Of a stretch of 64,000 nucleotides of DNA, positions 1-64,000 are shown piece by piece (within the stretch, counting starts at the first letter, position 1; each line of letters begins with the position of its first letter). Under the pieces are notes generated by a model. That model was not told where the DNA came from. It was given only the letters and a program-made list of their open reading frames with translations, and ran no database searches. Source of the stretch: an uncultured Verrucomicrobiales bacterium (lineage in GTDB: Bacteria > Verrucomicrobiota > Verrucomicrobiia > Verrucomicrobiales > DEV007); the NCBI GenBank assembly GCA_937891465.1, contig CALAHF010000020.1:1-64000 (forward strand). Reading direction: 5' to 3'. A program made the translations under genes and the position numbers.

Positions 1-11
1 TTTTTCATGGA

Positions 12-941
12 GTGAAGCGGCTTTGCTTTCCGAAGCCATCGCCGGTTTATGTGGAAGAAATCATTCCGCTGCCACCTCCGCTTCCTCCGCTGGAGACTGA
101 TTTCGCGATCCCGTTGCCGCCACCACCGCCTCTTCCCGGAAAGAAAACTCAACCCACGCGGAAGTTCGGGATCGATGCCAGCCACTTCACCCCGTGGGAT
201 TTCCTCGTCTGTTTCATCGTTCTGGCGATGTTTTTGGCCCAGCCTTTTTTCGCAGCGACACCAGCCGGAATCGAAGCGGCGTCTGAAGCAACTAAAGGTA
301 ATCCGCTTAACAATTTGATCCAAGCGGTTGCCGTATACGGACTGCTAACGGCCCTTGTCTTGGCGATGCTGCAATGGGTTGGAGGACGCAGCCCGGTTGA
401 AGTGTTTGGTTTGAATCGTGTGAGCCAACCGGCCACGTTAGCTTTCATTCTCATTGGAGCGTCGATTGCGATTTGCTGCATTCTGTTGATCTCGAATTCA
501 TCGATGGATTACCTGGAACAACTATTCGGAGAAATCGAAACCCAGGCACCGGTGAAATCGCTCCAGGAAGAGGAATCAATGCTGAACAAATTGTATCTCA
601 TTGCGGCAGCAGTTATCGTGGCTCCGCTTTTTGAAGAGCTTGTTTTTCGCGGATATTTCTACGGAATTCTGAAAAAATACACCGACCCGATGTTTTCAGC
701 GTTTATAACGGGTGGGATTTTTGCAGTGATTCACGTCAATATTCCTTCAATCTTGCCACTGTGGTTTTTTGGCATTTTTCTTGCGCTCGCGTATGAGGCC
801 AGCCGGTCGCTGTGGGTCCCGATTGGGATCCATGCCTTGTTCAACGCGACGACCATTGCTATGATATTTCTCAGCAAAGGCGAAGATGCGGAGCGCGCTG
901 TGGAGATCGCTCCGGCTTGGCTGACTTCATTTTTTCAATGA
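12..941 (+). CDS. CPBP-family intramembrane metalloprotease
   Basis: This is a multi-pass membrane protein of the CPBP (CAAX protease/bacteriocin-processing) family, whose members cleave or process proteins inside the membrane. The diagnostic motifs are visible: EELVFRG (the EExxxR glutamate/arginine motif) near residue 205, a following AVIHVN histidine and a C-terminal GIHALFN histidine/asparagine motif. About eight hydrophobic stretches run from residue 60 onward. The first 50 residues are unusually proline-rich and probably cytoplasmic. The start given is a GTG; the frame remains open to the window edge, so the true start may lie upstream. Its stop overlaps the ATG of thiL (ATGA), implying translational coupling. 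The substrate is unknown. Confidence 0.85.
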   Translation: MKRLCFPKPSPVYVEEIIPLPPPLPPLETDFAIPLPPPPPLPGKKTQPTRKFGIDASHFTPWDFLVCFIVLAMFLAQPFFAATPAGIEAASEATKGNPLNNLIQAVAVYGLLTALVLAMLQWVGGRSPVEVFGLNRVSQPATLAFILIGASIAICCILLISNSSMDYLEQLFGEIETQAPVKSLQEEESMLNKLYLIAAAVIVAPLFEELVFRGYFYGILKKYTDPMFSAFITGGIFAVIHVNIPSILPLWFFGIFLALAYEASRSLWVPIGIHALFNATTIAMIFLSKGEDAERAVEIAPAWLTSFFQ

Positions 942-1813
942 GCGAGAAACTGCACATCACCGTTTCCGATATCGGCGAAGATGCTTTGATCAAAAGCATT
1001 ACCCATCAATTGCCACTCGATTCCTCAAGGGTCGTCGAAGGGTCCGGAGACGATTGTGCAGTCCTAAAAACGGCCGATCCTGAAGTGTACGAACTGCAAA
1101 AAGCGGATGCCATCGTCGAAAACAGTCATTTTCTTTCTGGGACCGATCCCGAGCTAGTTGGCTGGAAAGCGGTTGCCCGAGCGGTTTCTGACATTGCAGC
1201 GATGGGAATTTCGGCGCGGCCTGTTTCAGTGTTGATCACGATTGCAGTCGCAAAAAATCATCTCGTGTCCGAAATTAATGAGTGGTATGCGGGAATGCGT
1301 CGCTGTGCAGAAAAATTCAATTTTTCGATCGTAGGTGGGGAAAGCGTTTCGCTTCCCGAAGGTTCGCCTGCGCTGATTTCTGTTGCAATGGTTGGTGAAA
1401 TTAATCGAGCTGATTTGGTGCTACGAAGCGGCGCGCGAGTGGGTGATGTTATTGCCGTATCCGGAAAACTGGGCGGTTCGTTTCAGAGCGGTCGTCACCT
1501 GAGCTTTGAGCCGCGAATTGGTTTTGACCCAAAACTGAGGCCAACGGCGATGATGGATTTGAGTGATGGGCTGGCCAAGGATTTGCCGCGACTGGCTCGT
1601 GCTAGCGGAGTCGGTTACGCTCTCGATTTTGAGGCGATTCCGCGACACGATGGTTGTGATGTGAAAGCAGCGTTAACGGACGGCGAAGACTATGAACTGC
1701 TCATGACCTTGCCGGAAAGCCCGCCCGAGGATTCCGGTGTCGCTGTCATTGGGCGAATTACTGAAACCATCGAAACGCCCATTGAAGGAGGATGGGATCA
1801 TTTTTCGAAATGA
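938..1813 (+). CDS. thiL: Thiamine-monophosphate kinase
   Basis: ThiL phosphorylates thiamine monophosphate to the cofactor thiamine diphosphate with ATP in the cytoplasm. The 291-residue product has the ordered ThiL/PurM-fold motifs: an early GDDCAVL metal/phosphate motif, the segment AVSDIAAMG in the dimer helix, FSIVGGESV, the MDLSDGLAKDL loop and a late TDGEDYELL motif. A longer frame opens at 812, but the ATG at 938 overlaps the upstream stop as ATGA and begins the conserved N-terminus, so it is preferred. Its own stop overlaps the tsaE start in the same way, so protease, thiL and tsaE form a tightly coupled unit. Confidence 0.93.
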   Translation: MSEKLHITVSDIGEDALIKSITHQLPLDSSRVVEGSGDDCAVLKTADPEVYELQKADAIVENSHFLSGTDPELVGWKAVARAVSDIAAMGISARPVSVLITIAVAKNHLVSEINEWYAGMRRCAEKFNFSIVGGESVSLPEGSPALISVAMVGEINRADLVLRSGARVGDVIAVSGKLGGSFQSGRHLSFEPRIGFDPKLRPTAMMDLSDGLAKDLPRLARASGVGYALDFEAIPRHDGCDVKAALTDGEDYELLMTLPESPPEDSGVAVIGRITETIETPIEGGWDHFSK

Positions 1814-2232
1814 AGAAAACACTCGCATCCGAACAGGAAACCCATGCGTTCGGCGCGGAAATTGCGGCTGATCTAAAGCCGGGTGACGCCCTGGGATTGG
1901 TCGGTCAACTCGGCGCGGGTAAAACTCATTTCAGTCAGGGAATTGTTTCGGCACTTGGTTCTGTCGAATCTGTCACCAGTCCGACTTTCACGTTGGTGAA
2001 CGAATATCACGATGGGCGACTGCCTGTGTTCCATTTTGATTTTTATCGAATGGAAGACGCCGATGAAGTTCTGAAAATCGGATGGGATGAATTTCTCGAC
2101 GAGCCGGGAATTATCCTAGTGGAGTGGGCCGACAAATTTCCGGAGTTGATGCCCGAGGATACGAGATGGTTCCGCTTCAAAATTGAGGACGATGGCACTC
2201 GAACGATCGAACAGGGTACGTTCACTGAGTAA
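1810..2232 (+). CDS. tsaE: tRNA threonylcarbamoyladenosine biosynthesis ATPase TsaE
   Basis: TsaE is the ATPase that cycles the TsaB-TsaD complex during synthesis of t6A at position 37 of ANN-decoding tRNAs. The 140-residue product has Walker A GQLGAGKTHF, the family signature SPTFTLVNEY, HFDFYRM and the late ILVEWADKF motif. The ATG at 1810 overlaps the thiL stop (ATGA), so it is preferred over the ATG at 1792. Its partner gene tsaB lies 5.9 kb downstream on the same strand, separated by a block of PVC-type genes. In many bacteria tsaE and tsaB are adjacent, which suggests the block was inserted here. Confidence 0.93.
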   Translation: MKKTLASEQETHAFGAEIAADLKPGDALGLVGQLGAGKTHFSQGIVSALGSVESVTSPTFTLVNEYHDGRLPVFHFDFYRMEDADEVLKIGWDEFLDEPGIILVEWADKFPELMPEDTRWFRFKIEDDGTRTIEQGTFTE

Positions 2233-2284
2233 ATAGGGTGCGTTCGTTAGGGCGTTTCGAGGCAAGATGGTATGTTCGGCGAAT

Positions 2285-2324
2285 CAATAGGGCTGGGTTC
2301 GTAAACCCCGCCGATGCGCTATTG
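2285..2324. repeat. Dispersed palindromic repeat, copy 1
   Basis: The segment opens with CAATAGGGCTGGGTTCG and closes with GCTATTG, so CAATAG pairs with CTATTG around an imperfect centre. A related half-copy (AATAGGGTGCGTTCGTTAG) lies just upstream, from about 2233, directly after the tsaE stop. Both match the arms of the clearer copies at 8733, 17460 and 46184. The copy is degenerate. Its position right after a gene end suggests a terminator or a REP-like element. Confidence 0.5.
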
Positions 2325-2358
2325 TTCGTTCAAATGTGGACAGTTATGTTTGTCTCCG

Positions 2359-4296
2359 ATGCAGAAATTCCGTTTAGCTTGTGTGACTGTTATTGTTGTT
2401 TTTTTAACGGCAGGAACTGCGGTTGCCAAAGACGAAAAAGAGCGGCCCTGGGCGTTTCGGCCGCTGTTGAAGTCGGACGTTCCCAGCGTGAAAAACACGT
2501 CGTGGCCGAAAAAGCGAATTGATTATTTCATCCTCGCGGAGCTTGAGAAAGCGGACGTAAAGCCATCGCCCAAAGCTGATGAGAGAATATTAGCAAGACG
2601 GCTGAATTTTGATCTGATTGGTCTTCCGCCAACTGAGATTGAGAATTTCTCGGCTGATGCTGAGATCGAGAAGTTGCTCGGAAATCCGCAGTATGGCGAG
2701 CGATGGGCGCGGCACTGGCTCGATTTGACGCGTTATACCGATACCACGGCTTCGTGGTTGAACTCCACGGCAGGCGCGTGGCGATATCGCGACTGGGTGA
2801 TAGATGCGCTGAATGTGGACATGCCGTATCCGGATTTTGTGAAGCGACAGCTGGCTACGGATTTGATGTCGGAAACGGGGCCGGAAGATTCGGTGGCGCT
2901 TGGGTTTTTAGGGCTCAGCCCAATGTATTGGAAAGAGCTTCAGTTGCCGCCGGAGATCATCAAGACAACCGTCGCTGATGAATGGGAGGAGCGCGTCGAT
3001 GCGCTTGGCCGGACGTTCCTCGGGCTGACGCTGGCCTGCGCGCGTTGTCACGATCACAAAAGCGATCCTATAACGGCAGCTGATTATTATGCGTTGGCGG
3101 GAGTATTTGCGAGCGTGAAAATTACGGATCGGCCCATGATGAGTGAGGACCTGTGGTTGCCTGTGAAATCGGCGCGGCAGAAAGTGGCGGTGATTGATAA
3201 AAAAGTGGCTGCTTTAAAAAAGAAAAAACCGAAGCCTGAAAACTTGGATGAACAGCTCGCTGTATTCACGGCAGAAATTGCGGCGATGAAAAAAGCGACG
3301 CCGCACTACGATATGCCGATGGCGAACGGCGTGGTTGAGGCGGCGCTGTTTGTGAAGGCAAAGGAGAAAGGCCACGGGACCAATCTTGAATTTCAGGAGG
3401 GAAAGGGGCGTGATTTGGAATTGCAAAAACGGGGCGATCCGAACGATGTCGGTGATGTCGTGCCGCGGCGTTTTTTGTCGGTTTTTCCATCGGAAAACGG
3501 TGAGCCTCGCCGATTCGAAAAGGGAAGCGGCCGTCTCGAATTGGCTGAAGCCTTGATCGAAGATTCAGAACCGTTGTTCGCCCGCGTGATTGTGAATCGG
3601 GTCTGGAAACAGCACTTTGGACGTGGCCTGGTCGATACGCCGAGTGATTTTGGAAAGATGGGCGATAAGCCAACTCACCCCGAATTGCTCGATGATCTGG
3701 CGGCGCGCTTCATGCAAAACGGTTGGTCTTTGAAGTGGCTCCATCGGGAAATTTTGGGTTCAGCGACATGGCAGCAAACGTCCGTCGCACCGGGGTCTGA
3801 AGCGGCCGATTCCGACAATCGCTTATACTCCCGAATGAACCGACTCCGGTTGGATATTGAATCGTGGCGGGATTCTGTTCTGGCTGTGGCGGGAAGTTTG
3901 GATTCGAAAATCGGGGGTGAGCCGATGGATTTGAACAGCGACAAAAACAACCGCCGGACGCTCTACGGGAAAATCAACCGGAGGGATTTGAATAAGATTC
4001 TTCAGATTCACGATTTCCCAGATCCGACAGCGCACAGCCCGAAGCGTGCCGAGACGATTTCGCCATTGCAGTCGTTATTTGCGATTAATGGTCCGCTTGT
4101 GCAATCTCAGTCGGAGGCATTCGCAAAGCAAATTAAAGGCGATGTAGATGTGATTTCGCGGGCTTATGAACTTCTGTTTCAGCGGGAACCCAGCGCGATG
4201 GAACGGGAAGTTGGCGGTGAATTTTTGAAAGAAGCCACTCTCGCAGATTACGCGCGAGTGCTGTTGGCGAGTAACGAGTTTTTGTATGTGGATTGA
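2359..4296 (+). CDS. Secreted DUF1549/DUF1553 (PSCyt2/PSD1) protein
   Basis: This 645-residue protein belongs to a family abundant in Planctomycetes and Verrucomicrobia. It starts with a signal peptide (LACVTVIVVFLTAGTAVA), followed by the DUF1549 hallmark LNFDLIGLPPT near residue 80 and WARHWLDLTRYTDT, then the motif CARCHDHKSDPI, a cytochrome c-like CxxCH. The C-terminal DUF1553 part has LFARVIVNRVWKQHFGRG and NGWSLKWLHREI. The ATG at 2359 places the signal peptide at the N-terminus; the frame opens further upstream at 2314. The function is not established. Family members are usually paired with DUF1501 proteins, as here with 6711-8075, and are inferred to act in periplasmic catabolism or redox chemistry. 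Confidence 0.88.
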   Translation: MQKFRLACVTVIVVFLTAGTAVAKDEKERPWAFRPLLKSDVPSVKNTSWPKKRIDYFILAELEKADVKPSPKADERILARRLNFDLIGLPPTEIENFSADAEIEKLLGNPQYGERWARHWLDLTRYTDTTASWLNSTAGAWRYRDWVIDALNVDMPYPDFVKRQLATDLMSETGPEDSVALGFLGLSPMYWKELQLPPEIIKTTVADEWEERVDALGRTFLGLTLACARCHDHKSDPITAADYYALAGVFASVKITDRPMMSEDLWLPVKSARQKVAVIDKKVAALKKKKPKPENLDEQLAVFTAEIAAMKKATPHYDMPMANGVVEAALFVKAKEKGHGTNLEFQEGKGRDLELQKRGDPNDVGDVVPRRFLSVFPSENGEPRRFEKGSGRLELAEALIEDSEPLFARVIVNRVWKQHFGRGLVDTPSDFGKMGDKPTHPELLDDLAARFMQNGWSLKWLHREILGSATWQQTSVAPGSEAADSDNRLYSRMNRLRLDIESWRDSVLAVAGSLDSKIGGEPMDLNSDKNNRRTLYGKINRRDLNKILQIHDFPDPTAHSPKRAETISPLQSLFAINGPLVQSQSEAFAKQIKGDVDVISRAYELLFQREPSAMEREVGGEFLKEATLADYARVLLASNEFLYVD

Positions 4297-6652
4297 ATGA
4301 TGGTCTTGAAAACTAGCTTGAAATCGATTTCAGCTCTCCTTGCTGTCGGGTTGTTTGTAACGGCCTCAGCGTTTGCTTTTTCAATTTAGTTTTTCGGTAG
4401 AGGGAGCGGGCACTAAGAAAGTAAAAAAAGAGAAATTGGCTGATGGAAAGCCGCTGATATTTCCGGTCGACGAATTCGATCTCGCGGAAGAGTTGAAGCC
4501 GGCGATTGCCAAATTTCGAGCGGAGAGGAGGGAAAATGCTATTGAGGAAGCGAAGGGGCTCCTTGAAAAATTTGAGAGCAGTCCAGCACGGGCTGAATAT
4601 ATTCTCATGGCGAGGGAAGTTCTCGATTCAAAGAAATTGAGCGAAGACTTTTATGAGCATCTCGATGGGGAAATGACGATGGTGAAGCAAATTCTCGCAC
4701 TTTGGGTGGCCTATTCACAGGGTGTTTGCGAGGTGAAGTTGTGGAATCAGGCCTTGCGGGCCGAGATCAGGGATACCGATTCGAGAGTCGAGAAGTATGA
4801 TGCTTTCACTTTCCTGTCGATGCCCCCGAAGGGTGATGAACCCGGGCCGATTCAGATTTCGATCAAGCCTTCAATATTCCAAAAAGAGCGGGGGATGGGC
4901 TTCATTGATTTTAATCGTTCAATAGGCCTTGATCCAGCAATGCGGCTCGATATCCCAATCGTCGGTCGACCTGGGACGCCATTGGAAGATCAAAAAAAGG
5001 ATGCCGAGATGTTGATTCAAAACCTGGGAATGCTTCTCAAAGATTATGATGACAAAGTGTTCCAGATCGATCTTCGGCTTTACCTGGCCGAGTCAGTTCT
5101 GCGGCATGAGGTCAAATCTCGCTGGTTCGGAAATTCGATGCCGATTGAAATTCCAAACTCGCTGGCTCGTTATGGACTCGCCCAGTTTTTGCTAAAAGCG
5201 GCGGATGAATCCCAGCATGGAATGATTTGTGAAGCGATGGGTTTGATCTCTCCTGCGACGCCCGATTTGGTTCAATTGTCCCGCGATCTTGAAGCGTTAA
5301 AATGGAATGAATTACCCGCTGACTCCGCGTCGGCTGAAGTCCGTCGGGCCTATTTCTATTTTCTGATGGGAGCCATGATTGAAGGGGAATCAAAGGAACA
5401 GTGGGAGGTATTTCGCCGGTTGCCGGAGAAGAAAATGGAAAAGCCTGCGGAATTTTTTGCCTTTGTGAAGGAGATCTATCCGGAAGTTGTGCCGGATTCA
5501 CCCTCGCCTGCGAATTATGAAACCAGCACGTTTGATGGGTTCACGATTCAACACCCTGATTTCCTGAACGAAGCCGTTGATGAAATTGGCCCCGGGTGGG
5601 ATGAAAAGCTAAATGAGAGTCGGACGAAATATCTCGAAGCGGTTGCGAACCGACCGTGGCTGGAAGTTCAAAAGGTGACGGACGCAGAACTCGATGATTT
5701 TAAAACGTTGGGTCTCGCGCGACCGCCGCGCGATGTTGCAGATCAGTGGGCTGAGGTAATGGCTATTTCGGCGGAAGCGGATCGCCTCTTTTCAGGGATC
5801 TTTACGGACAACGTTCACATCTGGATAAAAGAGGATTTGCAAAAAATTCTGAGAGACGGTGGCAAATTGGAAGGGTTTTCACTGAACGAAAAAGAGAATT
5901 TCGTTACGTTCACTGCTAATTTTGGTTATCTTTTGAATGATCTTTCCTACGAGGATATGCAAAAGGCTGGCGCAATTGAAGCGATGGGGACCGTTATGCT
6001 GCCGGTGATGCTTAAACAGGAAGAAGTGGAAAAGAAGTCGAAAGACGAACTGATATCATTGCTTGAGGCGGACGAGGTTGTAGGGGCGATTCAAAATGAC
6101 AAATTTTCATCCGAAGAGTTGGGTGAACTTCTGGGGTTGCAGTTATTGGCTAGGTCAGAAGAATTCTGTTTCGCGATTCTCATTCATGAACTTGCGGAGG
6201 CTGAAATAACGGAGCATTTAATCGCCAGCGCAGATCGCCGCTGGTTCACTGATGGCATGGCGACTTACATTGCCTGTGAAATGACGGCTGCACGTTTTGG
6301 TGATGATGCTGGCTGGAAACTCATTGAGGAGATGTATGAAATTGATCATGAAAAAGGCACGGACCTGTTGGAGGCGGTAAAGCTATTTGAGTGGCAAGCA
6401 GGGGAGGTCGAAAATCAATTGGGAGAAAGTGGTCCGGACGGTCTCAGCAATGCGCGCTATTTGTATTCTGCAAAGGCGATTCGGAAAGCGGTCCAAGGTC
6501 AGGGTGATGATTTCTTGAAACGTTGGCACAAAGAAATTGGCAAAGTGCGCTGGAACCGAGCTACATCTCAAACTGTAATCGACGCCTATGATCGATTGAC
6601 TGGCGGGGACCTCCGAAAAATTGTCGAGTCGATTGCGACCGACGATTTGTGA
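4297..6652 (+). CDS. Secreted peptidase-like protein, signal peptide out of frame with the body
   Basis: The function is not recognised. A signal-peptide ORF starts at ATG 4297/4300 directly after the previous stop (KSISALLAVGLFVTASAFA) but hits TAG at 4387. The 759-residue body is open one base later from 4373, with no convincing start of its own. Joining them needs a single +1 shift in the T-rich stretch at about 4376-4395. The body is mostly helical and charged. Near residue 605 it has IHELAEAEITEH followed by WFTDGMATYIA, which resembles the HExxH ... W-x-E-G-x-A-x-Y pattern of gluzincin peptidases, but the second zinc histidine and the glutamate are not in their usual places. Peptidase activity is therefore doubtful. 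It lies between DUF1549/1553 and DUF1501 genes and is probably cotranscribed with them. Confidence 0.6.
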
Positions 6653-6710
6653 AATATCTCACGTGAATCGGTTCTTGCGGGATGAACTGGATATCGACGA
6701 TCTTCTCTTT

Positions 6711-8075
6711 ATGGATTTGCCTCCAATCACTCGACGCTCAGCTCTCGCCTCAATCGGCGGCGGGCTTGGTTCGCTTGGAATGATTTCTGCCCTGGGCCAG
6801 AATGGCGGAATTCTGACAAAGCCACATTTTGCACCGCGAGCGAAGCGGGTGATTCACCTTTTCATGAACGGTGGGCCGTTTGGTCCAGATTTTTTTGACC
6901 CCAAACCTTCGCTTACCAAATACGCAGGGCAACGTCCTGAAGGTGCTGATTTGCGAACGGAACGCCCGACGGGCGGCTTGATGGAGGTGTCTTATAAATA
7001 CGCGAATCATGGGCAGAGTGGATTGTCGATCAGTGAGCTTTTGCCAATGACGGCGAAGCACGCCGATGACTTGTGTATATTGCGCTCGTGTTACACGGAC
7101 AACCCGAACCATGGTCCAGCACTGTTGTTGATGAACAACGGGACGATGACGCCACGAGTGCCGAGTATGGGTGCCTGGACGTCTTACGGTCTGGGAAATG
7201 AAAATGCGGATTTGCCTGGCTACGTCGTGCTTTGTCCGGGAAAACCGGTACGATTTTCGATTTTGTGGAACAGTGCATTTCTTCCGGCAAAACACGCGGG
7301 ACTTTACGTTAATCATTCGAATCTCGATCCAAATTCGATGATTCCATGGTTGAAGGATCCGGCCGGAAAACCAGGTGAGCAACGCAAACGGCTCGATTTG
7401 ATGCAGCTGCTGAATCGTGAACACGCGAAGGTTCGTGGAGGAACTGATCCACGGCTCGAGGGGCGAATCGAGGCGATGGAAACGGCGTATCGCATGCAGT
7501 TTTCGGCGCACGATGCGTTTGATGTGAATCAGGAAAATGCGGCGACTCGGGAAGCCTACGGCGAGGGGCATTTTGCGAATGGCTGCCTACTGGCACGCCG
7601 TATGGCCGAGCGTGGAGTTCGATTCACCCAGGTTTATTACGGAAATGGCCAGCCGTGGGACACGCACAGTGGTCACGATAAAAAGACGCGCGCATTAGCA
7701 AAGGACATCGACCGCCCGATCGCAGCGTTGTTGGAAGATTTGAAACAACGGGGAATGCTTGAGGACACGCTGGTAGTGTGGGGTGGTGAATTTGGGCGGA
7801 CTCCAGTGAGTGAAAATGCCGATGGTCGCGATCATAACCCGCACGGTTTTTGTATGTGGATGGCCGGTGGTGGTGTGAAAGGCGGCTACGCTTACGGCGC
7901 GAGCGATGAATTTGGTTTCAAGGCGGTTGATAAGCCGATGCACGTCCACGATTTACACGCGACGATTTTGCATTTGTTAGGTGTCGATCATGAGCGGCTC
8001 ACGTATGAACACGCCGGGCGAGATTATCGCCTGACGGACGTGCATGGAGTAGTCGCGAAGGATATTTTGGCGTAG
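6711..8075 (+). CDS. DUF1501 (sulfatase-fold) secreted protein
   Basis: DUF1501 proteins have an alkaline-phosphatase/sulfatase-like fold and carry twin-arginine-type leaders. They occur in very large numbers in PVC bacteria, usually beside DUF1549/DUF1553 genes. The 454-residue product starts ITRRSALASIGGGLG, a Tat-like leader. It then has the family patterns HLFMNGGPFGPDFFDPK, LRSCYTDNPNHGPA, QVYYGNGQPWDTHSGHD, VVWGGEFGRTP and a late HDLHATILHLLGVDHERL. The frame extends to an ATG at 6621, overlapping the previous gene by 32 bases. The ATG at 6711 is chosen because it places the twin-arginine motif at the N-terminus. The enzymatic reaction is unknown. Confidence 0.88.
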   Translation: MDLPPITRRSALASIGGGLGSLGMISALGQNGGILTKPHFAPRAKRVIHLFMNGGPFGPDFFDPKPSLTKYAGQRPEGADLRTERPTGGLMEVSYKYANHGQSGLSISELLPMTAKHADDLCILRSCYTDNPNHGPALLLMNNGTMTPRVPSMGAWTSYGLGNENADLPGYVVLCPGKPVRFSILWNSAFLPAKHAGLYVNHSNLDPNSMIPWLKDPAGKPGEQRKRLDLMQLLNREHAKVRGGTDPRLEGRIEAMETAYRMQFSAHDAFDVNQENAATREAYGEGHFANGCLLARRMAERGVRFTQVYYGNGQPWDTHSGHDKKTRALAKDIDRPIAALLEDLKQRGMLEDTLVVWGGEFGRTPVSENADGRDHNPHGFCMWMAGGGVKGGYAYGASDEFGFKAVDKPMHVHDLHATILHLLGVDHERLTYEHAGRDYRLTDVHGVVAKDILA

Positions 8076-8090
8076 GATCGGGGCGAAAAT

Positions 8091-8720
8091 ATGATTCTCG
8101 CCCTGGAAACCTCGACGCCTCGCGCCAGCCTCGCCCTTTTTGACAACGGGGCAGTGGTTTGGGAATCCGATTTCACAACGGCCCGGGCACACAATGCGAA
8201 GATTTTTGAGCCCGTTGCGGAAGCGCTGAAAATTGCAGGAGACGCACTCGAATTGATCGCTGTGGGAATTGGTCCGGGTAGCTATTCCGGCGTCCGCGTT
8301 GGGATTTCGGTCACGAACGGTCTCGGGCTTGCTCGCGAAATTCCCGTGATCGGGGTTTCGTCGCTAGCTGCGTTTCCGGAGGCAAACTGCACCGTGATTT
8401 CTGATGCTCGGCGCAAGACTTTCGCGATCGCCACGGTTGAAAATCGCGAGCTCGTTTCCGAACCGGATTTGATTGATGCGGAAAAGTTCGCGGCTTTGCT
8501 GCCAACGTTTCAAGCGCGACTGTTCACGCCGGATTTCCATGTCGCGGACGAGTTTGAAAGCATCACGCTGGCTTTTCCGACGGCGACCGAACTCGCAAAA
8601 ATCGCCGCTGATTTTGATGCTGAAACTGTCGCGAAGCTGGCGAAGAAACCGCTCGAGCCGCATTACCTTCGCCCGCCGTTTATCACGGTGGCGAAGAAAA
8701 AGCCTTCGTTTCGGAAATAG
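8091..8720 (+). CDS. tsaB: tRNA threonylcarbamoyladenosine biosynthesis protein TsaB
   Basis: TsaB is the non-catalytic partner of TsaD in the t6A37 tRNA modification complex. The 209-residue product begins with the ASKHA-fold signature ILALETSTPRASLAL and continues with the family motif GIGPGSYSGVRVGIS and the short segment IPVIGVSSLAAF. It sits 15 bases after the DUF1501 gene. With tsaE at 1810 it completes two of the three bacterial t6A complex genes; tsaD is not in the window. A palindromic repeat begins 12 bases after its stop. Confidence 0.92.
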   Translation: MILALETSTPRASLALFDNGAVVWESDFTTARAHNAKIFEPVAEALKIAGDALELIAVGIGPGSYSGVRVGISVTNGLGLAREIPVIGVSSLAAFPEANCTVISDARRKTFAIATVENRELVSEPDLIDAEKFAALLPTFQARLFTPDFHVADEFESITLAFPTATELAKIAADFDAETVAKLAKKPLEPHYLRPPFITVAKKKPSFRK

Positions 8721-8732
8721 GTTTCCAACGAT

Positions 8733-8767
8733 CCAATAGGGTTGGTTCATCGAACATACCCTGTTGG
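8733..8767. repeat. Dispersed palindromic repeat, copy 2
   Basis: Arms CCAATAGGGTTGGTTC and GAACATACCCTGTTGG flank the trinucleotide ATC. Fourteen of sixteen positions pair, one of them a G-T pair. It lies 12 bases after the tsaB stop and could act as a terminator hairpin. It is the clearest match to the copy at 46184. Confidence 0.75.
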
Positions 8768-8816
8768 TAAGTATCAGGGCTATCTTCCGGTTCCGCTTCG
8801 CGAGAATCCTCAGACC

Positions 8817-8878
8817 GCTGGCAAAGCCAGCTTGTCGCCCTGTTGGTTCGTTCCAGGGAGTGTGGACAATTTGTCCAC
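8817..8878. other. Two further short hairpins in the tsaB-gdhA gap
   Basis: The gap 8721-8946 has no convincing gene. Besides the repeat at 8733, it holds a six-pair hairpin GCTGGC-AAA-GCCAGC (8817-8831) and a near-perfect palindrome GTGGACAA-T-TTGTCCAC (8862-8878). The two genes converge here, so these may be terminator or RNA-end structures. The second has the symmetry of an operator. Confidence 0.4.
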
Positions 8879-8946
8879 CTGCGGTGTTTTCGGCTCGAGG
8901 CATTGTGGCCGCTTGAAAAGACGCCCTTCCTTGGGTGCCTGATTTT

Positions 8947-10353
8947 TCACGGGAAAATTCCCAAATTGAGATAGGTCCGAGAGACGCGGTCGATGGCGAG
9001 TGAGAATGCAGCGGTCCGCAGATCGGGGAGCTTCCGGGAGCGCCAGACTTCGTCGATTTCGCCAGCGGCTTTGGTCATGGTTTCGCCGAGCGCTGCGCGA
9101 ACAAGATCGAGCTCGCTCGGGCCGGCGGTGAGCAATTTTCGCTGTTCGGCATCGGCCCTGCGGCCGGTCATGGATTCGATTGCGGAAACGATTCGTTCGT
9201 TGGATTGGCTTTCGTATCCGGTGACCATGCGTTCAAAACCAACGTGGGAGATGTTTTTCAACCACTCGAAATAAGAAACAGTGACGCCCCCCGCATTGAG
9301 ATAAACGTCTGGAATGATGAGGCAACCGCGTTCGAGAAGGATTTCCTGGCCAGCGGCACTGACGGGGCCGTTTGCGGCTTCGGCGATGATTTTTGCCTGA
9401 ACATCGGGTGCATTCTTCGAAGTGATTTGGTCTTCCAATGCAGCAGGGATCAGGACGTCGCATTTGGCGGTGAGAAGGTCTTTGGAGTCTGTGACATTAG
9501 TAGCACCGGGGAAATCGAGGATGGAGCCAGTTTCTTTTCGATGGGCAAACACGGCTTCGATATCCAGTCCATCAGCTGAAGTGATGCCGCCTTCGTATTC
9601 GGCGATGCCGGTGATGATTCCGCCACCCATTTCCTGAATGAATTTAGCGGCGTAAAAGCCCACGTTTCCGAGTCCCTGAACAATGACGCGCTTTCCGGCG
9701 ACGCCGGGAGTGAGCCCCAGGTCTTTGGTGATTTCGGAGCGATTGAGAAATTCTTTCAGCCCGTAATAGACGCCAAGCCCGGTTGCCTCAGTGCGGCCTT
9801 CGATACCGTGAAGTGTGAGCGGTTTTCCGGTGACACAGGCATAGGAGTTCAGGTGGCCGGGATGAAGAGCTTTGAAGGTATCTGCAATCCAACCCATTTC
9901 CTGCTCGCCAGTTCCGTAGTCAGGAGCGGGAACATCGATGCCGGGGCCGATGAAATTTTTCTTTATGAGCTCAGCAGTATAGCGTCGAATGACGCGCTCG
10001 CGCAGAACCGGCCCGGCCGTTTTTGGATTTAAAATGATCCCTCCTTTGGCGCCTCCGAATGGAACCGAAACAATGGCACATTTCCACGTCATCAGCGTGG
10101 CCATCGCGATGACTTCGTCCTGGTCAACGTGGGTGCTGAAACGGATGCCGCCTTTCGTGGGAAGCCGGTGATGGCTGTGTTCCGCTCTGAAGCCTGTGAA
10201 TACTTCGACATCTCCGTTTTCCAAAGTCACCGGAAACTGCATTCGATAAACGCTGTTGCAGCTTTTTACCTGTTCGAGGACGCCGGGTTCGATATCAGAA
10301 AAACCGGCGGCAACTTCGAAATATTTGGAGGTGGAATTCAGGAATTTACTCAT
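8947..10353 (-). CDS. gdhA: Glu/Leu/Phe/Val family dehydrogenase, probably glutamate dehydrogenase
   Basis: This enzyme interconverts glutamate and 2-oxoglutarate plus ammonia with NAD(P)H in the cytoplasm. The 468-residue protein shows the substrate-binding and catalytic motifs in order: LPTKGGIRFS, MTWKCAIVSVPFGGAKGGI and PAPDYGTGEQEMGW, which holds the catalytic aspartate. The Rossmann-fold motif GLGNVGFYAAKF follows at about residue 230. The length is slightly above the usual 410-450. It is transcribed alone, convergent with tsaB and divergent from the gene at 10486. Coenzyme preference cannot be decided by eye, and a leucine or phenylalanine dehydrogenase is less likely given the length and KGGIR motif. 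Confidence 0.9.
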   Translation of the reverse strand: MSKFLNSTSKYFEVAAGFSDIEPGVLEQVKSCNSVYRMQFPVTLENGDVEVFTGFRAEHSHHRLPTKGGIRFSTHVDQDEVIAMATLMTWKCAIVSVPFGGAKGGIILNPKTAGPVLRERVIRRYTAELIKKNFIGPGIDVPAPDYGTGEQEMGWIADTFKALHPGHLNSYACVTGKPLTLHGIEGRTEATGLGVYYGLKEFLNRSEITKDLGLTPGVAGKRVIVQGLGNVGFYAAKFIQEMGGGIITGIAEYEGGITSADGLDIEAVFAHRKETGSILDFPGATNVTDSKDLLTAKCDVLIPAALEDQITSKNAPDVQAKIIAEAANGPVSAAGQEILLERGCLIIPDVYLNAGGVTVSYFEWLKNISHVGFERMVTGYESQSNERIVSAIESMTGRRADAEQRKLLTAGPSELDLVRAALGETMTKAAGEIDEVWRSRKLPDLRTAAFSLAIDRVSRTYLNLGIFP

Positions 10354-10485
10354 AGGGGGCCATTACGTTTTACAGCGAGATGGCGCGAAGGGCAATATTC
10401 GTTCGCCCACGTTGTGAAACATTTTTTTACGATTAATGAGAGGATTTATAATTGGCTGATCTAAAATTCCTTCTACAATCTGACC

Positions 10486-12033
10486 ATGAGAAAAAAGGGA
10501 TGGATTATAGCTGGGAGTATTGTCGGGGCGGTTATTGTGCTCTGGGTGGTGGCTGCTTTGGTAATCGGTGGAGGGACGAAACCGGTTCTCGAAATGGCTT
10601 TGGAGGAAGCTCAGGTTTCAAGCGGGGGCACCATTTCTTCTGCGGAATTGGTGGATTACAAAAAGGGGATGGCCAGCAGCGAAGGAAGATCAAAATTTGT
10701 CGTAGGCCCACCCAATGAGGAAGGGGTTGAGATTTTTCTGAATCACAAAATTTTCCACGGACCGTTGATGATGACGCCCTCCGGAATGAAGGTGGGAACG
10801 AGCCATACGGTTACGACCGTAGATTTGGAGTCGCTTCCCGATTCGGTTAAGGCGAATGTTGATAGAGGTTTTGTTTCGAAAACTCCTTTGATCGTGAATG
10901 TCACGACTGGTTTTAAAAGCTCAGCGATGGATTTTGAAATCGCTGAATACAACAACCGGATCAAGTCTGAGGACGGAAGTTCAGCCCGGGTGGTTTTTGA
11001 TGGCGTAAGTGGAACGATGACAGGGCTTGGCGGCACCACTTCAAAGGGGGACATGAAGCTCGGGCAGCTTAAAATTTCAAGCGATTCAGGGATGGAACTC
11101 GCTCTGGAGCCGGGAACCGCTTCAATGAATGGCCGCAAAATGGTGGATGGAATGATGCTTGATGGCGACATGAGAATGGAATTGCCCCGACTGTCATTCA
11201 AACAGGAAGGTATCAGTGTCGCGATCAGTGATCTGGTTTTATCACAGAACTCGAGCAGTTCGGAGAATGGCAAAGCGGCTATTACCCAAACGCTATCGAC
11301 CGGAGAGATCCGGTTGCCGAAAGGTGAAGAATTTGTTTCAGCTCAAAGTCTCATATCCAAAGGCGTTGAAATGGAGTTTTCCATGGCTGAAATGGACGTC
11401 GAGCAATTGAAAGCAATGGCAGAGACCGCTCGTGAGCTGCAAAAGAAACAAAGCGCGGCGGCGGATGATCCAGAAGCGGCTGAGAAAGTAGCCATGGAGC
11501 AACTGAAAATAATGCTTGAGATGGTTCAACCTGGAATGGAATTGGGGATTGGTTTGGACCTTCGTGGTGATGCAGGGCGTTCCACCGTGGACATCGATTT
11601 GAAATGGGTTTCCGGCGATCCCCTTGTGAAAGGGCCTGATGTGAAGCGATTGATCAGCGGCATCAGGGCAGACGTGAAGGCTGTTCTCCCAGCCAAGTTG
11701 ATGGAAGATCCGGGAATGGGAATGATCATCGGAATGGCGGCTGATCAAAAAGCGTTGGTGGTCGGAGAGGAAAAAATTGAGGGCACCGCGTCATTGATTC
11801 ATTCATCCGCGACGTTGAACGGTGAAACTTTTCCCCTGAAAGAAATGCTGGGGCCGATGATGGACATGCCGCTGGATTGGGATGCGATTTTCTCCGGAGC
11901 AATGACGCTGATGGGGCCGGGAGCGGTTCCCGTCGATGACGATCCAGCATCAACGCCGATTTCTCCATCAACGCCAGTTCCAGCTCCCGTGACTCCAGCT
12001 CCCGTAACGCAACCCAAGGCGGTTGAAAACTGA
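10486..12033 (+). CDS. DUF945 (YdgA)-like membrane-anchored protein
   Basis: The 515-residue product begins with one transmembrane helix (GWIIAGSIVGAVIVLWVVAAL) and has a large, presumably periplasmic domain. A short KIFHGPLMMTPSGMKVG motif near residue 88 and the repetitive beta-rich pattern after it resemble the DUF945/YdgA family, whose function is unclear. The last 30 residues are a proline/threonine-rich tail (repeated PVTPAP-like units). It is divergent from gdhA with a 132-base gap that should hold both promoters, and it converges with purU 15 bases downstream. The family assignment is tentative. Confidence 0.6.
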   Translation: MRKKGWIIAGSIVGAVIVLWVVAALVIGGGTKPVLEMALEEAQVSSGGTISSAELVDYKKGMASSEGRSKFVVGPPNEEGVEIFLNHKIFHGPLMMTPSGMKVGTSHTVTTVDLESLPDSVKANVDRGFVSKTPLIVNVTTGFKSSAMDFEIAEYNNRIKSEDGSSARVVFDGVSGTMTGLGGTTSKGDMKLGQLKISSDSGMELALEPGTASMNGRKMVDGMMLDGDMRMELPRLSFKQEGISVAISDLVLSQNSSSSENGKAAITQTLSTGEIRLPKGEEFVSAQSLISKGVEMEFSMAEMDVEQLKAMAETARELQKKQSAAADDPEAAEKVAMEQLKIMLEMVQPGMELGIGLDLRGDAGRSTVDIDLKWVSGDPLVKGPDVKRLISGIRADVKAVLPAKLMEDPGMGMIIGMAADQKALVVGEEKIEGTASLIHSSATLNGETFPLKEMLGPMMDMPLDWDAIFSGAMTLMGPGAVPVDDDPASTPISPSTPVPAPVTPAPVTQPKAVEN

Positions 12034-12048
12034 GGCGAGCACCATTTT

Positions 12049-12918
12049 TTACCCAAAGACAACCGTCTGATTTCGAAACGGTAACACGCGGCGCCGGAGA
12101 TGGTTCCACACAGCTCGGCTAAGAACGACCTGTTCGAGGTCCTTGCCCTTACGGACAAAGTCCTTCACGGAATCGCGATGCGAAACGCGGATGACGTCTT
12201 GAGCAATGATCGGCCCTTCGTCGAGCTCTTCCGTCACATAATGACTCGTGGCTCCGATGAGCTTCACCCCGCGAGCGTGAGCTGAGTGATACGGCCGCGC
12301 CCCGGGAAATGCTGGTAGAAAGGAGTGGTGGATATTAATGATCTGACTTGGGAACGCGTCGACCATCTGCGAACTCAGAATCTGCATGTAACGCGCGAGG
12401 ACGACCGTGTCGATCCGTTGCTCGCGTAAAAGTGCGATTTCCTCAGCCTCCTGTGCCGCCTTGGTCGCCTTCGTGATAGGGAAATGATAAAACGGAATCC
12501 CAAAGCGATCCGCTGCCGGCTTCAGATCCATCCGATTACTGATGATCAGCGGCACTTCCATCGGGAGTTCGCCGCTTTCATGTCGCGACAAGAGATCGTA
12601 AATGCAGTGATTATCCTTCGTCACAAAAATCGCGACCCGTGGTTTGATATCCGAGAAATGCAGCGCCCATTCCATCGAAAATTTTTCGGCCAGCGGTGCG
12701 AAAGCCGATTTGATTTCACTGCGGGAAATGGCAAAGCCATCGACCTCCCATTCGACCCGCATAAAAAATGCGCCTACTTCAGAATCCACGTGCTGCTCCA
12801 GATGCAGGATATTTCCGCTGTTTTCAGAAATAAAACCCGAGATCGCCGAGACAATCCCCGGTTGATCCGGGCATGACATCAGTAAGATCGCGGTTGTGGT
12901 CGCAGGTTGCTTTTGCAT
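12049..12918 (-). CDS. purU: Formyltetrahydrofolate deformylase
   Basis: PurU hydrolyses 10-formyltetrahydrofolate to formate and tetrahydrofolate, balancing one-carbon pools. The 289-residue product has an N-terminal ACT domain (LLMSCPDQPGIVSAISGFI) and a C-terminal formyltransferase-type domain with the catalytic set INIHHSFLPAFPGA (Asn and His) and ELDEGPIIAQD (Asp). The start at 12918 is chosen because it begins just ahead of the ACT domain and gives the usual length. The frame extends 23 codons further upstream to 12987. Confidence 0.93.
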   Translation of the reverse strand: MQKQPATTTAILLMSCPDQPGIVSAISGFISENSGNILHLEQHVDSEVGAFFMRVEWEVDGFAISRSEIKSAFAPLAEKFSMEWALHFSDIKPRVAIFVTKDNHCIYDLLSRHESGELPMEVPLIISNRMDLKPAADRFGIPFYHFPITKATKAAQEAEEIALLREQRIDTVVLARYMQILSSQMVDAFPSQIINIHHSFLPAFPGARPYHSAHARGVKLIGATSHYVTEELDEGPIIAQDVIRVSHRDSVKDFVRKGKDLEQVVLSRAVWNHLRRRVLPFRNQTVVFG

Positions 12919-13113
12919 TGTAGGAAAATCGAGAGCGGGAAAGAAAGCGGAAACGGCGAATCTAACCCGAATTGGGCTGCGGCTCAACCGGCAGCGGATG
13001 GCTTTGGCTCGGGGTGATTTTGGGAATCAAAACTCGCCTCAAGTTTTTAGCGGTAAAACCACGAAGCTTCATCAAATTTGAATGTAACTTCTCACTTTTC
13101 GACATCTGAAAAG

Positions 13114-13198
13114 TGGTGCTCGAGGGGGGAATCGAACCCCCACGGATCTCTCCACAGGATCCTTAATCCTGCGCGTCTACCAATTCCGCCACCCGAGC
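13114..13198 (-). tRNA. tRNA-Leu, anticodon AAG, CCA encoded
   Basis: Read on the minus strand, it folds as a class II tRNA. The acceptor GCTCGGG pairs with CTCGAGC, and the D-loop is GAATTGGTAGA. The anticodon arm is CAGGA-TTAAGGA-TCCTG and the variable arm has a GGA-GAGA-TCC stem. The T arm is GGGGG-TTCGATT-CCCCC, followed by discriminator A and encoded CCA. Loop positions 34-36 read AAG, so the tRNA decodes CUU and, if A34 is deaminated to inosine, other CUN codons. Aligned with E. coli tRNA-Leu(GAG), the arms match position by position, which fixes the anticodon. Confidence 0.93.
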
Positions 13199-13316
13199 AT
13201 TTTCGTTAAAACCGTATGAAAAATACGATTTGGAGCGAGCGCAAAGGATTAATTCGATTTCGTTGATTCGCAAGTATTCTTTGCACGATTTCGTTCTACT
13301 AATTCTCTTTTTTCCC

Positions 13317-14063
13317 GTGCATCCAGAATACGCCATTATCATTCCCGTTCAAAACGAAGCGGCCTGCCTCGGCGACGTGCTTGCGGAGATCAAAACGTGC
13401 TTCGCGGACAATGACGATTCCCGTTTCGCGATTGCCGTAGGGCTAAATGCCTGCACCGACAATTCCCGTCAAATCGCTGAAAATTCAGGCGTTCTTGTCG
13501 GCGAAACGGCGGATTCAGGATACGGACACGGTTGTCTGGCCGCGATTCATGCCGCGAACGCAGCGCTTCCCGACCTTAAAGGGTACATTTTCGTCGCGGG
13601 CGACGGCGCCAATGTCCCTGATGACATTATTCGGCTGGCAGATGCCTTTGAGTCCAACAACGGAGGCGAAAAAAAAATCATCATGGGCCTTCGAAAATTC
13701 GAATTGGCGACGTGGAGTAGCGAATTTGGGCGCGCCTTGCCGAATTTGCTCCTTGGGATCGCTTGTGCTGCGTTGGGGGGGCAGTTTTTCCACGATTTAG
13801 GGCCGCTTCGTTTGATTGAGCGCCGTCTTTTTGAAAAAATCGATCCGCAAGAGCAGACCTGGGGCTGGACAATCGAGGCCCAAATCATGGCTGCCCGATT
13901 CGGAGAAGCGATATCCCCCATTACAGTTACCGAACGCCCTCGATTAAGCGGTGAACAAAAAGTCAGTGGAGTTTCTCTAACACGTTCGGCGAAAATTGGG
14001 TGGAAGATCTTTCTGGCGGCGGTTCGAACGCGTTTTCGAAAGCTCGATTCGATTGAGTCATAG
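13317..14063 (+). CDS. Family 2 glycosyltransferase
   Basis: The 248-residue product opens with the GT-A signature YAIIIPVQNEAACLGDVLAE and has a metal-binding-type AGDGANVPDD around residue 100. It ends with a WTIEAQIMAARFG segment typical of dolichyl-phosphate-type or related GT2 enzymes. The donor and acceptor are unknown. The frame is open from an ATG at 13230, but homology begins right after the GTG at 13317, so the GTG is preferred and the space before it (after the divergent tRNA-Leu) is left for a promoter. It is not near the polysaccharide cluster at 37-43 kb. Confidence 0.72.
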   Translation: MHPEYAIIIPVQNEAACLGDVLAEIKTCFADNDDSRFAIAVGLNACTDNSRQIAENSGVLVGETADSGYGHGCLAAIHAANAALPDLKGYIFVAGDGANVPDDIIRLADAFESNNGGEKKIIMGLRKFELATWSSEFGRALPNLLLGIACAALGGQFFHDLGPLRLIERRLFEKIDPQEQTWGWTIEAQIMAARFGEAISPITVTERPRLSGEQKVSGVSLTRSAKIGWKIFLAAVRTRFRKLDSIES

Positions 14064-14129
14064 CGGACGCAACGATTGCGCGCCTGAAAACCGTCGACAA
14101 ACAGAATTCAGACTTCTATCTCATTTGTT

Positions 14130-14588
14130 ATGAAACTTAAACCCGGTGGCCGTGAAGGCGGCGAAATTATTTTTTTGATCGGCCTGGTCCTCGCATGTCT
14201 TGGCCTGTGGTTCTTTTTTGATTCCGTAATCATGCGCTCCGACAGCCAGGGCGGTATGATTTCAAACGCGATGAGAGGCCGCGGAGGTGGCGGCGGCGGT
14301 GGGCAAGGCGGCCGAATGAGCAACACGACATCGATGGGAATTATTTTCGTGCCTCTGTTTATTGGAATCGTGGCTCTCTTTTTCGACGTTCGGAAAACTT
14401 GGGCCTGGGGAGTCACCATCATCGGACTCGCGATTCTCGTTATCGAAATCGTCAGTCGCCTCCGATTCGACTTCGCTGGAAAAACCAGCAGCGGAATTCT
14501 AATGCTCGTCATGATCGCCGGAGGCTTTGGCATGATGTTGCGCGGTTACATTGCCGATAAAAACAAAAAAGCGCAGGCAGAGGAGTAA
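14130..14588 (+). CDS. Small membrane protein with glycine-rich loop
   Basis: I do not recognise this 152-residue protein. It has about four hydrophobic segments: FLIGLVLACLGLWFFF, IIFVPLFIGIVALFF, WAWGVTIIGLAILVIEIV and ILMLVMIAGGFGMML. The first two are separated by a loop containing RGRGGGGGGGQGGR. The C-terminus is short, charged and probably cytoplasmic. It follows the glycosyltransferase by 66 bases on the same strand and is followed by a strong terminator. No function can be assigned. Confidence 0.65.
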   Translation: MKLKPGGREGGEIIFLIGLVLACLGLWFFFDSVIMRSDSQGGMISNAMRGRGGGGGGGQGGRMSNTTSMGIIFVPLFIGIVALFFDVRKTWAWGVTIIGLAILVIEIVSRLRFDFAGKTSSGILMLVMIAGGFGMMLRGYIADKNKKAQAEE

Positions 14589-14633
14589 TGTTTTCCTGAA
14601 ATACTTCGAATTTATTCGATCAATTTTGAGAAA

Positions 14634-14671
14634 CCGTTTTTGGCCCCGATTCGGCCGAAAACGGCTTTTTT
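14634..14671 (+). terminator. Rho-independent terminator after 14588
   Basis: A 12-pair stem (CCGTTTTTGGCC / GGCCGAAAACGG, one G-T pair) encloses a seven-base loop and is followed by C and six T residues. It lies 46 bases after the stop of the small membrane protein gene. Confidence 0.85.
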
Positions 14672-14695
14672 GTGCCCAAAATCAAACGGCATAAC

Positions 14696-14717
14696 GTTTG
14701 AGTCAATTGTCTCAAAC
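14696..14717. promoter_or_regulatory. Inverted repeat upstream of the zinc-ribbon gene
   Basis: GTTTGAG and CTCAAAC are perfect seven-base arms separated by eight bases. The site lies 25 bases downstream of the terminator and about 130 bases before the gene at 14845, in an AT-rich gap. It could be an operator, but nothing identifies the regulator. Confidence 0.3.
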
Positions 14718-14737
14718 CAAGCTGAGAAGTTAAGAAT

Positions 14738-14766
14738 TATTAATATTAAACCGCAATTTCTATAAT
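14738..14766 (+). promoter_or_regulatory. Possible promoter of the zinc-ribbon gene
   Basis: A consensus TATAAT occurs at 14761-14766 in an AT-rich stretch, 78 bases before the gene at 14845. The hexamer 17 bases upstream (TATTAA) is a weak -35. The gap 14589-14844 holds otherwise only the terminator and an inverted repeat. Confidence 0.3.
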
Positions 14767-14844
14767 TTACGAGAAATTTCGCAATTCATTGTTTCGTTCT
14801 TGCGAATCCATGGCAGTTTTGTAGGGTAGAATACGAACATTTTC

Positions 14845-15081
14845 ATGGCGAAGGAACAAACAGCACTCATGGAACGAGCAAAAAGAGCTCGTCGAATCCT
14901 AAAGACCCCAACGCAGTTTAAAGTCTGCATGGGATGTGACTCGATTGTCGCAGCGAAGGTAAACATTTGCCCGAACTGCCATAGCTATCGCTATCGCGAA
15001 GAAGCTCAATTCGTCGTTGATCAAGCAAAACGGCTCTCAACCCGTGAGCAAAATTCGGTTGTCGCGGAAGACTTATTTTAA
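14845..15081 (+). CDS. Small zinc-ribbon protein
   Basis: This 78-residue basic protein has two CxxC pairs (CMGCDS and CPNCHS) 15 residues apart that should bind one zinc ion. A charged helical N-terminus (LMERAKRARRILK) precedes them and a second helix (EEAQFVVDQAKRL) follows. It has no signal peptide. Size and charge suggest an RNA- or ribosome-associated role, but this is inference only. It stands alone between a terminator and tRNA-Tyr. Confidence 0.7.
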   Translation: MAKEQTALMERAKRARRILKTPTQFKVCMGCDSIVAAKVNICPNCHSYRYREEAQFVVDQAKRLSTREQNSVVAEDLF

Positions 15082-15183
15082 GTGCGATAGTTGTTTGTAA
15101 AAACGCTTGCAAAGCGCCTTTATTGCACCCAAATTCGCGCCTCGCTCACCACGCGGTGAATTTGACATCATCGTAGCGAAAAC

Positions 15184-15265
15184 GGGTAGGTACCGAAGCG
15201 GTCAAACGGGGCAGACTGTAAATCTGCTGGCTATGCCTTCAGAGGTTCGAATCCTCTCCTGCCCA
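15184..15265 (+). tRNA. tRNA-Tyr, anticodon GTA, CCA not encoded
   Basis: The acceptor GGGTAGG pairs with CCTGCCC (one T-G pair). The anticodon arm is GCAGA-CTGTAAA-TCTGC, so positions 34-36 are GTA. A long variable arm follows, then the T arm AGAGG-TTCGAAT-CCTCT. The discriminator is A and the next bases are CTTTTT, so CCA must be added after transcription, unlike the tRNA-Leu at 13114. The T-run may also terminate the transcript. Confidence 0.95.
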
Positions 15266-15353
15266 CTTTTTCTTTCTGTTTCAGGTGTGGTGATTTGGTC
15301 TCCGGCCAACCTTTCTTAAACCGGCCTGACCTAAATATTGATCTATTCTCACC

Positions 15354-17366
15354 ATGGAAACACCTCCTTTTTCCGAGCTTGGCTTGCGCCCTGAACTGCT
15401 CGCAGCAATCACCGAAATGGGCTTTGAAAAGCCTTCTCCGGTTCAAGCCCTTACCATTCCTCCAGCGCTTGCCGGCAAGGATTTGGTCGGTATTTCGCAA
15501 ACGGGTTCGGGAAAGACCGCCGCGTTTGGTCTTCCGTTGTTGAATGAAATTGAGATCGATAATCACGTGACACAGGCGCTCGTGCTCTGCCCGACTCGTG
15601 AGCTTGCCGTTCAGGTGTGCGAAGAAATTCATCGACTCAGTTCTCATTTGAAGGGACTGCAGGCTGTTCCCATCTATGGCGGAACTGCTTACGATCGCCA
15701 GATTCGTCATCTTCGTGGCGGTTGCCACATTGTGGTGGGAACGCCCGGACGACTGATTGATCATCTGAATAGGGGAAACCTTGATCTTCGGAACTGCCGT
15801 AAAATCGTTCTCGATGAAGCGGATCGCATGCTGGACATGGGATTTCGTGATGATATGGAAACGATTCTGGACGCGATGCCCAAAGAGCGTCAATCGCTCT
15901 TTTTCTCGGCGACGATGAATCGTCAGGTTGAGCACATCATCAAAGCTCACTCGGACGATCCTCAACTGCTTCAGATTAAAGGTCAGGCCCGGACGGTTTC
16001 AACGGTTGATCAAAGCTACTACGAAGTTCGCGGTCGTTCGAAAGTCGAAGTTGTTTCACGAATCCTTGATATGGGTGAAGCCCGACTCGCGATTGTTTTT
16101 TGTAATACCAAGCGTGTGGTCGACGAATGCACCGAATCGCTTCTGGCCCGTGGTTATGCGGCCGATCGCCTTCATGGAGACATCACTCAGCACCTTCGGG
16201 AACGAGTGATCGATCGCTGCCGCAAAGGAAAGGTCGAAGTTCTCGTGGCAACCGATGTTGCCGCTCGCGGACTCGACATCGACGAAGTTGACGTCGTTTT
16301 TAACTTCGATTTGCCCTACGATCCCGAAGATTACGTTCACCGAATCGGCCGGACAGGTCGTGCGGGACGAAGCGGTATCGCAATCAGTTTTGTCTTTGGG
16401 CGCGAAGTTCATCGTCTTCGTTCCATTGAGCGATACACGCGGCAAACCATTCGTCGTGAGCGAATTCCGACACAAGAACAGGTCGAAGGACTTCATTCAA
16501 ACCGTCTTTTCACGACTTTGCAGGAATTGCTCGAAAGCGGAAAATTTCAGACCTACGACAACGACATCGACCGTCTGCTTGATCAAGGCCACACCCCGAC
16601 GGACGTCGCATCAGCATTGTTCACTCTCTGGCGTGGCGAATCTGTCCGTGAAGGTCAGTCCATTGCCGAAGATCGCGAACCCGAGCGCAAAGAACGCCCT
16701 CGAAATGAACGGCCAGATCGGGGTGAGAGAAACAACAATCGGGATGATCGTCGCGACGATCGCAGAGATGACCGCCGTAACCGCAATGACGACCGTGGTG
16801 ATCGCCGTGATCGAAATGATGACCGCCAGGATCGGCCGCCACGTGAACCCCGTCCGCCCCGCGATCATTCAGGACAAGGTGGTTACACCCGTCTGTTTCT
16901 CAGTTTGGGCAAAGTTTTTGGCGTAACACCTAAAGCGCTTCTCGGCATGCTTTATGGCGAAAGCAATATTCCCCAAGGTTCAATCGGCCGCGTTCAGCTT
17001 TTTCCAAAACACTCCCTTGTTGAGGTGAAAACTGAGCATGCCGATAGTCTTCTGGCCGCACTCAGCAGCGCAAAATTTCGTGGAAAAACCTTCCGTTCCG
17101 AGATTGATCAAAAAATCGACGAACGAAACATTCAGGCGCCCAAACCTGAAAGGGCTGCGGCTGAAGAGGCAAAAACGCCGTCGCCACAACCTGAGGCAGC
17201 TGCTCCCGAAGAGCCAAAAGCTCCAGCGCCCCAGCCTGAGGAACAAAGTGCACCGGCACCGCAGCCTGAAGCCGTTGCACCAGAGGAACTAAAGGCAGAA
17301 GCGCCACAAAACGAAGCTCCAAATCCTGAGCCAGAGCCGCCGAAGCCAGAAAACGACGGCGAGTGA
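15354..17366 (+). CDS. DEAD-box RNA helicase with DbpA-type RNA-binding domain
   Basis: This is a cytoplasmic ATP-dependent RNA helicase of the DeaD/RhlE/DbpA group. Motifs in order: Q-motif, [11 protein letters not shown] (I), DEADRMLD (II), SAT (III) and [11 protein letters not shown] (VI), within residues 1-370. A basic/acidic low-complexity stretch of Arg/Asp/Asn repeats (about residues 440-500) follows. Next is a DbpA-like RNA-binding domain from [16 protein letters not shown] to [11 protein letters not shown], then a proline/glutamate-rich tail with [12 protein letters not shown]-like repeats to residue 670. DbpA-type domains bind structured rRNA, so ribosome assembly or cold adaptation is likely. 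The long tail is unusual. Confidence 0.92.
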
Positions 17367-17449
17367 TCCCGTTGTTAATTCCCGCTAATTCCTAAAAATT
17401 CCCGTTCCGCTGATCTGGTTTAACGGGGGGGGCGGATTCGTAGGCATCT

Positions 17450-17500
17450 TTCACGAAGCAACAGGGTATGTTCAACGAACATACCCTGTTTGATCGTGAA
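17450..17500. repeat. Dispersed palindromic repeat, copy 3 (best copy)
   Basis: Inner arms AACAGGGTATGTTC and GAACATACCCTGTT (17460-17490) pair perfectly around AAC. Outer arms TTCACGA (17450-17456) and TCGTGAA (17494-17500) also pair, separated from the core by AGC and TGA. The whole 51-base element lies about 85 bases after the DEAD-box helicase stop and defines the family. Confidence 0.85.
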
Positions 17501-17512
17501 GGCCTTACGAAC

Positions 17513-17545
17513 CAATAGGGTTGGTTAGTAAAGTGCACCCTATTG
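17513..17545. repeat. Dispersed palindromic repeat, copy 4
   Basis: CAATAGGGT and ACCCTATTG pair perfectly around a degenerate centre, with outer TACGA / TCGT-like flanks. It follows copy 3 after 12 bases, making a tandem pair in the 280-base gap between the helicase and rseP. Confidence 0.75.
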
Positions 17546-17646
17546 TTTCGTGGCCCGACTTTTTTGATGAAAATCGGCGGGGGGTGTCCGTTGCACCCTG
17601 ACGGGGCGGTGGTATGTTTGCGGTTTTTACGTTCGTAACCCTGCAC

Positions 17647-19176
17647 ATGGAATTTTTAATTACCGTCCTCCGTTTCATCTGGTTCCTCTTTTTGGCCCTG
17701 ATGGTTTTCAATTTAATGATCGTGGTCCACGAGTGGGGCCATTTCTTAGCTGGGCGCTGGCGCGGGCTCAAGATCGACCGTTTTCAAATCTGGTTCGGCA
17801 AGCCGCTCTGGAAAAAGACGATCAATGGCGTGCAATACGGATTGGGATCGATCCCCGCTGGTGGATTTGTTTCGCTGCCACAAATGGCGCCGATGGAATC
17901 GATCGAAGGCGAGGTTGATGACGAGGAATTGAAAAATTTGCCGCCGATTACGCCGTTGGATAAAATCATCGTCGCGGTCGCAGGCCCACTATTCAGCTTT
18001 CTTCTCGCCGTAGCCTTTGCAGTGATTGTTTGGGGTGTGGGAACGCCGGTTCACGAAGCGGTTTCTTCGACAATGATCGGAGGAATGCCCGAGATCAAAA
18101 ACGCTGAGGGAAAAATGGTGACTAGCCCGGCGAAAGAGGCGGGTCTTCAGGTTGGCGATACCATCAAAGAAGTCGATGGGATGAAGATCGAGCGTTTCAT
18201 GGGCATGACGGACAGCGTGATGTGGGCGGTTCTTTCAAGTGATCAAGAAGTTCTGAACGTTAAAATTGATCGCCCTGGAAAAGGCGAAATGAGCGTCGAT
18301 GTGGATGTTCCCCGTCCTCAACTGAAGAAAACGGAAGGCAATTTTATAAAGAAAGCCTGGGGATGGCTGGCAAATCGTCCTCCACTTCGGGCGATGGGCG
18401 TGAGTCCTGCGATCACCCCCGTCGTCGGTGAAACGATGGAATTTGGACCTGCCGCTAAAAGTGGATTGGAAAAAGGGGATGTGATAACTTCGATCAATGG
18501 ACAGGACATTAGCTATTTTCATGAGTATCAAGCCTTTCCGTGGAAAGCTGGTGAGACTTATAAATTGGGAATCAAGCGCGGAAAAAAGGAGATGGCAGTT
18601 GATTTGACTCCACAAGTTCCTGATGTTCGGCCGAAAGATTTTGATAGGACGCTTACTGGAATTATTCCATCAAGAGGCGGCGTGCAAACGATCGATCATC
18701 CGAATCCGATCGCGCAGATCACTAAGGCTGGACGTTCAATTGGTGGAATGCTGAAAGCGCTTTTCACTCCGAAATCGGGAGTTTCCGCGGGTCACATGAA
18801 TGGTCCTGTGGCGATCACAGGTGTTTATTACGATTTGTTTCAAACTCCTGACGGCTGGAAAAAAGTATTGTGGTTCAGTGTGCTGCTGAATGTGAACCTC
18901 GCGATTCTGAACATGCTTCCTTTCCCAGTTCTTGATGGCGGACATATCGTGATGGCCAGCTACGAGTGGATTCGGAAAAAGACGATTCCGCTGAAAATTC
19001 TCGAGGTTGTTCAGACGGCTTTTGTTTTGTTTCTCTTCGGCTTCATGCTTTTTGTGACGTTTAAAGACGTGGGCGACCGGGTTCCGAAAGGAACTGATCC
19101 GAATGCGGAGGAAAATGTGATGCCACGGTTTCTTTCTCCTGCTGAAAAAGCTGAGGCCGCCAAGAAAAACGACTAA
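17647..19176 (+). CDS. rseP: Site-2 intramembrane protease RseP
   Basis: RseP is a zinc metalloprotease in the inner membrane that cleaves anti-sigma factors and signal peptide remnants within the membrane. The 509-residue protein has HEWGH at residues 28-32 in the first transmembrane helix, two PDZ regions (about residues 145-210 and 265-330) and the third zinc-ligand motif PFPVLDGGHIV near residue 435. The C-terminal 40 residues are charged and cytoplasmic or periplasmic. The ATG at 17647 gives the usual N-terminus; the frame opens earlier at 17614. It is followed after 11 bases by ispG. An rseP-dxr-isp cluster is common in bacteria, which fits. Confidence 0.93.
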   Translation: MEFLITVLRFIWFLFLALMVFNLMIVVHEWGHFLAGRWRGLKIDRFQIWFGKPLWKKTINGVQYGLGSIPAGGFVSLPQMAPMESIEGEVDDEELKNLPPITPLDKIIVAVAGPLFSFLLAVAFAVIVWGVGTPVHEAVSSTMIGGMPEIKNAEGKMVTSPAKEAGLQVGDTIKEVDGMKIERFMGMTDSVMWAVLSSDQEVLNVKIDRPGKGEMSVDVDVPRPQLKKTEGNFIKKAWGWLANRPPLRAMGVSPAITPVVGETMEFGPAAKSGLEKGDVITSINGQDISYFHEYQAFPWKAGETYKLGIKRGKKEMAVDLTPQVPDVRPKDFDRTLTGIIPSRGGVQTIDHPNPIAQITKAGRSIGGMLKALFTPKSGVSAGHMNGPVAITGVYYDLFQTPDGWKKVLWFSVLLNVNLAILNMLPFPVLDGGHIVMASYEWIRKKTIPLKILEVVQTAFVLFLFGFMLFVTFKDVGDRVPKGTDPNAEENVMPRFLSPAEKAEAAKKND

Positions 19177-19187
19177 GCTGTCTTACG

Positions 19188-20963
19188 ATGCCCACTTACT
19201 CGCCAAGTCCATTCTCACCTCCACGTCGTCAGACGCGAGAGGTCACGGTCGGAAATGTTGCGATTGGTGGTGACAACGAGGTGGCCGTGCAATCAATGCT
19301 GACTTCTGACACGCGGGATGCTGAAGCCTGCGTAAAAGAAGCGCTGGGCCTTACTGAAGCGGGGTGTGAAATCGTTCGGGTGACGGCGCAGACGAAAAAG
19401 ATCGCGCGAAATCTCGAGCACATTCTCAAAGGATTACGAGATGCTGGTTCTGATGTCCCGATCGTTGCTGACATTCATTTCAAACCCGACGCGGCGATGG
19501 AAGCGGCGAAGTGGGTGGAAAAAGTGCGGGTGAATCCGGGTAATTACGCGGATAAGAAAAAGTTCGAGATCCTCGAATACACCGATGAGCAGTATGCTGG
19601 CGAATTGCAGCGGATTGAAGAAAAATTTGGACCGCTGGTCGATTTCTGTATCGAAGGCGGTGTGGCGATGCGGATCGGGACGAATCACGGTTCGTTGAGC
19701 GATCGGATCATGAATCGCTACGGCGATACACCGCTTGGCATGGTCGAAAGTGCTCTGGAATTTGCGCGAATCGCGCGGGATCGAAATTATCACAACTTCG
19801 TTTTCTCAATGAAGGCGAGTAATCCGAAGGTGATGATCGAGGCTTATCGCTTGCTTACCGCGCGACTTGCGGAGGAGGGCGACGATTGGAATTACCCGAT
19901 TCACCTCGGTGTGACCGAAGCAGGAGACGGCGAAGATGGTCGGATCAAAAGCGCGATTGGAATTGGTTCGCTGCTGCACGATGGCGTGGGCGATACGATT
20001 CGGGTGAGTTTGACGGAAGATTCGATTTACGAAATCCCCGTGGCCGAAGCCCTTGATAAAGTGGTGACTGAAATGCGGCTAACGCGTTCGGATCTGCAAA
20101 TCGGCTGGGACGCTGCGACATGGGATCCATTTTCTTACGAACGTCGGAAGTCGGCGAAAATTGCAGTCTGCGGAATTCCACTCGGCGGTGACGAAACCGT
20201 TCGGGTTTTCACCAGTCGGAAAAAATGGGATGCGTTAGCGCACAAAATTGATCGGCTTGGTGATTTCAAACCTGAGATCGTGGTCGAAGATTCAGGAGTA
20301 ATCGCGATCGATCCTCGTGATGAAGAAGCGGTTATATTTTTGAACGAAGCCGAAACGCCGAGTTTGGTGACCGTTTCTGACGGCATCGATTTGTCGGTGA
20401 TCGATGCGTATCGCCTTCTCGCGATCAAGGTGGATCCCAAGCATCCAATTTTGCTGAAGGATACATTGGTGCCATCGGAAAATGAGTTTCTTCCGAAATT
20501 ACTTACCGCGAGTGTGAATTTGGGCTCGTTGATCTGTGATGGAATTGGCGATGCCGTTTTGATTCAAGGCGAACAAGCACCCGGTCAAAGCTTGCGAATG
20601 GCCTACAACATTTTGCAGGCATCAGGCGCGCGGATTTTCAAAACGGATTACGTGGCCTGCCCGAGTTGTGGGCGGACGCTCTTTAATTTGCAGACGACGA
20701 CTCAGAAAATTCGCGAAGCGACAGGCCACCTCAAAGGCGTTCGGATTGCGGTGATGGGTTGCATCGTCAATGGTCCCGGCGAAATGGCTGATGCGGATTT
20801 TGGTTACGTGGGCGGCGCCCCAAACAAGATCAATCTCTACGTTGGAAAAGAGGCTGTGAAATTCAATATTCCCGAGGCCGAGGCAGTGGATCGCTTGATT
20901 GATTTGATCAAGGAGCACGACCGCTGGATCGAAGCGTCGACGGAAGAAGTTGAGGTCGTGTGA
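19188..20963 (+). CDS. ispG: 4-hydroxy-3-methylbut-2-enyl diphosphate synthase, long form
   Basis: IspG converts 2-C-methylerythritol 2,4-cyclodiphosphate to HMBPP in the MEP isoprenoid pathway with a [4Fe-4S] cluster. At 591 residues this is the long form found in plants, Chlamydiae and Bacteroidetes, with an extra domain between the TIM barrel (residues 1-270) and the cluster domain. Motifs include VRVTAQTKKIA, VADIHFKPDAAMEAA, VRVNPGNY, the cluster-binding ACPSCGRTLFNLQ and GCIVNGPGEMADADFGYVG. It lies 11 bases after rseP and its stop overlaps the next gene's GTG (GTGA), so the three genes are probably cotranscribed. Confidence 0.95.
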   Translation: MPTYSPSPFSPPRRQTREVTVGNVAIGGDNEVAVQSMLTSDTRDAEACVKEALGLTEAGCEIVRVTAQTKKIARNLEHILKGLRDAGSDVPIVADIHFKPDAAMEAAKWVEKVRVNPGNYADKKKFEILEYTDEQYAGELQRIEEKFGPLVDFCIEGGVAMRIGTNHGSLSDRIMNRYGDTPLGMVESALEFARIARDRNYHNFVFSMKASNPKVMIEAYRLLTARLAEEGDDWNYPIHLGVTEAGDGEDGRIKSAIGIGSLLHDGVGDTIRVSLTEDSIYEIPVAEALDKVVTEMRLTRSDLQIGWDAATWDPFSYERRKSAKIAVCGIPLGGDETVRVFTSRKKWDALAHKIDRLGDFKPEIVVEDSGVIAIDPRDEEAVIFLNEAETPSLVTVSDGIDLSVIDAYRLLAIKVDPKHPILLKDTLVPSENEFLPKLLTASVNLGSLICDGIGDAVLIQGEQAPGQSLRMAYNILQASGARIFKTDYVACPSCGRTLFNLQTTTQKIREATGHLKGVRIAVMGCIVNGPGEMADADFGYVGGAPNKINLYVGKEAVKFNIPEAEAVDRLIDLIKEHDRWIEASTEEVEVV

Positions 20964-23900
20964 AAATAACGTTTCCAGAAGCGCTGCCGGTTTCGCGCAA
21001 GCGTGATGAGATCAGCGCCGCGATGAAGCGGCATCAGGTCGTCATTGTCTGTGGTGATACCGGTTCAGGAAAAACCACGCAGCTTCCCAAAATTGCGCTC
21101 GAAATGGGCAGGGGACAGGATGGTCGCCGAATTGGTTGCACTCAGCCGCGACGGATTGCGGCGACGTCGGTGGCGAAGCGTGTTGCGGAAGAATTGCAGG
21201 TCGAGCTCGGGGCTGAGGTCGGCTATCAAATCCGATTTCAGGACAACACGAAGCGTGACGTCACGTCCGTGAAATTCATGACAGATGGTATCTTGCTCGC
21301 GGAAACGCGCGGCGACCAGATGCTGAAACAATACGACACGTTGATCATCGATGAAGCGCACGAACGTTCGCTCAATATCGATTTCATCCTCGGGTATTTG
21401 CACCGACTCTTGCCGAAACGCCCTGATCTGAAAGTGGTGATTTCATCGGCAACGCTCGATGCCGAGACGTTCGCGGACTTTTTTACCGATACCGAAATCG
21501 TCCAAGTGGAAGGCCGAGCTTTTCCAGTTGAGGATGTTTATCAGCCGCCTCTCGATAAATACGAACGGCTTGCAGATCAGGTAGCGCGGGCGGCGGAAGA
21601 CCTCGCGAGTTGCGATCCGCTGGGTGACACCTTGGTTTTTTTACCGGGTGAAAGAGAGATTCGAGACGTCGCTGAACTACTCGAAGGGCGGCGCTATGCC
21701 AGCACGCTGGTTCTGCCGTTGTTTGCTCGGCAGGCGGGTAATGAGCAGCAGCAGGTTTTTAAACCGTCCCCGCGACAGCGCCGGATTATCCTCGCGACGA
21801 ATGTGGCGGAAACATCCCTGACGATTCCTGATATTCGTTCGGTGATCGATTCTGGAATCGCTCGCGTGAATCGATTTGATCCGAAGTCGGGGATTCAGCG
21901 TCTCCAAATCGAACCGGTTTCGAAAGCCAGTGCCCGCCAACGACGAGGGCGTTGCGGTCGAATTGCTGAGGGCATTTGTGTGCGCCTTTACGATGAAGAA
22001 GACTTCGAAGAGCGCTCTGATTTCACCGATCCCGAGATTCTTCGTTCGAATCTCTCCGGTGTGGTGTTGCAAATGGAGCACCTCGGTTTGGGCGATCCGT
22101 TGCAGTTTCCCTTTGTCGATCCTCCCCAGCCAAAACGCGTCGCCCAGGCCTACAAAACGCTGGATGAAATCGGTGCGATTTGGAAAAAAGGAAAGCAGTC
22201 GGGTTTAACGGACGTCGGGAGAACGCTCGCGCGGCTTCCGCTTGATCCTTGCGTCGGGAGACTACTCGTGGCGGCGGCGGATGAGGATTGCCTTCGCGAA
22301 GGGCTCATCATCGCCAGTGCGCTGACCGTTCAAGATCCCCGCGAGCGTCCTCAGGATAAACAGGAGCAAGCCAATCAGGCGCATGCCAAATTCCGGGATA
22401 AGCGTTCCGATTTCACGGGCTGGTTGCGGTGGTGGCATGCGATTGAGAAATCCCGAAATAGCTCGAACAATTCGCTGCGAAAATTCTGTCGCACCAACTT
22501 CCTGAATTACCGGCGTCTGCAGGAATGGATCAATTTGCAGCGCGAATTGCGATCGAGTCTTCGCGATTTGAAATGGAAATTACCCGACCCAAAGAAATCG
22601 CTAGCCGATCCCGAAGACACCTATCACGAAGGATTGCACCGCGCGATCCTCACCGCGATTCCATCACACATCGGTTATCATCAGGGGAAGAAACTGGGTT
22701 ACAAAGGAACCGGAGGCCGCACGTTTTTTCTGTTCCCCGGCTCGGGCGTTTTTGGTTCCGCGCCGCAATGGACGATGGCGTTTGAAATGGTTGAAACCGC
22801 CAAGCTCTACGCGCGAAACATCGCGTTCTTCGACCCGACCTGGATGGAAAAAGTCGTGCCGCAGCTCTGCCGTTACAGCTACACCAATCCCCATTGGGTT
22901 CCCGACATGGGCGCGGTTTACGGCGAGGAATCGGTCTTCGCGTTTGGGCTGCCGATCATCGAACGCCGTCGAGTTCATTACGGTCGGGTCAATGTCGAAG
23001 TCGCTCGCAAGATTTTCATTCTCGAAGCGTTGGTAAACGGCGAAGTTGCTCGTCCCATGAAGGCTCTGGCGGGGAGTCGCGAAACCCTCGCTGCCGCCGA
23101 ACGCCTCGAGCACAAGCTCCGTCGCATCAATGGCCTGCTGCATCCGCCGAACGTGCTGGCATTTTTTGAAGAACGCGTTCCTCGCGATATTTGCACCCAA
23201 AAGACGTTTGAAAAATGGGCCGAACGACAGCCGCCCGGCACGCTTGATTTGACGATGGACGACTGCATCATCCCGCCGGTCGATCCCGTCGAACCGGAAG
23301 ATGTGCCCGACGTCTTGCTCAGCACGGATAAACAGAGCGAGTTTCCCCTGCAATACCTTCACACCCTGGATGATTCCGCCGATGGGATCACCGTGCAAAT
23401 TCCGCTGGCCGATTTGCCGCACGTTCCGCCGTGGTTTGGCGATTGGATGGTTCCCGCGTGGCTGGAAGGAAAAGTCAGCGCGCTGTTTCGGATTCTTCCT
23501 AAATTTACCCGGCAACGCTTGCCGTCGAACCGCGAGGTGACCGATCACTTTCTCGACGCGTGGGATGGCTACGCGCCGCATTGTTCGCTGAAGGAAGCGA
23601 TCATCGAATTTCTCGATACCGAATACGGCGTCGAAGTCGTGCTCTCCGCTTTTGAAATGGAGCGACTGCCGGCTCACCTTTCGATGACCTATGAAATCAT
23701 CGGAGAGAAAGACAAGATTCTCGGCTACGGAAAAGATCTCGGCGGACTTCAGGAAGCGCTCGCAGTCGAGGTCCAGGCGCGTTTCACCGATATCAAACAA
23801 GAGGTTCGTTTTGAGAAATCAAATCTCCAGCGGTGGAGCATTGGCGACCTGCCCGAAACCGTCGAACTCGATCGCCACACCGTCGGCTATCCCGGTCTTC

Positions 23901-24793
23901 ACGATTCCGTGGCGCTTCGTCTCTGGCCAACTCCCGAATGTGCGGCCGCTCAGCATCGATTCGGGGTCGCGGCGCTTTTTAGAAAAGCCGAGCCCGTCAT
24001 GATGGCTGATTTGGAGAAACGGCTATTCGTGGGGAATTCCAATAAGCCCGCTCCCAAACCGCAGCCGAAGCCAAAGCAGACTCAGTCCGCGAAACCAGCC
24101 GACAATTTTGGTTCATTTGCGTCCGCTTTTGGAGACGCCCCCGCTTTTCCTAAAGCTGCGCCTGCTCCGCGCGTTTCGAATCAGCAATCGTCCGCCGCCC
24201 GAAAAGCCGAGCCTCATCAAATGTTGAACAACGCCGAGTTGCTTTTGTTGAACATCCTCGGTCGTGACCCGAGGCGGAATCCGGATGATTTGGCGACCCG
24301 TGTTTTGCTGGAACAACTTGGCAGCCCGCGAACCCAAGCCGAATGGGACTCCGCCGTTCAGGATGCAAAAGCAGGCATCACCCAAACCGCCGCGCGGCTT
24401 TGCGGAACCCTCGGGAAAATCCTGACCACCGCCGAAACCATCAGTCGGCTTCTCGAAAAACACGCTGACGAATCCGGCTACGACACCTCGCTGACCGACA
24501 CCACCGAGCATTTCAATCAGCTGCTCCGTCCCGGCTGGCTGCTCGAAGATGATTTTTCAAAAAAGCTGATCTGGTTTCGCGGACTCGAACTTCGCCTCAC
24601 CCGTATGTTCGGCTCGCCCCCCGTGAAAGACCTCGCGAAACTCGATCGGTATTACGAAGCCGCCGTCGATGTGTGGGCCGAAGATTCATCCTGCGAATGC
24701 GGCGATTGCCCCGTGACAACCGTCGCCGAAAAACAGATCGAAGAAGCGAATGACCTGCGAGTGATTCATTTCGCGCAGGAGCTGCGGCGGTGA
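20960..24793 (+). CDS. hrpA: ATP-dependent RNA helicase HrpA
   Basis: HrpA is a DEAH-box 3'-5' RNA helicase implicated in mRNA processing and rescue of stalled ribosomes. The 1277-residue product has Walker A GDTGSGKTTQLPK, DEAHERSLN, SSATLDAE, NVAETSLTIP and QRRGRCGR in the helicase core. An OB/HA2 region and a large DUF3418-type C-terminal domain follow, starting around residue 640. A proline/alanine-rich linker (residues about 1025-1080) precedes a final 200-residue helical segment with a CECGDC cluster near residue 1250. The GTG start overlaps the ispG stop. There is no gap upstream, so it depends on the rseP-ispG transcript. Confidence 0.93.
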   Translation: MKITFPEALPVSRKRDEISAAMKRHQVVIVCGDTGSGKTTQLPKIALEMGRGQDGRRIGCTQPRRIAATSVAKRVAEELQVELGAEVGYQIRFQDNTKRDVTSVKFMTDGILLAETRGDQMLKQYDTLIIDEAHERSLNIDFILGYLHRLLPKRPDLKVVISSATLDAETFADFFTDTEIVQVEGRAFPVEDVYQPPLDKYERLADQVARAAEDLASCDPLGDTLVFLPGEREIRDVAELLEGRRYASTLVLPLFARQAGNEQQQVFKPSPRQRRIILATNVAETSLTIPDIRSVIDSGIARVNRFDPKSGIQRLQIEPVSKASARQRRGRCGRIAEGICVRLYDEEDFEERSDFTDPEILRSNLSGVVLQMEHLGLGDPLQFPFVDPPQPKRVAQAYKTLDEIGAIWKKGKQSGLTDVGRTLARLPLDPCVGRLLVAAADEDCLREGLIIASALTVQDPRERPQDKQEQANQAHAKFRDKRSDFTGWLRWWHAIEKSRNSSNNSLRKFCRTNFLNYRRLQEWINLQRELRSSLRDLKWKLPDPKKSLADPEDTYHEGLHRAILTAIPSHIGYHQGKKLGYKGTGGRTFFLFPGSGVFGSAPQWTMAFEMVETAKLYARNIAFFDPTWMEKVVPQLCRYSYTNPHWVPDMGAVYGEESVFAFGLPIIERRRVHYGRVNVEVARKIFILEALVNGEVARPMKALAGSRETLAAAERLEHKLRRINGLLHPPNVLAFFEERVPRDICTQKTFEKWAERQPPGTLDLTMDDCIIPPVDPVEPEDVPDVLLSTDKQSEFPLQYLHTLDDSADGITVQIPLADLPHVPPWFGDWMVPAWLEGKVSALFRILPKFTRQRLPSNREVTDHFLDAWDGYAPHCSLKEAIIEFLDTEYGVEVVLSAFEMERLPAHLSMTYEIIGEKDKILGYGKDLGGLQEALAVEVQARFTDIKQEVRFEKSNLQRWSIGDLPETVELDRHTVGYPGLHDSVALRLWPTPECAAAQHRFGVAALFRKAEPVMMADLEKRLFVGNSNKPAPKPQPKPKQTQSAKPADNFGSFASAFGDAPAFPKAAPAPRVSNQQSSAARKAEPHQMLNNAELLLLNILGRDPRRNPDDLATRVLLEQLGSPRTQAEWDSAVQDAKAGITQTAARLCGTLGKILTTAETISRLLEKHADESGYDTSLTDTTEHFNQLLRPGWLLEDDFSKKLIWFRGLELRLTRMFGSPPVKDLAKLDRYYEAAVDVWAEDSSCECGDCPVTTVAEKQIEEANDLRVIHFAQELRR

Positions 24794-24799
24794 GTTGAT

Positions 24800-24841
24800 C
24801 CAATAGATCGGCCTAGGCTCAGCAGAGCCCTAGTGAGGTTG
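24800..24841. repeat. Divergent dispersed palindromic repeat, copy 5
   Basis: The sequence begins CCAATAGATCGG, like the other copies, and contains the hairpin CTAGGCTC-AGCA-GAGCCCTAG (one bulge). It lies six bases after the hrpA stop. It shares position and opening bases with the family but its inner arms have diverged. Confidence 0.4.
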
Positions 24842-24855
24842 GGTTTTCCGCGTCA

Positions 24856-25143
24856 TCAATAAAAAATAGTAGCGAATTGCTCTACAAAACAGATCGTCGT
24901 CCCTGTTAATTTCTCGTCGAGCCAGATTAGCGGTGAGTAGATTAGCTGTAACCATTCATCCGGTTCCCCATAGAGGAAATCATAGGAAACCGGATTTCCA
25001 ATTTTGATCGCCCTCGTCTCACGAAGATAAACATACGACCCGACGTAGGACGACCCCGCGATCATCAGAATCGCGAAGCAAACCGTCAGTCCTTTCATCA
25101 TCCGCTGCATCGCCCCACACGGATCAGCCCCGTTCGTTTGCAA
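24856..25143 (-). CDS. Small single-span membrane protein
   Basis: I do not recognise this 95-residue protein. After a short N-terminus it has one hydrophobic helix (LTVCFAILMIAGSSYVGSYVYL) and an extracytoplasmic part with YSPLIWLDEKLTG. A truncated second copy follows immediately upstream on the same strand (25180-25376). The match at the protein level covers GSYVYxRETRAIK and the segment around PLxWLDxKxTG. The initiator could also be the internal Met at residue 12 or 15. Confidence 0.55.
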   Translation of the reverse strand: MQTNGADPCGAMQRMMKGLTVCFAILMIAGSSYVGSYVYLRETRAIKIGNPVSYDFLYGEPDEWLQLIYSPLIWLDEKLTGTTICFVEQFATIFY

Positions 25144-25179
25144 ATCAACCTCCGTTGTTTCGACTCACAAGCGTTCTTA

Positions 25180-25376
25180 ATAAATGAAAGAGCCTGGCTT
25201 TACAAAATGGACAGCAGCTCCTGTTGATTTCCGGTCCAGCCAGACGAGCGGCGCGTAAACTGCCCCTAAACGCTCATCCTTCTCCCAAAAGGAAGCATCG
25301 GTCGCTCTAAGTAGTCCAGTTTCTTTTATTGCCCTCGTCTCACGGAAATAAACATACGACCCGACGTAGCACGACC
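25180..25376 (-). pseudogene. Truncated paralogue of the 24856-25143 gene
   Basis: Reading the minus strand from about 25372 gives CYVGSYVYFRETRAIK, then a diverged middle, then YAPLVWLDRKSTGAAVHF and a stop (TAA). This parallels the full-length neighbour from its membrane helix to its C-terminus. The first 35 or so residues, including the start and most of the membrane helix, are missing. The similarity stops abruptly near 25370, where the plus-strand beta-propeller fragment begins, so a rearrangement junction removed the 5' end of both genes. Confidence 0.7.
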
Positions 25377-26210
25377 GTGCAATTCACAGGTGACTGGATT
25401 CTTCGGTATCACCCCAAAACGAAAAAAAGCGAGATCGTGGCGCACGCTCCACTCACGATGCAATGCCTGCCGACCGGTCAGATTGATCCGGATCGGCTCG
25501 TTTTTTATGCAGGAACCGCCGATGGTTTGAAGGTCCGCGAGCCGCAGTTTCTGGCCTACGATTTTCAAAATCGGAAGGTGCTCGCGGCTCGCGAAGCCGG
25601 CCCCGCCCGCGCCATGATTTTTTCGAAAACGACCGGTGCGCTTTATTTTCACACTGAAAAAAGTGGAGCTGCGGCCCTCATCAAGTTCCATCCCGACACA
25701 CCCACGGAATTCGCTCCCATCGCTGCCGAAGTTGGCCTTCGCTGCGCGTCGAAAGAGTCATCTGATGGAATCGTTTACACGGTCGATCGCAATGATATGT
25801 GGGCTTTTGACACGAAAAGCGAGACGGCAAAATCGCTCGGCGAAACCGCCGTTGCCACGAAGGATTACATCACCAGCTTCGATCTTTGTCCCAAAACGGA
25901 ACGGTTTCTCTACTACGTGCCCGGATCGCACGGCGGCGCGGAAGTCGATGGCAGCCCGCTGGTTCAATACGATTTGAAAACGGGGAAACGCAAGGTGATC
26001 TGCTTTCTGGCGGACTACTGCCGCAAGTGGTTCGGGTTCATCCCGCAGGGTTCGTATTGCAGCGCGGTTTCAGGCGATGGCCCGCAAGTGATGATCATCT
26101 GGATGGGTAATCGCGGGGCTACTGATGAAGAAATTGCCGCAAAGAAGAAGATCAAATTCAACACCTGCGCGCTGACAATCGTTAACGTGCCGGAGTCGGA
26201 ACGCCGTTAG
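25377..26210 (+). pseudogene. C-terminal fragment of a beta-propeller-like protein
   Basis: About 277 residues from FTGDWILRYHPKTKKSE to NVPESERR have the repeating pattern of a bladed propeller (for example GDWILRYHP, QFLAYDFQNRK, GIVYTVDRNDMWAFD, PLVQYDLKTGKRK). No plausible start or signal peptide exists. The open frame upstream of 25377 runs through sequence antisense to the truncated paralogue, so any start there is artificial. I infer the 3' part of a larger secreted propeller protein whose 5' end was lost at the junction near 25370-25377. Confidence 0.6.
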
Positions 26211-26372
26211 TCGTTTCACTTTCCTTCAACAATTTTTTATGAATGACGCCCTGAAAATCCTAGGTGTATGAAGATAAATCAAACGATCCCGCTTTTCACC
26301 CCCTCAATCCCGGCAGGACCGATGCGCTGTTGAAAACCTTTGAAAAAGCAAATTCCTATCAGTTGCATCCCT

Positions 26373-26401
26373 CCAATCCCATCTTCCGCCAGCAGTAAAA
26401 C
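26373..26401. repeat. 29-base direct repeat, left copy
   Basis: It matches 29064-29092 in the same orientation at 26 of 29 positions (core CTTCCGCCAGCAGT). Here it forms the end of the sulfatase remnant; the other copy ends the hemW remnant. The two bracket the orphan prepilin gene. Confidence 0.4.
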
Positions 26402-26720
26402 CCGCTTCTTTCAAAAGATGCCCGAAGGTTTTGTATTCGTGATTCGTCTCAAAACCGCCCCATATAGGATTTCCGATCCAAGCAGTATATTTCCCTGTGA
26501 GAATGCAAATCCACGACGGATGACAACTCGGCATGGCATAGGCGTGGTTGAAATGCATTCCTAAACTTGCCAGCACACCGAGGTGCGGCGCGCATGAATC
26601 GTTCCGCGGTAACAAGCGAGATCCTTGCGACCAACGTTGTCGGCGAAAATGAGAACGAGATTCGGCCTCTTCTCTGTGGTGAACAGGGCTGGCTCGGCTC
26701 AAAATTGAGCAGTTTTGATA
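26400..26720 (-). pseudogene. Broken sulfatase, N-terminal remnant
   Basis: On the minus strand one frame encodes RPNLVLIFADNVGRKDLACY, the standard sulfatase opening. A different frame continues with APHLGVLASLGMHFNHAYA, MPSCHPSWICILTGKYT and FGHLLKEAGFTAGGRWDW. A frameshift lies near 26598. The catalytic motif CxPSR appears as CHPSW, so the arginine is lost. The sequence stops after about 110 residues of an enzyme normally 450 or more. It is a relic. The gap 26211-26870 holds nothing else convincing. Confidence 0.75.
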
Positions 26721-26806
26721 AAAAAGTCGCAAAAATAAACTTCGGAACAGCAGAGGGTTTTTTAATACGAGAGGAATATTAAGAAATGTAAAATAGTTAT
26801 TGTAAT

Positions 26807-26812
26807 TATAAT
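26807..26812 (+). promoter_or_regulatory. Possible -10 element of the orphan prepilin gene
   Basis: A TATAAT hexamer lies in a very AT-rich 100-base leader, about 60 bases before the TTG start at 26872. No good -35 was found. The leader resembles the AT-rich stretch between the secretin and prepilin genes at 53.9 kb. Confidence 0.25.
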
Positions 26813-26871
26813 ATTTATTGCAATTATTATTTTATAGCGTTATGTAACCTCTAAACACAACAAACAGAACA

Positions 26872-28713
26872 TTGAAAACAAAAAAATCACCACTAAATCG
26901 AGCTTTCTCATTTGCTGAACTCATGAGTGTTCTTGCAATGGTCAGTATTCTTGCCAGCGCGGGAATTTTCATCACTTCGAATATCAACAAATCTGTTAAA
27001 GAGCAGAAACTGAAGTCCGAAGTCGCGACGCTGAATTCAGCGGTCGCCAGTTATCTGGGATTTGGCGGAAATCTCGACGGTTTGAAGTCGCCCGAAGAGG
27101 CACTGGCGAAGCTTCGCTCGGTCGCGGCCTCAGACATGATTGATCGCATTCCGGGACTTTCTTCATCGATGGTTGATCCCCGAATCGCTGCAGTTGTTCA
27201 AACGAAAGAGCAGGCGAATTCCGCCGAACCTAGAGTGGTTTGGAATCCATCTAACCAATCTTTTGAAATCGCCACTTCCGGCACGGCAGGAATATCGTCC
27301 TTCTTTTTGAATTCCGAAGATGCAGAGATCACGAAATCCGAAGACAACCGCAATTTCGCTTTCCTCTACGCACAAAGTGATGGTTGGGTTTGGGACTATA
27401 CCGAAACATCAGCCAGCGTCACGACTGGTCCAACCCCTATTACCACTTACAATCCGATAACAATCGTCAATAACCCGACCCCGATCGCGGCACAGAATAC
27501 TGACGATGAGAATTCGAATGATCCCATACTTTCCCTGCTGCCGCCGGAAGTCTCGTATGCCGGTGGCTCCTATTCGATCTGCGACTACGATCTCGGAGTG
27601 ATGCTCTTTAACCCGAATCCATCCGGCTCATCCGATTTATACTATCAGATTAATTATGGTCGATGGAATCGCTTTGATTCCGGCAGCGTCATAGAAATAC
27701 AGCCCGAGACCACTCTCACGATTCAGGCCATCGGGACAAGTTCCTCATGGCTGGACAGCTCCCGCCCGATATACAGCTATAATGTCACTCCGGCGAATCT
27801 CAACGCTCCCGAAATCGTACAGTCATCTTCCAGGTTCGGAGTTTTTACGAACCGTCTCATTTCAGTCACTCTCGAAAATACCAACAGCGACGATCCCGGC
27901 ATCATGCAATACCGCATTGAGGACGAGCCGTGGACTGATTACGAAGAAATGTTTCTCCTTGAACGTCTCGATTACGAGGACGGAGTCGTGGTGGAGGCCC
28001 GGACGCTTTCACATCATCCGTATTATCAGACAAGCAATATCGCATCCAGCTCAATTTCGACCGAGCCGCTGGAGCTATCGGGAGCTGCCGAAGGACACTT
28101 CCATGATCCCGAAGGCGGCCGCAGAATGCGAACCAACCTGAGTTCGAAGCATCCGACAAACGACCACTTTGAATGGGGCTCAGCCAGCCGCAGCTACCTA
28201 TCAAAAAGCACGATGGATTTTGCAGGATTGGAAAACGATAACATTCATCTCGGAAACCGCTTTCTGCTTGGCGACCTCGATTACTACAACGGTCGATTCA
28301 GTTCCGGAACGGGGGCTGATCAGGTGAACCTGGCGATCGATCTCGCCTTTGATATCTCAGGTGCAGCCTTCACGACCTCATTCGATTATGAATTTGAATT
28401 GATCAACACGGTCAACGATAAAAACGACCTCTACGGCTGGGCTTCTGCCGATTATGTTCGGTTGGATCAATCCAACAGCTCCACCTTTTTCGAAATCGAC
28501 GGCCTAACATTCGAACTGGTTTTGGAATTCGGTGAATCGGTCTCTCCAGGATTTGCAACCTTCGACGAATTTCATGTAAAAGAGGAAAGCACCGCCTCTT
28601 CATCCCTGTATGCAACCCTCTTCGACCGTTCGAAGGCCGTAATCCCTTCTTCATCCAATACTGGCAACTCGAACGGAAAGAACGACAAAAAGAACAAAAA
28701 GAACAAAAACTAA
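26872..28713 (+). CDS. Orphan prepilin-like protein with choice-of-anchor K-like C-terminal domain
   Basis: This 613-residue protein starts (TTG) with a basic leader and a class III prepilin segment, FSFAELMSVLAMVSILASAG, with glutamate at the usual fifth mature position. The canonical Gly before the cleavage site is replaced by Ala (NRAFSFAE). A helical stalk follows (VATLNSAVASYLGFGG, shared with 54013), then beta-rich repeats. The C-terminal domain has FLLGDLDYYNGRFSSGTGAD, SADYVRL, IDGLTFELVLEFG and GFATFDEFHV, the pattern of choice-of-anchor K domains. It ends in a lysine/asparagine tail. It is a clear paralogue of the prepilin at 54013 but stands alone among pseudogenes. It is presumably assembled or exported by the 51-64 kb machinery. 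Confidence 0.75.
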   Translation: MKTKKSPLNRAFSFAELMSVLAMVSILASAGIFITSNINKSVKEQKLKSEVATLNSAVASYLGFGGNLDGLKSPEEALAKLRSVAASDMIDRIPGLSSSMVDPRIAAVVQTKEQANSAEPRVVWNPSNQSFEIATSGTAGISSFFLNSEDAEITKSEDNRNFAFLYAQSDGWVWDYTETSASVTTGPTPITTYNPITIVNNPTPIAAQNTDDENSNDPILSLLPPEVSYAGGSYSICDYDLGVMLFNPNPSGSSDLYYQINYGRWNRFDSGSVIEIQPETTLTIQAIGTSSSWLDSSRPIYSYNVTPANLNAPEIVQSSSRFGVFTNRLISVTLENTNSDDPGIMQYRIEDEPWTDYEEMFLLERLDYEDGVVVEARTLSHHPYYQTSNIASSSISTEPLELSGAAEGHFHDPEGGRRMRTNLSSKHPTNDHFEWGSASRSYLSKSTMDFAGLENDNIHLGNRFLLGDLDYYNGRFSSGTGADQVNLAIDLAFDISGAAFTTSFDYEFELINTVNDKNDLYGWASADYVRLDQSNSSTFFEIDGLTFELVLEFGESVSPGFATFDEFHVKEESTASSSLYATLFDRSKAVIPSSSNTGNSNGKNDKKNKKNKN

Positions 28714-28781
28714 CACACGCCAAAACATTTGGCCTAACAGCTTTCCTTCAAAAAACCGCAAGTCGGGGCTTACTTTAACGA

Positions 28782-29085
28782 GTGAGTCCCGTTTTGCATT
28801 GTTACCTCCACATCCCGTTTTGCCACCACATCTGCCCTTACTATGCTTTTTTTACACAAAACCCGGCAAGCTGGTCAACGAAGCTTTCATCAACGTCTTG
28901 CTCGTTTAATCTGATGCCGAAAAATCCATTCTCGGCGATAAAAAACTCGACACCATCTACATTGGTGGCAGCACTCCTTCATTCCTCATATCCAGCCATT
29001 TGGGAAAACTTTTCCGTGGACTGAAACCTCACTTTTCAGAGAAAACCTAAGTTACTCTCGAAGCCAATCCCGGCTTCCGCCAGCA
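28782..29085 (+). pseudogene. Broken hemW/hemN-like radical SAM gene
   Basis: The first frame reads HCYLHIPFCHHICPYYAFFTQ, the start of HemW (radical SAM, related to coproporphyrinogen oxidase), but the third cluster cysteine is tyrosine. A frameshift then moves the similarity to another frame: LDTIYIGGSTPSFLISSHLG and VTLEANPG, which match HemW. That frame has in-frame stops at 28907 and 29048. The rest of the gene (normally about 380 residues) is absent. This is a degraded remnant. Confidence 0.8.
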
Positions 29086-29092
29086 GTCAAAC
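29064..29092. repeat. 29-base direct repeat, right copy
   Basis: See the copy at 26373-26401; there are three mismatches in 29. It overlaps the end of the recognisable hemW similarity, and no gene is seen from here to 29217. Confidence 0.4.
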
Positions 29093-29216
29093 GTCAGGGG
29101 TGAAAAAGCCAATTACTAGCAGTGGTAAGTAAGAGAAAAGCTGTTTCTTCCACCTGATAAGTCTCGATTTTACACTTACAAACAAAATTGGAGATTTATG
29201 ATCGAATGACGATTCC

Positions 29217-29510
29217 ATGCAATCCGGGAAGGACGCGTCAAATTCTACCAAAGCCGAGAACCGTTTTCTCGAAGATCTCAAGATCTACCGCGAGCATGTC
29301 GCGCGTTGCCAATCTTATTGGAAGGACTGCGCTATGCTCGCCATTTTCCCATCCATGTGGCTAGGTCTTAGAACTCAGCAAACCGAGCTTCACGAAAAGA
29401 CAGAAGCGATGTTTGCCAGATTGAAAGAAAAAGCGGAAAGCGCCCCGTCGTTCAACGAAGAGATTCCCGAACCTCCTGAAAAAGAAGATCCATTTCGGCT
29501 GGATAAGTGA
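29217..29510 (+). CDS. Small hypothetical protein
   Basis: I do not recognise this 97-residue protein. It is charged and mostly helical, with one moderately hydrophobic segment in the middle (CAMLAIFPSMWLGLRTQ) and a proline/glutamate-rich C-terminus (PEPPEKEDPF). There is no signal peptide. It sits between the decayed region and the convergent dynamin gene. It may be a genuine accessory gene, but the only support is the open frame and amino-acid composition. Confidence 0.4.
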   Translation: MQSGKDASNSTKAENRFLEDLKIYREHVARCQSYWKDCAMLAIFPSMWLGLRTQQTELHEKTEAMFARLKEKAESAPSFNEEIPEPPEKEDPFRLDK

Positions 29511-29614
29511 TTCTCAGGTGAATGAGAGTGAAGGGCAAAGAGCTGTTGTGTTGGGACGAGGGTGCGCAATTTGAAAAAAAAATTCGCCGGGGAGATCTGC
29601 GGGTGATGCGCGAA

Positions 29615-31393
29615 TCAACCCTCTTCGTTCGTAGCGATCTGTTTTTGCTTCGCCGCAGCTTGAGCGGCGAGTGCTTTTTCGACCGGACTCAGAATTCGCT
29701 CTAATTGCGCCAAATCTTGTTCAACCACATCGATTGCTTTCAATTGCGGATCGTATTTTTTACGATGCTCGCTGCAGACTTGGCGTAGCGGATCGAAGAG
29801 ATGAACGAAATCGTGGAAGAAAGCGCCGGCGGCAGACTCGAACGTTTTCTTCTGAAAATGGGCGAGTGATTTTCGCTGCTCGGCGAGTTTCGTGGAGTAA
29901 AAATCGCGGATTTTTGAAACGGAACGGCTCCCGAGCCATGCTCCGATCAAAAGAATTCCGGCGCCGATTCCGAAACTGACGATGTTCCACGGGCTGATTT
30001 CCTGGGATTGCAAAATAAAGCCAATCACAAAGGCAACTGTAGAGATACCGACAAATGTCCACATGCCGCGACTGCGACTCGCAAACCGACGACCCAGCTC
30101 ACCTTTTAAATCGAGCTGTTTGAGTGTCTCCGCAGTGATCGCTTCGACCTCGGTTTCGATACGCTTACGCGACTCTTCCCAATCGGGATTGCCATCGTCT
30201 CCAACGCTGAGCTGAAGATTGAAATTTTCCTGCATCTCTACAGAAACGCGGTCCCACAGCTGGGCGACGTCTTCTTGAACGGCATTCGCGCCAACGCCAA
30301 CGCTACGGCGTACGGCTTTCATCGTCGTGGCGAAAACAAGATTTTCGATGTCTTCAGACGTTTTTACACCAGGTGTCAGCGTCGAGAGAATCTTGAATTC
30401 GGATTCCAAAAATGGCTCAGCCTGCAATCCTGCGGCCATGAAACTCTGATCAAAGGCCTCAAAAAGTGGAGCGCATTTGATAAGCGTCCGTTCGAGTTGG
30501 ATTTTCGAAGCACCATTCAAACCACTCAGCAATTCTGAATCGGCCCGGATAATTTCCCCAGCGGCGCCGAGTTTTTCTTTTACTTCGCCAAGAACATAAC
30601 AAGCGGCTCGCCACGTGTTGATTAACTTCGTCAGGCGGGTTTCGGAAGACTCAACGACTCCGGAAATATACTGTTCAAGACCCGCGATCTGGCTTTCTTC
30701 CCAGAGGGCGTCTTTGTCGACTCCGGTCGTTTTTGCGAGAAATGCCTTCTTCGCGGAGACCACAAAGGTCGGGAAATGCTGCCCAAAACGGTGATGAGCG
30801 GTCCGCTGAAGGTGCTCGAGGATCGCGCTGACCTCTTCATCAGTCCGTAAATCGCACTGTTGAAGCACAAAAATGACCTTCTTTTTCCACTGATTATGAA
30901 TCCGATCGAGCAAATCCCAAGTGGTCGCGCCCCACGGATTGGTCACCGAAAAGACGAATAAAACCAAATCGGCCATCGGCAAAAAATGCTCTGTGATCTG
31001 CTGGTGATGCAGTTCGATCGAGTTTGTTCCCGGAGTATCGACGATGTTAAAATCTTTCAGAAACGCGTTGGTCCGATAGATTTCGAGGACATCTTCGGAA
31101 ATTTCGAACTCGTGATCTTCATTTCCGTGTTTGAAAAACCCGATCTTGTCAGTCGCTGGTAATACGTCGGTTGAGCAAAGGTCGTCTCCGAAAAGTGCAT
31201 TCAACAGAGTTGATTTACCGGCATTGACCTCACCGACAACTACGAAAAGGAACGGGTCCTTTAGGTTCGCCATCAGGTTCTTTAAAAGCGTGATTCGCGC
31301 CGGGTTTACACCACAGCCTTCGCCGAGCTCGTTCAGCGTGGTGACGGCTGAGCTCAGCTTTTTGCGAGTTTCGAAGTAATTTTTACCCAGCAT
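29615..31393 (-). CDS. Bacterial dynamin-like GTPase
   Basis: The 592-residue protein has a dynamin-family GTPase domain: G1 GEVNAGKSTLLNALFG near residue 55, a G2-like PATDKIGF, G3 VDTPGTNSI and a G4-like LQQCDLRTDEE in place of the usual (T/N)KxD. A long helical region follows. Two hydrophobic segments near residues 435-490 (MWTFVGISTVAFVIGFI and IVSFGIGAGILLIGAWLG) should insert in the membrane, followed by a helical tail. Bacterial dynamin-like proteins remodel or protect the inner membrane. It is monocistronic and divergent from the ABC-F gene, with a 245-base gap in which I see no gene. Confidence 0.85.
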   Translation of the reverse strand: MLGKNYFETRKKLSSAVTTLNELGEGCGVNPARITLLKNLMANLKDPFLFVVVGEVNAGKSTLLNALFGDDLCSTDVLPATDKIGFFKHGNEDHEFEISEDVLEIYRTNAFLKDFNIVDTPGTNSIELHHQQITEHFLPMADLVLFVFSVTNPWGATTWDLLDRIHNQWKKKVIFVLQQCDLRTDEEVSAILEHLQRTAHHRFGQHFPTFVVSAKKAFLAKTTGVDKDALWEESQIAGLEQYISGVVESSETRLTKLINTWRAACYVLGEVKEKLGAAGEIIRADSELLSGLNGASKIQLERTLIKCAPLFEAFDQSFMAAGLQAEPFLESEFKILSTLTPGVKTSEDIENLVFATTMKAVRRSVGVGANAVQEDVAQLWDRVSVEMQENFNLQLSVGDDGNPDWEESRKRIETEVEAITAETLKQLDLKGELGRRFASRSRGMWTFVGISTVAFVIGFILQSQEISPWNIVSFGIGAGILLIGAWLGSRSVSKIRDFYSTKLAEQRKSLAHFQKKTFESAAGAFFHDFVHLFDPLRQVCSEHRKKYDPQLKAIDVVEQDLAQLERILSPVEKALAAQAAAKQKQIATNEEG

Positions 31394-31638
31394 GTAGGAG
31401 TGCAGAAAAGTAAAAGGAAGGGAAATGGAGGTCGAGGAGTCTGGTTAAACTCAACACGTAAATCGTCTGAATACTAACCGCAAACCTTCGAACAATGAAG
31501 CGAATTAATTCATTTTACCAAATAGTTTGCAAGCTTTAATGAAGTTTGCCACAAGTGAGGGAGAGATGGAAATTTTAATTGGACTCATCCCCTTGCTGGC
31601 GGCTTCCGTCATTTGCGCTACATTCGGCGCTCAAACTT

Positions 31639-33627
31639 ATGCTAGCAGTCGAGAAAGTCGGAATCCAATATGGCGCGAGGACTCTGTTCCGCGATCTATC
31701 GATCACCATTCGCGCAAAGGAGCGGCTTTCACTAGCCGGCCCGAATGGCGCAGGGAAGTCGACGCTTCTAAAAATTATCGCGGGTATCGAAACACCTGAT
31801 ACTGGAAAGGTGATTAAGGCGAAGCAGACCACGGTCGGCTATTTGCCGCAGGAAGGCGTCAAACACTCGGGAACGACTCTTTTTGAGGAGGCGGAGAAGG
31901 CGTTCGATGACGTTTTAGAAATTCAGGAAGATCTTGTTCGGGTCGAAGCGAAGCTGGAAAAGCTCGATCCGGTTGCTGATGGCGAGAAATATGGAGACTT
32001 GCTGGAAGTGTTCGGTGATCTCCAGATTCGCCTTGAGCATCACGACATCGCGCGGATGAAACCGCGAATCGAGACCATTTTGGGTGGTCTTGGATTTTCA
32101 AAAAAAGATCTCGATCGGCAAACGGATGAGTTTTCCGGCGGTTGGCAAATGCGGATTGCCATGGCGAAACTGCTCCTGCGCGAGCCAAGCGTCTTGCTGC
32201 TCGATGAACCGACCAACCATCTCGATATCGAGACGGTGCAATGGCTCGAGAACTGGCTGCGGCAATACGGTGGTGCAATATTGCTAATTTCTCACGACAG
32301 ATCCCTGCTCGATAATTTGTCGAACGGCACGGTTGCTTTCGAAAACGGCCAGGTTCAGAGATACGCAGGAAACTACACGTTTTACCTGACTGAGCGGGAA
32401 GCGCGTCGGGAGCAGCTCGTTCGTGCTCAGAAAAATCAGCAGCGCGAAATCGAAAAAGCCGAGCAGCTTATCAATCGTTTCCGTGCCAAGGCGTCAAAGG
32501 CGAAGATGGTGCAGTCGCGAATCAAGCAGCTTGAGAAAGTCGAGCGGATCGAAATCGAAGACGATGCCGTTTCGATCGGGTTTCAGTTCCCCCAGCCGGA
32601 ACGCAGTGGTCAGACAGTCATCAAGCTTGAAGGCATTTCAAAGCATTACGGCGAGAAGAAGGTCATTCAGGATCTCGATTACTCGATTGAACGTGGAGAG
32701 CGAATTGCGATTCTCGGCGTGAATGGAGCCGGAAAATCGACGTTCTCGCGGATCATTGCGATGGTCGAAGAGGCGACTTCCGGCGAAATCACGGTCGGCC
32801 ACAAGGTCGGCGTGAGTTACTTTTCGCAGAATCACGCTGACGAACTCGATCCGACAAAGACGGTTCTTGAAACGATCGAAAGCAGCGTGCGAAGCTCGGC
32901 TGTTGGCAATTTGCGGACATTACTTGGTGCCTTCCTCTTTCGCGGTGATGACGTTTTCAAACTGGTGGGAGTCCTCAGCGGAGGGGAGCGCAGTCGATTG
33001 GCGCTAGCTAAAATGCTGCTTCAGCCCGCCAATTTTCTCGTTCTCGATGAGCCGACCAACCACCTCGACATGGCTTCGCAGGAGGTGCTTCAGCGCGCGC
33101 TCGCTGGCTACACTGGCACCTACGCAATCGTTTCGCACAACCGGGCGTTTCTCGATCTGATCGTGAATAAAGTCCTCGAATTCATTCCCGAAAAACCTGT
33201 TCGGACCTACATCGGCAACGTCAGTGATTATTTGGAGAAGAAGGCTGAAGAGCTCAACAAAGCTAAAGCTGCTGCCGCGCCACAGCGAGCTGCATCAAAG
33301 AATTCACCCGGAAAATCGTCGACGAGTGACACGCCGGGAAATCGGAAAGAACAGCGTCGACTGGAAGCTCAGAAGCGACAGGAACGAGCCAAAAAGCTCA
33401 AACCGTTGCAAACCAAACTTAAAAAAGCCGAGGCAGATATTGAGCGCCTCGAAGCCGAAAAGGCAGCGCTTTCGACGAAATTGATGGATCCCGAGTTTTT
33501 TAAAACCGCAGGTGAAGACGCCAAGGCCGCCCCGATTCGATTCGACGCCGTCGAGAAAGAGCTGGCAACAGCATTCTCTGACTGGAGTGAAGTCAGCGAA
33601 GAGATTGAGAAATTCGACAGCGACTGA
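31639..33627 (+). CDS. ABC-F family ATPase
   Basis: ABC-F proteins have two ABC ATPase domains without membrane segments and usually act on the ribosome (translation factors or antibiotic protection). The 662-residue product has Walker A GPNGAGKST and signature FSGGWQMRIAMAK with LLLDEPTNHLD in domain 1. Domain 2 has GVNGAGKST, LSGGERSRLALAK and LVLDEPTNHLD. The linker between them is the charged helical hairpin, and a lysine/glutamate-rich coiled-coil tail of about 100 residues follows, as in Uup/YheS. The ATG at 31639 starts directly before the first domain; the frame opens earlier at 31579. The exact subfamily is not decided. Confidence 0.9.
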   Translation: MLAVEKVGIQYGARTLFRDLSITIRAKERLSLAGPNGAGKSTLLKIIAGIETPDTGKVIKAKQTTVGYLPQEGVKHSGTTLFEEAEKAFDDVLEIQEDLVRVEAKLEKLDPVADGEKYGDLLEVFGDLQIRLEHHDIARMKPRIETILGGLGFSKKDLDRQTDEFSGGWQMRIAMAKLLLREPSVLLLDEPTNHLDIETVQWLENWLRQYGGAILLISHDRSLLDNLSNGTVAFENGQVQRYAGNYTFYLTEREARREQLVRAQKNQQREIEKAEQLINRFRAKASKAKMVQSRIKQLEKVERIEIEDDAVSIGFQFPQPERSGQTVIKLEGISKHYGEKKVIQDLDYSIERGERIAILGVNGAGKSTFSRIIAMVEEATSGEITVGHKVGVSYFSQNHADELDPTKTVLETIESSVRSSAVGNLRTLLGAFLFRGDDVFKLVGVLSGGERSRLALAKMLLQPANFLVLDEPTNHLDMASQEVLQRALAGYTGTYAIVSHNRAFLDLIVNKVLEFIPEKPVRTYIGNVSDYLEKKAEELNKAKAAAAPQRAASKNSPGKSSTSDTPGNRKEQRRLEAQKRQERAKKLKPLQTKLKKAEADIERLEAEKAALSTKLMDPEFFKTAGEDAKAAPIRFDAVEKELATAFSDWSEVSEEIEKFDSD

Positions 33628-33628
33628 T

Positions 33629-34531
33629 TCAGCACTTTTTAAAAGCCTTCATATTGATCTCAACCTTGGAGCGACCTTCGATGGTGTATTTTCCAGTTTT
33701 TACGTTGACGCTGACATAGGTTTTTTCATCTACGGCACGAATTATTTGCGGACCGGCTTTTACAGCCGGATTCCCTGTCAGAATAATCGAGCCCGTTGTG
33801 GGATCATAAATCGCCTTGTCGCAGGCAACGAGAATCCAGTCTTTCGCCCCATCTGGCTTCACCTTGATCAACACATCGCCCGTCGCAGCCATTGAAGTGA
33901 GAGCGCCCGTCTCCGAGTTTTTCTCGGGTGAAATCGTCCGCGCATGAACGATCAACGTCTCATTCAATTTCAAAACTGGAACGCCTTTTTTGACTTCGAA
34001 GGACCTTTTTTCTTGAGCCGGCAGTTCATGGAGCGCCGCAAAAAACAGACCGAATGTGAGTAGGAGGACAAAATTCTTTTTCATAGCTTTGGAAAATGCT
34101 TCAAATGCGGATGCCTCATCGGCGGACTCCTCCATGACTTCGTTTAAATCGCGGCGGTCTTTCTTAGTCGGCCGACCAGCGCCGGACTTACGTTTGGGTT
34201 TCGAATCACGAGCTTGTTTCGCAATTTCGGCGGCCTTTTGATACTCTTCGGCAGGGGTATGATCGATCACAAAATTTTCCACGAGTGGCGCGCCAACCCG
34301 CTTGGAAAGGACCTGCTTCACTTCAATCGTTCTCGTCAACGGTCCCTTTTTTATCTCGAAACGTTCTCCGGCTCGAACGTTTCGCCCCGGTTTTGGGTGT
34401 TGTCCGAGAATCGAAATTTGATTCTTTTTACAGGCATCCGTTGCCAATGAACGGGATCGATAAAACCGAGTTGCCCATAGCCAGATGTCGAGGCGGGTGG
34501 TTTCTTCTGAAGGGTCAATTTGTTCGGCCAC
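33629..34531 (-). CDS. S4-domain (Hsp15-like) and LptA/OstA-like sequence in one ORF
   Basis: A single 300-codon frame joins two unlike parts. Residues 10-60 are an S4 RNA-binding domain of the Hsp15/HslR type (RLDIWLWATRFYRSRSLA), followed by a basic tail with KRKSGAGRPTKKDRR. At residue 150 (34084) an internal ATG begins a typical signal peptide, KKNFVLLLTFGLFFAALHEL. The next 130 residues resemble the LptA/OstA fold (AATGDVLIKV, YDPTTGSIILTGNPAVKAG). No stop separates them. Either two proteins are made from one frame by internal initiation at 34084, or a fusion protein has a membrane helix in the middle. It converges with the ABC-F gene one base away. Confidence 0.75.
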   Translation of the reverse strand: MAEQIDPSEETTRLDIWLWATRFYRSRSLATDACKKNQISILGQHPKPGRNVRAGERFEIKKGPLTRTIEVKQVLSKRVGAPLVENFVIDHTPAEEYQKAAEIAKQARDSKPKRKSGAGRPTKKDRRDLNEVMEESADEASAFEAFSKAMKKNFVLLLTFGLFFAALHELPAQEKRSFEVKKGVPVLKLNETLIVHARTISPEKNSETGALTSMAATGDVLIKVKPDGAKDWILVACDKAIYDPTTGSIILTGNPAVKAGPQIIRAVDEKTYVSVNVKTGKYTIEGRSKVEINMKAFKKC

Positions 34532-34569
34532 AGTGCAAATATTTTAGCAGGTTCTCAAAACAATCCAAG

Positions 34570-35445
34570 TCATTCGACGACGGCGTTTTTTCGCCAGCCA
34601 TTGGCTTTCAAATAACGAAGTGTTTTGGCCGGTGATGCTGTGTGAAACATGCGGACGCCCGATTTCGCCAACGCCTCCCATTGCACCTCATCGCTGTAGG
34701 AATGAGTTTCCACAAGGACTTCTCTTTTCATGGCTTCTTCAATCGCTGATCTCTTTTCTGCCGAGAGCACTTCTCCTTTCGCCGTTTTAATTTCCAAGGT
34801 CAAAGGAGAGAAGTCGGAGCAAATCTGCCGCACTTGCTTTGCATTAGTGAGTTTAAACATCACCTCCACTTTCGGAGTGCCGTTCAGAAAATGCAGTTGG
34901 ATCACCTTGGCATCTTTAAATGGCGTGCGGATCAACACCTGATCCTTCATCCCAAGCCGAATAATCAAGCGAGCAAGGTCATCGAAATGTTCAATGACTC
35001 CGGGCTTCAGATCAGGTTTGAATACAATGCGCCCTCTTCCAGTGATCAGCAGTTCTTCCAGAGTCGCAATGGGCTCGTCGGAAACAGATCCATCTCGATA
35101 GCGTTTCTTGAGCTTTTTCAATTCCGCCAACGTCAGCGTATTTGCTGCGCCGGTTCCAGTCAATTCACGCTCAATCGTGGCGTCGTGAACAATCACAAAC
35201 ATTCCGTCGGCGGTTCGTTGAATGTCAGTTTCGAAAACATCATATCCTTTTTGAATCGCCACTTTCACATTGGCAACCGAGTTTTCCGGAGCTCGATCAG
35301 CTTTGTCTGTTTCATAGCCACCTCGATGCGCAGCAACAAGAACGGCAGAGCTCTCGGGAGCGAGCCAGGGTATTGTCTCCGATGCGTTTTGACCGCTTGC
35401 GATCCCTCGAAGAATAAAAATAATGACTGTAAAAAAACGGAGCAT
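34570..35445 (-). CDS. Secreted glycerophosphodiester phosphodiesterase
   Basis: This enzyme hydrolyses glycerophosphodiesters to glycerol 3-phosphate and an alcohol, probably in the periplasm. The 291-residue protein has a signal peptide (FFTVIIFILRGIASG) and the GDPD core: AAHRGGYE and APENS, then DVFETDIQRTADGMFVIVHD with the metal and catalytic residues. The C-terminal part retains the barrel but has diverged (LIRTPFKDAKVI). It ends just downstream of the S4/LptA ORF start, with a 38-base gap. Confidence 0.85.
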   Translation of the reverse strand: MLRFFTVIIFILRGIASGQNASETIPWLAPESSAVLVAAHRGGYETDKADRAPENSVANVKVAIQKGYDVFETDIQRTADGMFVIVHDATIERELTGTGAANTLTLAELKKLKKRYRDGSVSDEPIATLEELLITGRGRIVFKPDLKPGVIEHFDDLARLIIRLGMKDQVLIRTPFKDAKVIQLHFLNGTPKVEVMFKLTNAKQVRQICSDFSPLTLEIKTAKGEVLSAEKRSAIEEAMKREVLVETHSYSDEVQWEALAKSGVRMFHTASPAKTLRYLKANGWRKNAVVE

Positions 35446-35484
35446 GTGATGTTCGACTTTAATTAATGCGACACGATTCCTGTG

Positions 35485-36657
35485 TCACTTAATTGGATTC
35501 TCATACCACACTACGTTTTTACTGAAGTGCCCTGCGATCAGCACATCCAGATCGTCGTCGCCATCCATATCCACCAACCGCGTGTCGTAGCTGCTCTGAT
35601 CTTTTCCAATCACATGTTTGGTGAATGTTGCTTTCCCATCGTTCTCATACCACGCCGCGGCGCCGTCGACCAAACAGCCGCACACAACAAAATCGGGATC
35701 TCCATCCTGATCAATATCATCAATGGCCAAACTATGGGGTGACTCAATTTCCGTGTCGATTTCGATTTGCTCAAACGTCGGGCCTTTGAACCAAAGGGTG
35801 CCGATGCCATGTCCTCGTGTCGCCACAAAATCCATGACTCCATCGCCGTTCATATCGTGCGGCATGATGTTTGTCGCGCCCTGTTGATTCTCCGCCAGCA
35901 GATGCTTCTTCCAAGGGAGAGATCCGTCTTTTGGCTGTTCCCACCAGGCAAACCATTCGCCACCGGGAAATTTGTCGCCCCCTTTTGCAGCGCAGGAAAT
36001 GTCCGGCTTTCCGTCACCATTCACATCGCCAAAGCCAGTGTAATGGGACCCTCCCGGGGCATCTTTGTCTGCGAAAACATTCCGTTCCCAACGTTTAGCA
36101 TTCTTCACATTCTTCGGAACTTTCTGCCACGTCAGGGAATCGTAAAATGGCGTCGCTCCTTCGGCGCGGCCTGAGTTCGCGATCAAATCGAGTTTTCCAT
36201 CACCGTCGACGTCGCCTGTTATCAAGCAGTGCGTGCCGAGAATATCATCATCTACCGTCCGAAACGTCCACGCGCCGGAGAGCGGGTTTTCGCTAGGGCA
36301 TTCCAACCAAAAGACGGAATTCGTTGAACCGCAGAAATCCATATCGCCGTCTCCATCGACATCAAAAATGGTACCATGAATGGCTGCTCCGCCAATTTTT
36401 CGCTGAGAGTCGCGCGGTCCGTAGCGGTGCAAAATCACTTCACGTTTCCAATCTGGCCCCACAAAAATGGAAACAGTGTTTCGAAACGAGGTGATCACAT
36501 CCATGTGTCCGTCGCCGTTCCAATCATGGGCGAACGCGGTATTAATACTTCCGTTTTTTGGGCCAGCGGGAACAATCTCGTGCTTCTTCCACGGGTCAGC
36601 GGCGTAGATGGAGGTGGCAATCAGGATTAGGCAAAGGGAAAAAAGAAGACGGATCAT
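35485..36657 (-). CDS. Secreted FG-GAP/VCBS repeat protein
   Basis: The 390-residue protein has a signal peptide (LLFSLCLILIATSIYAA). It carries at least seven calcium-binding-type repeats, DWNGDGHMD, DVDGDGDMD, DVDGDGKLD, DVNGDGKPD, DMNGDGVMD, DIDQDGDPD and DMDGDDDLD, which form a beta-propeller. Such proteins are common in PVC bacteria and bind ligands outside the cytoplasm, but the target is unknown. The ATG at 36657 gives the signal peptide; the frame opens 12 codons upstream at 36693. It lies 40 bases upstream of the GDPD gene and may be cotranscribed with it. Confidence 0.85.
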   Translation of the reverse strand: MIRLLFSLCLILIATSIYAADPWKKHEIVPAGPKNGSINTAFAHDWNGDGHMDVITSFRNTVSIFVGPDWKREVILHRYGPRDSQRKIGGAAIHGTIFDVDGDGDMDFCGSTNSVFWLECPSENPLSGAWTFRTVDDDILGTHCLITGDVDGDGKLDLIANSGRAEGATPFYDSLTWQKVPKNVKNAKRWERNVFADKDAPGGSHYTGFGDVNGDGKPDISCAAKGGDKFPGGEWFAWWEQPKDGSLPWKKHLLAENQQGATNIMPHDMNGDGVMDFVATRGHGIGTLWFKGPTFEQIEIDTEIESPHSLAIDDIDQDGDPDFVVCGCLVDGAAAWYENDGKATFTKHVIGKDQSSYDTRLVDMDGDDDLDVLIAGHFSKNVVWYENPIK

Positions 36658-36792
36658 TCGATAGAAAATTGAGCAAAAGCGTTCGCAAAGCATGGCTGAA
36701 AGATCGTAAGAAATGCAATCTCAATCGTATCGAAAAACTAAAGAGATCGGTGCTGGTATTTTCGAAACGGTTCGGAGAGGCTAAGAAAAAAT

Positions 36793-36906
36793 ATGCCCCG
36801 GCTCACCAATAACGTTCTGACTTTTTCTGCTGGCGAAGGCAAACAGCTTACCGCCTTTGCGCGTTCCGCTGTGGAGGCCTCCGTGCTGAGGCAATCGGAC
36901 TCCTAA
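36793..36906 (+). pseudogene. Remnant of AmmeMemoRadiSam system protein A (AMMECR1-like)
   Basis: A 37-codon frame, with LTFSAGEGKQLTAFARSAVEASV, resembles the first helix of AMMECR1-family proteins and then stops at TAA. The family is about 180 residues long, so this is at best an N-terminal relic. The assignment rests mainly on the adjacent MEMO1-like remnant, because the two genes are usually neighbours. Confidence 0.4.
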
Positions 36907-36933
36907 CGATCATTGGAAAATTGCTGAGCAATC

Positions 36934-37316
36934 ATGTTGTCGCATGCGGGGTTGGAGTATTGCGGTGACATCATTGCCGAGACTGTTTCGCGAGTAAAAA
37001 TCCCTCAGCGGATCGTGATTGGAGATGCCGAACTGTCCGATCTGGAATTGCTTGCAAGCACGTTGACCGAATGGCGAACCGACGTCGAGATGAATTGGCT
37101 CTGGATCAATTGCGAGCAGGTAATCCAGAAGGTCATTTTCAGGCCTGTATTCAAAATGACATCAACATGTGCGGAATGAGTCCTGCGGTGGCGATTTTAT
37201 CAGCCTTGAATTCAGAACGGGAGGGCGACGTCGAGATCACGAAATATGACACGAGTGCAAAAGTGTCAGGCGATTCCAGTCGAATCGTGGGATACGCAGG
37301 AGCGCTGCTCAAGTAG
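36934..37316 (+). pseudogene. Remnant of AmmeMemoRadiSam system protein B (MEMO1-like)
   Basis: Two frames together recall MEMO1. The first gives HAGLEYCGDIIAETVSRVKI, the N-terminal histidine motif, followed directly by SDLELLASTLTEW. The second frame gives NPEGHFQACIQNDINMCG and SAKVSGDSSRIVGYAGALL, the MEMO1 C-terminus. At least one frameshift (near 37080) and a deletion of the middle of the protein separate them. The region 36694-37308 otherwise contains only the system A remnant. Confidence 0.7.
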
Positions 37317-37863
37317 ATTGCCTGAGCCAGGCGATGCCAATTCCGCACGTGATGCCACAGGCCAATGCGGCGAGGATAACGAGAACTGCGGATGGGTTTG
37401 CGGGGCCACGAGTGTAGATCTGGTCAACGAATACTAAGGTGATTCCAGTGGGCGGTTTTTCAGTCTTTTTGAATTCCGAAATGAGCAATGAAAGCAAGGT
37501 TCTCGCATGATCTACATTTTCATGACGGACAGTGAGACGAATCAGTTTGGTCCTTGGGATAACGCGTGCAGCGGTTGCTGCCATGAAGGTTTCCGTTTTT
37601 GGGAAGGCCTCAGGCAATTCGGCCAGCGCGCGTTCATGAATCGGAAAGCGCCGCAGTTTTTCTGCGGTGGTGAAGAGGTCCGTTTCCTGAGAATGGGAAC
37701 TGGATTGAATTTGAAATAATGCAATCGCTTCAAAAACCGGAGGGCGAACGGCGAGATAAATCGCAGCCGCCGCCAGCCAAACAACGATGGAACCGATGAT
37801 CCACCCTTTGTAGGGTGAATTGGTAGAGTTCTTCTTTATTGGTGCTGATTCACTTTCAGACAT
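37309..37863 (-). CDS. Wzz-like chain-length determinant domain protein
   Basis: The 184-residue protein has two transmembrane helices, one near the N-terminus (GWIIGSIVVWLAAAAIYLAV) and one at the C-terminus (AVLVILAALACGITCGIGIAW), flanking an extracytoplasmic domain of about 120 residues. This is the topology of short polysaccharide co-polymerases (Wzz), with a proline-rich segment before the last helix. It is divergent from the polysaccharide genes that start at 37912. The C-terminal tyrosine-kinase domain of longer homologues is absent. The ATG at 37863 is preferred to the upstream start at 37926, which overlaps the sulfotransferase start. Confidence 0.6.
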   Translation of the reverse strand: MSESESAPIKKNSTNSPYKGWIIGSIVVWLAAAAIYLAVRPPVFEAIALFQIQSSSHSQETDLFTTAEKLRRFPIHERALAELPEAFPKTETFMAATAARVIPRTKLIRLTVRHENVDHARTLLSLLISEFKKTEKPPTGITLVFVDQIYTRGPANPSAVLVILAALACGITCGIGIAWLRQST

Positions 37864-37911
37864 TGCAAAACCGTAGGGGGCGCATTTATCCTGACAAGCC
37901 GAATTTTTTTG

Positions 37912-38763
37912 ATGCCAGAATCGCAACCCGTATCCGAAACACGTTGTGCCGATTTCCTCGTGATTGGAGCGATGAAATCAGGGACCACCACGTTGTATCA
38001 TGATTTGCGCGCCCAGCCGTCGATATTTTTGCCTGACAAAGAATCGAATTTTCTCCTCCGTGAAAACTGGCGCGGGGGATTTGAGAAGGCAAAGGCGGAG
38101 CAGTTCTGTGGCGAGGTTTGCCCTGACTACGCCAAATTACCGGACCTGACTGGAGTCGTTGAGAAAGCTGCTGCGTTTCGACCCAAGGTCGTTTTTTTAG
38201 CGCGAAATCCGATTGATCGAATGATCAGCCATCATCATTTTATCAGCTCACTGCGCGCGCCCCAAAATCCAGGGATGAGCCGAAATATTGATGAAGCTGT
38301 TACGAAATTTCCCGAGTTAGTTAATTATGGGCGGTATGTGTTTCAATTAAGGCCCTGGGTGGAAAATCTGGGGCGAGATTCAATTTTACTGATCCGTTTC
38401 GAGGATTTTGTGGACGACCGGGAGGATTCATTGGAAACCATTTGTAAATTTATCGGAGCGGATTTCGAGCCGGATAACATGGACTCCGCAGCCGTTCACA
38501 ATCGAAGTGAAGCCAGGCCGGTGTTGAATTCGTTTTGGAAACGGATTCGTGAAAATCAACTATACCGTTCAGCAGTGCGGCCATTTACATCGTTGGAGAT
38601 GAGGGATCGAATGCGGCGAATTATTTTGCCGAGTGCGGCGATTCGGCCTGAACCCCCTTCGGAAGCGACGCTGGAAACCGCGAAGGAAATTTTCCGAGCG
38701 GATCTCGAAGAACTGAAAGATTTGTTAAATCAAAAGGAGCCGCTGTGGGATCTCGATTCATGA
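37912..38763 (+). CDS. Sulfotransferase family protein
   Basis: The 283-residue protein has the PAPS-binding P-loop GAMKSGTTTLYHDLRAQP near residue 20, and FLARNPIDRMISHHHF as the 3'-phosphate motif around residue 95. Such enzymes transfer sulfate from PAPS to carbohydrates or other acceptors. It begins the plus-strand polysaccharide operon, 48 bases from the divergent Wzz-like gene. Its stop overlaps the next ATG (ATGA), so the genes are coupled. The acceptor is inferred to be the polysaccharide made by the neighbouring genes. Confidence 0.85.
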   Translation: MPESQPVSETRCADFLVIGAMKSGTTTLYHDLRAQPSIFLPDKESNFLLRENWRGGFEKAKAEQFCGEVCPDYAKLPDLTGVVEKAAAFRPKVVFLARNPIDRMISHHHFISSLRAPQNPGMSRNIDEAVTKFPELVNYGRYVFQLRPWVENLGRDSILLIRFEDFVDDREDSLETICKFIGADFEPDNMDSAAVHNRSEARPVLNSFWKRIRENQLYRSAVRPFTSLEMRDRMRRIILPSAAIRPEPPSEATLETAKEIFRADLEELKDLLNQKEPLWDLDS

Positions 38764-40100
38764 AATGCGTTGCTATCATTGTCGGATTGATCGCAGTCGT
38801 GCTGACGGTTTCCGGGTTTGCTCGCGAGTCATTGATTTTCGCGGCAGGAGGATTCTGGGCTTTATTGTTGGTCCTCATTCCGCCTTCGCTGACGAAGCAA
38901 CAAAATTGGTTTTCAATCTGGTCATTTGTGATTCTGACCGTGGGGATCGGGATGACTGCGAGGGGAATTTTTATAAGCTTCGATCTTCCCAACCATGATG
39001 AAATCGATCGCCTTTATCTACTCGGACATGCCGTCGATTTTTTTGTGAAACCGCTCGTAATCCTCCTGCTCGGACTTGGGATGATGACGGCTGGATATTT
39101 GTCGGTCAGCGCGAGAAGAGTGAAGCCAAAGGAAGGGGAATGGGACCAGAAAAAGGTTGTGGGAATGGGTGTCATAGTTCTGATCATTTCAGGAGGGTGC
39201 GCACTGCTTTACGTTTTTCTAACAGGCGGATTCAGCTCGAATTCGATTTCAGCAAAGCGGACCCCGATTCCCGGACTCGACCTTTCAGGGCAAAATTTCA
39301 AATCGTATGGGATTCTGCGACATTTATCTTCGCTGGCAATCTTTGCCCATTTGATCGTTTTGACTTTGGCTTTCAAAACTCGAAACCGCATTCATTTTGC
39401 GCTCGCCTTTGCTTTGTTTCTCGTCGCGTGTGTTCAACCGTTTTACGCCAGCGTTCGCACCGCTGTGGCTGCAAACTTCATATTTTCGGCAGCCGTTATC
39501 TACTTTTGTGGGGGACGCGTATCGCGGCGATGGTTGGTTTTTTCATTCGCCGGAATTGCGGTAATGGTAGCCGTAATGACCGCGCTGCGACCTGGAATCG
39601 CAGATCAAAATGTGTTGGAATCAATCGTTTTGAATCGAAACCAGATCGAGCTTCCGAAAACGGCACATATTATCAATGCCGTTCCTGAAACGCTGGATTT
39701 CCAATACGGAAAGACTCTGACTCGCTGGCTGGCTGCGCCGATCCCTCGTGAAGTGTGGCCGGACAAACCGGTTATTCATCCCGGTCCGATTATTGGAAAT
39801 CGAATCTACGGGCAACGGGTCGCCGGAGTGCCTCCCGGATTGATTGCTGAGCTGTGGTGGAATTTTGGGTGGTTTGGAATTTTTCCGGGAGCGTTTGTTT
39901 TTGGTGGGATGCTTCGATGGTTGGAAAACCGATTCGGCCTGACTGGGAATCCTTCTCCCGCCGAGGTGGTTATTTTCATTGCCGGGCCGATGCTGATCGG
40001 ATTCGAAGCGGTGGGAAGTAGCATCGGTTCGGGAGTGTTTAAATCCGTATTAGGGGTCGTTGTGATCGCAGTTTTGTTGAGATTTGTTTCACGAAAATGA
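38760..40100 (+). CDS. Wzy-like oligosaccharide repeat-unit polymerase
   Basis: The 446-residue protein has about eleven hydrophobic segments and a large extracytoplasmic loop before the last two helices, the layout of O-antigen/exopolysaccharide polymerases. The loop contains RWLAAPIPREVWPDKP, typical of that family. It has no other catalytic signature that can be read by eye. The ATG at 38760 overlaps the sulfotransferase stop, and its own stop overlaps the next start. Neighbours include a Wzz-like protein and glycosyltransferases, supporting a Wzy role. Confidence 0.7.
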   Translation: MKCVAIIVGLIAVVLTVSGFARESLIFAAGGFWALLLVLIPPSLTKQQNWFSIWSFVILTVGIGMTARGIFISFDLPNHDEIDRLYLLGHAVDFFVKPLVILLLGLGMMTAGYLSVSARRVKPKEGEWDQKKVVGMGVIVLIISGGCALLYVFLTGGFSSNSISAKRTPIPGLDLSGQNFKSYGILRHLSSLAIFAHLIVLTLAFKTRNRIHFALAFALFLVACVQPFYASVRTAVAANFIFSAAVIYFCGGRVSRRWLVFSFAGIAVMVAVMTALRPGIADQNVLESIVLNRNQIELPKTAHIINAVPETLDFQYGKTLTRWLAAPIPREVWPDKPVIHPGPIIGNRIYGQRVAGVPPGLIAELWWNFGWFGIFPGAFVFGGMLRWLENRFGLTGNPSPAEVVIFIAGPMLIGFEAVGSSIGSGVFKSVLGVVVIAVLLRFVSRK

Positions 40101-41221
40101 AGATTCTTCATCATGTTCAGTCGCTCGCCGAAACGCAGGGAGGGCTTGCCGTTGCTGTAGCTGATTTGTGTTCAGCGCTTTCGAGTTTGAATTGTGAAGG
40201 GGTGATCACGGTTGCGAACAACGGAAGAAATTCCGTTCCTGTGTCGAAACAGGTCAAAGTCATTGATCTCGGGATTTCGAACGCTCTGTGGTCCCATTTT
40301 TTGCCTGCACCGAAAATCGAATTTGCGCTGGATTTACAACTGATCCACCAACATGGCCTGTGGACACGTTCGATGCGAGAAGTTGCTGCGTTCTCGAAGA
40401 GGTCGGGGATTCCGTTGGTATTGTCTCCGCATGGAATGCTGGAGCCGTGGGCGTTAGAGCAACGTGCCATTCGGAAACGGATTGCATTTGCTATGTATCA
40501 GAATGTAATCTTGAAGCAGGCTTGTGGCTTCCACGCGACCTCGGATGCGGAGGCTGGCCAAATTCGAAAGCTTGGTTTTTCCCAACCGATTGCCGTCATC
40601 CCCAACAGCGCACCGGACGGCTGGGATCCAAGTTTCGCGGGCGGACGGGGTGAGCGAACCGCAATTTTTTTATCTCGATTGCATGAGAAGAAGGGAGTGG
40701 AGTTGTTGCTGGAAGCCTGGGCTTCGGCGTCACCCAGTGATTGGAAATTGCGAATTTATGGTGAGGGGGAGCCGACTTATCAGCAAAAGATTCGGAGGAT
40801 GATTGCTGATTTAGGGCTTTCAAAAAATGCGTCGTTAGTCGGGCCGGTTTACGGCGATTTGAAATGGAAGGCGATGGGTGAAGCTGAATTATTCATCCTG
40901 CCGAGTTACTCTGAAAATTTTGGGATCGTCGTGGTGGAAGCCTTGAAATCTGGAACTCCGGTGATCACCACGACCGCGACGCCGTGGAAACTGATTGAAC
41001 ATGCAGGATGTGGGTGGTGCGTTGAACCGACCGTCGACCGTCTTAAAGAAGCTCTGAAAGATGCGGTTTCAAAGTCGGAGCTGGATCTCGAAGCGATGGG
41101 GCGAGCTGGTTCTCGACTGGTTGATGAACAATTTCGAAGCGACAAGAATGCGGAAAAAATGTCGCAGTTTTATCAATGGCTTTCAGGAGAAAGCAAAAAG
41201 CCTTCGTTTGTGATAGAGTAA
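40097..41221 (+). CDS. Family 4 glycosyltransferase
   Basis: The 374-residue protein has a GT-B layout. Its N-terminal domain contains HHVQSLAETQGGLAVAVADL and SPHGMLEPWALEQRA. The C-terminal domain has IFLSRLHEKKGVELLLEAW and the retaining GT4 motif PSYSENFGIVVVEALKSGTP, with the ExxxxxxxE pair. It transfers a sugar from a nucleotide donor to the growing repeat unit. Its start overlaps the polymerase stop by four bases. Confidence 0.9.
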   Translation: MKILHHVQSLAETQGGLAVAVADLCSALSSLNCEGVITVANNGRNSVPVSKQVKVIDLGISNALWSHFLPAPKIEFALDLQLIHQHGLWTRSMREVAAFSKRSGIPLVLSPHGMLEPWALEQRAIRKRIAFAMYQNVILKQACGFHATSDAEAGQIRKLGFSQPIAVIPNSAPDGWDPSFAGGRGERTAIFLSRLHEKKGVELLLEAWASASPSDWKLRIYGEGEPTYQQKIRRMIADLGLSKNASLVGPVYGDLKWKAMGEAELFILPSYSENFGIVVVEALKSGTPVITTTATPWKLIEHAGCGWCVEPTVDRLKEALKDAVSKSELDLEAMGRAGSRLVDEQFRSDKNAEKMSQFYQWLSGESKKPSFVIE

Positions 41222-41225
41222 CGCT

Positions 41226-41771
41226 TTGATCGATTTAAGAACATATTCGAAAGGGGATTACGATGCTGGACCGCTATGGAAGCGGGTGCTCTGGTATATC
41301 GTCAGTCGTCTGTTTTTTGAAACGCGAATACCGTGGACGTCGCGTTTGAAGGCCGGAATTCTCCGGGTTTTCGGGGCTAATGCCGGACCTGATTTTGTGA
41401 TCAAACCATCGGTGAAAATTAAATATCCGTGGTTTCTCACTATTGGAGAATCCTGTTGGATTGGCGAAAATGTGTGGATCGATAATGTGGCGGCAGTGGA
41501 GCTCGGAGATCACGTCGTGTTGTCACAAGGTGTGGTTTTGGTAACCGGAAATCACGACTACAAATCGAAGTCATTCGATCTTCGTACCGAGCCGATCGAG
41601 ATTGGGAGCTTTGCCTGGATTGGGGCACACTCTGTTGTAGGGCCAAAAACGGAGATTGGAGAAGGGGCAGTTCTCACAGTCGGTTCCGTTGCTCTCGGAC
41701 ATATCGAAGCGCGTTCGGTCTATTCCGGTAATCCTGCGAAAAAAGTTCGAGATCGTATTGTAGATGAGTGA
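41226..41771 (+). CDS. WcaF-like hexapeptide-repeat acetyltransferase
   Basis: The 181-residue protein has a left-handed beta-helix with repeats such as IGENVWIDNVAAVELG and IGSFAWIGAHSVVGPKTEIG, and the GNHDYKSKSFD loop with a likely catalytic histidine. The opening is typical of WcaF-type extracellular-polysaccharide acetyltransferases. Acetyl-CoA would be the donor and a repeat-unit sugar the acceptor. It starts with TTG five bases after the glycosyltransferase and overlaps the next gene by eight bases. Confidence 0.85.
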   Translation: MIDLRTYSKGDYDAGPLWKRVLWYIVSRLFFETRIPWTSRLKAGILRVFGANAGPDFVIKPSVKIKYPWFLTIGESCWIGENVWIDNVAAVELGDHVVLSQGVVLVTGNHDYKSKSFDLRTEPIEIGSFAWIGAHSVVGPKTEIGEGAVLTVGSVALGHIEARSVYSGNPAKKVRDRIVDE

Positions 41772-42573
41772 GCGAAAGGTTAAGCGACCCATCATTATTG
41801 TCGGAGCACCGCGTTCGGGGACCACGATGCTTGCGAGGATATTTGCGGCTCATCCGGAGGTAGCGTTTTGGGAAGAGCCGCGAACGATTTGGGAAATCGG
41901 GAACTCGCTTCGTGAAAATGATCAGCTGGATGAAAGCCATCTCACTTCGAAAATCGGAGTCAAAATTGATCACAGATTTTCGCGGTTTTTGGTCAATTCA
42001 CAGAAGTCCCGATTTGCTGAAAAGACGCCGACTAACGTGCTGCGGATTCGTTTTATTCACGCCATTTATCCTGATGCAAAAATCATTTATGTTGTTCGCA
42101 ATGGCCGGGCGTCAGTTGCTTCGATCCTAAAAATGAGGTCTAAGCCTGCGCGTCCTGATCGAGTGTGGTCGCGACTGCGAGAAACTCCTGTTTCAGGTTA
42201 TCCTGCTCTGATTCTGAGAGCACTGCGGCGTGACCGGTTTTTGGTTCATCCCGCAGGATGGAAAGAGTTTTCCAGTGATTCAATTGAGAAAATTGCTCAG
42301 CAATGGGATGCTGCCGTTCGAATCGCTCGTCAGGATCTGAGCGCTCTGCCCGATGAGTCCTGGATTGAATTGAAGTATGAAGACCTGATTTCTGATCATC
42401 AGGTTCACTTGAAAAAAATGCTAAACTTTTGTGAACTCGAGGACTCCGAGGCATTTATGAAAAAAGCAGACGGGATGGTCGATCCAAGTCGCTCGAACGT
42501 TGCCGTTCCTGATTCTGTTAATGCTGCTTTTGAGAAATATGCGATTTCCGATCCAATAGAGTGTGATCGGTGA
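41764..42573 (+). CDS. Second sulfotransferase family protein
   Basis: The 269-residue protein has the P-loop GAPRSGTTMLARIFAAHPEV near the N-terminus and a 3'-phosphate-type motif IYVVRNGRASVASI. A C-terminal IELKYEDLISD follows, typical of bacterial PAPS-dependent sulfotransferases. It is the second sulfotransferase of the cluster and shares little with the first beyond the motifs. Its stop codon TGA (42571-42573) falls inside a degenerate copy of the dispersed palindrome, so the last residues (DPIECDR) are encoded by repeat sequence. Confidence 0.83.
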   Translation: MSERKVKRPIIIVGAPRSGTTMLARIFAAHPEVAFWEEPRTIWEIGNSLRENDQLDESHLTSKIGVKIDHRFSRFLVNSQKSRFAEKTPTNVLRIRFIHAIYPDAKIIYVVRNGRASVASILKMRSKPARPDRVWSRLRETPVSGYPALILRALRRDRFLVHPAGWKEFSSDSIEKIAQQWDAAVRIARQDLSALPDESWIELKYEDLISDHQVHLKKMLNFCELEDSEAFMKKADGMVDPSRSNVAVPDSVNAAFEKYAISDPIECDR

Positions 42574-42590
42574 ATCAACCCTAATCGATC
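42551..42590. repeat. Dispersed palindromic repeat, degenerate copy 6 inside a gene end
   Basis: CCAATAGAGTGTGATC ... GAATCAACCCTAATCGATCG resembles the family, but the arms have several mismatches. It overlaps the last codons and stop of the sulfotransferase gene, unlike other copies, which follow the stop. Confidence 0.45.
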
Positions 42591-42636
42591 GAAAAGGCGG
42601 GTTGCGCGAAAGGCGTTCAGGTTGCTGGTTTCCGGA

Positions 42637-43386
42637 GTGAAAATTACCGTCATCACAGTTTGTCTGAATGCTGAGAAAACGATCGCTGATTGCATCCAAT
42701 CGGTGGCGGGACAATCTTACATGGACGTTGAGCATTGGATCGTTGATGGAGGCTCGACGGATAATACCCTGGAAATTATCGAGGCGAATCAATCTCAGGG
42801 GATGCGGGTGATTTCCGAGAATGACGATGGAATATATGCTGCGCTTAATCGGGGAATCAAATTGGCGTCTGGCGAGGTGATCGGCTTTTTGAATGCCGAT
42901 GATGTTTTTGAAAATGCTGACGTCCTGAAGTCGGTTGCGAAAACCTTGGCCGCACCCGAAGTCGACGGCTGTTATGCTGATTTGCTTTATGTCAGGGAGA
43001 ACGACCTTTCCCATGTAGTTCGTTTTTGGAAGTCGGAACCGTTTGAGAAAGGAGCGTTTCTAAAAGGGTGGATGCCACCACATCCGACTTTTTATGCGAG
43101 AGCAACTGTGTATCGAGAGATTGGTGGGTTTAGAACGGACATGCGTATTGGCGCGGACTGGGAATTCCTGCTGCGATTCTTTGAGAAGGAAAAGCGCACG
43201 GCGCGATATGTTCCGCAGACATGGGTTCGAATGAGACTGGGCGGTGTTTCAAATCGAAATATCAAAAACGTGTTGAGAAATAATTTCGATACGTGGCGAG
43301 TTTGTTGCGCTGAGTTTGGGTTTCTGCCAAGTTTGCTTTTTCCCATTCGAAAATGGATTCATCGGTTGAAGCAGTTTGTTCGCTAG
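42637..43386 (+). CDS. Family 2 glycosyltransferase
   Basis: The 249-residue protein has the GT-A opening KITVITVCLNAEKTIADCI, the VDGGSTDNTLEII donor segment, GIYAALNRGIKLASGEVIG and a metal-binding LNADDVF. It closes the polysaccharide operon. The GTG at 42637 is preferred because it begins the conserved domain; a TTG at 42622 is in frame upstream. The 63-base gap before it holds the relic palindrome. Confidence 0.87.
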   Translation: MKITVITVCLNAEKTIADCIQSVAGQSYMDVEHWIVDGGSTDNTLEIIEANQSQGMRVISENDDGIYAALNRGIKLASGEVIGFLNADDVFENADVLKSVAKTLAAPEVDGCYADLLYVRENDLSHVVRFWKSEPFEKGAFLKGWMPPHPTFYARATVYREIGGFRTDMRIGADWEFLLRFFEKEKRTARYVPQTWVRMRLGGVSNRNIKNVLRNNFDTWRVCCAEFGFLPSLLFPIRKWIHRLKQFVR

Positions 43387-43449
43387 TTCGAGAAGTGCGT
43401 CCCCATTTTCCGAGTGTGTGATTTGGAGAAATACGCCATACTTTTCGGC

Positions 43450-45399
43450 ATGAAGCGAATCTCCCGAATGCTTGTTCTGTGTTTAATGCCCGTAATTGCA
43501 TCTGCGCAATTCCACAACAAAGGCGAAGGCCAGACGACAATCTCAAGATCGCCAACACGAATCGAAGTGAACGGGAAAGCGGTTGAATTCAATACCTGTT
43601 CTTCGGACAAAACTGAAATCGTATTTCTCACACACGCCAGGCGGGATGTTGTTGAGCGGGTTCGGAAAAATGCGGGACCGAATCTGAGAGTCATTGCACC
43701 CGAAGCATCGCGGGACTTTTTGGAGAATGCTGAAGAACATTGGCGGGATTGGTGGGAGGCACGTTTCAACTATTATGGTCAGCAAGTTACGAAACGTCCC
43801 ATTCACTCACTGCCTGCGACTCAATATGTGAAAGAAGGCGACAAAATTGAGTGGGAAGGCCATTCATTCGAAGTCATCGAGACGCCGGGGTATACGCGAG
43901 ACGGGGTGAGTTACCTTGTTAAAGCAGGGCCTTCGCACCCGCCTTTAGGGGCTAAGGACATCATTAAAACAGCATTTGATGAATGGATTGTGGTCGGGCA
44001 TTTAATCAATGCGAGTGGGCAGGTTCCCGATTTGTATTCATTTCAAGATGCGATACCGGAGGCTAAAATTGGGTCGTATCACGGATATGGCGCGCGCTTC
44101 GCGACGTGGATTTCCAGTCTGGAAAAGTTGAAGCGAAAGGATCCGGAAGGGAGGCCGCTGGCATTTGTTTCAACTCACCCTTACACGCATTGCGCGACTC
44201 CAACGGAAACGATCGATGCGGCGATTAAGCGGATGCGAAATATTTACGGGCATTTTCTGGAGACAAACGCGCTGCACTGGTATTTCGGCGAAGAGCGGAT
44301 GGGCGCAGCGGCGAAGAGGACGCTCGGTGAGGGCCATGAAATGAAACCGCTTTTTGAAAAGATGGCTGAGCATGTCGATTTACCTAATTGGTGTCAGCAC
44401 ATTGGGACGACGAAATTGCTGGTTTCGGATGATGGTTTTGGATTTGCGCTCGACGTAGGTGGTAAGAATCAATTCGAGTCGATTCAAAAAGCACTCGATG
44501 ACGGATTGATCAAAAAGCTCGAAGGAATTTGGGTGACCCACACCCATAATGATCACACGGCCTTTGTCGCCGAGGCGGCGCGAAAATTTGATTGCCCCGT
44601 GTATGCCGTTGATGAAGTTGCGGATGTGTTGGTTCATCCAGGACGCTGGTTTTTACCGGGTACTTCGCCGAATGCGATTGATGCGGAGCGGATGAAAATT
44701 ATGCCCAATGGCGAGACGGTGAAATGGCGGGGCTTTCAATTTATATCTCACTTTTTTCCGGGCCAAATGTACAATCACGGAGCGCTTCTCGTTGAAAAAC
44801 CAGATAATAAGCCGGTCTATTTTGTGGGGGACGCATTTTCCCCGACAGGTATTGATGACTACTGTCTGATGAATCGGAATCTGATGCGCGAAGATTCCGG
44901 CTACGCGCTGTGTTTTAAAAAAATCCGAAATTTGCCCGAAGGAACGTGGCTGGTGAATCAGCACATCCCTCATCTATTCAAGTTCAGTCCGGCCGAGCTT
45001 TCGAAACTGCAGACCAGTTATGGCGAGCGGCGGGAGTTGATCGAACAGATGACTTCGTGGGATGATGTGAATTACGCGATCGATGAAGAATGGGCGTGGT
45101 TTTATCCCTATGGTCAGGACGCAAAACGAGGCGAAAAAGTAAAAGTAACGATGCGAATCTGGAATCACTCCGAGAAAGGACGCACGTTCAAGCTTGCGCT
45201 GCATGATGCCGACGGACTGACGATTTCGGAAAAGGAAAAAGCCATCACGTTGAACGGACGTGAAACTGGAGAAGTGACTTTTTCTATTGAAATATCAGAC
45301 GACGCCGCACAGAAAGTTCATGTGATCACGGCTGATATTGAAAGCGATCCGGGAATCAAGTTGGAGCACTGGTGCGAGGCGTTGATTCGGGTTCAATAA
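43450..45399 (+). CDS. Secreted double metallo-beta-lactamase-fold protein
   Basis: The 649-residue protein has a signal peptide (MLVLCLMPVIASA) and two metallo-beta-lactamase-like halves. The first (residues about 40-250) has lost the HxHxDH motif: its position reads LTHARRDVV, and the usual GHTxG loop is GYTRDG. The second keeps WVTHTHNDHTAF, VYFVGDAFSP and late HIPHLF motifs, so it should bind two metals. A C-terminal beta-sandwich of about 120 residues follows. The substrate is unknown. The ATG at 43450 is chosen for the signal peptide; an upstream start at 43414 adds 12 residues. It overlaps the convergent SDR gene by seven bases. Confidence 0.72.
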   Translation: MKRISRMLVLCLMPVIASAQFHNKGEGQTTISRSPTRIEVNGKAVEFNTCSSDKTEIVFLTHARRDVVERVRKNAGPNLRVIAPEASRDFLENAEEHWRDWWEARFNYYGQQVTKRPIHSLPATQYVKEGDKIEWEGHSFEVIETPGYTRDGVSYLVKAGPSHPPLGAKDIIKTAFDEWIVVGHLINASGQVPDLYSFQDAIPEAKIGSYHGYGARFATWISSLEKLKRKDPEGRPLAFVSTHPYTHCATPTETIDAAIKRMRNIYGHFLETNALHWYFGEERMGAAAKRTLGEGHEMKPLFEKMAEHVDLPNWCQHIGTTKLLVSDDGFGFALDVGGKNQFESIQKALDDGLIKKLEGIWVTHTHNDHTAFVAEAARKFDCPVYAVDEVADVLVHPGRWFLPGTSPNAIDAERMKIMPNGETVKWRGFQFISHFFPGQMYNHGALLVEKPDNKPVYFVGDAFSPTGIDDYCLMNRNLMREDSGYALCFKKIRNLPEGTWLVNQHIPHLFKFSPAELSKLQTSYGERRELIEQMTSWDDVNYAIDEEWAWFYPYGQDAKRGEKVKVTMRIWNHSEKGRTFKLALHDADGLTISEKEKAITLNGRETGEVTFSIEISDDAAQKVHVITADIESDPGIKLEHWCEALIRVQ

Positions 45400-46157
45400 A
45401 CCGCTCGTCCACCGGACAAATCAAAAGTGAAGGCGGTGCAAAATGACGCTTCAGGCGAAACGATCCAGCAGCTCATTGCGGCAATTTCTTCAAGACTACC
45501 GCAGCGTTTCATAGGGATTTTGTCGGTCATGTATTTCACTTGAGCGGGATCAATTCCGTCGACCATCGGCGTGCGAATGACGGCTGGGGCGATCGCATTG
45601 ATGGTGATTCCAGTCTCGGCAAATTCTTTGCCCACCGATTTCACCAGGCCAATGACGCCTGCTTTTGTTGTGGAATAGGGGCTCATTCCTGCGTTGCCCT
45701 CTTTTCCTGCTATTGACGCGAAATTTAAGACACGTCCGTAGTTGTGAGGCTCCATGGAGAGCAGCGCGTATTTCGTCATTAAAAACGTTCCCCGCAAATT
45801 GATCGCCGATTCGAGGTCCCAGGCCTCGGTCGTGACTTCCGTAATTTTTGTCGAGGTCGGGCCGACGATCGCCGCGCAGTTGATCATAATGTCGAGGGCA
45901 CCCTTTTCGCTCCGGGCGGTGACGGCTTCGACTCCAGCTTTGACGGCACCTTCGTCTGAAATATCAACAATCTCGGCCTCAATTCGCAGGCCGGCCTCGG
46001 CAAATTCACCAACTGCAGCTTCAGCATTCATCACGCTGACGTCGAAGATCGTAACGTCGGCGCCTTCACTGGCGAGACGGTGCGCGATAACTTTCCCGAT
46101 GCCGTCAGCTCCTCCGGTAACGATTGCGGTTTGATTCAGAAAGCGGTTTTCAGTCAT
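45393..46157 (-). CDS. Short-chain dehydrogenase/reductase
   Basis: The 254-residue protein is a classical SDR. It has the cofactor motif TGGADGIGKVIA, the INCAAIVG motif in place of NNAG, the catalytic serine in LNFASIAGKEGN and the YSTTK catalytic pair, with ITINAIAPAVIRTPMV beyond. It oxidises or reduces an alcohol/ketone with NAD(P); the substrate cannot be told. It follows the large PVC cytochrome gene on the same strand, separated by a palindromic repeat. Confidence 0.92.
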   Translation of the reverse strand: MTENRFLNQTAIVTGGADGIGKVIAHRLASEGADVTIFDVSVMNAEAAVGEFAEAGLRIEAEIVDISDEGAVKAGVEAVTARSEKGALDIMINCAAIVGPTSTKITEVTTEAWDLESAINLRGTFLMTKYALLSMEPHNYGRVLNFASIAGKEGNAGMSPYSTTKAGVIGLVKSVGKEFAETGITINAIAPAVIRTPMVDGIDPAQVKYMTDKIPMKRCGSLEEIAAMSCWIVSPEASFCTAFTFDLSGGRAVY

Positions 46158-46183
46158 GATTTTAAAAATGAGATTTTACGAAG

Positions 46184-46216
46184 CAACAGGGTTGGTTCGA
46201 TGAATGAACCCTGTTG
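46184..46216. repeat. Dispersed palindromic repeat, copy 7
   Basis: CAACAGGGTTGGTTC and GAATGAACCCTGTTG pair at 14 of 15 positions around GAT, with outer TTTACGA / TCGTGG flanks. It lies 10 bases after the stop of the PVC cytochrome gene on the minus strand and before the SDR gene, where a terminator is expected. Confidence 0.8.
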
Positions 46217-46226
46217 GATCGTGGAT

Positions 46227-48905
46227 TTAATTTCCAGTAATATATGCGAGGAGGTCTGCGGTTTCTTGAAGCGTCAGGGTGGCTTCAAGTCCCTCTGGCA
46301 TGAGCGAAATCCCAAGGCCTTTCATACCGGCGACGTCGCTTCGTGGGAACGTTTTTTCAAGGCCCCCCAGCATTCGAATGGTGACGTCCGTCTGGGTTTC
46401 GTTGGCAATGATTGCCGTGTAAATTTCGCCGCTGTTCAGGGTGAAATTAAAGGCCTGGAATTGTGGGGCGATCTCCTTGTTGGGGTGAAACAGATTGGTG
46501 ATGATGGAATCACCACCGGCACTTTTGAAAGTCGCAAAATCGGGGCCGACCGCAAATCCCTGACCATCGGGTGATTTGTGGCAGGTGAGACAGGCTTTTT
46601 GATAAGCGAGTTTTCCAGCAGCGGCGTCGCCCTTCAAATCGAGGGCGGCCATGTATTTCTTAACGATATCGTCGCGTGAGATTTTAATGGGCGCGGGAAT
46701 AATTTTCTGAGCGAGGGCTGTGACATCCTTGCTCGAATGAGTGCGCAGTTTTTTTGCCTCCGTTAGGGGAAGTTCTTCAATTTTGATGGTGTCATTTTCG
46801 ATGGCATCGAGAAGGAAGAGCGCACGATCTTTTTTTCGAACAAAAAACGGGAAAGCGCGCGCGTGAAGCTCGGAATTGAGCGCTGACCAATTTGCAGTGA
46901 GAACTTTCGGGAGAGCTACTGGATCCGAGTTTTCGAAAGCAGAGAATGCCTCCAACCGGAAACTGGTTGGGGCTTGTGAATCCGTCAGGATTTTTTCAAG
47001 AGTGGAACTCGCCAGTTGATTGGTATTCGCCAACAGAGCAAATGCAGACGATTTCTTCGCGGCGTTGGAAGCTGGATCTGCCACGATTTGTTGCGCGTTT
47101 TTCAAGGCGTCGGGTGCGTGTTCGACAATGGCTTTGCGATTGGCCTTATTTTTTGAAAATGCGGTCCAGACGTCAAGCGCTGGTTCTTTGCCTGCCAGCC
47201 AGGCTGCTGCATTTGGGCCGTCGATTTTTCCGAGTTGTTCGGTGATTTGAATCTGGAGTTTGCCAGTCGCGATTTCAAAAACCACCTTTGCTTCATCGGC
47301 GGTTTGGATGGCATTTGCGATTCCGGAAATCATCCATGGGTCCTCGCCTGCTTGTTTTGCAGCGGCAATGAGTTGCTCTGTTTTTGTGGTAGAGGGCTTG
47401 GATTTTGCAAGAGAGAGAAGCTTGCGAAAAGGAGTATCTGAAGTTTCGCCGACAGGTTTTCCTCTTTCATAAAGCAGGCGGTGGGCGGTATCCCGTTTCC
47501 AGCTGTTGCCTTCGATTCTTGTGAGCGCGACTAATTCTTTGTCGGTCATTGCTCCGAGATTGGGCGCATTCGGGCGGTTAAATCCTTCGGCAACGACGCG
47601 GTAGATTCTCCCCCGGTCGCACCCTGAATTGAGATCGACGTGTTTTTTAATGCCTTCAGGAATTGACCAGGGGTGTTCGATCGTTTCTCGATGCATGTCG
47701 GCGATGTAGAGACTGCCATCAGGGGCGTTTGCGAAATTGACAGCGCGGAACCAGTTGTCGGAAGAGGCAATGAATTCGGACTTCTGATCGACTCGCGTTG
47801 CGACTGGTTGGACGTTTTCGCTGACGATTTTTTTGCGGTGAACGAGATTACTCCCAGCATCTCCAATGAATGCAAAGCCTGAGCAGTCCGGCATCGCATC
47901 GCCTTTGTAAATAGTGATGCCCGTTGCGGCTGTAAAATAGCCGGAAACACGACCCCCGCCTTCAACGCTTCCTTTAACTGCGCCGGCAACTCGCCAGCGG
48001 GTGCGAACGATACGCCATGGCTCGTCTGGACTGATTCGGTAGACGGTCGCAGCATTGCCATCATCAGCAATGCTTACGAGTGCGCGAGGCAACGAATAAT
48101 GTGGGTTGGGCACGGTCCACTGACGTTCCCACATGACACGAATGATGTGATTCGAGTTGCTGCACACGTAACGATTTCCATCAGCATCGAAATCCATCCC
48201 GTATTGAGCAACTCCATTTTCGGGGCGGAGGTCAAGCGCTTCCGGATCGAATGAAAAATCAGCTCCGCGCAGCGAGACTGCTGGTTGATTTGGTTTTTCC
48301 GGTTGGGTGACGTTCCCTCCGTTGGAGGCCGTCGCACCCCAAATGCGATTGTCAGGTCCCCAGCGAAAACTGTTAAAAAGCGCCTGCATATTGACTCTCA
48401 ATTGCTCAGCGGGCGGGCCGAATCCGGAGAAGACATGTTTTTTTTCGTCAGAAACGCCATCTCCATCGGTGTCCTTAAAATAGAAAACGTCGGGAGTGGC
48501 TCCCACGAATATTCCACCTTTGTAGCAGATGACGGCGGTTGGCCATCTTAAACCATCGGCATAAACCGTCGCTGAATCGTAGATGCCATCATCATCGGTA
48601 TCGACAAGTTTACGGATGCGGCCCAGTGCATCATCACGACGTTCGGAGTAGCCACGCATTTCGATGACGAACATGGCACCGGCTTCATCGAAGGTGATCG
48701 CGATTGGATCGACCACATTGGGTTCGTGAGCGACGAGACTGAGTTCGTAGCCATCAGCAACTTTGAAAGTGGAGAGAGCGTTCTCGGGTTCGGTAGCAGC
48801 AATGCGAGGCATTTCGCTGGCATCGACTTCCGGTTCTGGCGTCTCGCTCAGAAGGATAGGGTTCAGAGCAAAACAGCTGATTACGGACATGAGCCACATT
48901 TTCAT
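46227..48905 (-). CDS. PVC-type membrane-bound dehydrogenase/cytochrome c fusion
   Basis: The 892-residue protein is of a type almost confined to PVC bacteria. It has a signal peptide, an NHL/beta-propeller domain from about residue 40 (DPIAITFDEAGAMFVIEMRGYSE, VYADGLRWPTAVIC) with a DTDGDGVSDE segment, and a helical HEAT-like middle. The C-terminal cytochrome c domain has CLTCHKSPDGQGFAVGPDF (CxxCH) around residue 790, followed by the usual HPNKEIAPQF segment. It probably couples oxidation of an unknown substrate to electron transfer in the periplasm. The SDR gene lies downstream, and the amidohydrolase gene (48970) is divergent. Confidence 0.9.
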   Translation of the reverse strand: MKMWLMSVISCFALNPILLSETPEPEVDASEMPRIAATEPENALSTFKVADGYELSLVAHEPNVVDPIAITFDEAGAMFVIEMRGYSERRDDALGRIRKLVDTDDDGIYDSATVYADGLRWPTAVICYKGGIFVGATPDVFYFKDTDGDGVSDEKKHVFSGFGPPAEQLRVNMQALFNSFRWGPDNRIWGATASNGGNVTQPEKPNQPAVSLRGADFSFDPEALDLRPENGVAQYGMDFDADGNRYVCSNSNHIIRVMWERQWTVPNPHYSLPRALVSIADDGNAATVYRISPDEPWRIVRTRWRVAGAVKGSVEGGGRVSGYFTAATGITIYKGDAMPDCSGFAFIGDAGSNLVHRKKIVSENVQPVATRVDQKSEFIASSDNWFRAVNFANAPDGSLYIADMHRETIEHPWSIPEGIKKHVDLNSGCDRGRIYRVVAEGFNRPNAPNLGAMTDKELVALTRIEGNSWKRDTAHRLLYERGKPVGETSDTPFRKLLSLAKSKPSTTKTEQLIAAAKQAGEDPWMISGIANAIQTADEAKVVFEIATGKLQIQITEQLGKIDGPNAAAWLAGKEPALDVWTAFSKNKANRKAIVEHAPDALKNAQQIVADPASNAAKKSSAFALLANTNQLASSTLEKILTDSQAPTSFRLEAFSAFENSDPVALPKVLTANWSALNSELHARAFPFFVRKKDRALFLLDAIENDTIKIEELPLTEAKKLRTHSSKDVTALAQKIIPAPIKISRDDIVKKYMAALDLKGDAAAGKLAYQKACLTCHKSPDGQGFAVGPDFATFKSAGGDSIITNLFHPNKEIAPQFQAFNFTLNSGEIYTAIIANETQTDVTIRMLGGLEKTFPRSDVAGMKGLGISLMPEGLEATLTLQETADLLAYITGN

Positions 48906-48969
48906 GTCGTCAATTGTATGGGGAGGCGTTTAAAAATTCAAAAACGTAAATCCGTCACCCTTTGAATTT

Positions 48970-49908
48970 ATGAAGCGCCGTCATTTTCTAAAATCTACAT
49001 CCTCAGCTGTTTCAGCTGCTGCTGTTTCGTCGCCGCTATGGGCCGCTGAAAACTCTGAAGTGATTTACGATATCCACCAGCATATCAATTTTCACGGGCG
49101 AAGAAATGGTGAATTGATCGCGCATCAGAAAATGATGGGAGTTACTAAAACGGTTTTGCTCCCCTCCGGGGCTCAGTTGGCTCGTGATTCAACGCATGGC
49201 GGGCGTTCGAACGGATTGGCGGCGCGAATTTTTGGAACGGCTGCCGCAGCTCGTTTGGCCGGCGAACATCCGAAATCGTTCGTCTATTTCTGCAATGAAA
49301 TCCCCGATTTAGATTCGACGAAAGCGAGTTTGGAGAAGTGGTTGGAAGGTGGGGCGATTGGTATCGGGGAGCAGAAATTTAATCTGGACTGTGATTCGAA
49401 GCCGATGCAGCAGGTTTATGAAATCGCGAATGCCTTTGAAGTCCCCGTGTTGCTTCATTTTCAGCACGGATCATACAATTTGGGGTTTGAGCGATTTCAC
49501 AAAATGTTGGAGAAATATCCCAAAGTGAATTTTTTCGGTCACGCTCAAACGTGGTGGGGAAACATCGATGCGAAGCTCGATCAAAAAGATTTGTATCCGA
49601 AAGGGAAGGTGACTTCCGGTGGTCTGACCGACAAGTATCTCGCCGATTATCCGAATATGTTCGGTGATCTCTCGGCGGGATCAGGGCTCAATTCAATGAA
49701 GCGTGACGAGGAGCATGCTGCCGCTTTTTTGGATCGGCATCAGGATAAACTCTGTTTGGGTACGGATTGCGCGGATGCAATCGGGGAAGGGACAAAATGC
49801 TCGGGATCGGGAATGATCGATCTCGTTCGTCGTTTGGTGCCTGATGACACGGCGCGCGCTAAAATTTTCTCGGGAAATGCGAAGCGCGTTATCCCGTTTG
49901 GCGATTAA
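48970..49908 (+). CDS. Secreted amidohydrolase-fold protein
   Basis: The 312-residue protein has a Tat-like leader (MKRRHFLKSTSSAVS) and a TIM-barrel of the amidohydrolase-2 type. Visible metal-type residues are YDIHQHINFHG near the start, LLHFQHGS, FFGHAQTWWG and CLGTDCADA (the late aspartate). Such enzymes hydrolyse or decarboxylate small cyclic compounds. It lies 64 bases from the divergent PVC cytochrome gene and converges with the DUF1501 gene (four-base overlap), so it is probably part of the same catabolic cluster. Confidence 0.85.
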   Translation: MKRRHFLKSTSSAVSAAAVSSPLWAAENSEVIYDIHQHINFHGRRNGELIAHQKMMGVTKTVLLPSGAQLARDSTHGGRSNGLAARIFGTAAAARLAGEHPKSFVYFCNEIPDLDSTKASLEKWLEGGAIGIGEQKFNLDCDSKPMQQVYEIANAFEVPVLLHFQHGSYNLGFERFHKMLEKYPKVNFFGHAQTWWGNIDAKLDQKDLYPKGKVTSGGLTDKYLADYPNMFGDLSAGSGLNSMKRDEEHAAAFLDRHQDKLCLGTDCADAIGEGTKCSGSGMIDLVRRLVPDDTARAKIFSGNAKRVIPFGD

Positions 49909-51242
49909 GCAAACAGTTCCTTAATCAGCTTGCCGTTGTTCACGAGTTGCAATGGGCGTCCGGCACTATCGTGGAGAACCATTTCGGGATTGATTCCCAT
50001 TTTTGTGTAAATACTGGAAGCAAAATCCTCGGGCGCGTAGACGTTTTCGTTGGCGTAATAGCCTTTTACGTCTGTCGCTCCAACGATTTGACCGCCGGGA
50101 ATGCCGCCGCCGGCCATAAGGACGCTCATAGCAAAACTCCAGTGATCGCGTCCGGCGTCTTTATTAATTTTCGGGGTGCGGCCAAATTCTCCGAGCAGCA
50201 GAACCATCGTGTTGTCGAGCGTTCCGCGATCGGCCAGGTCTTGAATCAAAGCAGAAACGCCAGTGTCGATACGTTCGGCCTTGTCTTTTGCATAGGATTT
50301 GAAAAGCCCACGGTGATCGTCCCATCCACCGTAGTAAACGGTGACCCAGGGGACGCCGACTTCGGTGAGCCGGCGAGCCATCAACAAACGCTGACCGAAG
50401 TCATTACGGCCGTATTTCTCCCGCATTTTCTCATCTTCTTTATCCATGTCGAAGGCTGCCTGAGCTTCGGTGGAGGTGATGAGGTCGAATCCTTGCGAGT
50501 AAAATTCATCAAAGGCGACTGCGGGATCTTCGGCGGCTTTGTCAGTCATTCGCTTCAGATTATCGAGTGACTCGCGAAGCTGAGCTCGATTTTTAGCGCG
50601 GCCTTCGGCAATTTCCTGAGGAATGGTGACGTCGCGGACGCGAAAGCCTTTACTGTCTGGATTGTCTGAAATCACAAACGGGGCATGTTGTGCGCCGAGG
50701 AAATTCGGACCGCCTGATCGGGAAACGCGTGGTGCGCTAATGTAAGCCGGAAGGCCGTGGGGAACGGTTCGTTCAGAGCTGACGACTGATCCGAAGCTTG
50801 GGTGAAACGTAACGAATGCGCCGCAACCAACGGGGACTGGTGTTGGGCGACCGGTCATCAAGTAGTGATTTCCCGCGCCGTGATTGTTTTGATTGTGGGC
50901 AATGGAACGAACGACGGAGAAATTGCCGAAGCTCTTGGCGAGTTTCGGCATTTTGTCGCAAAAGTGAACGCCGGGGACCGTTGTGGGAACCGTTCCGAAT
51001 TCTCCGCGAATTTCGGATGGTGCGTCGGGTTTGGGGTCGAACGTTTCGTAGTGCGAAGGCCCGCCATCGAGCCACACCATGATGCAGCGGGTGTCTTTAT
51101 TGATGCCGCCGGCTGGCGCGATGGTTTTCGCCTGCAAGAGATCGGCCATGCCTAGACCGCCAAGTGCTCCGAGACCGGTTTGGATAAAATCGCGACGTCC
51201 GACGCCGTTGCAGTTTCTGTTTGGTGAACGTTTCACACGCAC
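49905..51242 (-). CDS. DUF1501 (sulfatase-fold) secreted protein
   Basis: The 445-residue protein has a Tat-like leader (GRRDFIQTGLGALGGLG) and the family motifs MVWLDGGPSHYETFDPK, SFGNFSVVRSIAHNQNNHG, YYGGWDDHRGLFKSY and LLGEFGRTPKINKDAGRDHW. It is a paralogue of the 6711-8075 protein but without a DUF1549/1553 partner nearby. The reaction is unknown. It is divergent neither from nor coupled to the secretin; 222 bases with a terminator-like hairpin and a repeat copy separate them. Confidence 0.9.
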   Translation of the reverse strand: MRVKRSPNRNCNGVGRRDFIQTGLGALGGLGMADLLQAKTIAPAGGINKDTRCIMVWLDGGPSHYETFDPKPDAPSEIRGEFGTVPTTVPGVHFCDKMPKLAKSFGNFSVVRSIAHNQNNHGAGNHYLMTGRPTPVPVGCGAFVTFHPSFGSVVSSERTVPHGLPAYISAPRVSRSGGPNFLGAQHAPFVISDNPDSKGFRVRDVTIPQEIAEGRAKNRAQLRESLDNLKRMTDKAAEDPAVAFDEFYSQGFDLITSTEAQAAFDMDKEDEKMREKYGRNDFGQRLLMARRLTEVGVPWVTVYYGGWDDHRGLFKSYAKDKAERIDTGVSALIQDLADRGTLDNTMVLLLGEFGRTPKINKDAGRDHWSFAMSVLMAGGGIPGGQIVGATDVKGYYANENVYAPEDFASSIYTKMGINPEMVLHDSAGRPLQLVNNGKLIKELFA

Positions 51243-51298
51243 AAACTAAGTGGTTGGTGGAAGGGAGACAAATCGCGTAATTGCGGTGTCTCAAGTGA

Positions 51299-51343
51299 AC
51301 GATCAGATAGGGTATCTTCGTTAAATGAGCCCTGTTTGATCGT
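51299..51343. repeat. Dispersed palindromic repeat, copy 8
   Basis: Outer arms ACGATCA and TGATCGT are perfect, and the inner arms ATAGGGTATC / GAGCCCTGT are partial. It lies between the end of the secretin and the start of the DUF1501 gene, both on the minus strand. The inner part resembles copy 3. Confidence 0.6.
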
Positions 51344-51355
51344 GAAAACGCGAAA

Positions 51356-51387
51356 GAAACCCTGCAGGTTTTATCCCACAGGGTTTC
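51356..51387 (-). terminator. Hairpin downstream of the secretin gene
   Basis: GAAACCCTG and CAGGGTTTC pair perfectly (nine bases) around 14 bases, about 78 bases after the secretin stop on the minus strand. The minus-strand sequence after it is TTTCGCGTTTTC, a poor T-run, so termination is likely but not certain. Confidence 0.55.
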
Positions 51388-51464
51388 TCGCACTTGCTTC
51401 ACGCTTCTTTGACCGTTGCTGTCGGAACTGCGCGGGTCTCAGAAATTGGTTATGCTGTTGTTGA

Positions 51465-53882
51465 TCAGTCCTCGGAAATGTTGATCGCAAGGCTCTCTGG
51501 TGAGCGTCGGCTGAGTTTCACTGCTTTGCTTTTTGCTGCCACGAGCTTCCACCAGGCGTCTGAAATTTCGCCTTTCATAGGAACGTCTTTCGTCTGGCGA
51601 AGGGTTTCGATCTCGCTGAGCAGGCGCTTGCTTTCGTCGTATGAGTTCCGAACCATCTGACCGTCGTCTGGTGAGAGGCGGCTGTCTCCGGCTGGAACTT
51701 TGCGAAGGTTTGCGTCGACTTTGTTGGCGCCGGCGATGATCTGCTGAGCTGCGGTGGAGCCAACGGAGGTCGCCTTAGGGCCATAAGCTTGTGCTGGAGC
51801 TTTTTTTGGAGCTGCAGCTACTTGTGGTGCTGGAGGTCCCGACTTCTTTGCTGCTTTGGCCGGGCTACTTGCTGGGAGAATTGGTATGTCGAGACGTTCA
51901 GGCAGGTTGAGGTGAACGACCTCACCCTGATTCGCAATCGAAGGATTCTGAGGGATGAACGACTTGTTGGATGCCGTGGCGAGTTCAGTAACGTTCGCGG
52001 TGCGCGCCGGGAGAACGGCAGGAGCTGTCGCTGGAACGTTCTTTCTACCAAAGATGCGGAGACCTTTGCGCTTTTGAGGAGGGGAAACGGTTGCTTCTGC
52101 AATCATTGCTTCCTCGGCAGATGCGTTTATCGGCGTCGCTTCAGCATAGGCTTGAAGGTCTGCGTTGGTCCGCTTTGGATAGGTTTGCTGAGTTCCTTCG
52201 TGAGTGAGGGGCTGCTCTTCAACCATTGGAGTATTCTTCCACGGGTCTTGAGTCATTGGCTTCTTAGGAACGCCTGGGTCACCCGGGTTCATCACAACAG
52301 GTGTGATGAGCATCATGAGGTGCTGATTCGATTGCTGCTTCGACTTTTTCTTGAACGCATATCCGAGGATTGGAATGCGGCCGAGAAGAGGGACTCCGGT
52401 TCGGTTGTCTTTAGTCGATGCTTTATCGAGGCCTGAAATGGCGACGGTGTAGCCGCTTTCAACGCTGATTGGTGCTGTGTAAACACGTGACGTTGCGATT
52501 GGGAACGGGTTGCCGTTGATTATCTCAGTTCCGATAATGTCAGAGACGGTAACGGAAACGTTGAGAAGCAATTTCTTGTTCGCCATGAGTTTTGGCAAGA
52601 TGTTGATGACGGTTCCGATTGGCACGTATTCAACAGAAGACGTGGTCGTTGCTCCGGCACCGAGACTGGCGCTGGCAGATGATCCGAGTACGGGCTGGTT
52701 TACAACTGAGCGGAATGAAACCTCGCGGTTATCGAGAGTCACCATCCGTGGGTAGGAAACGGTGCGGTTGCGCTGGTCTTGGAACAGAGCGTTCAAGCGA
52801 AGCTGCACGTCGTCGTATGAGAGGATTGCCGTAGGCAGCGCCGTGTCGCCGATTCGGGCGAGGTCGATGGCGGTGTCGATAAAGCCGACGCCGGGATCGC
52901 TTTCGCCTGCGTTTCCAACTCCGATGCCATAGCCTGCGTTACCATTGCTGCTGAGAAGGCCGGTCCAGTCAATACCCAAGTCCTTACGTGGGTTTTTGCT
53001 AATCTCGAGGAATTTTACTTCCACTGCGATAAGCGACTGTGGTTGGTCGGCTGCCGCGATGTAACCTTCGACCCACTGGTGCTGCTGTCGGGTAGCAACG
53101 ATGTAGAGTGTGTTTGCATCGCTGTTCCAGATCACTTTTGCCTGTGAAGCGGCATCGGCAGCGCCTTCGCCTGCTGCGCCGTTTTGACCGGGAACACCAA
53201 CAACGAGATTGGGCTGCCCTTGCATTCCGCTTACATTAAAGCGATTTACATTATCAACCGATGTGGTTGGTGCGAATGTCGCAGATAACCCGTTGGTTTG
53301 GAGGTCGAGGATGCCTTTGATGTCTTCGAGCAAGCGCGATGGCTCGGTCACGAAGAAATCCGGGGATCCCTGGAGGTCAAGTCCAATTCCGCCGCCTCCA
53401 CCACTGGAGTTTCCACCGAGTGAGCCGCCTCCTTGATCGTTTTTGCGAACGAGTTCCTGGGCATTGTAACTGATTTCATAGATCCGTCCGACGAGTTCCG
53501 TGTCGTCTGCGGGGCGAAGATACCAGATGTCGTTTTCAAAGATGAGGGAAATTCCGTTTGCTTTAGCAAGGGTTTCCAGAGCTTTGAAAGGACTGGCATT
53601 GATGGTGAAGGTTACAATACGGTCGCCACCAGTAGCACCCTCGGGAAGACCGAAGAATGAGATGCTGGCGTCTTCTGCCATAAGCCGCATGATGTCACTC
53701 AGGACGGCTTTGGAGAAGTTGTATTGACGGGGTGGAGCGCCACGAAGCCGGTTGGCTGCCTGTTCGTATGCAGGTGAGTTAGGGACGGCAAGTTGTGCCC
53801 CCAACTGTGCATACGTTGACTCAGGAGCAGCCAGTAGGCCGATCGCAAGCGCAATGATTGAAGCGTGAAGTTTAGTTTTCAT
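51465..53882 (-). CDS. Outer-membrane secretin (PilQ/GspD-like)
   Basis: Secretins form the outer-membrane channel of type IV pili and type II secretion. The 805-residue protein has a signal peptide (SIIALAIGLLAAPESTYA) and N0/N1-type domains (AVLSDIMRLMAEDASISFF, NGISLIFENDIWYLRP). The C-terminal secretin domain has PRKDLGIDWTGLL, RTVSYPRMVTLDNREVSF, VPIGTVINILPKLMANKKL and RVPLLGRIPILGYAFKK-like GVPLLGRIPILGYAF, then MMLITPVVMNPGDPG around residue 540. After this comes an unusual 260-residue tail, rich in Ala, Pro and Lys, ending in a helical segment. It is divergent from the prepilin at 54013 and is presumably part of that system. Confidence 0.88.
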   Translation of the reverse strand: MKTKLHASIIALAIGLLAAPESTYAQLGAQLAVPNSPAYEQAANRLRGAPPRQYNFSKAVLSDIMRLMAEDASISFFGLPEGATGGDRIVTFTINASPFKALETLAKANGISLIFENDIWYLRPADDTELVGRIYEISYNAQELVRKNDQGGGSLGGNSSGGGGGIGLDLQGSPDFFVTEPSRLLEDIKGILDLQTNGLSATFAPTTSVDNVNRFNVSGMQGQPNLVVGVPGQNGAAGEGAADAASQAKVIWNSDANTLYIVATRQQHQWVEGYIAAADQPQSLIAVEVKFLEISKNPRKDLGIDWTGLLSSNGNAGYGIGVGNAGESDPGVGFIDTAIDLARIGDTALPTAILSYDDVQLRLNALFQDQRNRTVSYPRMVTLDNREVSFRSVVNQPVLGSSASASLGAGATTTSSVEYVPIGTVINILPKLMANKKLLLNVSVTVSDIIGTEIINGNPFPIATSRVYTAPISVESGYTVAISGLDKASTKDNRTGVPLLGRIPILGYAFKKKSKQQSNQHLMMLITPVVMNPGDPGVPKKPMTQDPWKNTPMVEEQPLTHEGTQQTYPKRTNADLQAYAEATPINASAEEAMIAEATVSPPQKRKGLRIFGRKNVPATAPAVLPARTANVTELATASNKSFIPQNPSIANQGEVVHLNLPERLDIPILPASSPAKAAKKSGPPAPQVAAAPKKAPAQAYGPKATSVGSTAAQQIIAGANKVDANLRKVPAGDSRLSPDDGQMVRNSYDESKRLLSEIETLRQTKDVPMKGEISDAWWKLVAAKSKAVKLSRRSPESLAINISED

Positions 53883-53908
53883 TGTTCTATTTTAGAATAA
53901 CAATAAAT

Positions 53909-53936
53909 ACTATAATAATTATCATCTTAAGGTCAA
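53909..53936 (-). promoter_or_regulatory. Promoter of the secretin gene
   Basis: On the minus strand TTGACC (53931-53936) lies 16 bases from TATAGT (53909-53914), about 30 bases before the ATG at 53882. This is a good sigma-70-type match inside the AT-rich 130-base gap shared with the divergent prepilin gene. The spacing is one short of the consensus. Confidence 0.55.
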
Positions 53937-54012
53937 GCATAAATTTTACAAAAATTAACAAAATGAATGTTGCTAGTTTAAATATTTATAGTAATTTTAG
54001 TGAGTTTGATAA

Positions 54013-55581
54013 ATGCCCTTAGATTTTTTGAATGCCATGAATACTGCCCCTCAAACTTTTAAAAGTTCTTTCCGTCGGAGAGGACAGCACGGATACAGCT
54101 TAATTGAGCTGCTTTCCGTGATCGGCTTGATTACTATTCTTGCCAGTCTTGGCTTTGTTTTTGCGACATTGATGATGCGCACGGCGCAGAAGAGCAAACT
54201 TGAGCAGGATGTCGCAACCCTGAATTCTGCAATTCGAGTTTATACTTCGAACGGCGATGATTTATCGGGGCTGAGCGCCCCTTCTGCCGTACTTAAAAAG
54301 CTGAAGACAACTCGAAGTAGCGCTGATCAGAAGTTACACACTGGAGCACCTTCAGGACGAATGATTGATCCACGAGTTGTGGCGCAAGCCGTAGCGGTGG
54401 CAGATTGGGAATCCCGTGCGGCGTATTCGGTAGCAAAACAGCAATTTGTGCTTGTCGACACAGACACTGCGGGTGTGCTGTTCGACCTGGATAAAAGTCT
54501 CAACGAGATGACGATTCCCGTAGAAACTCGAAGCCACGGCGCTGTTAATTATGCGAAAAATGAAACGTGGGTTTGGGATCATGGTTCACTCGCAAATCCC
54601 CATCGTCCATCTGGTCCAACGGGGCCAAATACACGAACAGCCCCGCCCAATTCAGACCCCGGAGCCGGCACTGGACCCGGTGCGGGTGGCGGTGGCGGCG
54701 GAGTAGGGGAGCCGGAACCAGAGCCAGAACCGGAACCGGAACCAGCGCCAGTGATTCCGCTTTTGCCTTATCCTCAATACGACAAACCGGGCGGAGCTCA
54801 TCTGGACACTGACTTTCCATTGACTCTCTCTCTCACTAATGTTCCTGATACGGGAATCGCGAATGCTTTGTTCCGCGTGGGTTCAGGTGCTTGGGAGCCT
54901 TATACCGTTTCCGTTTCGGTCCCGATGAACACGGCAGTTCGGGCTCAATATCGGGCGGTTGATCCAACTGCTTATAAAGACCGCTATACGAACTATAAAT
55001 ATTTCTATCCGATTGTTTCAAGCCTTTCCGGAAATGTTTCGGGGAGCTTCCATACTCCTGAGGGAGGAAACAATCTGGATACGACAATTTCGGAGGGCGG
55101 CAATTTTTTCTCTCACGGCAACCCGACGATAGACCTGAATGGAGAAATTATCGATGCCGGCGAGCCGAATACACTCCAGTTCAATACGGCAAATATCGCG
55201 GATGTGGCTCCCGGACAGCAATTCAAGATTGGCGATCTCAACTATCACAACGGAACGACGTTTAACGATTCCCACGCAACTGGAGTGACGCTCGAAGTTT
55301 CGATCGCGCTTCAAAACCCAAACCAAATCCTCACCTTCAATTTGGAAATGGAGTTGGTGAATACGGACAACTCTCTCGACGACGATGCGAGCGCGGATTA
55401 CGTTCGATTGACGAATTTGACTCAGCCTGTCGCCTTAAATATCAACGGCGTTGGTTACGAAATTCAGCTCGAGTTCGGTGGAGCCGACTCATTTGGATTT
55501 GCCACTTCAAACCAGTTTCACGTTTACGAGGGGGCCACCGGTCAAGGTGAGCTCCGTGCAACCTTCATTGCCGAGCCGTAA
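54013..55581 (+). CDS. Prepilin-like protein with choice-of-anchor K-like domain
   Basis: The 522-residue protein has a basic leader ending HG and a class III pilin helix YSLIELLSVIGLITILASLG with glutamate at mature position 5, so it should be cut by a prepilin peptidase. A helical stalk follows (VATLNSAIRVYTSNGDD), then a glycine-rich stretch and a (PE)n linker. The C-terminal half is a beta-rich domain with GSFHTPEGG, FKIGDLNYHNGTTFNDSHATG, ASADYVRLTN and NGVGYEIQLEFG, resembling choice-of-anchor K. An in-frame ATG at 54037 is an alternative start. It is divergent from the secretin and upstream of the PilT-like ATPase. I infer a large surface-exposed pseudopilin; the orphan at 26872 is its paralogue. 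Confidence 0.78.
   Translation: MPLDFLNAMNTAPQTFKSSFRRRGQHGYSLIELLSVIGLITILASLGFVFATLMMRTAQKSKLEQDVATLNSAIRVYTSNGDDLSGLSAPSAVLKKLKTTRSSADQKLHTGAPSGRMIDPRVVAQAVAVADWESRAAYSVAKQQFVLVDTDTAGVLFDLDKSLNEMTIPVETRSHGAVNYAKNETWVWDHGSLANPHRPSGPTGPNTRTAPPNSDPGAGTGPGAGGGGGGVGEPEPEPEPEPEPAPVIPLLPYPQYDKPGGAHLDTDFPLTLSLTNVPDTGIANALFRVGSGAWEPYTVSVSVPMNTAVRAQYRAVDPTAYKDRYTNYKYFYPIVSSLSGNVSGSFHTPEGGNNLDTTISEGGNFFSHGNPTIDLNGEIIDAGEPNTLQFNTANIADVAPGQQFKIGDLNYHNGTTFNDSHATGVTLEVSIALQNPNQILTFNLEMELVNTDNSLDDDASADYVRLTNLTQPVALNINGVGYEIQLEFGGADSFGFATSNQFHVYEGATGQGELRATFIAEP
54709..54744 (+). repeat. Pro-Glu codon repeat in the prepilin linker
   Basis: Six GAR-CCN codon pairs encode a (PE)n linker between a glycine-rich stretch and the C-terminal domain of the prepilin. 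The six-base units are near-identical and could change in number by slippage without shifting frame. Confidence 0.8.
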
Positions 55582-55640
55582 TTCGAATTATTCACCGAAC
55601 TGAAATCACATTTTATTAACCTTTAAGATACCAACACACG

Positions 55641-56732
55641 ATGGAAGGAATTGACGAAAGAAGCGCTCTGGGAAACCGGATTCTTCACCTCGCCCAGTCT
55701 CACAATATAAGTGATTTTTACATCACGCCCTGGGAGCAGCTGATTTACCGGAAGAACGGAGAAATGAATTTTGATTCATTTGTTTTTCAACCGGAAACGG
55801 CGATGGAAGTGAAACCTGGAACGATTGACTACGCCTGGCAGCTGGGACCGCTTCGCTTCCGTGTTAACCAATTGGTGACTCGTGGTCGTCTGCGTTGGGT
55901 CATGCGTTTGCTCCCGGATCAAATTCCGACTCCGGAACAAATTTCACTTCCTGCACAGGCGTTGAAATCCTACCTCGAAGCAGAGAATGGGTTGTTCCTT
56001 ATCTGCGGTGCGACTGGATCAGGTAAGTCGACCACCATTGCATCGATGATTGCGGCTCGCGCCGAACGTCGTCGAGAGCACGTGATTACCTTTGAGGATC
56101 CGATTGAGTACATCCTACCAACAAACCTTCCAACGCTGGTCACTCAGCGGGAAATGGGTTCGGACGATACGAATTTCGGCACGTCACTTCGAGCGGCCCT
56201 TCGTCAGGCACCTGATGTCATCATGATTGGTGAGATTCGTGATGGTGAGACTGCCGACATCGCCCTGCAGGCGGCTGAAACCGGTCACGTGGTCATTGCG
56301 ACGATGCACACCTCTTCGGCGGCTCAGACCGTTCAACGATTTTTGAAACTCGTTCCGAGTGACCGAATGGAAAACGCGATGCTTTCATTCGCGGATTCGA
56401 TGCGGATGATCCTTTGTCAGCAACTTTTGTATGATAACACCAAGGAACGTCGTTTCGGAATTCACGAGATCCTTTTCCCATACGATTCGGTGACTGGAAT
56501 GATTCGCCGAGGTGACTTCAAACGCCTCGATCACGAACTCGAAACAGGAACCACCAAAGGCATGCAGAGCTTCGAATACAGCATTGCAATGCGGGCCTAT
56601 GAAGGCTGGAAATCCGGCGCCCGGAAAGCCACCGGCTTTAGTGAACACGAGGTTGCCGAGTATTTACACCACGAGCGCACTCTTGAATCCGACAATCAGA
56701 ATTTACAACAGCAACCATCTACATCCGCCTAA
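55641..56732 (+). CDS. PilT-like secretion/twitching ATPase
   Basis: The 363-residue protein is a GspE-superfamily hexameric ATPase. It has Walker A CGATGSGKSTTIASM, an Asp-box FEDPIEYILP, IMIGEIRDGETADIALQAAETGHVV (Walker B) and a His box ATMHTSSA. The C-terminal MIRRGDFKRLDHELETG with GMQSF resembles the AIRNLIRE/GMQT region of the PilT retraction ATPase, and the size fits PilT rather than the longer PilB/GspE. The zinc-binding CxxC pairs of extension ATPases are absent. It is the only such ATPase in the window. It follows the prepilin by 59 bases. Confidence 0.82.
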   Translation: MEGIDERSALGNRILHLAQSHNISDFYITPWEQLIYRKNGEMNFDSFVFQPETAMEVKPGTIDYAWQLGPLRFRVNQLVTRGRLRWVMRLLPDQIPTPEQISLPAQALKSYLEAENGLFLICGATGSGKSTTIASMIAARAERRREHVITFEDPIEYILPTNLPTLVTQREMGSDDTNFGTSLRAALRQAPDVIMIGEIRDGETADIALQAAETGHVVIATMHTSSAAQTVQRFLKLVPSDRMENAMLSFADSMRMILCQQLLYDNTKERRFGIHEILFPYDSVTGMIRRGDFKRLDHELETGTTKGMQSFEYSIAMRAYEGWKSGARKATGFSEHEVAEYLHHERTLESDNQNLQQQPSTSA

Positions 56733-56737
56733 ACACC

Positions 56738-57604
56738 ATGGAATTTAAAGATATCAAAGACGTTCTGACGATGGCCGCTTTTCGGCCCGAAGCAGACAAC
56801 TCACGGTTTCCCTGGAGCAAACGCTTTCCAGGGAAGAAATCCGTCATCGTTAACGTTGGTCGCGGCCAGGTAAAGTGGGGGTTTCTCGATAAAAAAGGCA
56901 AGGTTGCCAACGAAGGAGTCGCTGACGGCGAATTCATGGATGTTGCTTCACAGATGGCAAGTGAGTGGCGTAGTCAAAGTGATGACGGTTGGATCGGTGT
57001 CTCGCTGAATAACCGGTTTATCATCAGTCTCGAGCACAACCTTTCCCGGACTCAGGGCTGGGAGGACACAATTCGAAATAATCCTAAATCACTCCTGGGA
57101 ACGAAACATGATCGAACGAAGCGCTACGCACTTCATCACAACCCGGAGACCAGCGCGAGTTTGGTCATGGCTTGCGATGATTCGTTGATCAAAAGCGTTG
57201 AGGAATCCATGCGGAGTCACAACCTTCGTGCAGCGAGGGTTTGCTGCGGATTGTTCGCAATGACGGGGCATCTTCTCAATCGGATCAACACAGACGCTAC
57301 TTTCAAAAAGCAGGAACTCATTGTTGTGACCTGGTGCGACGGCTCTCTTTGTGTCCTGTGTCAGAAAAACGGTCAGTGGCAGGAACTGCGTTCACGGTCG
57401 GGACTGGCTCCTGGAGATTCTTCAGCGGTCCAGCAGATGCTGCGGCCCTACATCGACGGTGCGTCTCCTGAAACACAGGTCGTATTCATGGGTGAAAGCG
57501 CTGAAAACGAATTCAAACAAAACTACTTCGACATGTTGGGCAACCTCCACGTGACCGATGTAACCGAGCCGCACCAACTCTGGAGCGTTCTTGGAAATTA
57601 CTAA
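56738..57604 (+). CDS. Probable PilM/GspL-like cytoplasmic pilus-assembly protein
   Basis: The 288-residue soluble protein lies directly after the ATPase (five bases). It has a beta-rich N-terminus (KKSVIVNVGRGQVKWGFLDKKGKV) with the look of an actin-like fold and a late region with LIVVTWCDGSLCVLCQ. Sequence similarity to PilM is not obvious by eye, so the call rests mainly on gene order before the PilN- and PilO-like genes. There are no transmembrane segments. It probably forms the cytoplasmic side of the alignment complex. Confidence 0.5.
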   Translation: MEFKDIKDVLTMAAFRPEADNSRFPWSKRFPGKKSVIVNVGRGQVKWGFLDKKGKVANEGVADGEFMDVASQMASEWRSQSDDGWIGVSLNNRFIISLEHNLSRTQGWEDTIRNNPKSLLGTKHDRTKRYALHHNPETSASLVMACDDSLIKSVEESMRSHNLRAARVCCGLFAMTGHLLNRINTDATFKKQELIVVTWCDGSLCVLCQKNGQWQELRSRSGLAPGDSSAVQQMLRPYIDGASPETQVVFMGESAENEFKQNYFDMLGNLHVTDVTEPHQLWSVLGNY

Positions 57605-57634
57605 TCCTCTTCAACTACTCACTCTCTACACATC

Positions 57635-58183
57635 ATGGAAAATATTATTCACGACCTTAAAACCGAGCGCCCGAATATCTCCGGGGGGCTTCCGGTCTTC
57701 TACAAAATCATTCCGATCGCCTTCTATCTTGCGGTTGTTCTTTCCTGCGTTCTTTGTTTGTTTTTCTTCATGAATTTTCGGCATCAAACGGCATCGAAGG
57801 AAGTCTGGCAGGGACGGTTAAATGCGGCGAATACTGAAAAAGCGTCCTTGATTGGAAAGCAGACTGAAATGGTTGGCACCGCGCAAAAAGCAGATGGTCT
57901 GGCCAAATGGCTTGAAGGCTCGCGTCCGATTCAGCCGGTTACGGTCGCGATTGGTCGCAGCATGACCAAGAATTCCACCATTGCTGAGTTGACCCTGGAT
58001 CGAAACCCGGAACTCCCGGCACATACGAACATGCAGCTCAAAATCAATGGTGGTGGCAGCGAGCAAATCGAAACCACACTCGATTCAATCACCGCCCTGA
58101 ACTTCCAAACCTATTCAGCAAACCAAACGCGGGGTCAAAACGCAATCGACTTCGAAGCCACCCTCATTTGGAACGATAAATAA
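57635..58183 (+). CDS. Probable PilN-like bitopic protein
   Basis: The 182-residue protein has a cytoplasmic N-terminus of about 28 residues, one hydrophobic helix (IAFYLAVVLSCVLCLFFFM) and a periplasmic helical then beta domain. This is the layout of PilN/GspL-type inner-membrane alignment proteins. The order PilM-N-O in the cluster supports it; no PilN sequence signature was recognised. It is 30 bases after the previous gene and has no Shine-Dalgarno sequence. Confidence 0.5.
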   Translation: MENIIHDLKTERPNISGGLPVFYKIIPIAFYLAVVLSCVLCLFFFMNFRHQTASKEVWQGRLNAANTEKASLIGKQTEMVGTAQKADGLAKWLEGSRPIQPVTVAIGRSMTKNSTIAELTLDRNPELPAHTNMQLKINGGGSEQIETTLDSITALNFQTYSANQTRGQNAIDFEATLIWNDK

Positions 58184-58204
58184 TTTCTACCCTACCTTAA
58201 CACT

Positions 58205-58741
58205 ATGAAAAATCACAAAATGGCATGCGTGCTTCTCGTTCTCCTCGTTGGAGCGATGTTCTTCGGAACGCAGAAAATGCGCAACCGTGCGGTCGTTGCC
58301 CGGGAGGCAGCGGAAAGCACCAAATCGAGTGCTGAATTGGCTGAGCAAGACAGACGGCTTGCAGAGATTAAATTAAAATCGTTGGAGGCAAAGACTGCTG
58401 ACCTTCGCCAAAGCTACGAAGTGTGGCTGCCGCATTTCCTGGCAGTTCAGAATCCCGAAGCCGCCGAGCAGCGCATTAGCGAACTCGTTCGTGCCGGTGA
58501 TATCTTTCTGCTCTCGCAAAAGTATGAAGAGCGGAAAATTGATCCTGATAGCATGATCTCCAGAGCACTCGTGGCGACTCTGGTTGTCGAAGATGACTAC
58601 GTAAAAACCATGAACTGGCTCGGCAAAGTTGAAGATCTCATCCCGTCTTGCCGCGTTGCTAAGTGCCGCATGATTCGCGGTGACCGTGGCGATAACATTC
58701 ACGTCGAACTCACCATCCAAGTCCCCGTGTTCGAAAGCTAA
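58205..58741 (+). CDS. Probable PilO-like bitopic protein
   Basis: The 178-residue protein has an N-terminal membrane helix (ACVLLVLLVGAMFFGT), a long coiled-coil-like stretch (residues about 35-75) and a ferredoxin-like C-terminus. This is typical of PilO/GspM-type proteins that pair with PilN. It lies 21 bases after the PilN-like gene. The call rests on size, topology and position. Confidence 0.5.
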   Translation: MKNHKMACVLLVLLVGAMFFGTQKMRNRAVVAREAAESTKSSAELAEQDRRLAEIKLKSLEAKTADLRQSYEVWLPHFLAVQNPEAAEQRISELVRAGDIFLLSQKYEERKIDPDSMISRALVATLVVEDDYVKTMNWLGKVEDLIPSCRVAKCRMIRGDRGDNIHVELTIQVPVFES

Positions 58742-58762
58742 TTTTTTACCAAGCTCCAACCT

Positions 58763-59434
58763 ATGAAGACTAATAATTCTACATTTTTTGCCGCCGCCAT
58801 CATCACGCTTTCAACGATCGGTGGTCTTGGTCTCGCGCAAACTGCTGCAGTTCCAGCCGCTGGCGAAGCCGCGACCGGTCCCGATACCAGCCTCCTTTCG
58901 TCACGGACGATCGAGATGAAGCCCACTGATAAGCGTCCTTTGGGCGTAAATGATCAGGAGCGGAATCCTTATGCGAAGCGAACCGAAGAAGAGGAGGTCG
59001 TTGAAAATAGCGAAGACTCTCAGGAAAGCCGAATTCGTAACCGCCTGCTTACGATGCCAGTCGGCGGTTGTTCAATCGGTAAAAACGGTCGTCGGATTCT
59101 TGTAGGGGAAATCGTTCTCGAAAAAGGCCGCAAGGTTGATCCAATTCTTCCTGATCAGACTGAGAACTTGAAAGTTCTCGAGATCTCGGAGAACGAAATC
59201 AGCTTTGGTTGGTTAGACTTCGAAACTGGTGAATTGACCGGAAAGACCATGCAAATCGCTTACGATTTGAGTCCCGGAGTTCGCTCGCTCTTGCCCGGAC
59301 ACGAGGGTGAAAAAGGTGAACGACCAATGCGAATCATTCGGATCGATGAAGATCGCAAGCGCGCTGCTGAAGAATACAAGCGAATCAATCCACGTATGAA
59401 CCTGCCCGCAGGCGTTTATGAACGTGCTCAGTAA
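58763..59434 (+). CDS. Periplasmic protein in the position of PilP
   Basis: The 223-residue protein has a signal peptide (FAAAIITLSTIGGLGLAQ), an acidic linker (EEEEVVENSEDSQESR) and a small beta domain (RILVGEIVLEKGRKVDPI, LKVLEISENEISFGWLD). This resembles the HR domain of PilP/GspC, which binds the secretin. A charged C-terminal helix follows. It lies 21 bases after the PilO-like gene. Its sequence does not show a clear family signature, so the assignment is positional. Confidence 0.45.
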   Translation: MKTNNSTFFAAAIITLSTIGGLGLAQTAAVPAAGEAATGPDTSLLSSRTIEMKPTDKRPLGVNDQERNPYAKRTEEEEVVENSEDSQESRIRNRLLTMPVGGCSIGKNGRRILVGEIVLEKGRKVDPILPDQTENLKVLEISENEISFGWLDFETGELTGKTMQIAYDLSPGVRSLLPGHEGEKGERPMRIIRIDEDRKRAAEEYKRINPRMNLPAGVYERAQ

Positions 59435-59483
59435 AAGGCTTTCCACGTGGTAAGCCCCCCTTAATTTATACATCTGCCCCTCT

Positions 59484-60443
59484 ATGAACCTGAAATCTAA
59501 AAATGTAGTCTCCCATCAGGGAGGTTGGACCTTTGTTGAAATGCTAGTCGCAGTTTCGTTGTCCGCCATTTTCATGGGTGCGGCGGCACTGGTTCTGTCC
59601 AGTATCAATCACAATTCGAAGCGTCTCACGAGTCTTGTGGATGTGGACATTGGGTCAATCGCAAAGACGAATTTTTACGGACCAACTCCAAACGGAGAAG
59701 ATGTCGATGTCGTTCGTCCATACGCTGCTCCTAACTTCGGCCAGCTCCTGCAGGCTCAGGAAATGCGCAATGTCTTTGTCGAAGATTTGAACTATGCCAG
59801 TGCCTGCTTTGCGTTGCCTCGCAGCAATGTGAATACGGTAAGGCCAGAGTTCTTTGATTTTCCGTCAGGCACTTCCGGTGCTACTGCAGCACATCCCCAA
59901 CTGGATTCTCCGGAAGCATTTCGTGATTTCCTCGCGGTTATTGAGCCTGATTCGACTGGAGTTTTTGATACTGAAATCCGCAACGTTCCTCCAACAGCAA
60001 AACCCAGCGTGACAATTTTCATGCTTGGGGCGCTGACGCAGAGCGATTTTATACGAGTGAATGCAGTTTATGAAATCGACTTGGTAACCCCAACGGGGAA
60101 AACGGGTACCTATGCATCGGTCCGCCGCTACAAGAATAGCGTCTTGACCAACTATTACGACATTTACTACGCAGATGGTCCCGGGGACGACCTTTATCCT
60201 GTTTTTGTGGCATTCGAACGCCAGTCACGCCAGCTAATATCAGAATCCGCTGATATCGACCGCTTTAAAGTTTCTCCTGGTGCTCCGTTTTACTTCTTCT
60301 TTTTCCCGGATCCGGCAATCGACTTTAAAAGCAAGCCGGCATGGACTGCCGTTGACGCAGCGACTTCTCCTCGGGCTACCTATGAAAAAATGGCGGGCAA
60401 AACATCCTTCATGGTCGTTGCCCCCATGTTCCCCTCACTTTAA
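59484..60443 (+). CDS. Prepilin-like protein (minor pilin type)
   Basis: The 319-residue protein has a short leader and a prepilin helix WTFVEMLVAVSLSAIFMGAAA with glutamate at the fifth mature position after Gly-Gly. The rest is beta-rich and unlike the choice-of-anchor K prepilins. Such proteins form the tip of type II/IV pseudopili (GspJ-like minor pilin). It follows the PilP-like gene by 49 bases and is followed by a palindromic repeat. Confidence 0.72.
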   Translation: MNLKSKNVVSHQGGWTFVEMLVAVSLSAIFMGAAALVLSSINHNSKRLTSLVDVDIGSIAKTNFYGPTPNGEDVDVVRPYAAPNFGQLLQAQEMRNVFVEDLNYASACFALPRSNVNTVRPEFFDFPSGTSGATAAHPQLDSPEAFRDFLAVIEPDSTGVFDTEIRNVPPTAKPSVTIFMLGALTQSDFIRVNAVYEIDLVTPTGKTGTYASVRRYKNSVLTNYYDIYYADGPGDDLYPVFVAFERQSRQLISESADIDRFKVSPGAPFYFFFFPDPAIDFKSKPAWTAVDAATSPRATYEKMAGKTSFMVVAPMFPSL

Positions 60444-60454
60444 AACGAAACCCA

Positions 60455-60500
60455 ACGAACCAACCCTGTTGGTTCATCGAACAGACCCTATTGACTCGTA
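60455..60500. repeat. Dispersed palindromic repeat, copy 9
   Basis: GAACCAAC-CCT-GTTGGTTC is a perfect hairpin, and the following CATCGAACAGACCCTATTG belongs to the family core. It lies 12 bases after the prepilin stop, inside the operon, and ends five bases before the next start. Confidence 0.6.
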
Positions 60501-60504
60501 ACTG

Positions 60505-62133
60505 ATGAAATTTAACAACAACAAGACGCGTCAACGCGGGAGTATCCTCGTGATCTGCATGGTGCTGGCAGGACTGGGCACCATTGGGGTCGCTGCCTGG
60601 GCCTCGTTGCTTGATGCGCGAACTCACGAAGCCGAGCAAAGCGCCACAGCATTGGACCGACGCGTTCGTTATGGGAACAGCATTGGATTGGCTCGCGAAG
60701 TTATCTATCAAAGATATCTCCACGCGAATCGTGGCCCGACTTCGGATGATGAGATTTACTCACTCGAAAATGATTGGGGACTTGTTGAGATCGATGCCTG
60801 GACAGATCCTGTTTTTGGATACGATGCGACGACCCGGATCAATAAAACCGGGGCCGTCCCAAATCGGGCCTTCAGTCTGGATGTTGATGTAACTGTGGAT
60901 GACGGAGATTATCTTCATGATTTTACCTACCAACTGAAAAGCTACAGCCCGCTTCTGGGAGGAGATCTGATTACCGTTCACAAGAATGTAGAAACCGGTG
61001 ATGAGTTTGTTGAGGTAACCGGCGATTTAAAAGTCGAAGGCCGGATGAAATTGTGGAATGCCGAATATAAATCGTCAGCGACGACGACCTTGACTGACGC
61101 TGTTTTGGCTGCTGGGAAAACGCTTCCCAAGCTTCCGTTTAAAAATAGCAGTGATGCCAATGTTCTACCTTCAAACTTTCCCTTTGTGGCACAAACGAGC
61201 GGCGCCGTTGGAGGATCTGCTGAATTCAGTGGGAAATTGAATGTGGTGAACAACACCGGCACTCCATCGAATTCTTATGTCGCAAAAATTATTGGCTATG
61301 GATCCGGAACGTATGTCGCCCTTGATGGTTCCAGCTCGTCCGGTAGCGGCAGCGGTGCAGATACGAATCCCGCGACAGCTGATGATGCCGCGGTCCTGGC
61401 AATTATTTTGGGAGGAGGTTACATTTCTGAGAATTTGGCCCCTTACGCTCCGCTTTCATCGACGAACCTAAAGATGATCCTCGCTGACACTTCGTTGAAC
61501 GAGTCGGAAATGGCTTCCATCATGGCAGATAATCAACCGCTTCCGGATGACACGCTTGGCAATGTGGTTCAGTCGCCAGTGTTGACCGCAACGACTGAAA
61601 ATTCGGTTCTCGAAGCGGCAGGTTATCATGTGTTCACCGATTTTGGTCGTGTGGTCGTCAATCTCAATTCGGCCACGCTGCCTCACATGATCATCAACAA
61701 TGTCGGTGAGGTTGAATTCATCGGCCAGCCAGATGACGCTTCTGCTACTGCGCTCGAAGCGGAAGAGCCACGCATCATTGCCATCGTGAACGACCCGGGC
61801 GTTGAACTTCGGCGATTGGATTTCCGGGACTTAAATCGTCGCCGTATTATAGTAGGGGCTCACAACTCGAGGGTCGCTTCAAACAGCAGTTCGATAGTGA
61901 GCTTTTCGGGCGTTTCCACATTTCCTGATTGGCACATGCTGCTTGAACTGGAGGGGATTCGTACCAAATGGGACATGTCAGCCATCGGCGGAGTCCGGAT
62001 ATACGGGGGCATTCGCACCGATCAGCTCGTAAATGCTAAAAACGGTAGTCTGACGATTCGGAAAGAACCCAACGTGGATGTCCTCGAAACAATGGCGAGC
62101 CGCACGGCCTGGATTGAAACCATTCGCAAATAA
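60505..62133 (+). CDS. PilX/GspK-like protein with pilin-type N-terminus
   Basis: The 542-residue protein starts with a basic leader (MKFNNNKTRQRG) and a hydrophobic helix ILVICMVLAGLGTIGVAAW. The glutamate of prepilins is absent at the usual position, as in GspK/PilX-like proteins. A short Ser/Gly-rich segment (SSSSGSGSGADT) lies near residue 275. Its size exceeds GspK (about 320), and no catalytic motif is visible. It probably caps the pseudopilus, together with the proteins at 59484 and 62142. Confidence 0.55.
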   Translation: MKFNNNKTRQRGSILVICMVLAGLGTIGVAAWASLLDARTHEAEQSATALDRRVRYGNSIGLAREVIYQRYLHANRGPTSDDEIYSLENDWGLVEIDAWTDPVFGYDATTRINKTGAVPNRAFSLDVDVTVDDGDYLHDFTYQLKSYSPLLGGDLITVHKNVETGDEFVEVTGDLKVEGRMKLWNAEYKSSATTTLTDAVLAAGKTLPKLPFKNSSDANVLPSNFPFVAQTSGAVGGSAEFSGKLNVVNNTGTPSNSYVAKIIGYGSGTYVALDGSSSSGSGSGADTNPATADDAAVLAIILGGGYISENLAPYAPLSSTNLKMILADTSLNESEMASIMADNQPLPDDTLGNVVQSPVLTATTENSVLEAAGYHVFTDFGRVVVNLNSATLPHMIINNVGEVEFIGQPDDASATALEAEEPRIIAIVNDPGVELRRLDFRDLNRRRIIVGAHNSRVASNSSSIVSFSGVSTFPDWHMLLELEGIRTKWDMSAIGGVRIYGGIRTDQLVNAKNGSLTIRKEPNVDVLETMASRTAWIETIRK

Positions 62134-62141
62134 TTTCTCTC

Positions 62142-62591
62142 ATGAAAATCCTTTCAAAATCTAACAATTTCCGTCGTGGTGGATACACCCTTATCGAAGC
62201 GCTTGTTTCCAGTGCGATTTTATTGATCGGCATTGGTGCGGCGGCTTCCATGAGCCTTACGATGCTGACTCAGGAGGAAATCAACGAACGAACCGTTCGA
62301 GCGATGAACCACCTTGAAAACGCAGCATCTCTCTATCGACTTGGTATTGAGCCGGCCGATATCGAGGCACTTCTTCCACAGGAGCCAGCTGTCAATTCCC
62401 TGACGTTCAGCGGAAAAACCCAGACCGTCACGGGTATCGGAACGGTTCCTACGATGGAGATCACGATGGTATTTAAGCCCGCGAGCGCGCCAACAGCTTG
62501 GGGCAGTGAAAAAGCCGTGAGCGGTGATTCAACCGTAACCCGCTCACACACTGTCGAAGTTTTTCGCTCAAACCAGTACACGAATCCCTAA
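62142..62591 (+). CDS. Prepilin-like protein (PilV/GspI type)
   Basis: The 149-residue protein has leader RRGG and a pilin helix YTLIEALVSSAILLIGIGAAA with glutamate at position 5, followed by a short soluble domain. It is the right size for a minor pilin of the GspI/PilV kind. It follows the previous gene after eight bases and lies 60 bases before the PilC-like gene. Confidence 0.78.
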   Translation: MKILSKSNNFRRGGYTLIEALVSSAILLIGIGAAASMSLTMLTQEEINERTVRAMNHLENAASLYRLGIEPADIEALLPQEPAVNSLTFSGKTQTVTGIGTVPTMEITMVFKPASAPTAWGSEKAVSGDSTVTRSHTVEVFRSNQYTNP

Positions 62592-62651
62592 GTTTCCCAA
62601 TGCACTGACCTGCAATTTTTACCCCAACAAAACCATTTTTCACCTCCCGCC

Positions 62652-63875
62652 ATGCTAAAGAAAGTAAACCTGACGAACATCCACACGGGAAACAATTCCT
62701 CGTTGATTGTGGATACATTGACTGATGAGAAAGCAATCGTCGGTGCCGGTAAAACTGCTGTTGAGACAGCAAACATCACCGATGTTACCGGCTTTGATGA
62801 GACCCTGCAACGCTTCACCGGGAAGAAGAATTCGATGGATGACCGCGTCGCTCTCTTCAACGGTCTCGCGAAATGTTTCGACCGGAACATCCCCATCATC
62901 AAGAGTTTCGAGCTTCAAGCGAACCGCGTGAAGACTCCCCGTTATCGCGGGGCGATTGCTGACATTGCTGCTGACCTCGCCGCCGGTGAAAAAATTTCCG
63001 ATGCCATGGGAAATCAGAGCGATTTGTTCGCCGATGATATCATTGCCCTAATTCGTGCAGGTGAAGAATCAGGACGCCTCCCTGAAATTTTTCGTCGAGT
63101 CGCCTGTTCGCAGAAAAAGACAGCGAAAATCATCAAAAAGCTGAAATCTGGATTGATCTACCCGGCGGTGGTTACGGTGATTGCCGTGATCGTTGTTCTG
63201 GTAATGAGCGTTACTCTCGTACCCGCGATGGTGAAATTGTATGATTCATTGGGTTCAACACTTCCTAACGCAACGAAAGCCCTCAAAGCGCTTTCACATG
63301 TGCTTGTCCATCAACCATGGGTGGGCCTGATTCCAATTATGGGACTCGTCATGTTCTTCAAAAACTGGGGGAAGTTCATCATGATGCCAGCCGTTCAAAC
63401 GCTCTTTTTGAAATTACCTGTCGTCTCAGGAATTGTCCGAAAGTCGGCTGCGGCAGTTAGCTTCCGAACGTTGGCGCTATTGATCGAGGCAAATGTCCGA
63501 TTGACAACCGCCCTCGAAATTACGAGCGAAACATCGTGGCATCATGAATACAAAACGTTCTTTGATAAAGTGCAGTTTCACATCACAAATGGTCTGACGT
63601 TGCCCGACGCTTTCCTTATCGAGTCGCATCGATTGGGGCCGGATGGGCGAACCATTTGTGGACTGATGGAAGTTGCTGCTGAAACCGGTTCAGGAACAGA
63701 ACTTCTCAATGAGATCGCAGAAGACTATGAGGACGAACTCGATACGACCGCAAAGCAGATTGATAAATTGATCGAGCCCGTCACCATTGTGATTCTTGGT
63801 GGAATGGTCGGCATGCTCGTCTACGCAATTTACGCACCAATCTTCAGCCTCGGCGACGTTCTCCTCAAAAAATAA
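62652..63875 (+). CDS. PilC/GspF-like inner-membrane platform protein
   Basis: The 407-residue protein is the polytopic platform of type IV pili/type II secretion. Both GspF domains are visible: DDRVALFNGLAKCFDRNIPIIKSF with LIRAGEESGRLPEIF, then AVSFRTLALLIEANVRLTTALEI with GLMEVAAETGSG. Three membrane segments are present, two in the middle (YPAVVTVIAVIVVLVMSV; PWVGLIPIMGLVMFF) and one at the end (IVILGGMVGMLVYAIYAPIF). The first 50 residues are an acidic, non-hydrophobic extension. It is the last gene of the cluster and is followed by a strong terminator. Confidence 0.9.
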   Translation: MLKKVNLTNIHTGNNSSLIVDTLTDEKAIVGAGKTAVETANITDVTGFDETLQRFTGKKNSMDDRVALFNGLAKCFDRNIPIIKSFELQANRVKTPRYRGAIADIAADLAAGEKISDAMGNQSDLFADDIIALIRAGEESGRLPEIFRRVACSQKKTAKIIKKLKSGLIYPAVVTVIAVIVVLVMSVTLVPAMVKLYDSLGSTLPNATKALKALSHVLVHQPWVGLIPIMGLVMFFKNWGKFIMMPAVQTLFLKLPVVSGIVRKSAAAVSFRTLALLIEANVRLTTALEITSETSWHHEYKTFFDKVQFHITNGLTLPDAFLIESHRLGPDGRTICGLMEVAAETGSGTELLNEIAEDYEDELDTTAKQIDKLIEPVTIVILGGMVGMLVYAIYAPIFSLGDVLLKK

Positions 63876-63899
63876 TTCTTAGCATTCCTAAAGGGGAGG

Positions 63900-63938
63900 A
63901 AAACCGGTCTCTGTGCGAAAGCACGGGATCGGTTTTTT
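63900..63938. terminator. Terminator after the PilC-like gene
   Basis: AAAACCGGTC and GATCGGTTTT pair (one wobble), continuing into a GTGC-GAAA-GCAC tip, followed by a T-run. It lies 24 bases after the stop and is symmetrical enough to work for both strands, which fits the minus-strand frame that ends at 63944. Confidence 0.85.
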
Positions 63939-63943
63939 CCGTT

Positions 63944-64000
63944 CTAGATCAACTGACGCTTTTTCACGTTCAGATATTGCGTCACCGCTTCAGCGCACAA
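63944..64000 (-). CDS. C-terminus of a gene cut by the window edge
   Basis: On the minus strand an open frame enters at the window end and stops with TAG at 63944-63946, encoding AEAVTQYLNVKKRQLI at its end. Its position beyond the bidirectional terminator supports a convergent gene. Only 18 residues are visible, so no function can be given. Confidence 0.35.
   Translation of the reverse strand: MCAEAVTQYLNVKKRQLI

Follow-up and report, generated by a model that had tools for sequence, protein, structure and literature searches.

A modular prepilin with a choice-of-anchor K head of the adhesin peptide-binding domain family, encoded beside a type IVa-pilus-like machine in Verrucomicrobiales

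The window, the whole 64,000-nucleotide stretch of Verrucomicrobiales DNA analysed here, encodes a 522-aa modular prepilin with a choice-of-anchor K domain at its C-terminus (K domain; the protein type is called K-pilin below). The K domain is of the same family and fold as the peptide-binding domain (PBD) of RTX adhesins. The gene (54013–55581, + strand; alternative ATG start at 54037) is flanked directly by a secretin gene and a PilT-like ATPase gene. The protein is probably a modular type IV pilin which displays a PBD-type adhesin head and is assembled by the adjoining type IVa-pilus-like machine.

The preliminary description of the window had read this 522-residue ORF as a class III prepilin helix with glutamate at position 5, followed by a (PE)n linker and a C-terminal half of the choice-of-anchor K pattern, and each of these features was confirmed. 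The NCBIfam prepilin motif TIGR02532 matched residues 25–47 with 18.5 bits against a cut-off of 16.3, while the Pfam N_methyl model gave 20.0 bits, slightly below its cut-off of 21.2. Prepilin cleavage was read as HG|YSLIE, which leaves a small residue at −1 and glutamate at mature position 5, the residue normally present there in assembled pilins. The mature pilin module (54094–54582) consisted of the hydrophobic E5 helix, the long alpha-1 helix and a small head ending at WVWDH, and represents a clade-specific N-domain. The linker (54583–54756) was the low-complexity sequence EPEPEPEPEPEPAP, predicted to be disordered (pLDDT below 50, model residues 172–223). An Ig-like domain missing from the preliminary description separates the linker from the K domain (55027–55548); it could be recognized at 54763–55017, roughly residues 251–335, by AlphaFold2 and by a weak OmpL47-type match (17 bits, below the cut-off).

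The AlphaFold2 model, built from an alignment of 35 relatives, had a mean pLDDT of 82. It revealed a 50-residue helix (22–71), a small alpha/beta pilin head, the disordered linker and, in the C-terminal part, two confident beta domains which correspond to the Ig-like and K domains. A profile of the pilin family matched solved type IV pilins in the PDB (best E 2.4e-9). Invariant residues were found in every folded module across the 35 aligned proteins and the entire architecture was kept; this conservation, together with the predicted domains, indicates that the combination of prepilin and K domain is not a product of chance.

Choice-of-anchor K is named only after the way in which its proteins are anchored, and the domain is present in several phyla. 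In the 522-aa prepilin, the model NF038131 matched residues 339–512 with 82 bits against a cut-off of 30 (E 4.7e-23), covering 166 of the 169 model positions. The K domain modelled alone reached a pLDDT of 95.6. Foldseek searches with the full model and with the K domain alone placed the PBDs from FrhA and from the ice adhesin of Marinomonas primoryensis far above all other structures, at an E of about 1e-8 for the K domain model. VIA-align superposed the K model on the PBD over 172 residues with a Z of 18.7 and an rmsd of 2.6 Å, compared to a Z of 4.3 for the closest unrelated fold. A K profile searched against the PDB recovered the PBDs at E 1.7e-7, with the next match at E 0.24. Conversely, the Marinomonas PBD fragment of solved structure reached 82.4 bits in NF038131 (cut-off 30), a score equal to that of the 522-aa prepilin. 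This places the Marinomonas PBD within the choice-of-anchor K family. The five residues that are invariant in 54 K domains (G38, N82, N122, D131 and E175) were also present in the PBD. Sequence identity between the K domain and the PBD was only 16–18%, so the type of ligand and the calcium site may have changed. When the K domain of a PEP-CTERM protein was searched as a single sequence against the PDB, only short TPR-repeat matches appeared, and these were judged to be chance.

The PBDs of MpIBP/MpAFP of M. primoryensis and of FrhA of Vibrio cholerae (PDB 5k8g, 6x5v and 9y9w) have the same fold as the K domain, with a Z of about 18. They bud from a split Ig domain of giant type I-secreted adhesins (PMC12077191, PMC10865825), whereas the K domain is a contiguous C-terminal domain that follows the Ig-like domain of the pilin and is not inserted in a split Ig domain. 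The first hmmsearch alignment was ambiguous as to whether the K domain matched the split Ig domain or the PBD. The structural alignment formed a single contiguous block of 196 chain residues (206–401), which fits the ligand-binding domain better, and the match to the split Ig domain was rejected; judged from these lengths, the K domain is accepted as the counterpart of the PBD. The known ligands of the PBD are C-terminal tripeptides, with Tyr-Thr-Asp as the optimum, and the domain contributes to bacterial attachment to diatoms (PMC12077191, PMC10865825).

Most of the K proteins read from different phyla, or from the phylum's other families, were short proteins that begin with a signal and end in a PEP-CTERM-like tail. 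The choice-of-anchor K PEP-CTERM proteins of NCBIfam likewise share the domain of the K-pilin but are short and secreted, with the signal at the N-terminus and the sorting tail at the C-terminus. The K-pilins of the Verrucomicrobial clade carry no such tail, and their anchor is the prepilin helix at the opposite end of the protein. Hence the earlier statements that a K domain usually comes with a separate sorting anchor, and that its placement on a pilin is unusual, hold across bacteria. Within the clade, the second of these statements does not hold: nearly all K domains found in this lineage were on prepilins of one family. The idea of a rare fusion event was rejected, since the fusion is the rule there.

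The pilin part defines this clade-specific family: its helix is conserved as DVATLNSAxxxYxxxGG, and it ends in WVWDY. Searching 57 related genomes with the pilin part and reading the ORFs recovered yielded 102 proteins, of which 50 carried the K domain. A scan of 45 members lacking it identified von Willebrand factor A (VWA) domains in nine, chitobiase/Ig-like domains in ten, DUF5122 beta-propellers in seven, cadherin-like domains in five and an ice-binding-like adhesive domain in one. Five genomes have, beside PilT, a pilin of about 1,250–1,290 aa instead of the K-pilin; the two of these scanned in full both contained a DUF5122 beta-propeller. A tree of the pilin part placed these five proteins together and the K-pilins of the operon slot in one group, and it required 17 changes between K and non-K heads, a count in which some truncated genes were scored as non-K. 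Such swapping of heads on one pilin part argues for the recognition of variable targets, and the pili of these bacteria probably carry interchangeable gripping heads.

Further members of the family were observed in diverse settings. Eight family pilins with K, Ig-like and other heads lie in tandem at about 20–46 kb of contig C289 in genome G009. Four very large members measured about 2,116–2,830 aa, and three of them contained about 20 Ig-like repeats. In the window itself, 26872–28713 (+) encodes another K-domain prepilin of the family, which contains two Ig-like domains; this orphan paralogue has a C-terminal tail rich in lysine and asparagine and is distant from the machine. A third K-pilin of the same genome (contig C40, ~30.1–32.1 kb; L033:8101–10100) contains an in-frame TAA at the prepilin cleavage region (GF*LVQ), which makes it a broken copy or an assembly error.

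The chief alternative concerns the ligand of the head. It keeps the PBD fold and display on the pilus but gives the K domain a ligand that is not a C-terminal peptide, such as a glycan, a polysaccharide or a protein from the producing cell's own matrix. The low identity to the PBD would allow this, the heads found on this pilin part besides K are adhesion domains of a generic kind, and the NF038131 members elsewhere are PEP-CTERM proteins without an assigned ligand. The curated score, which makes the Marinomonas PBD a full NF038131 member, and the five invariant residues common to both domains stand against it. We consider this alternative unlikely, though deserving of serious weight, and favour a K head that binds peptides.

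The genes around the K-pilin could be assigned to a pilus machine. The PilQ/GspD-type secretin (51465–53882, − strand; Secretin 112.8 bits) is the divergent neighbour on one side. On the other side, on the plus strand, lies the PilT-family ATPase (55641–56732), identified by profile and motifs with its Walker A, Walker B and His boxes intact. The direct adjacency of both agrees with the preliminary description. They are followed on the plus strand by a PilM-like protein (56738–57604), placed by operon position and matching no family, a PilN-like (57635–58183) and a PilO-like (58205–58741) single-TM protein, and a PilP-like exported protein (58763–59434). The PilM, PilN, PilO and PilP names follow position and synteny, none of the four having matched a family, while PilT, PilC and the secretin were named by profile. 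Next on the same strand are a minor pilin or pseudopilin with a GWTFVEM motif (59484–60443, profile searches), a PilX/GspK-like large minor pilin candidate suggested by its position and N-terminus (60505–62133) and a minor pilin with an N_methyl score of 26.3 bits, above the cut-off (62142–62591). The PilC/GspF inner-membrane platform protein (62652–63875, +) is the final gene of the cluster here. In several relatives, small pilins and PilB continue the cluster after PilC. In the genome of the window, contig C226 encodes four small pilins and a PilB with 69% identity to the linked PilB found in a relative; contig C204 carries a prepilin peptidase gene.

The presence of PilB and small pilins in the cluster of relatives, and on another contig in the genome of the window, makes type IVa-pilus-like system a better name for the machine than the pseudopilus of the preliminary description. 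The same genes bear on an alternative in which the K-pilin would be a pseudopilin of type II-like secretion: its K domain would catch exported proteins in the periplasm by their C-termini or tails, and they would then be pushed through the secretin by the pseudopilus. A secretin, PilC/GspF and GspG-like pilin signals are compatible with such a role, and a PBD-type head which binds protein C-termini could recognize cargo. However, the cluster contains PilT and a PilM-N-O-P-like order, PilB and small pilins are present in relatives and in this genome as just described, the alternative VWA, beta-propeller and cadherin heads are typical of surface adhesion, and no cargo genes were seen clustered with it. 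A secretory role is thus improbable compared to assembly into a type IVa-like pilus.

The linkage of the K-pilin to this machine was conserved. The full gene order, with the K-pilin between the secretin and PilT, was found in ten more genomes, which belong to two families of the order, and another two genomes had the same order as far as their contigs extend. Five near-complete genomes of another family of the order, which may stem from isolates, carry a K-pilin in this operon slot. A GTDB genome scan, conducted with close orthologues as the query, returned 17 Verrucomicrobial loci (seven already counted, to judge from the lengths of their contigs, and ten new), and the K-pilin adjoined machine genes in all 17. 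The arrangement thus occurs in about 22 other Verrucomicrobiales species, or about 23 counting the window, and the link between the fusion and pilus genes, on which the preliminary description had staked its proposal, is present in other species as the same secretin/PilT operon. All 26 genomes with a complete K-pilin also had the machine, as judged by the PilM-like gene. The pilin N-domain was present in 35/35 genomes with PilM and in 2/22 without it (Fisher p 2e-13, treating genomes as independent). In one of these two genomes, the contig breaks off at the expected position of PilT. Within the family of the window itself, the corresponding counts were 28/28 and 1/8 (p 1e-6, shared ancestry uncorrected). 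Numerous K-pilins of other species are encoded at a distance from the machine. In six other machine loci, the slot between the secretin and PilT was empty and family pilins were located elsewhere in the genome. A scan of viral contigs revealed no relative, and PHROGs gave no match.

Glutamate at position 5 and the glycine or alanine of the cleavage site were retained in nearly all members of the pilin family. Glutamine replaced the glutamate in eight members. It is very improbable that the prepilin helix is a mere inner-membrane anchor and the protein stays out of filaments, a reading to which members of up to about 2,830 aa, and members far from machine genes or with glutamine at position 5, would lend themselves, but against which stand this retention, the tracking of the machine by the pilin N-domain (35/35 vs 2/22 genomes) and the place that one pilin branch has retained within the machine operon of about 23 species.

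Assembly as a displayed pilin subunit is therefore the preferred reading. The neighbouring type IVa-pilus-like machine would process the N-terminal pilin part and assemble it into the filament, and the flexible linker and Ig-like spacer would project the ligand-binding head outward. Surface display of the K domain, proposed in the preliminary description, is now better founded, since the domain belongs to a characterised ligand-binding family of adhesins. The subunit would most likely be located at or near the pilus tip, given its bulky head, and act there as an adhesin; the flexible linker would also permit a position in the filament body. The head would probably take hold of short peptides, perhaps C-terminal ones, in proteins at the surface of other cells or of detritus; a bound calcium may take part, and retraction by PilT would then draw the gripped target in.

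Modular pilins with grafted adhesin heads, modelled at the pilus tip, are an established kind (PMC8179133). PilB (pilin and VWA) and PilC (pilin and lectin) of Streptococcus sanguinis combine a class III prepilin module with a C-terminal non-pilus module, as here, and their bulky heads are predicted at the tip, as proposed here (PMC8179133). The VWA head of the PilB kind also occurs on the Verrucomicrobial pilin part. In contrast to these streptococcal pilins, the Verrucomicrobial protein carries a K/PBD head together with a long disordered linker and an Ig-like spacer, its machine is diderm with a secretin, and it belongs to a clade-wide family with exchangeable heads on one pilin part. In the CofB/CofJ system of ETEC type IVb pili, CofB resembles the K-pilin in that additional beta-rich domains at the tip follow its pilin part, but it serves as the adapter of an adhesin which is secreted separately (PMC8179133). 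Choice-of-anchor K is not mentioned in the available part of this survey. A literature search returned no paper that connects choice-of-anchor K to pilins or to the PBD, and none that describes a pilin with a K/PBD head, a clade-wide pilin family exchanging its heads, or the identity of choice-of-anchor K and the PBD.

A wider interpretation is offered tentatively, as somewhat less than an even prospect: the clade-specific pilin part may serve as a socket for exchangeable adhesin heads, the commonest of which would be a receptor for free protein C-termini. Retractable pili would in that case hold on to the exposed tails of proteins on particles or nearby cells, and an exchange of heads would give a species new partners. 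The K, VWA, beta-propeller, cadherin and Ig heads on one pilin part form a natural series for studying how a pilus tip changes its target in a little-studied phylum. The placement of a solved and functionally studied PBD inside choice-of-anchor K makes the function of the domain testable wherever it is present. If the K head is indeed a receptor for free C-termini, this would provide a function for the whole choice-of-anchor K family.
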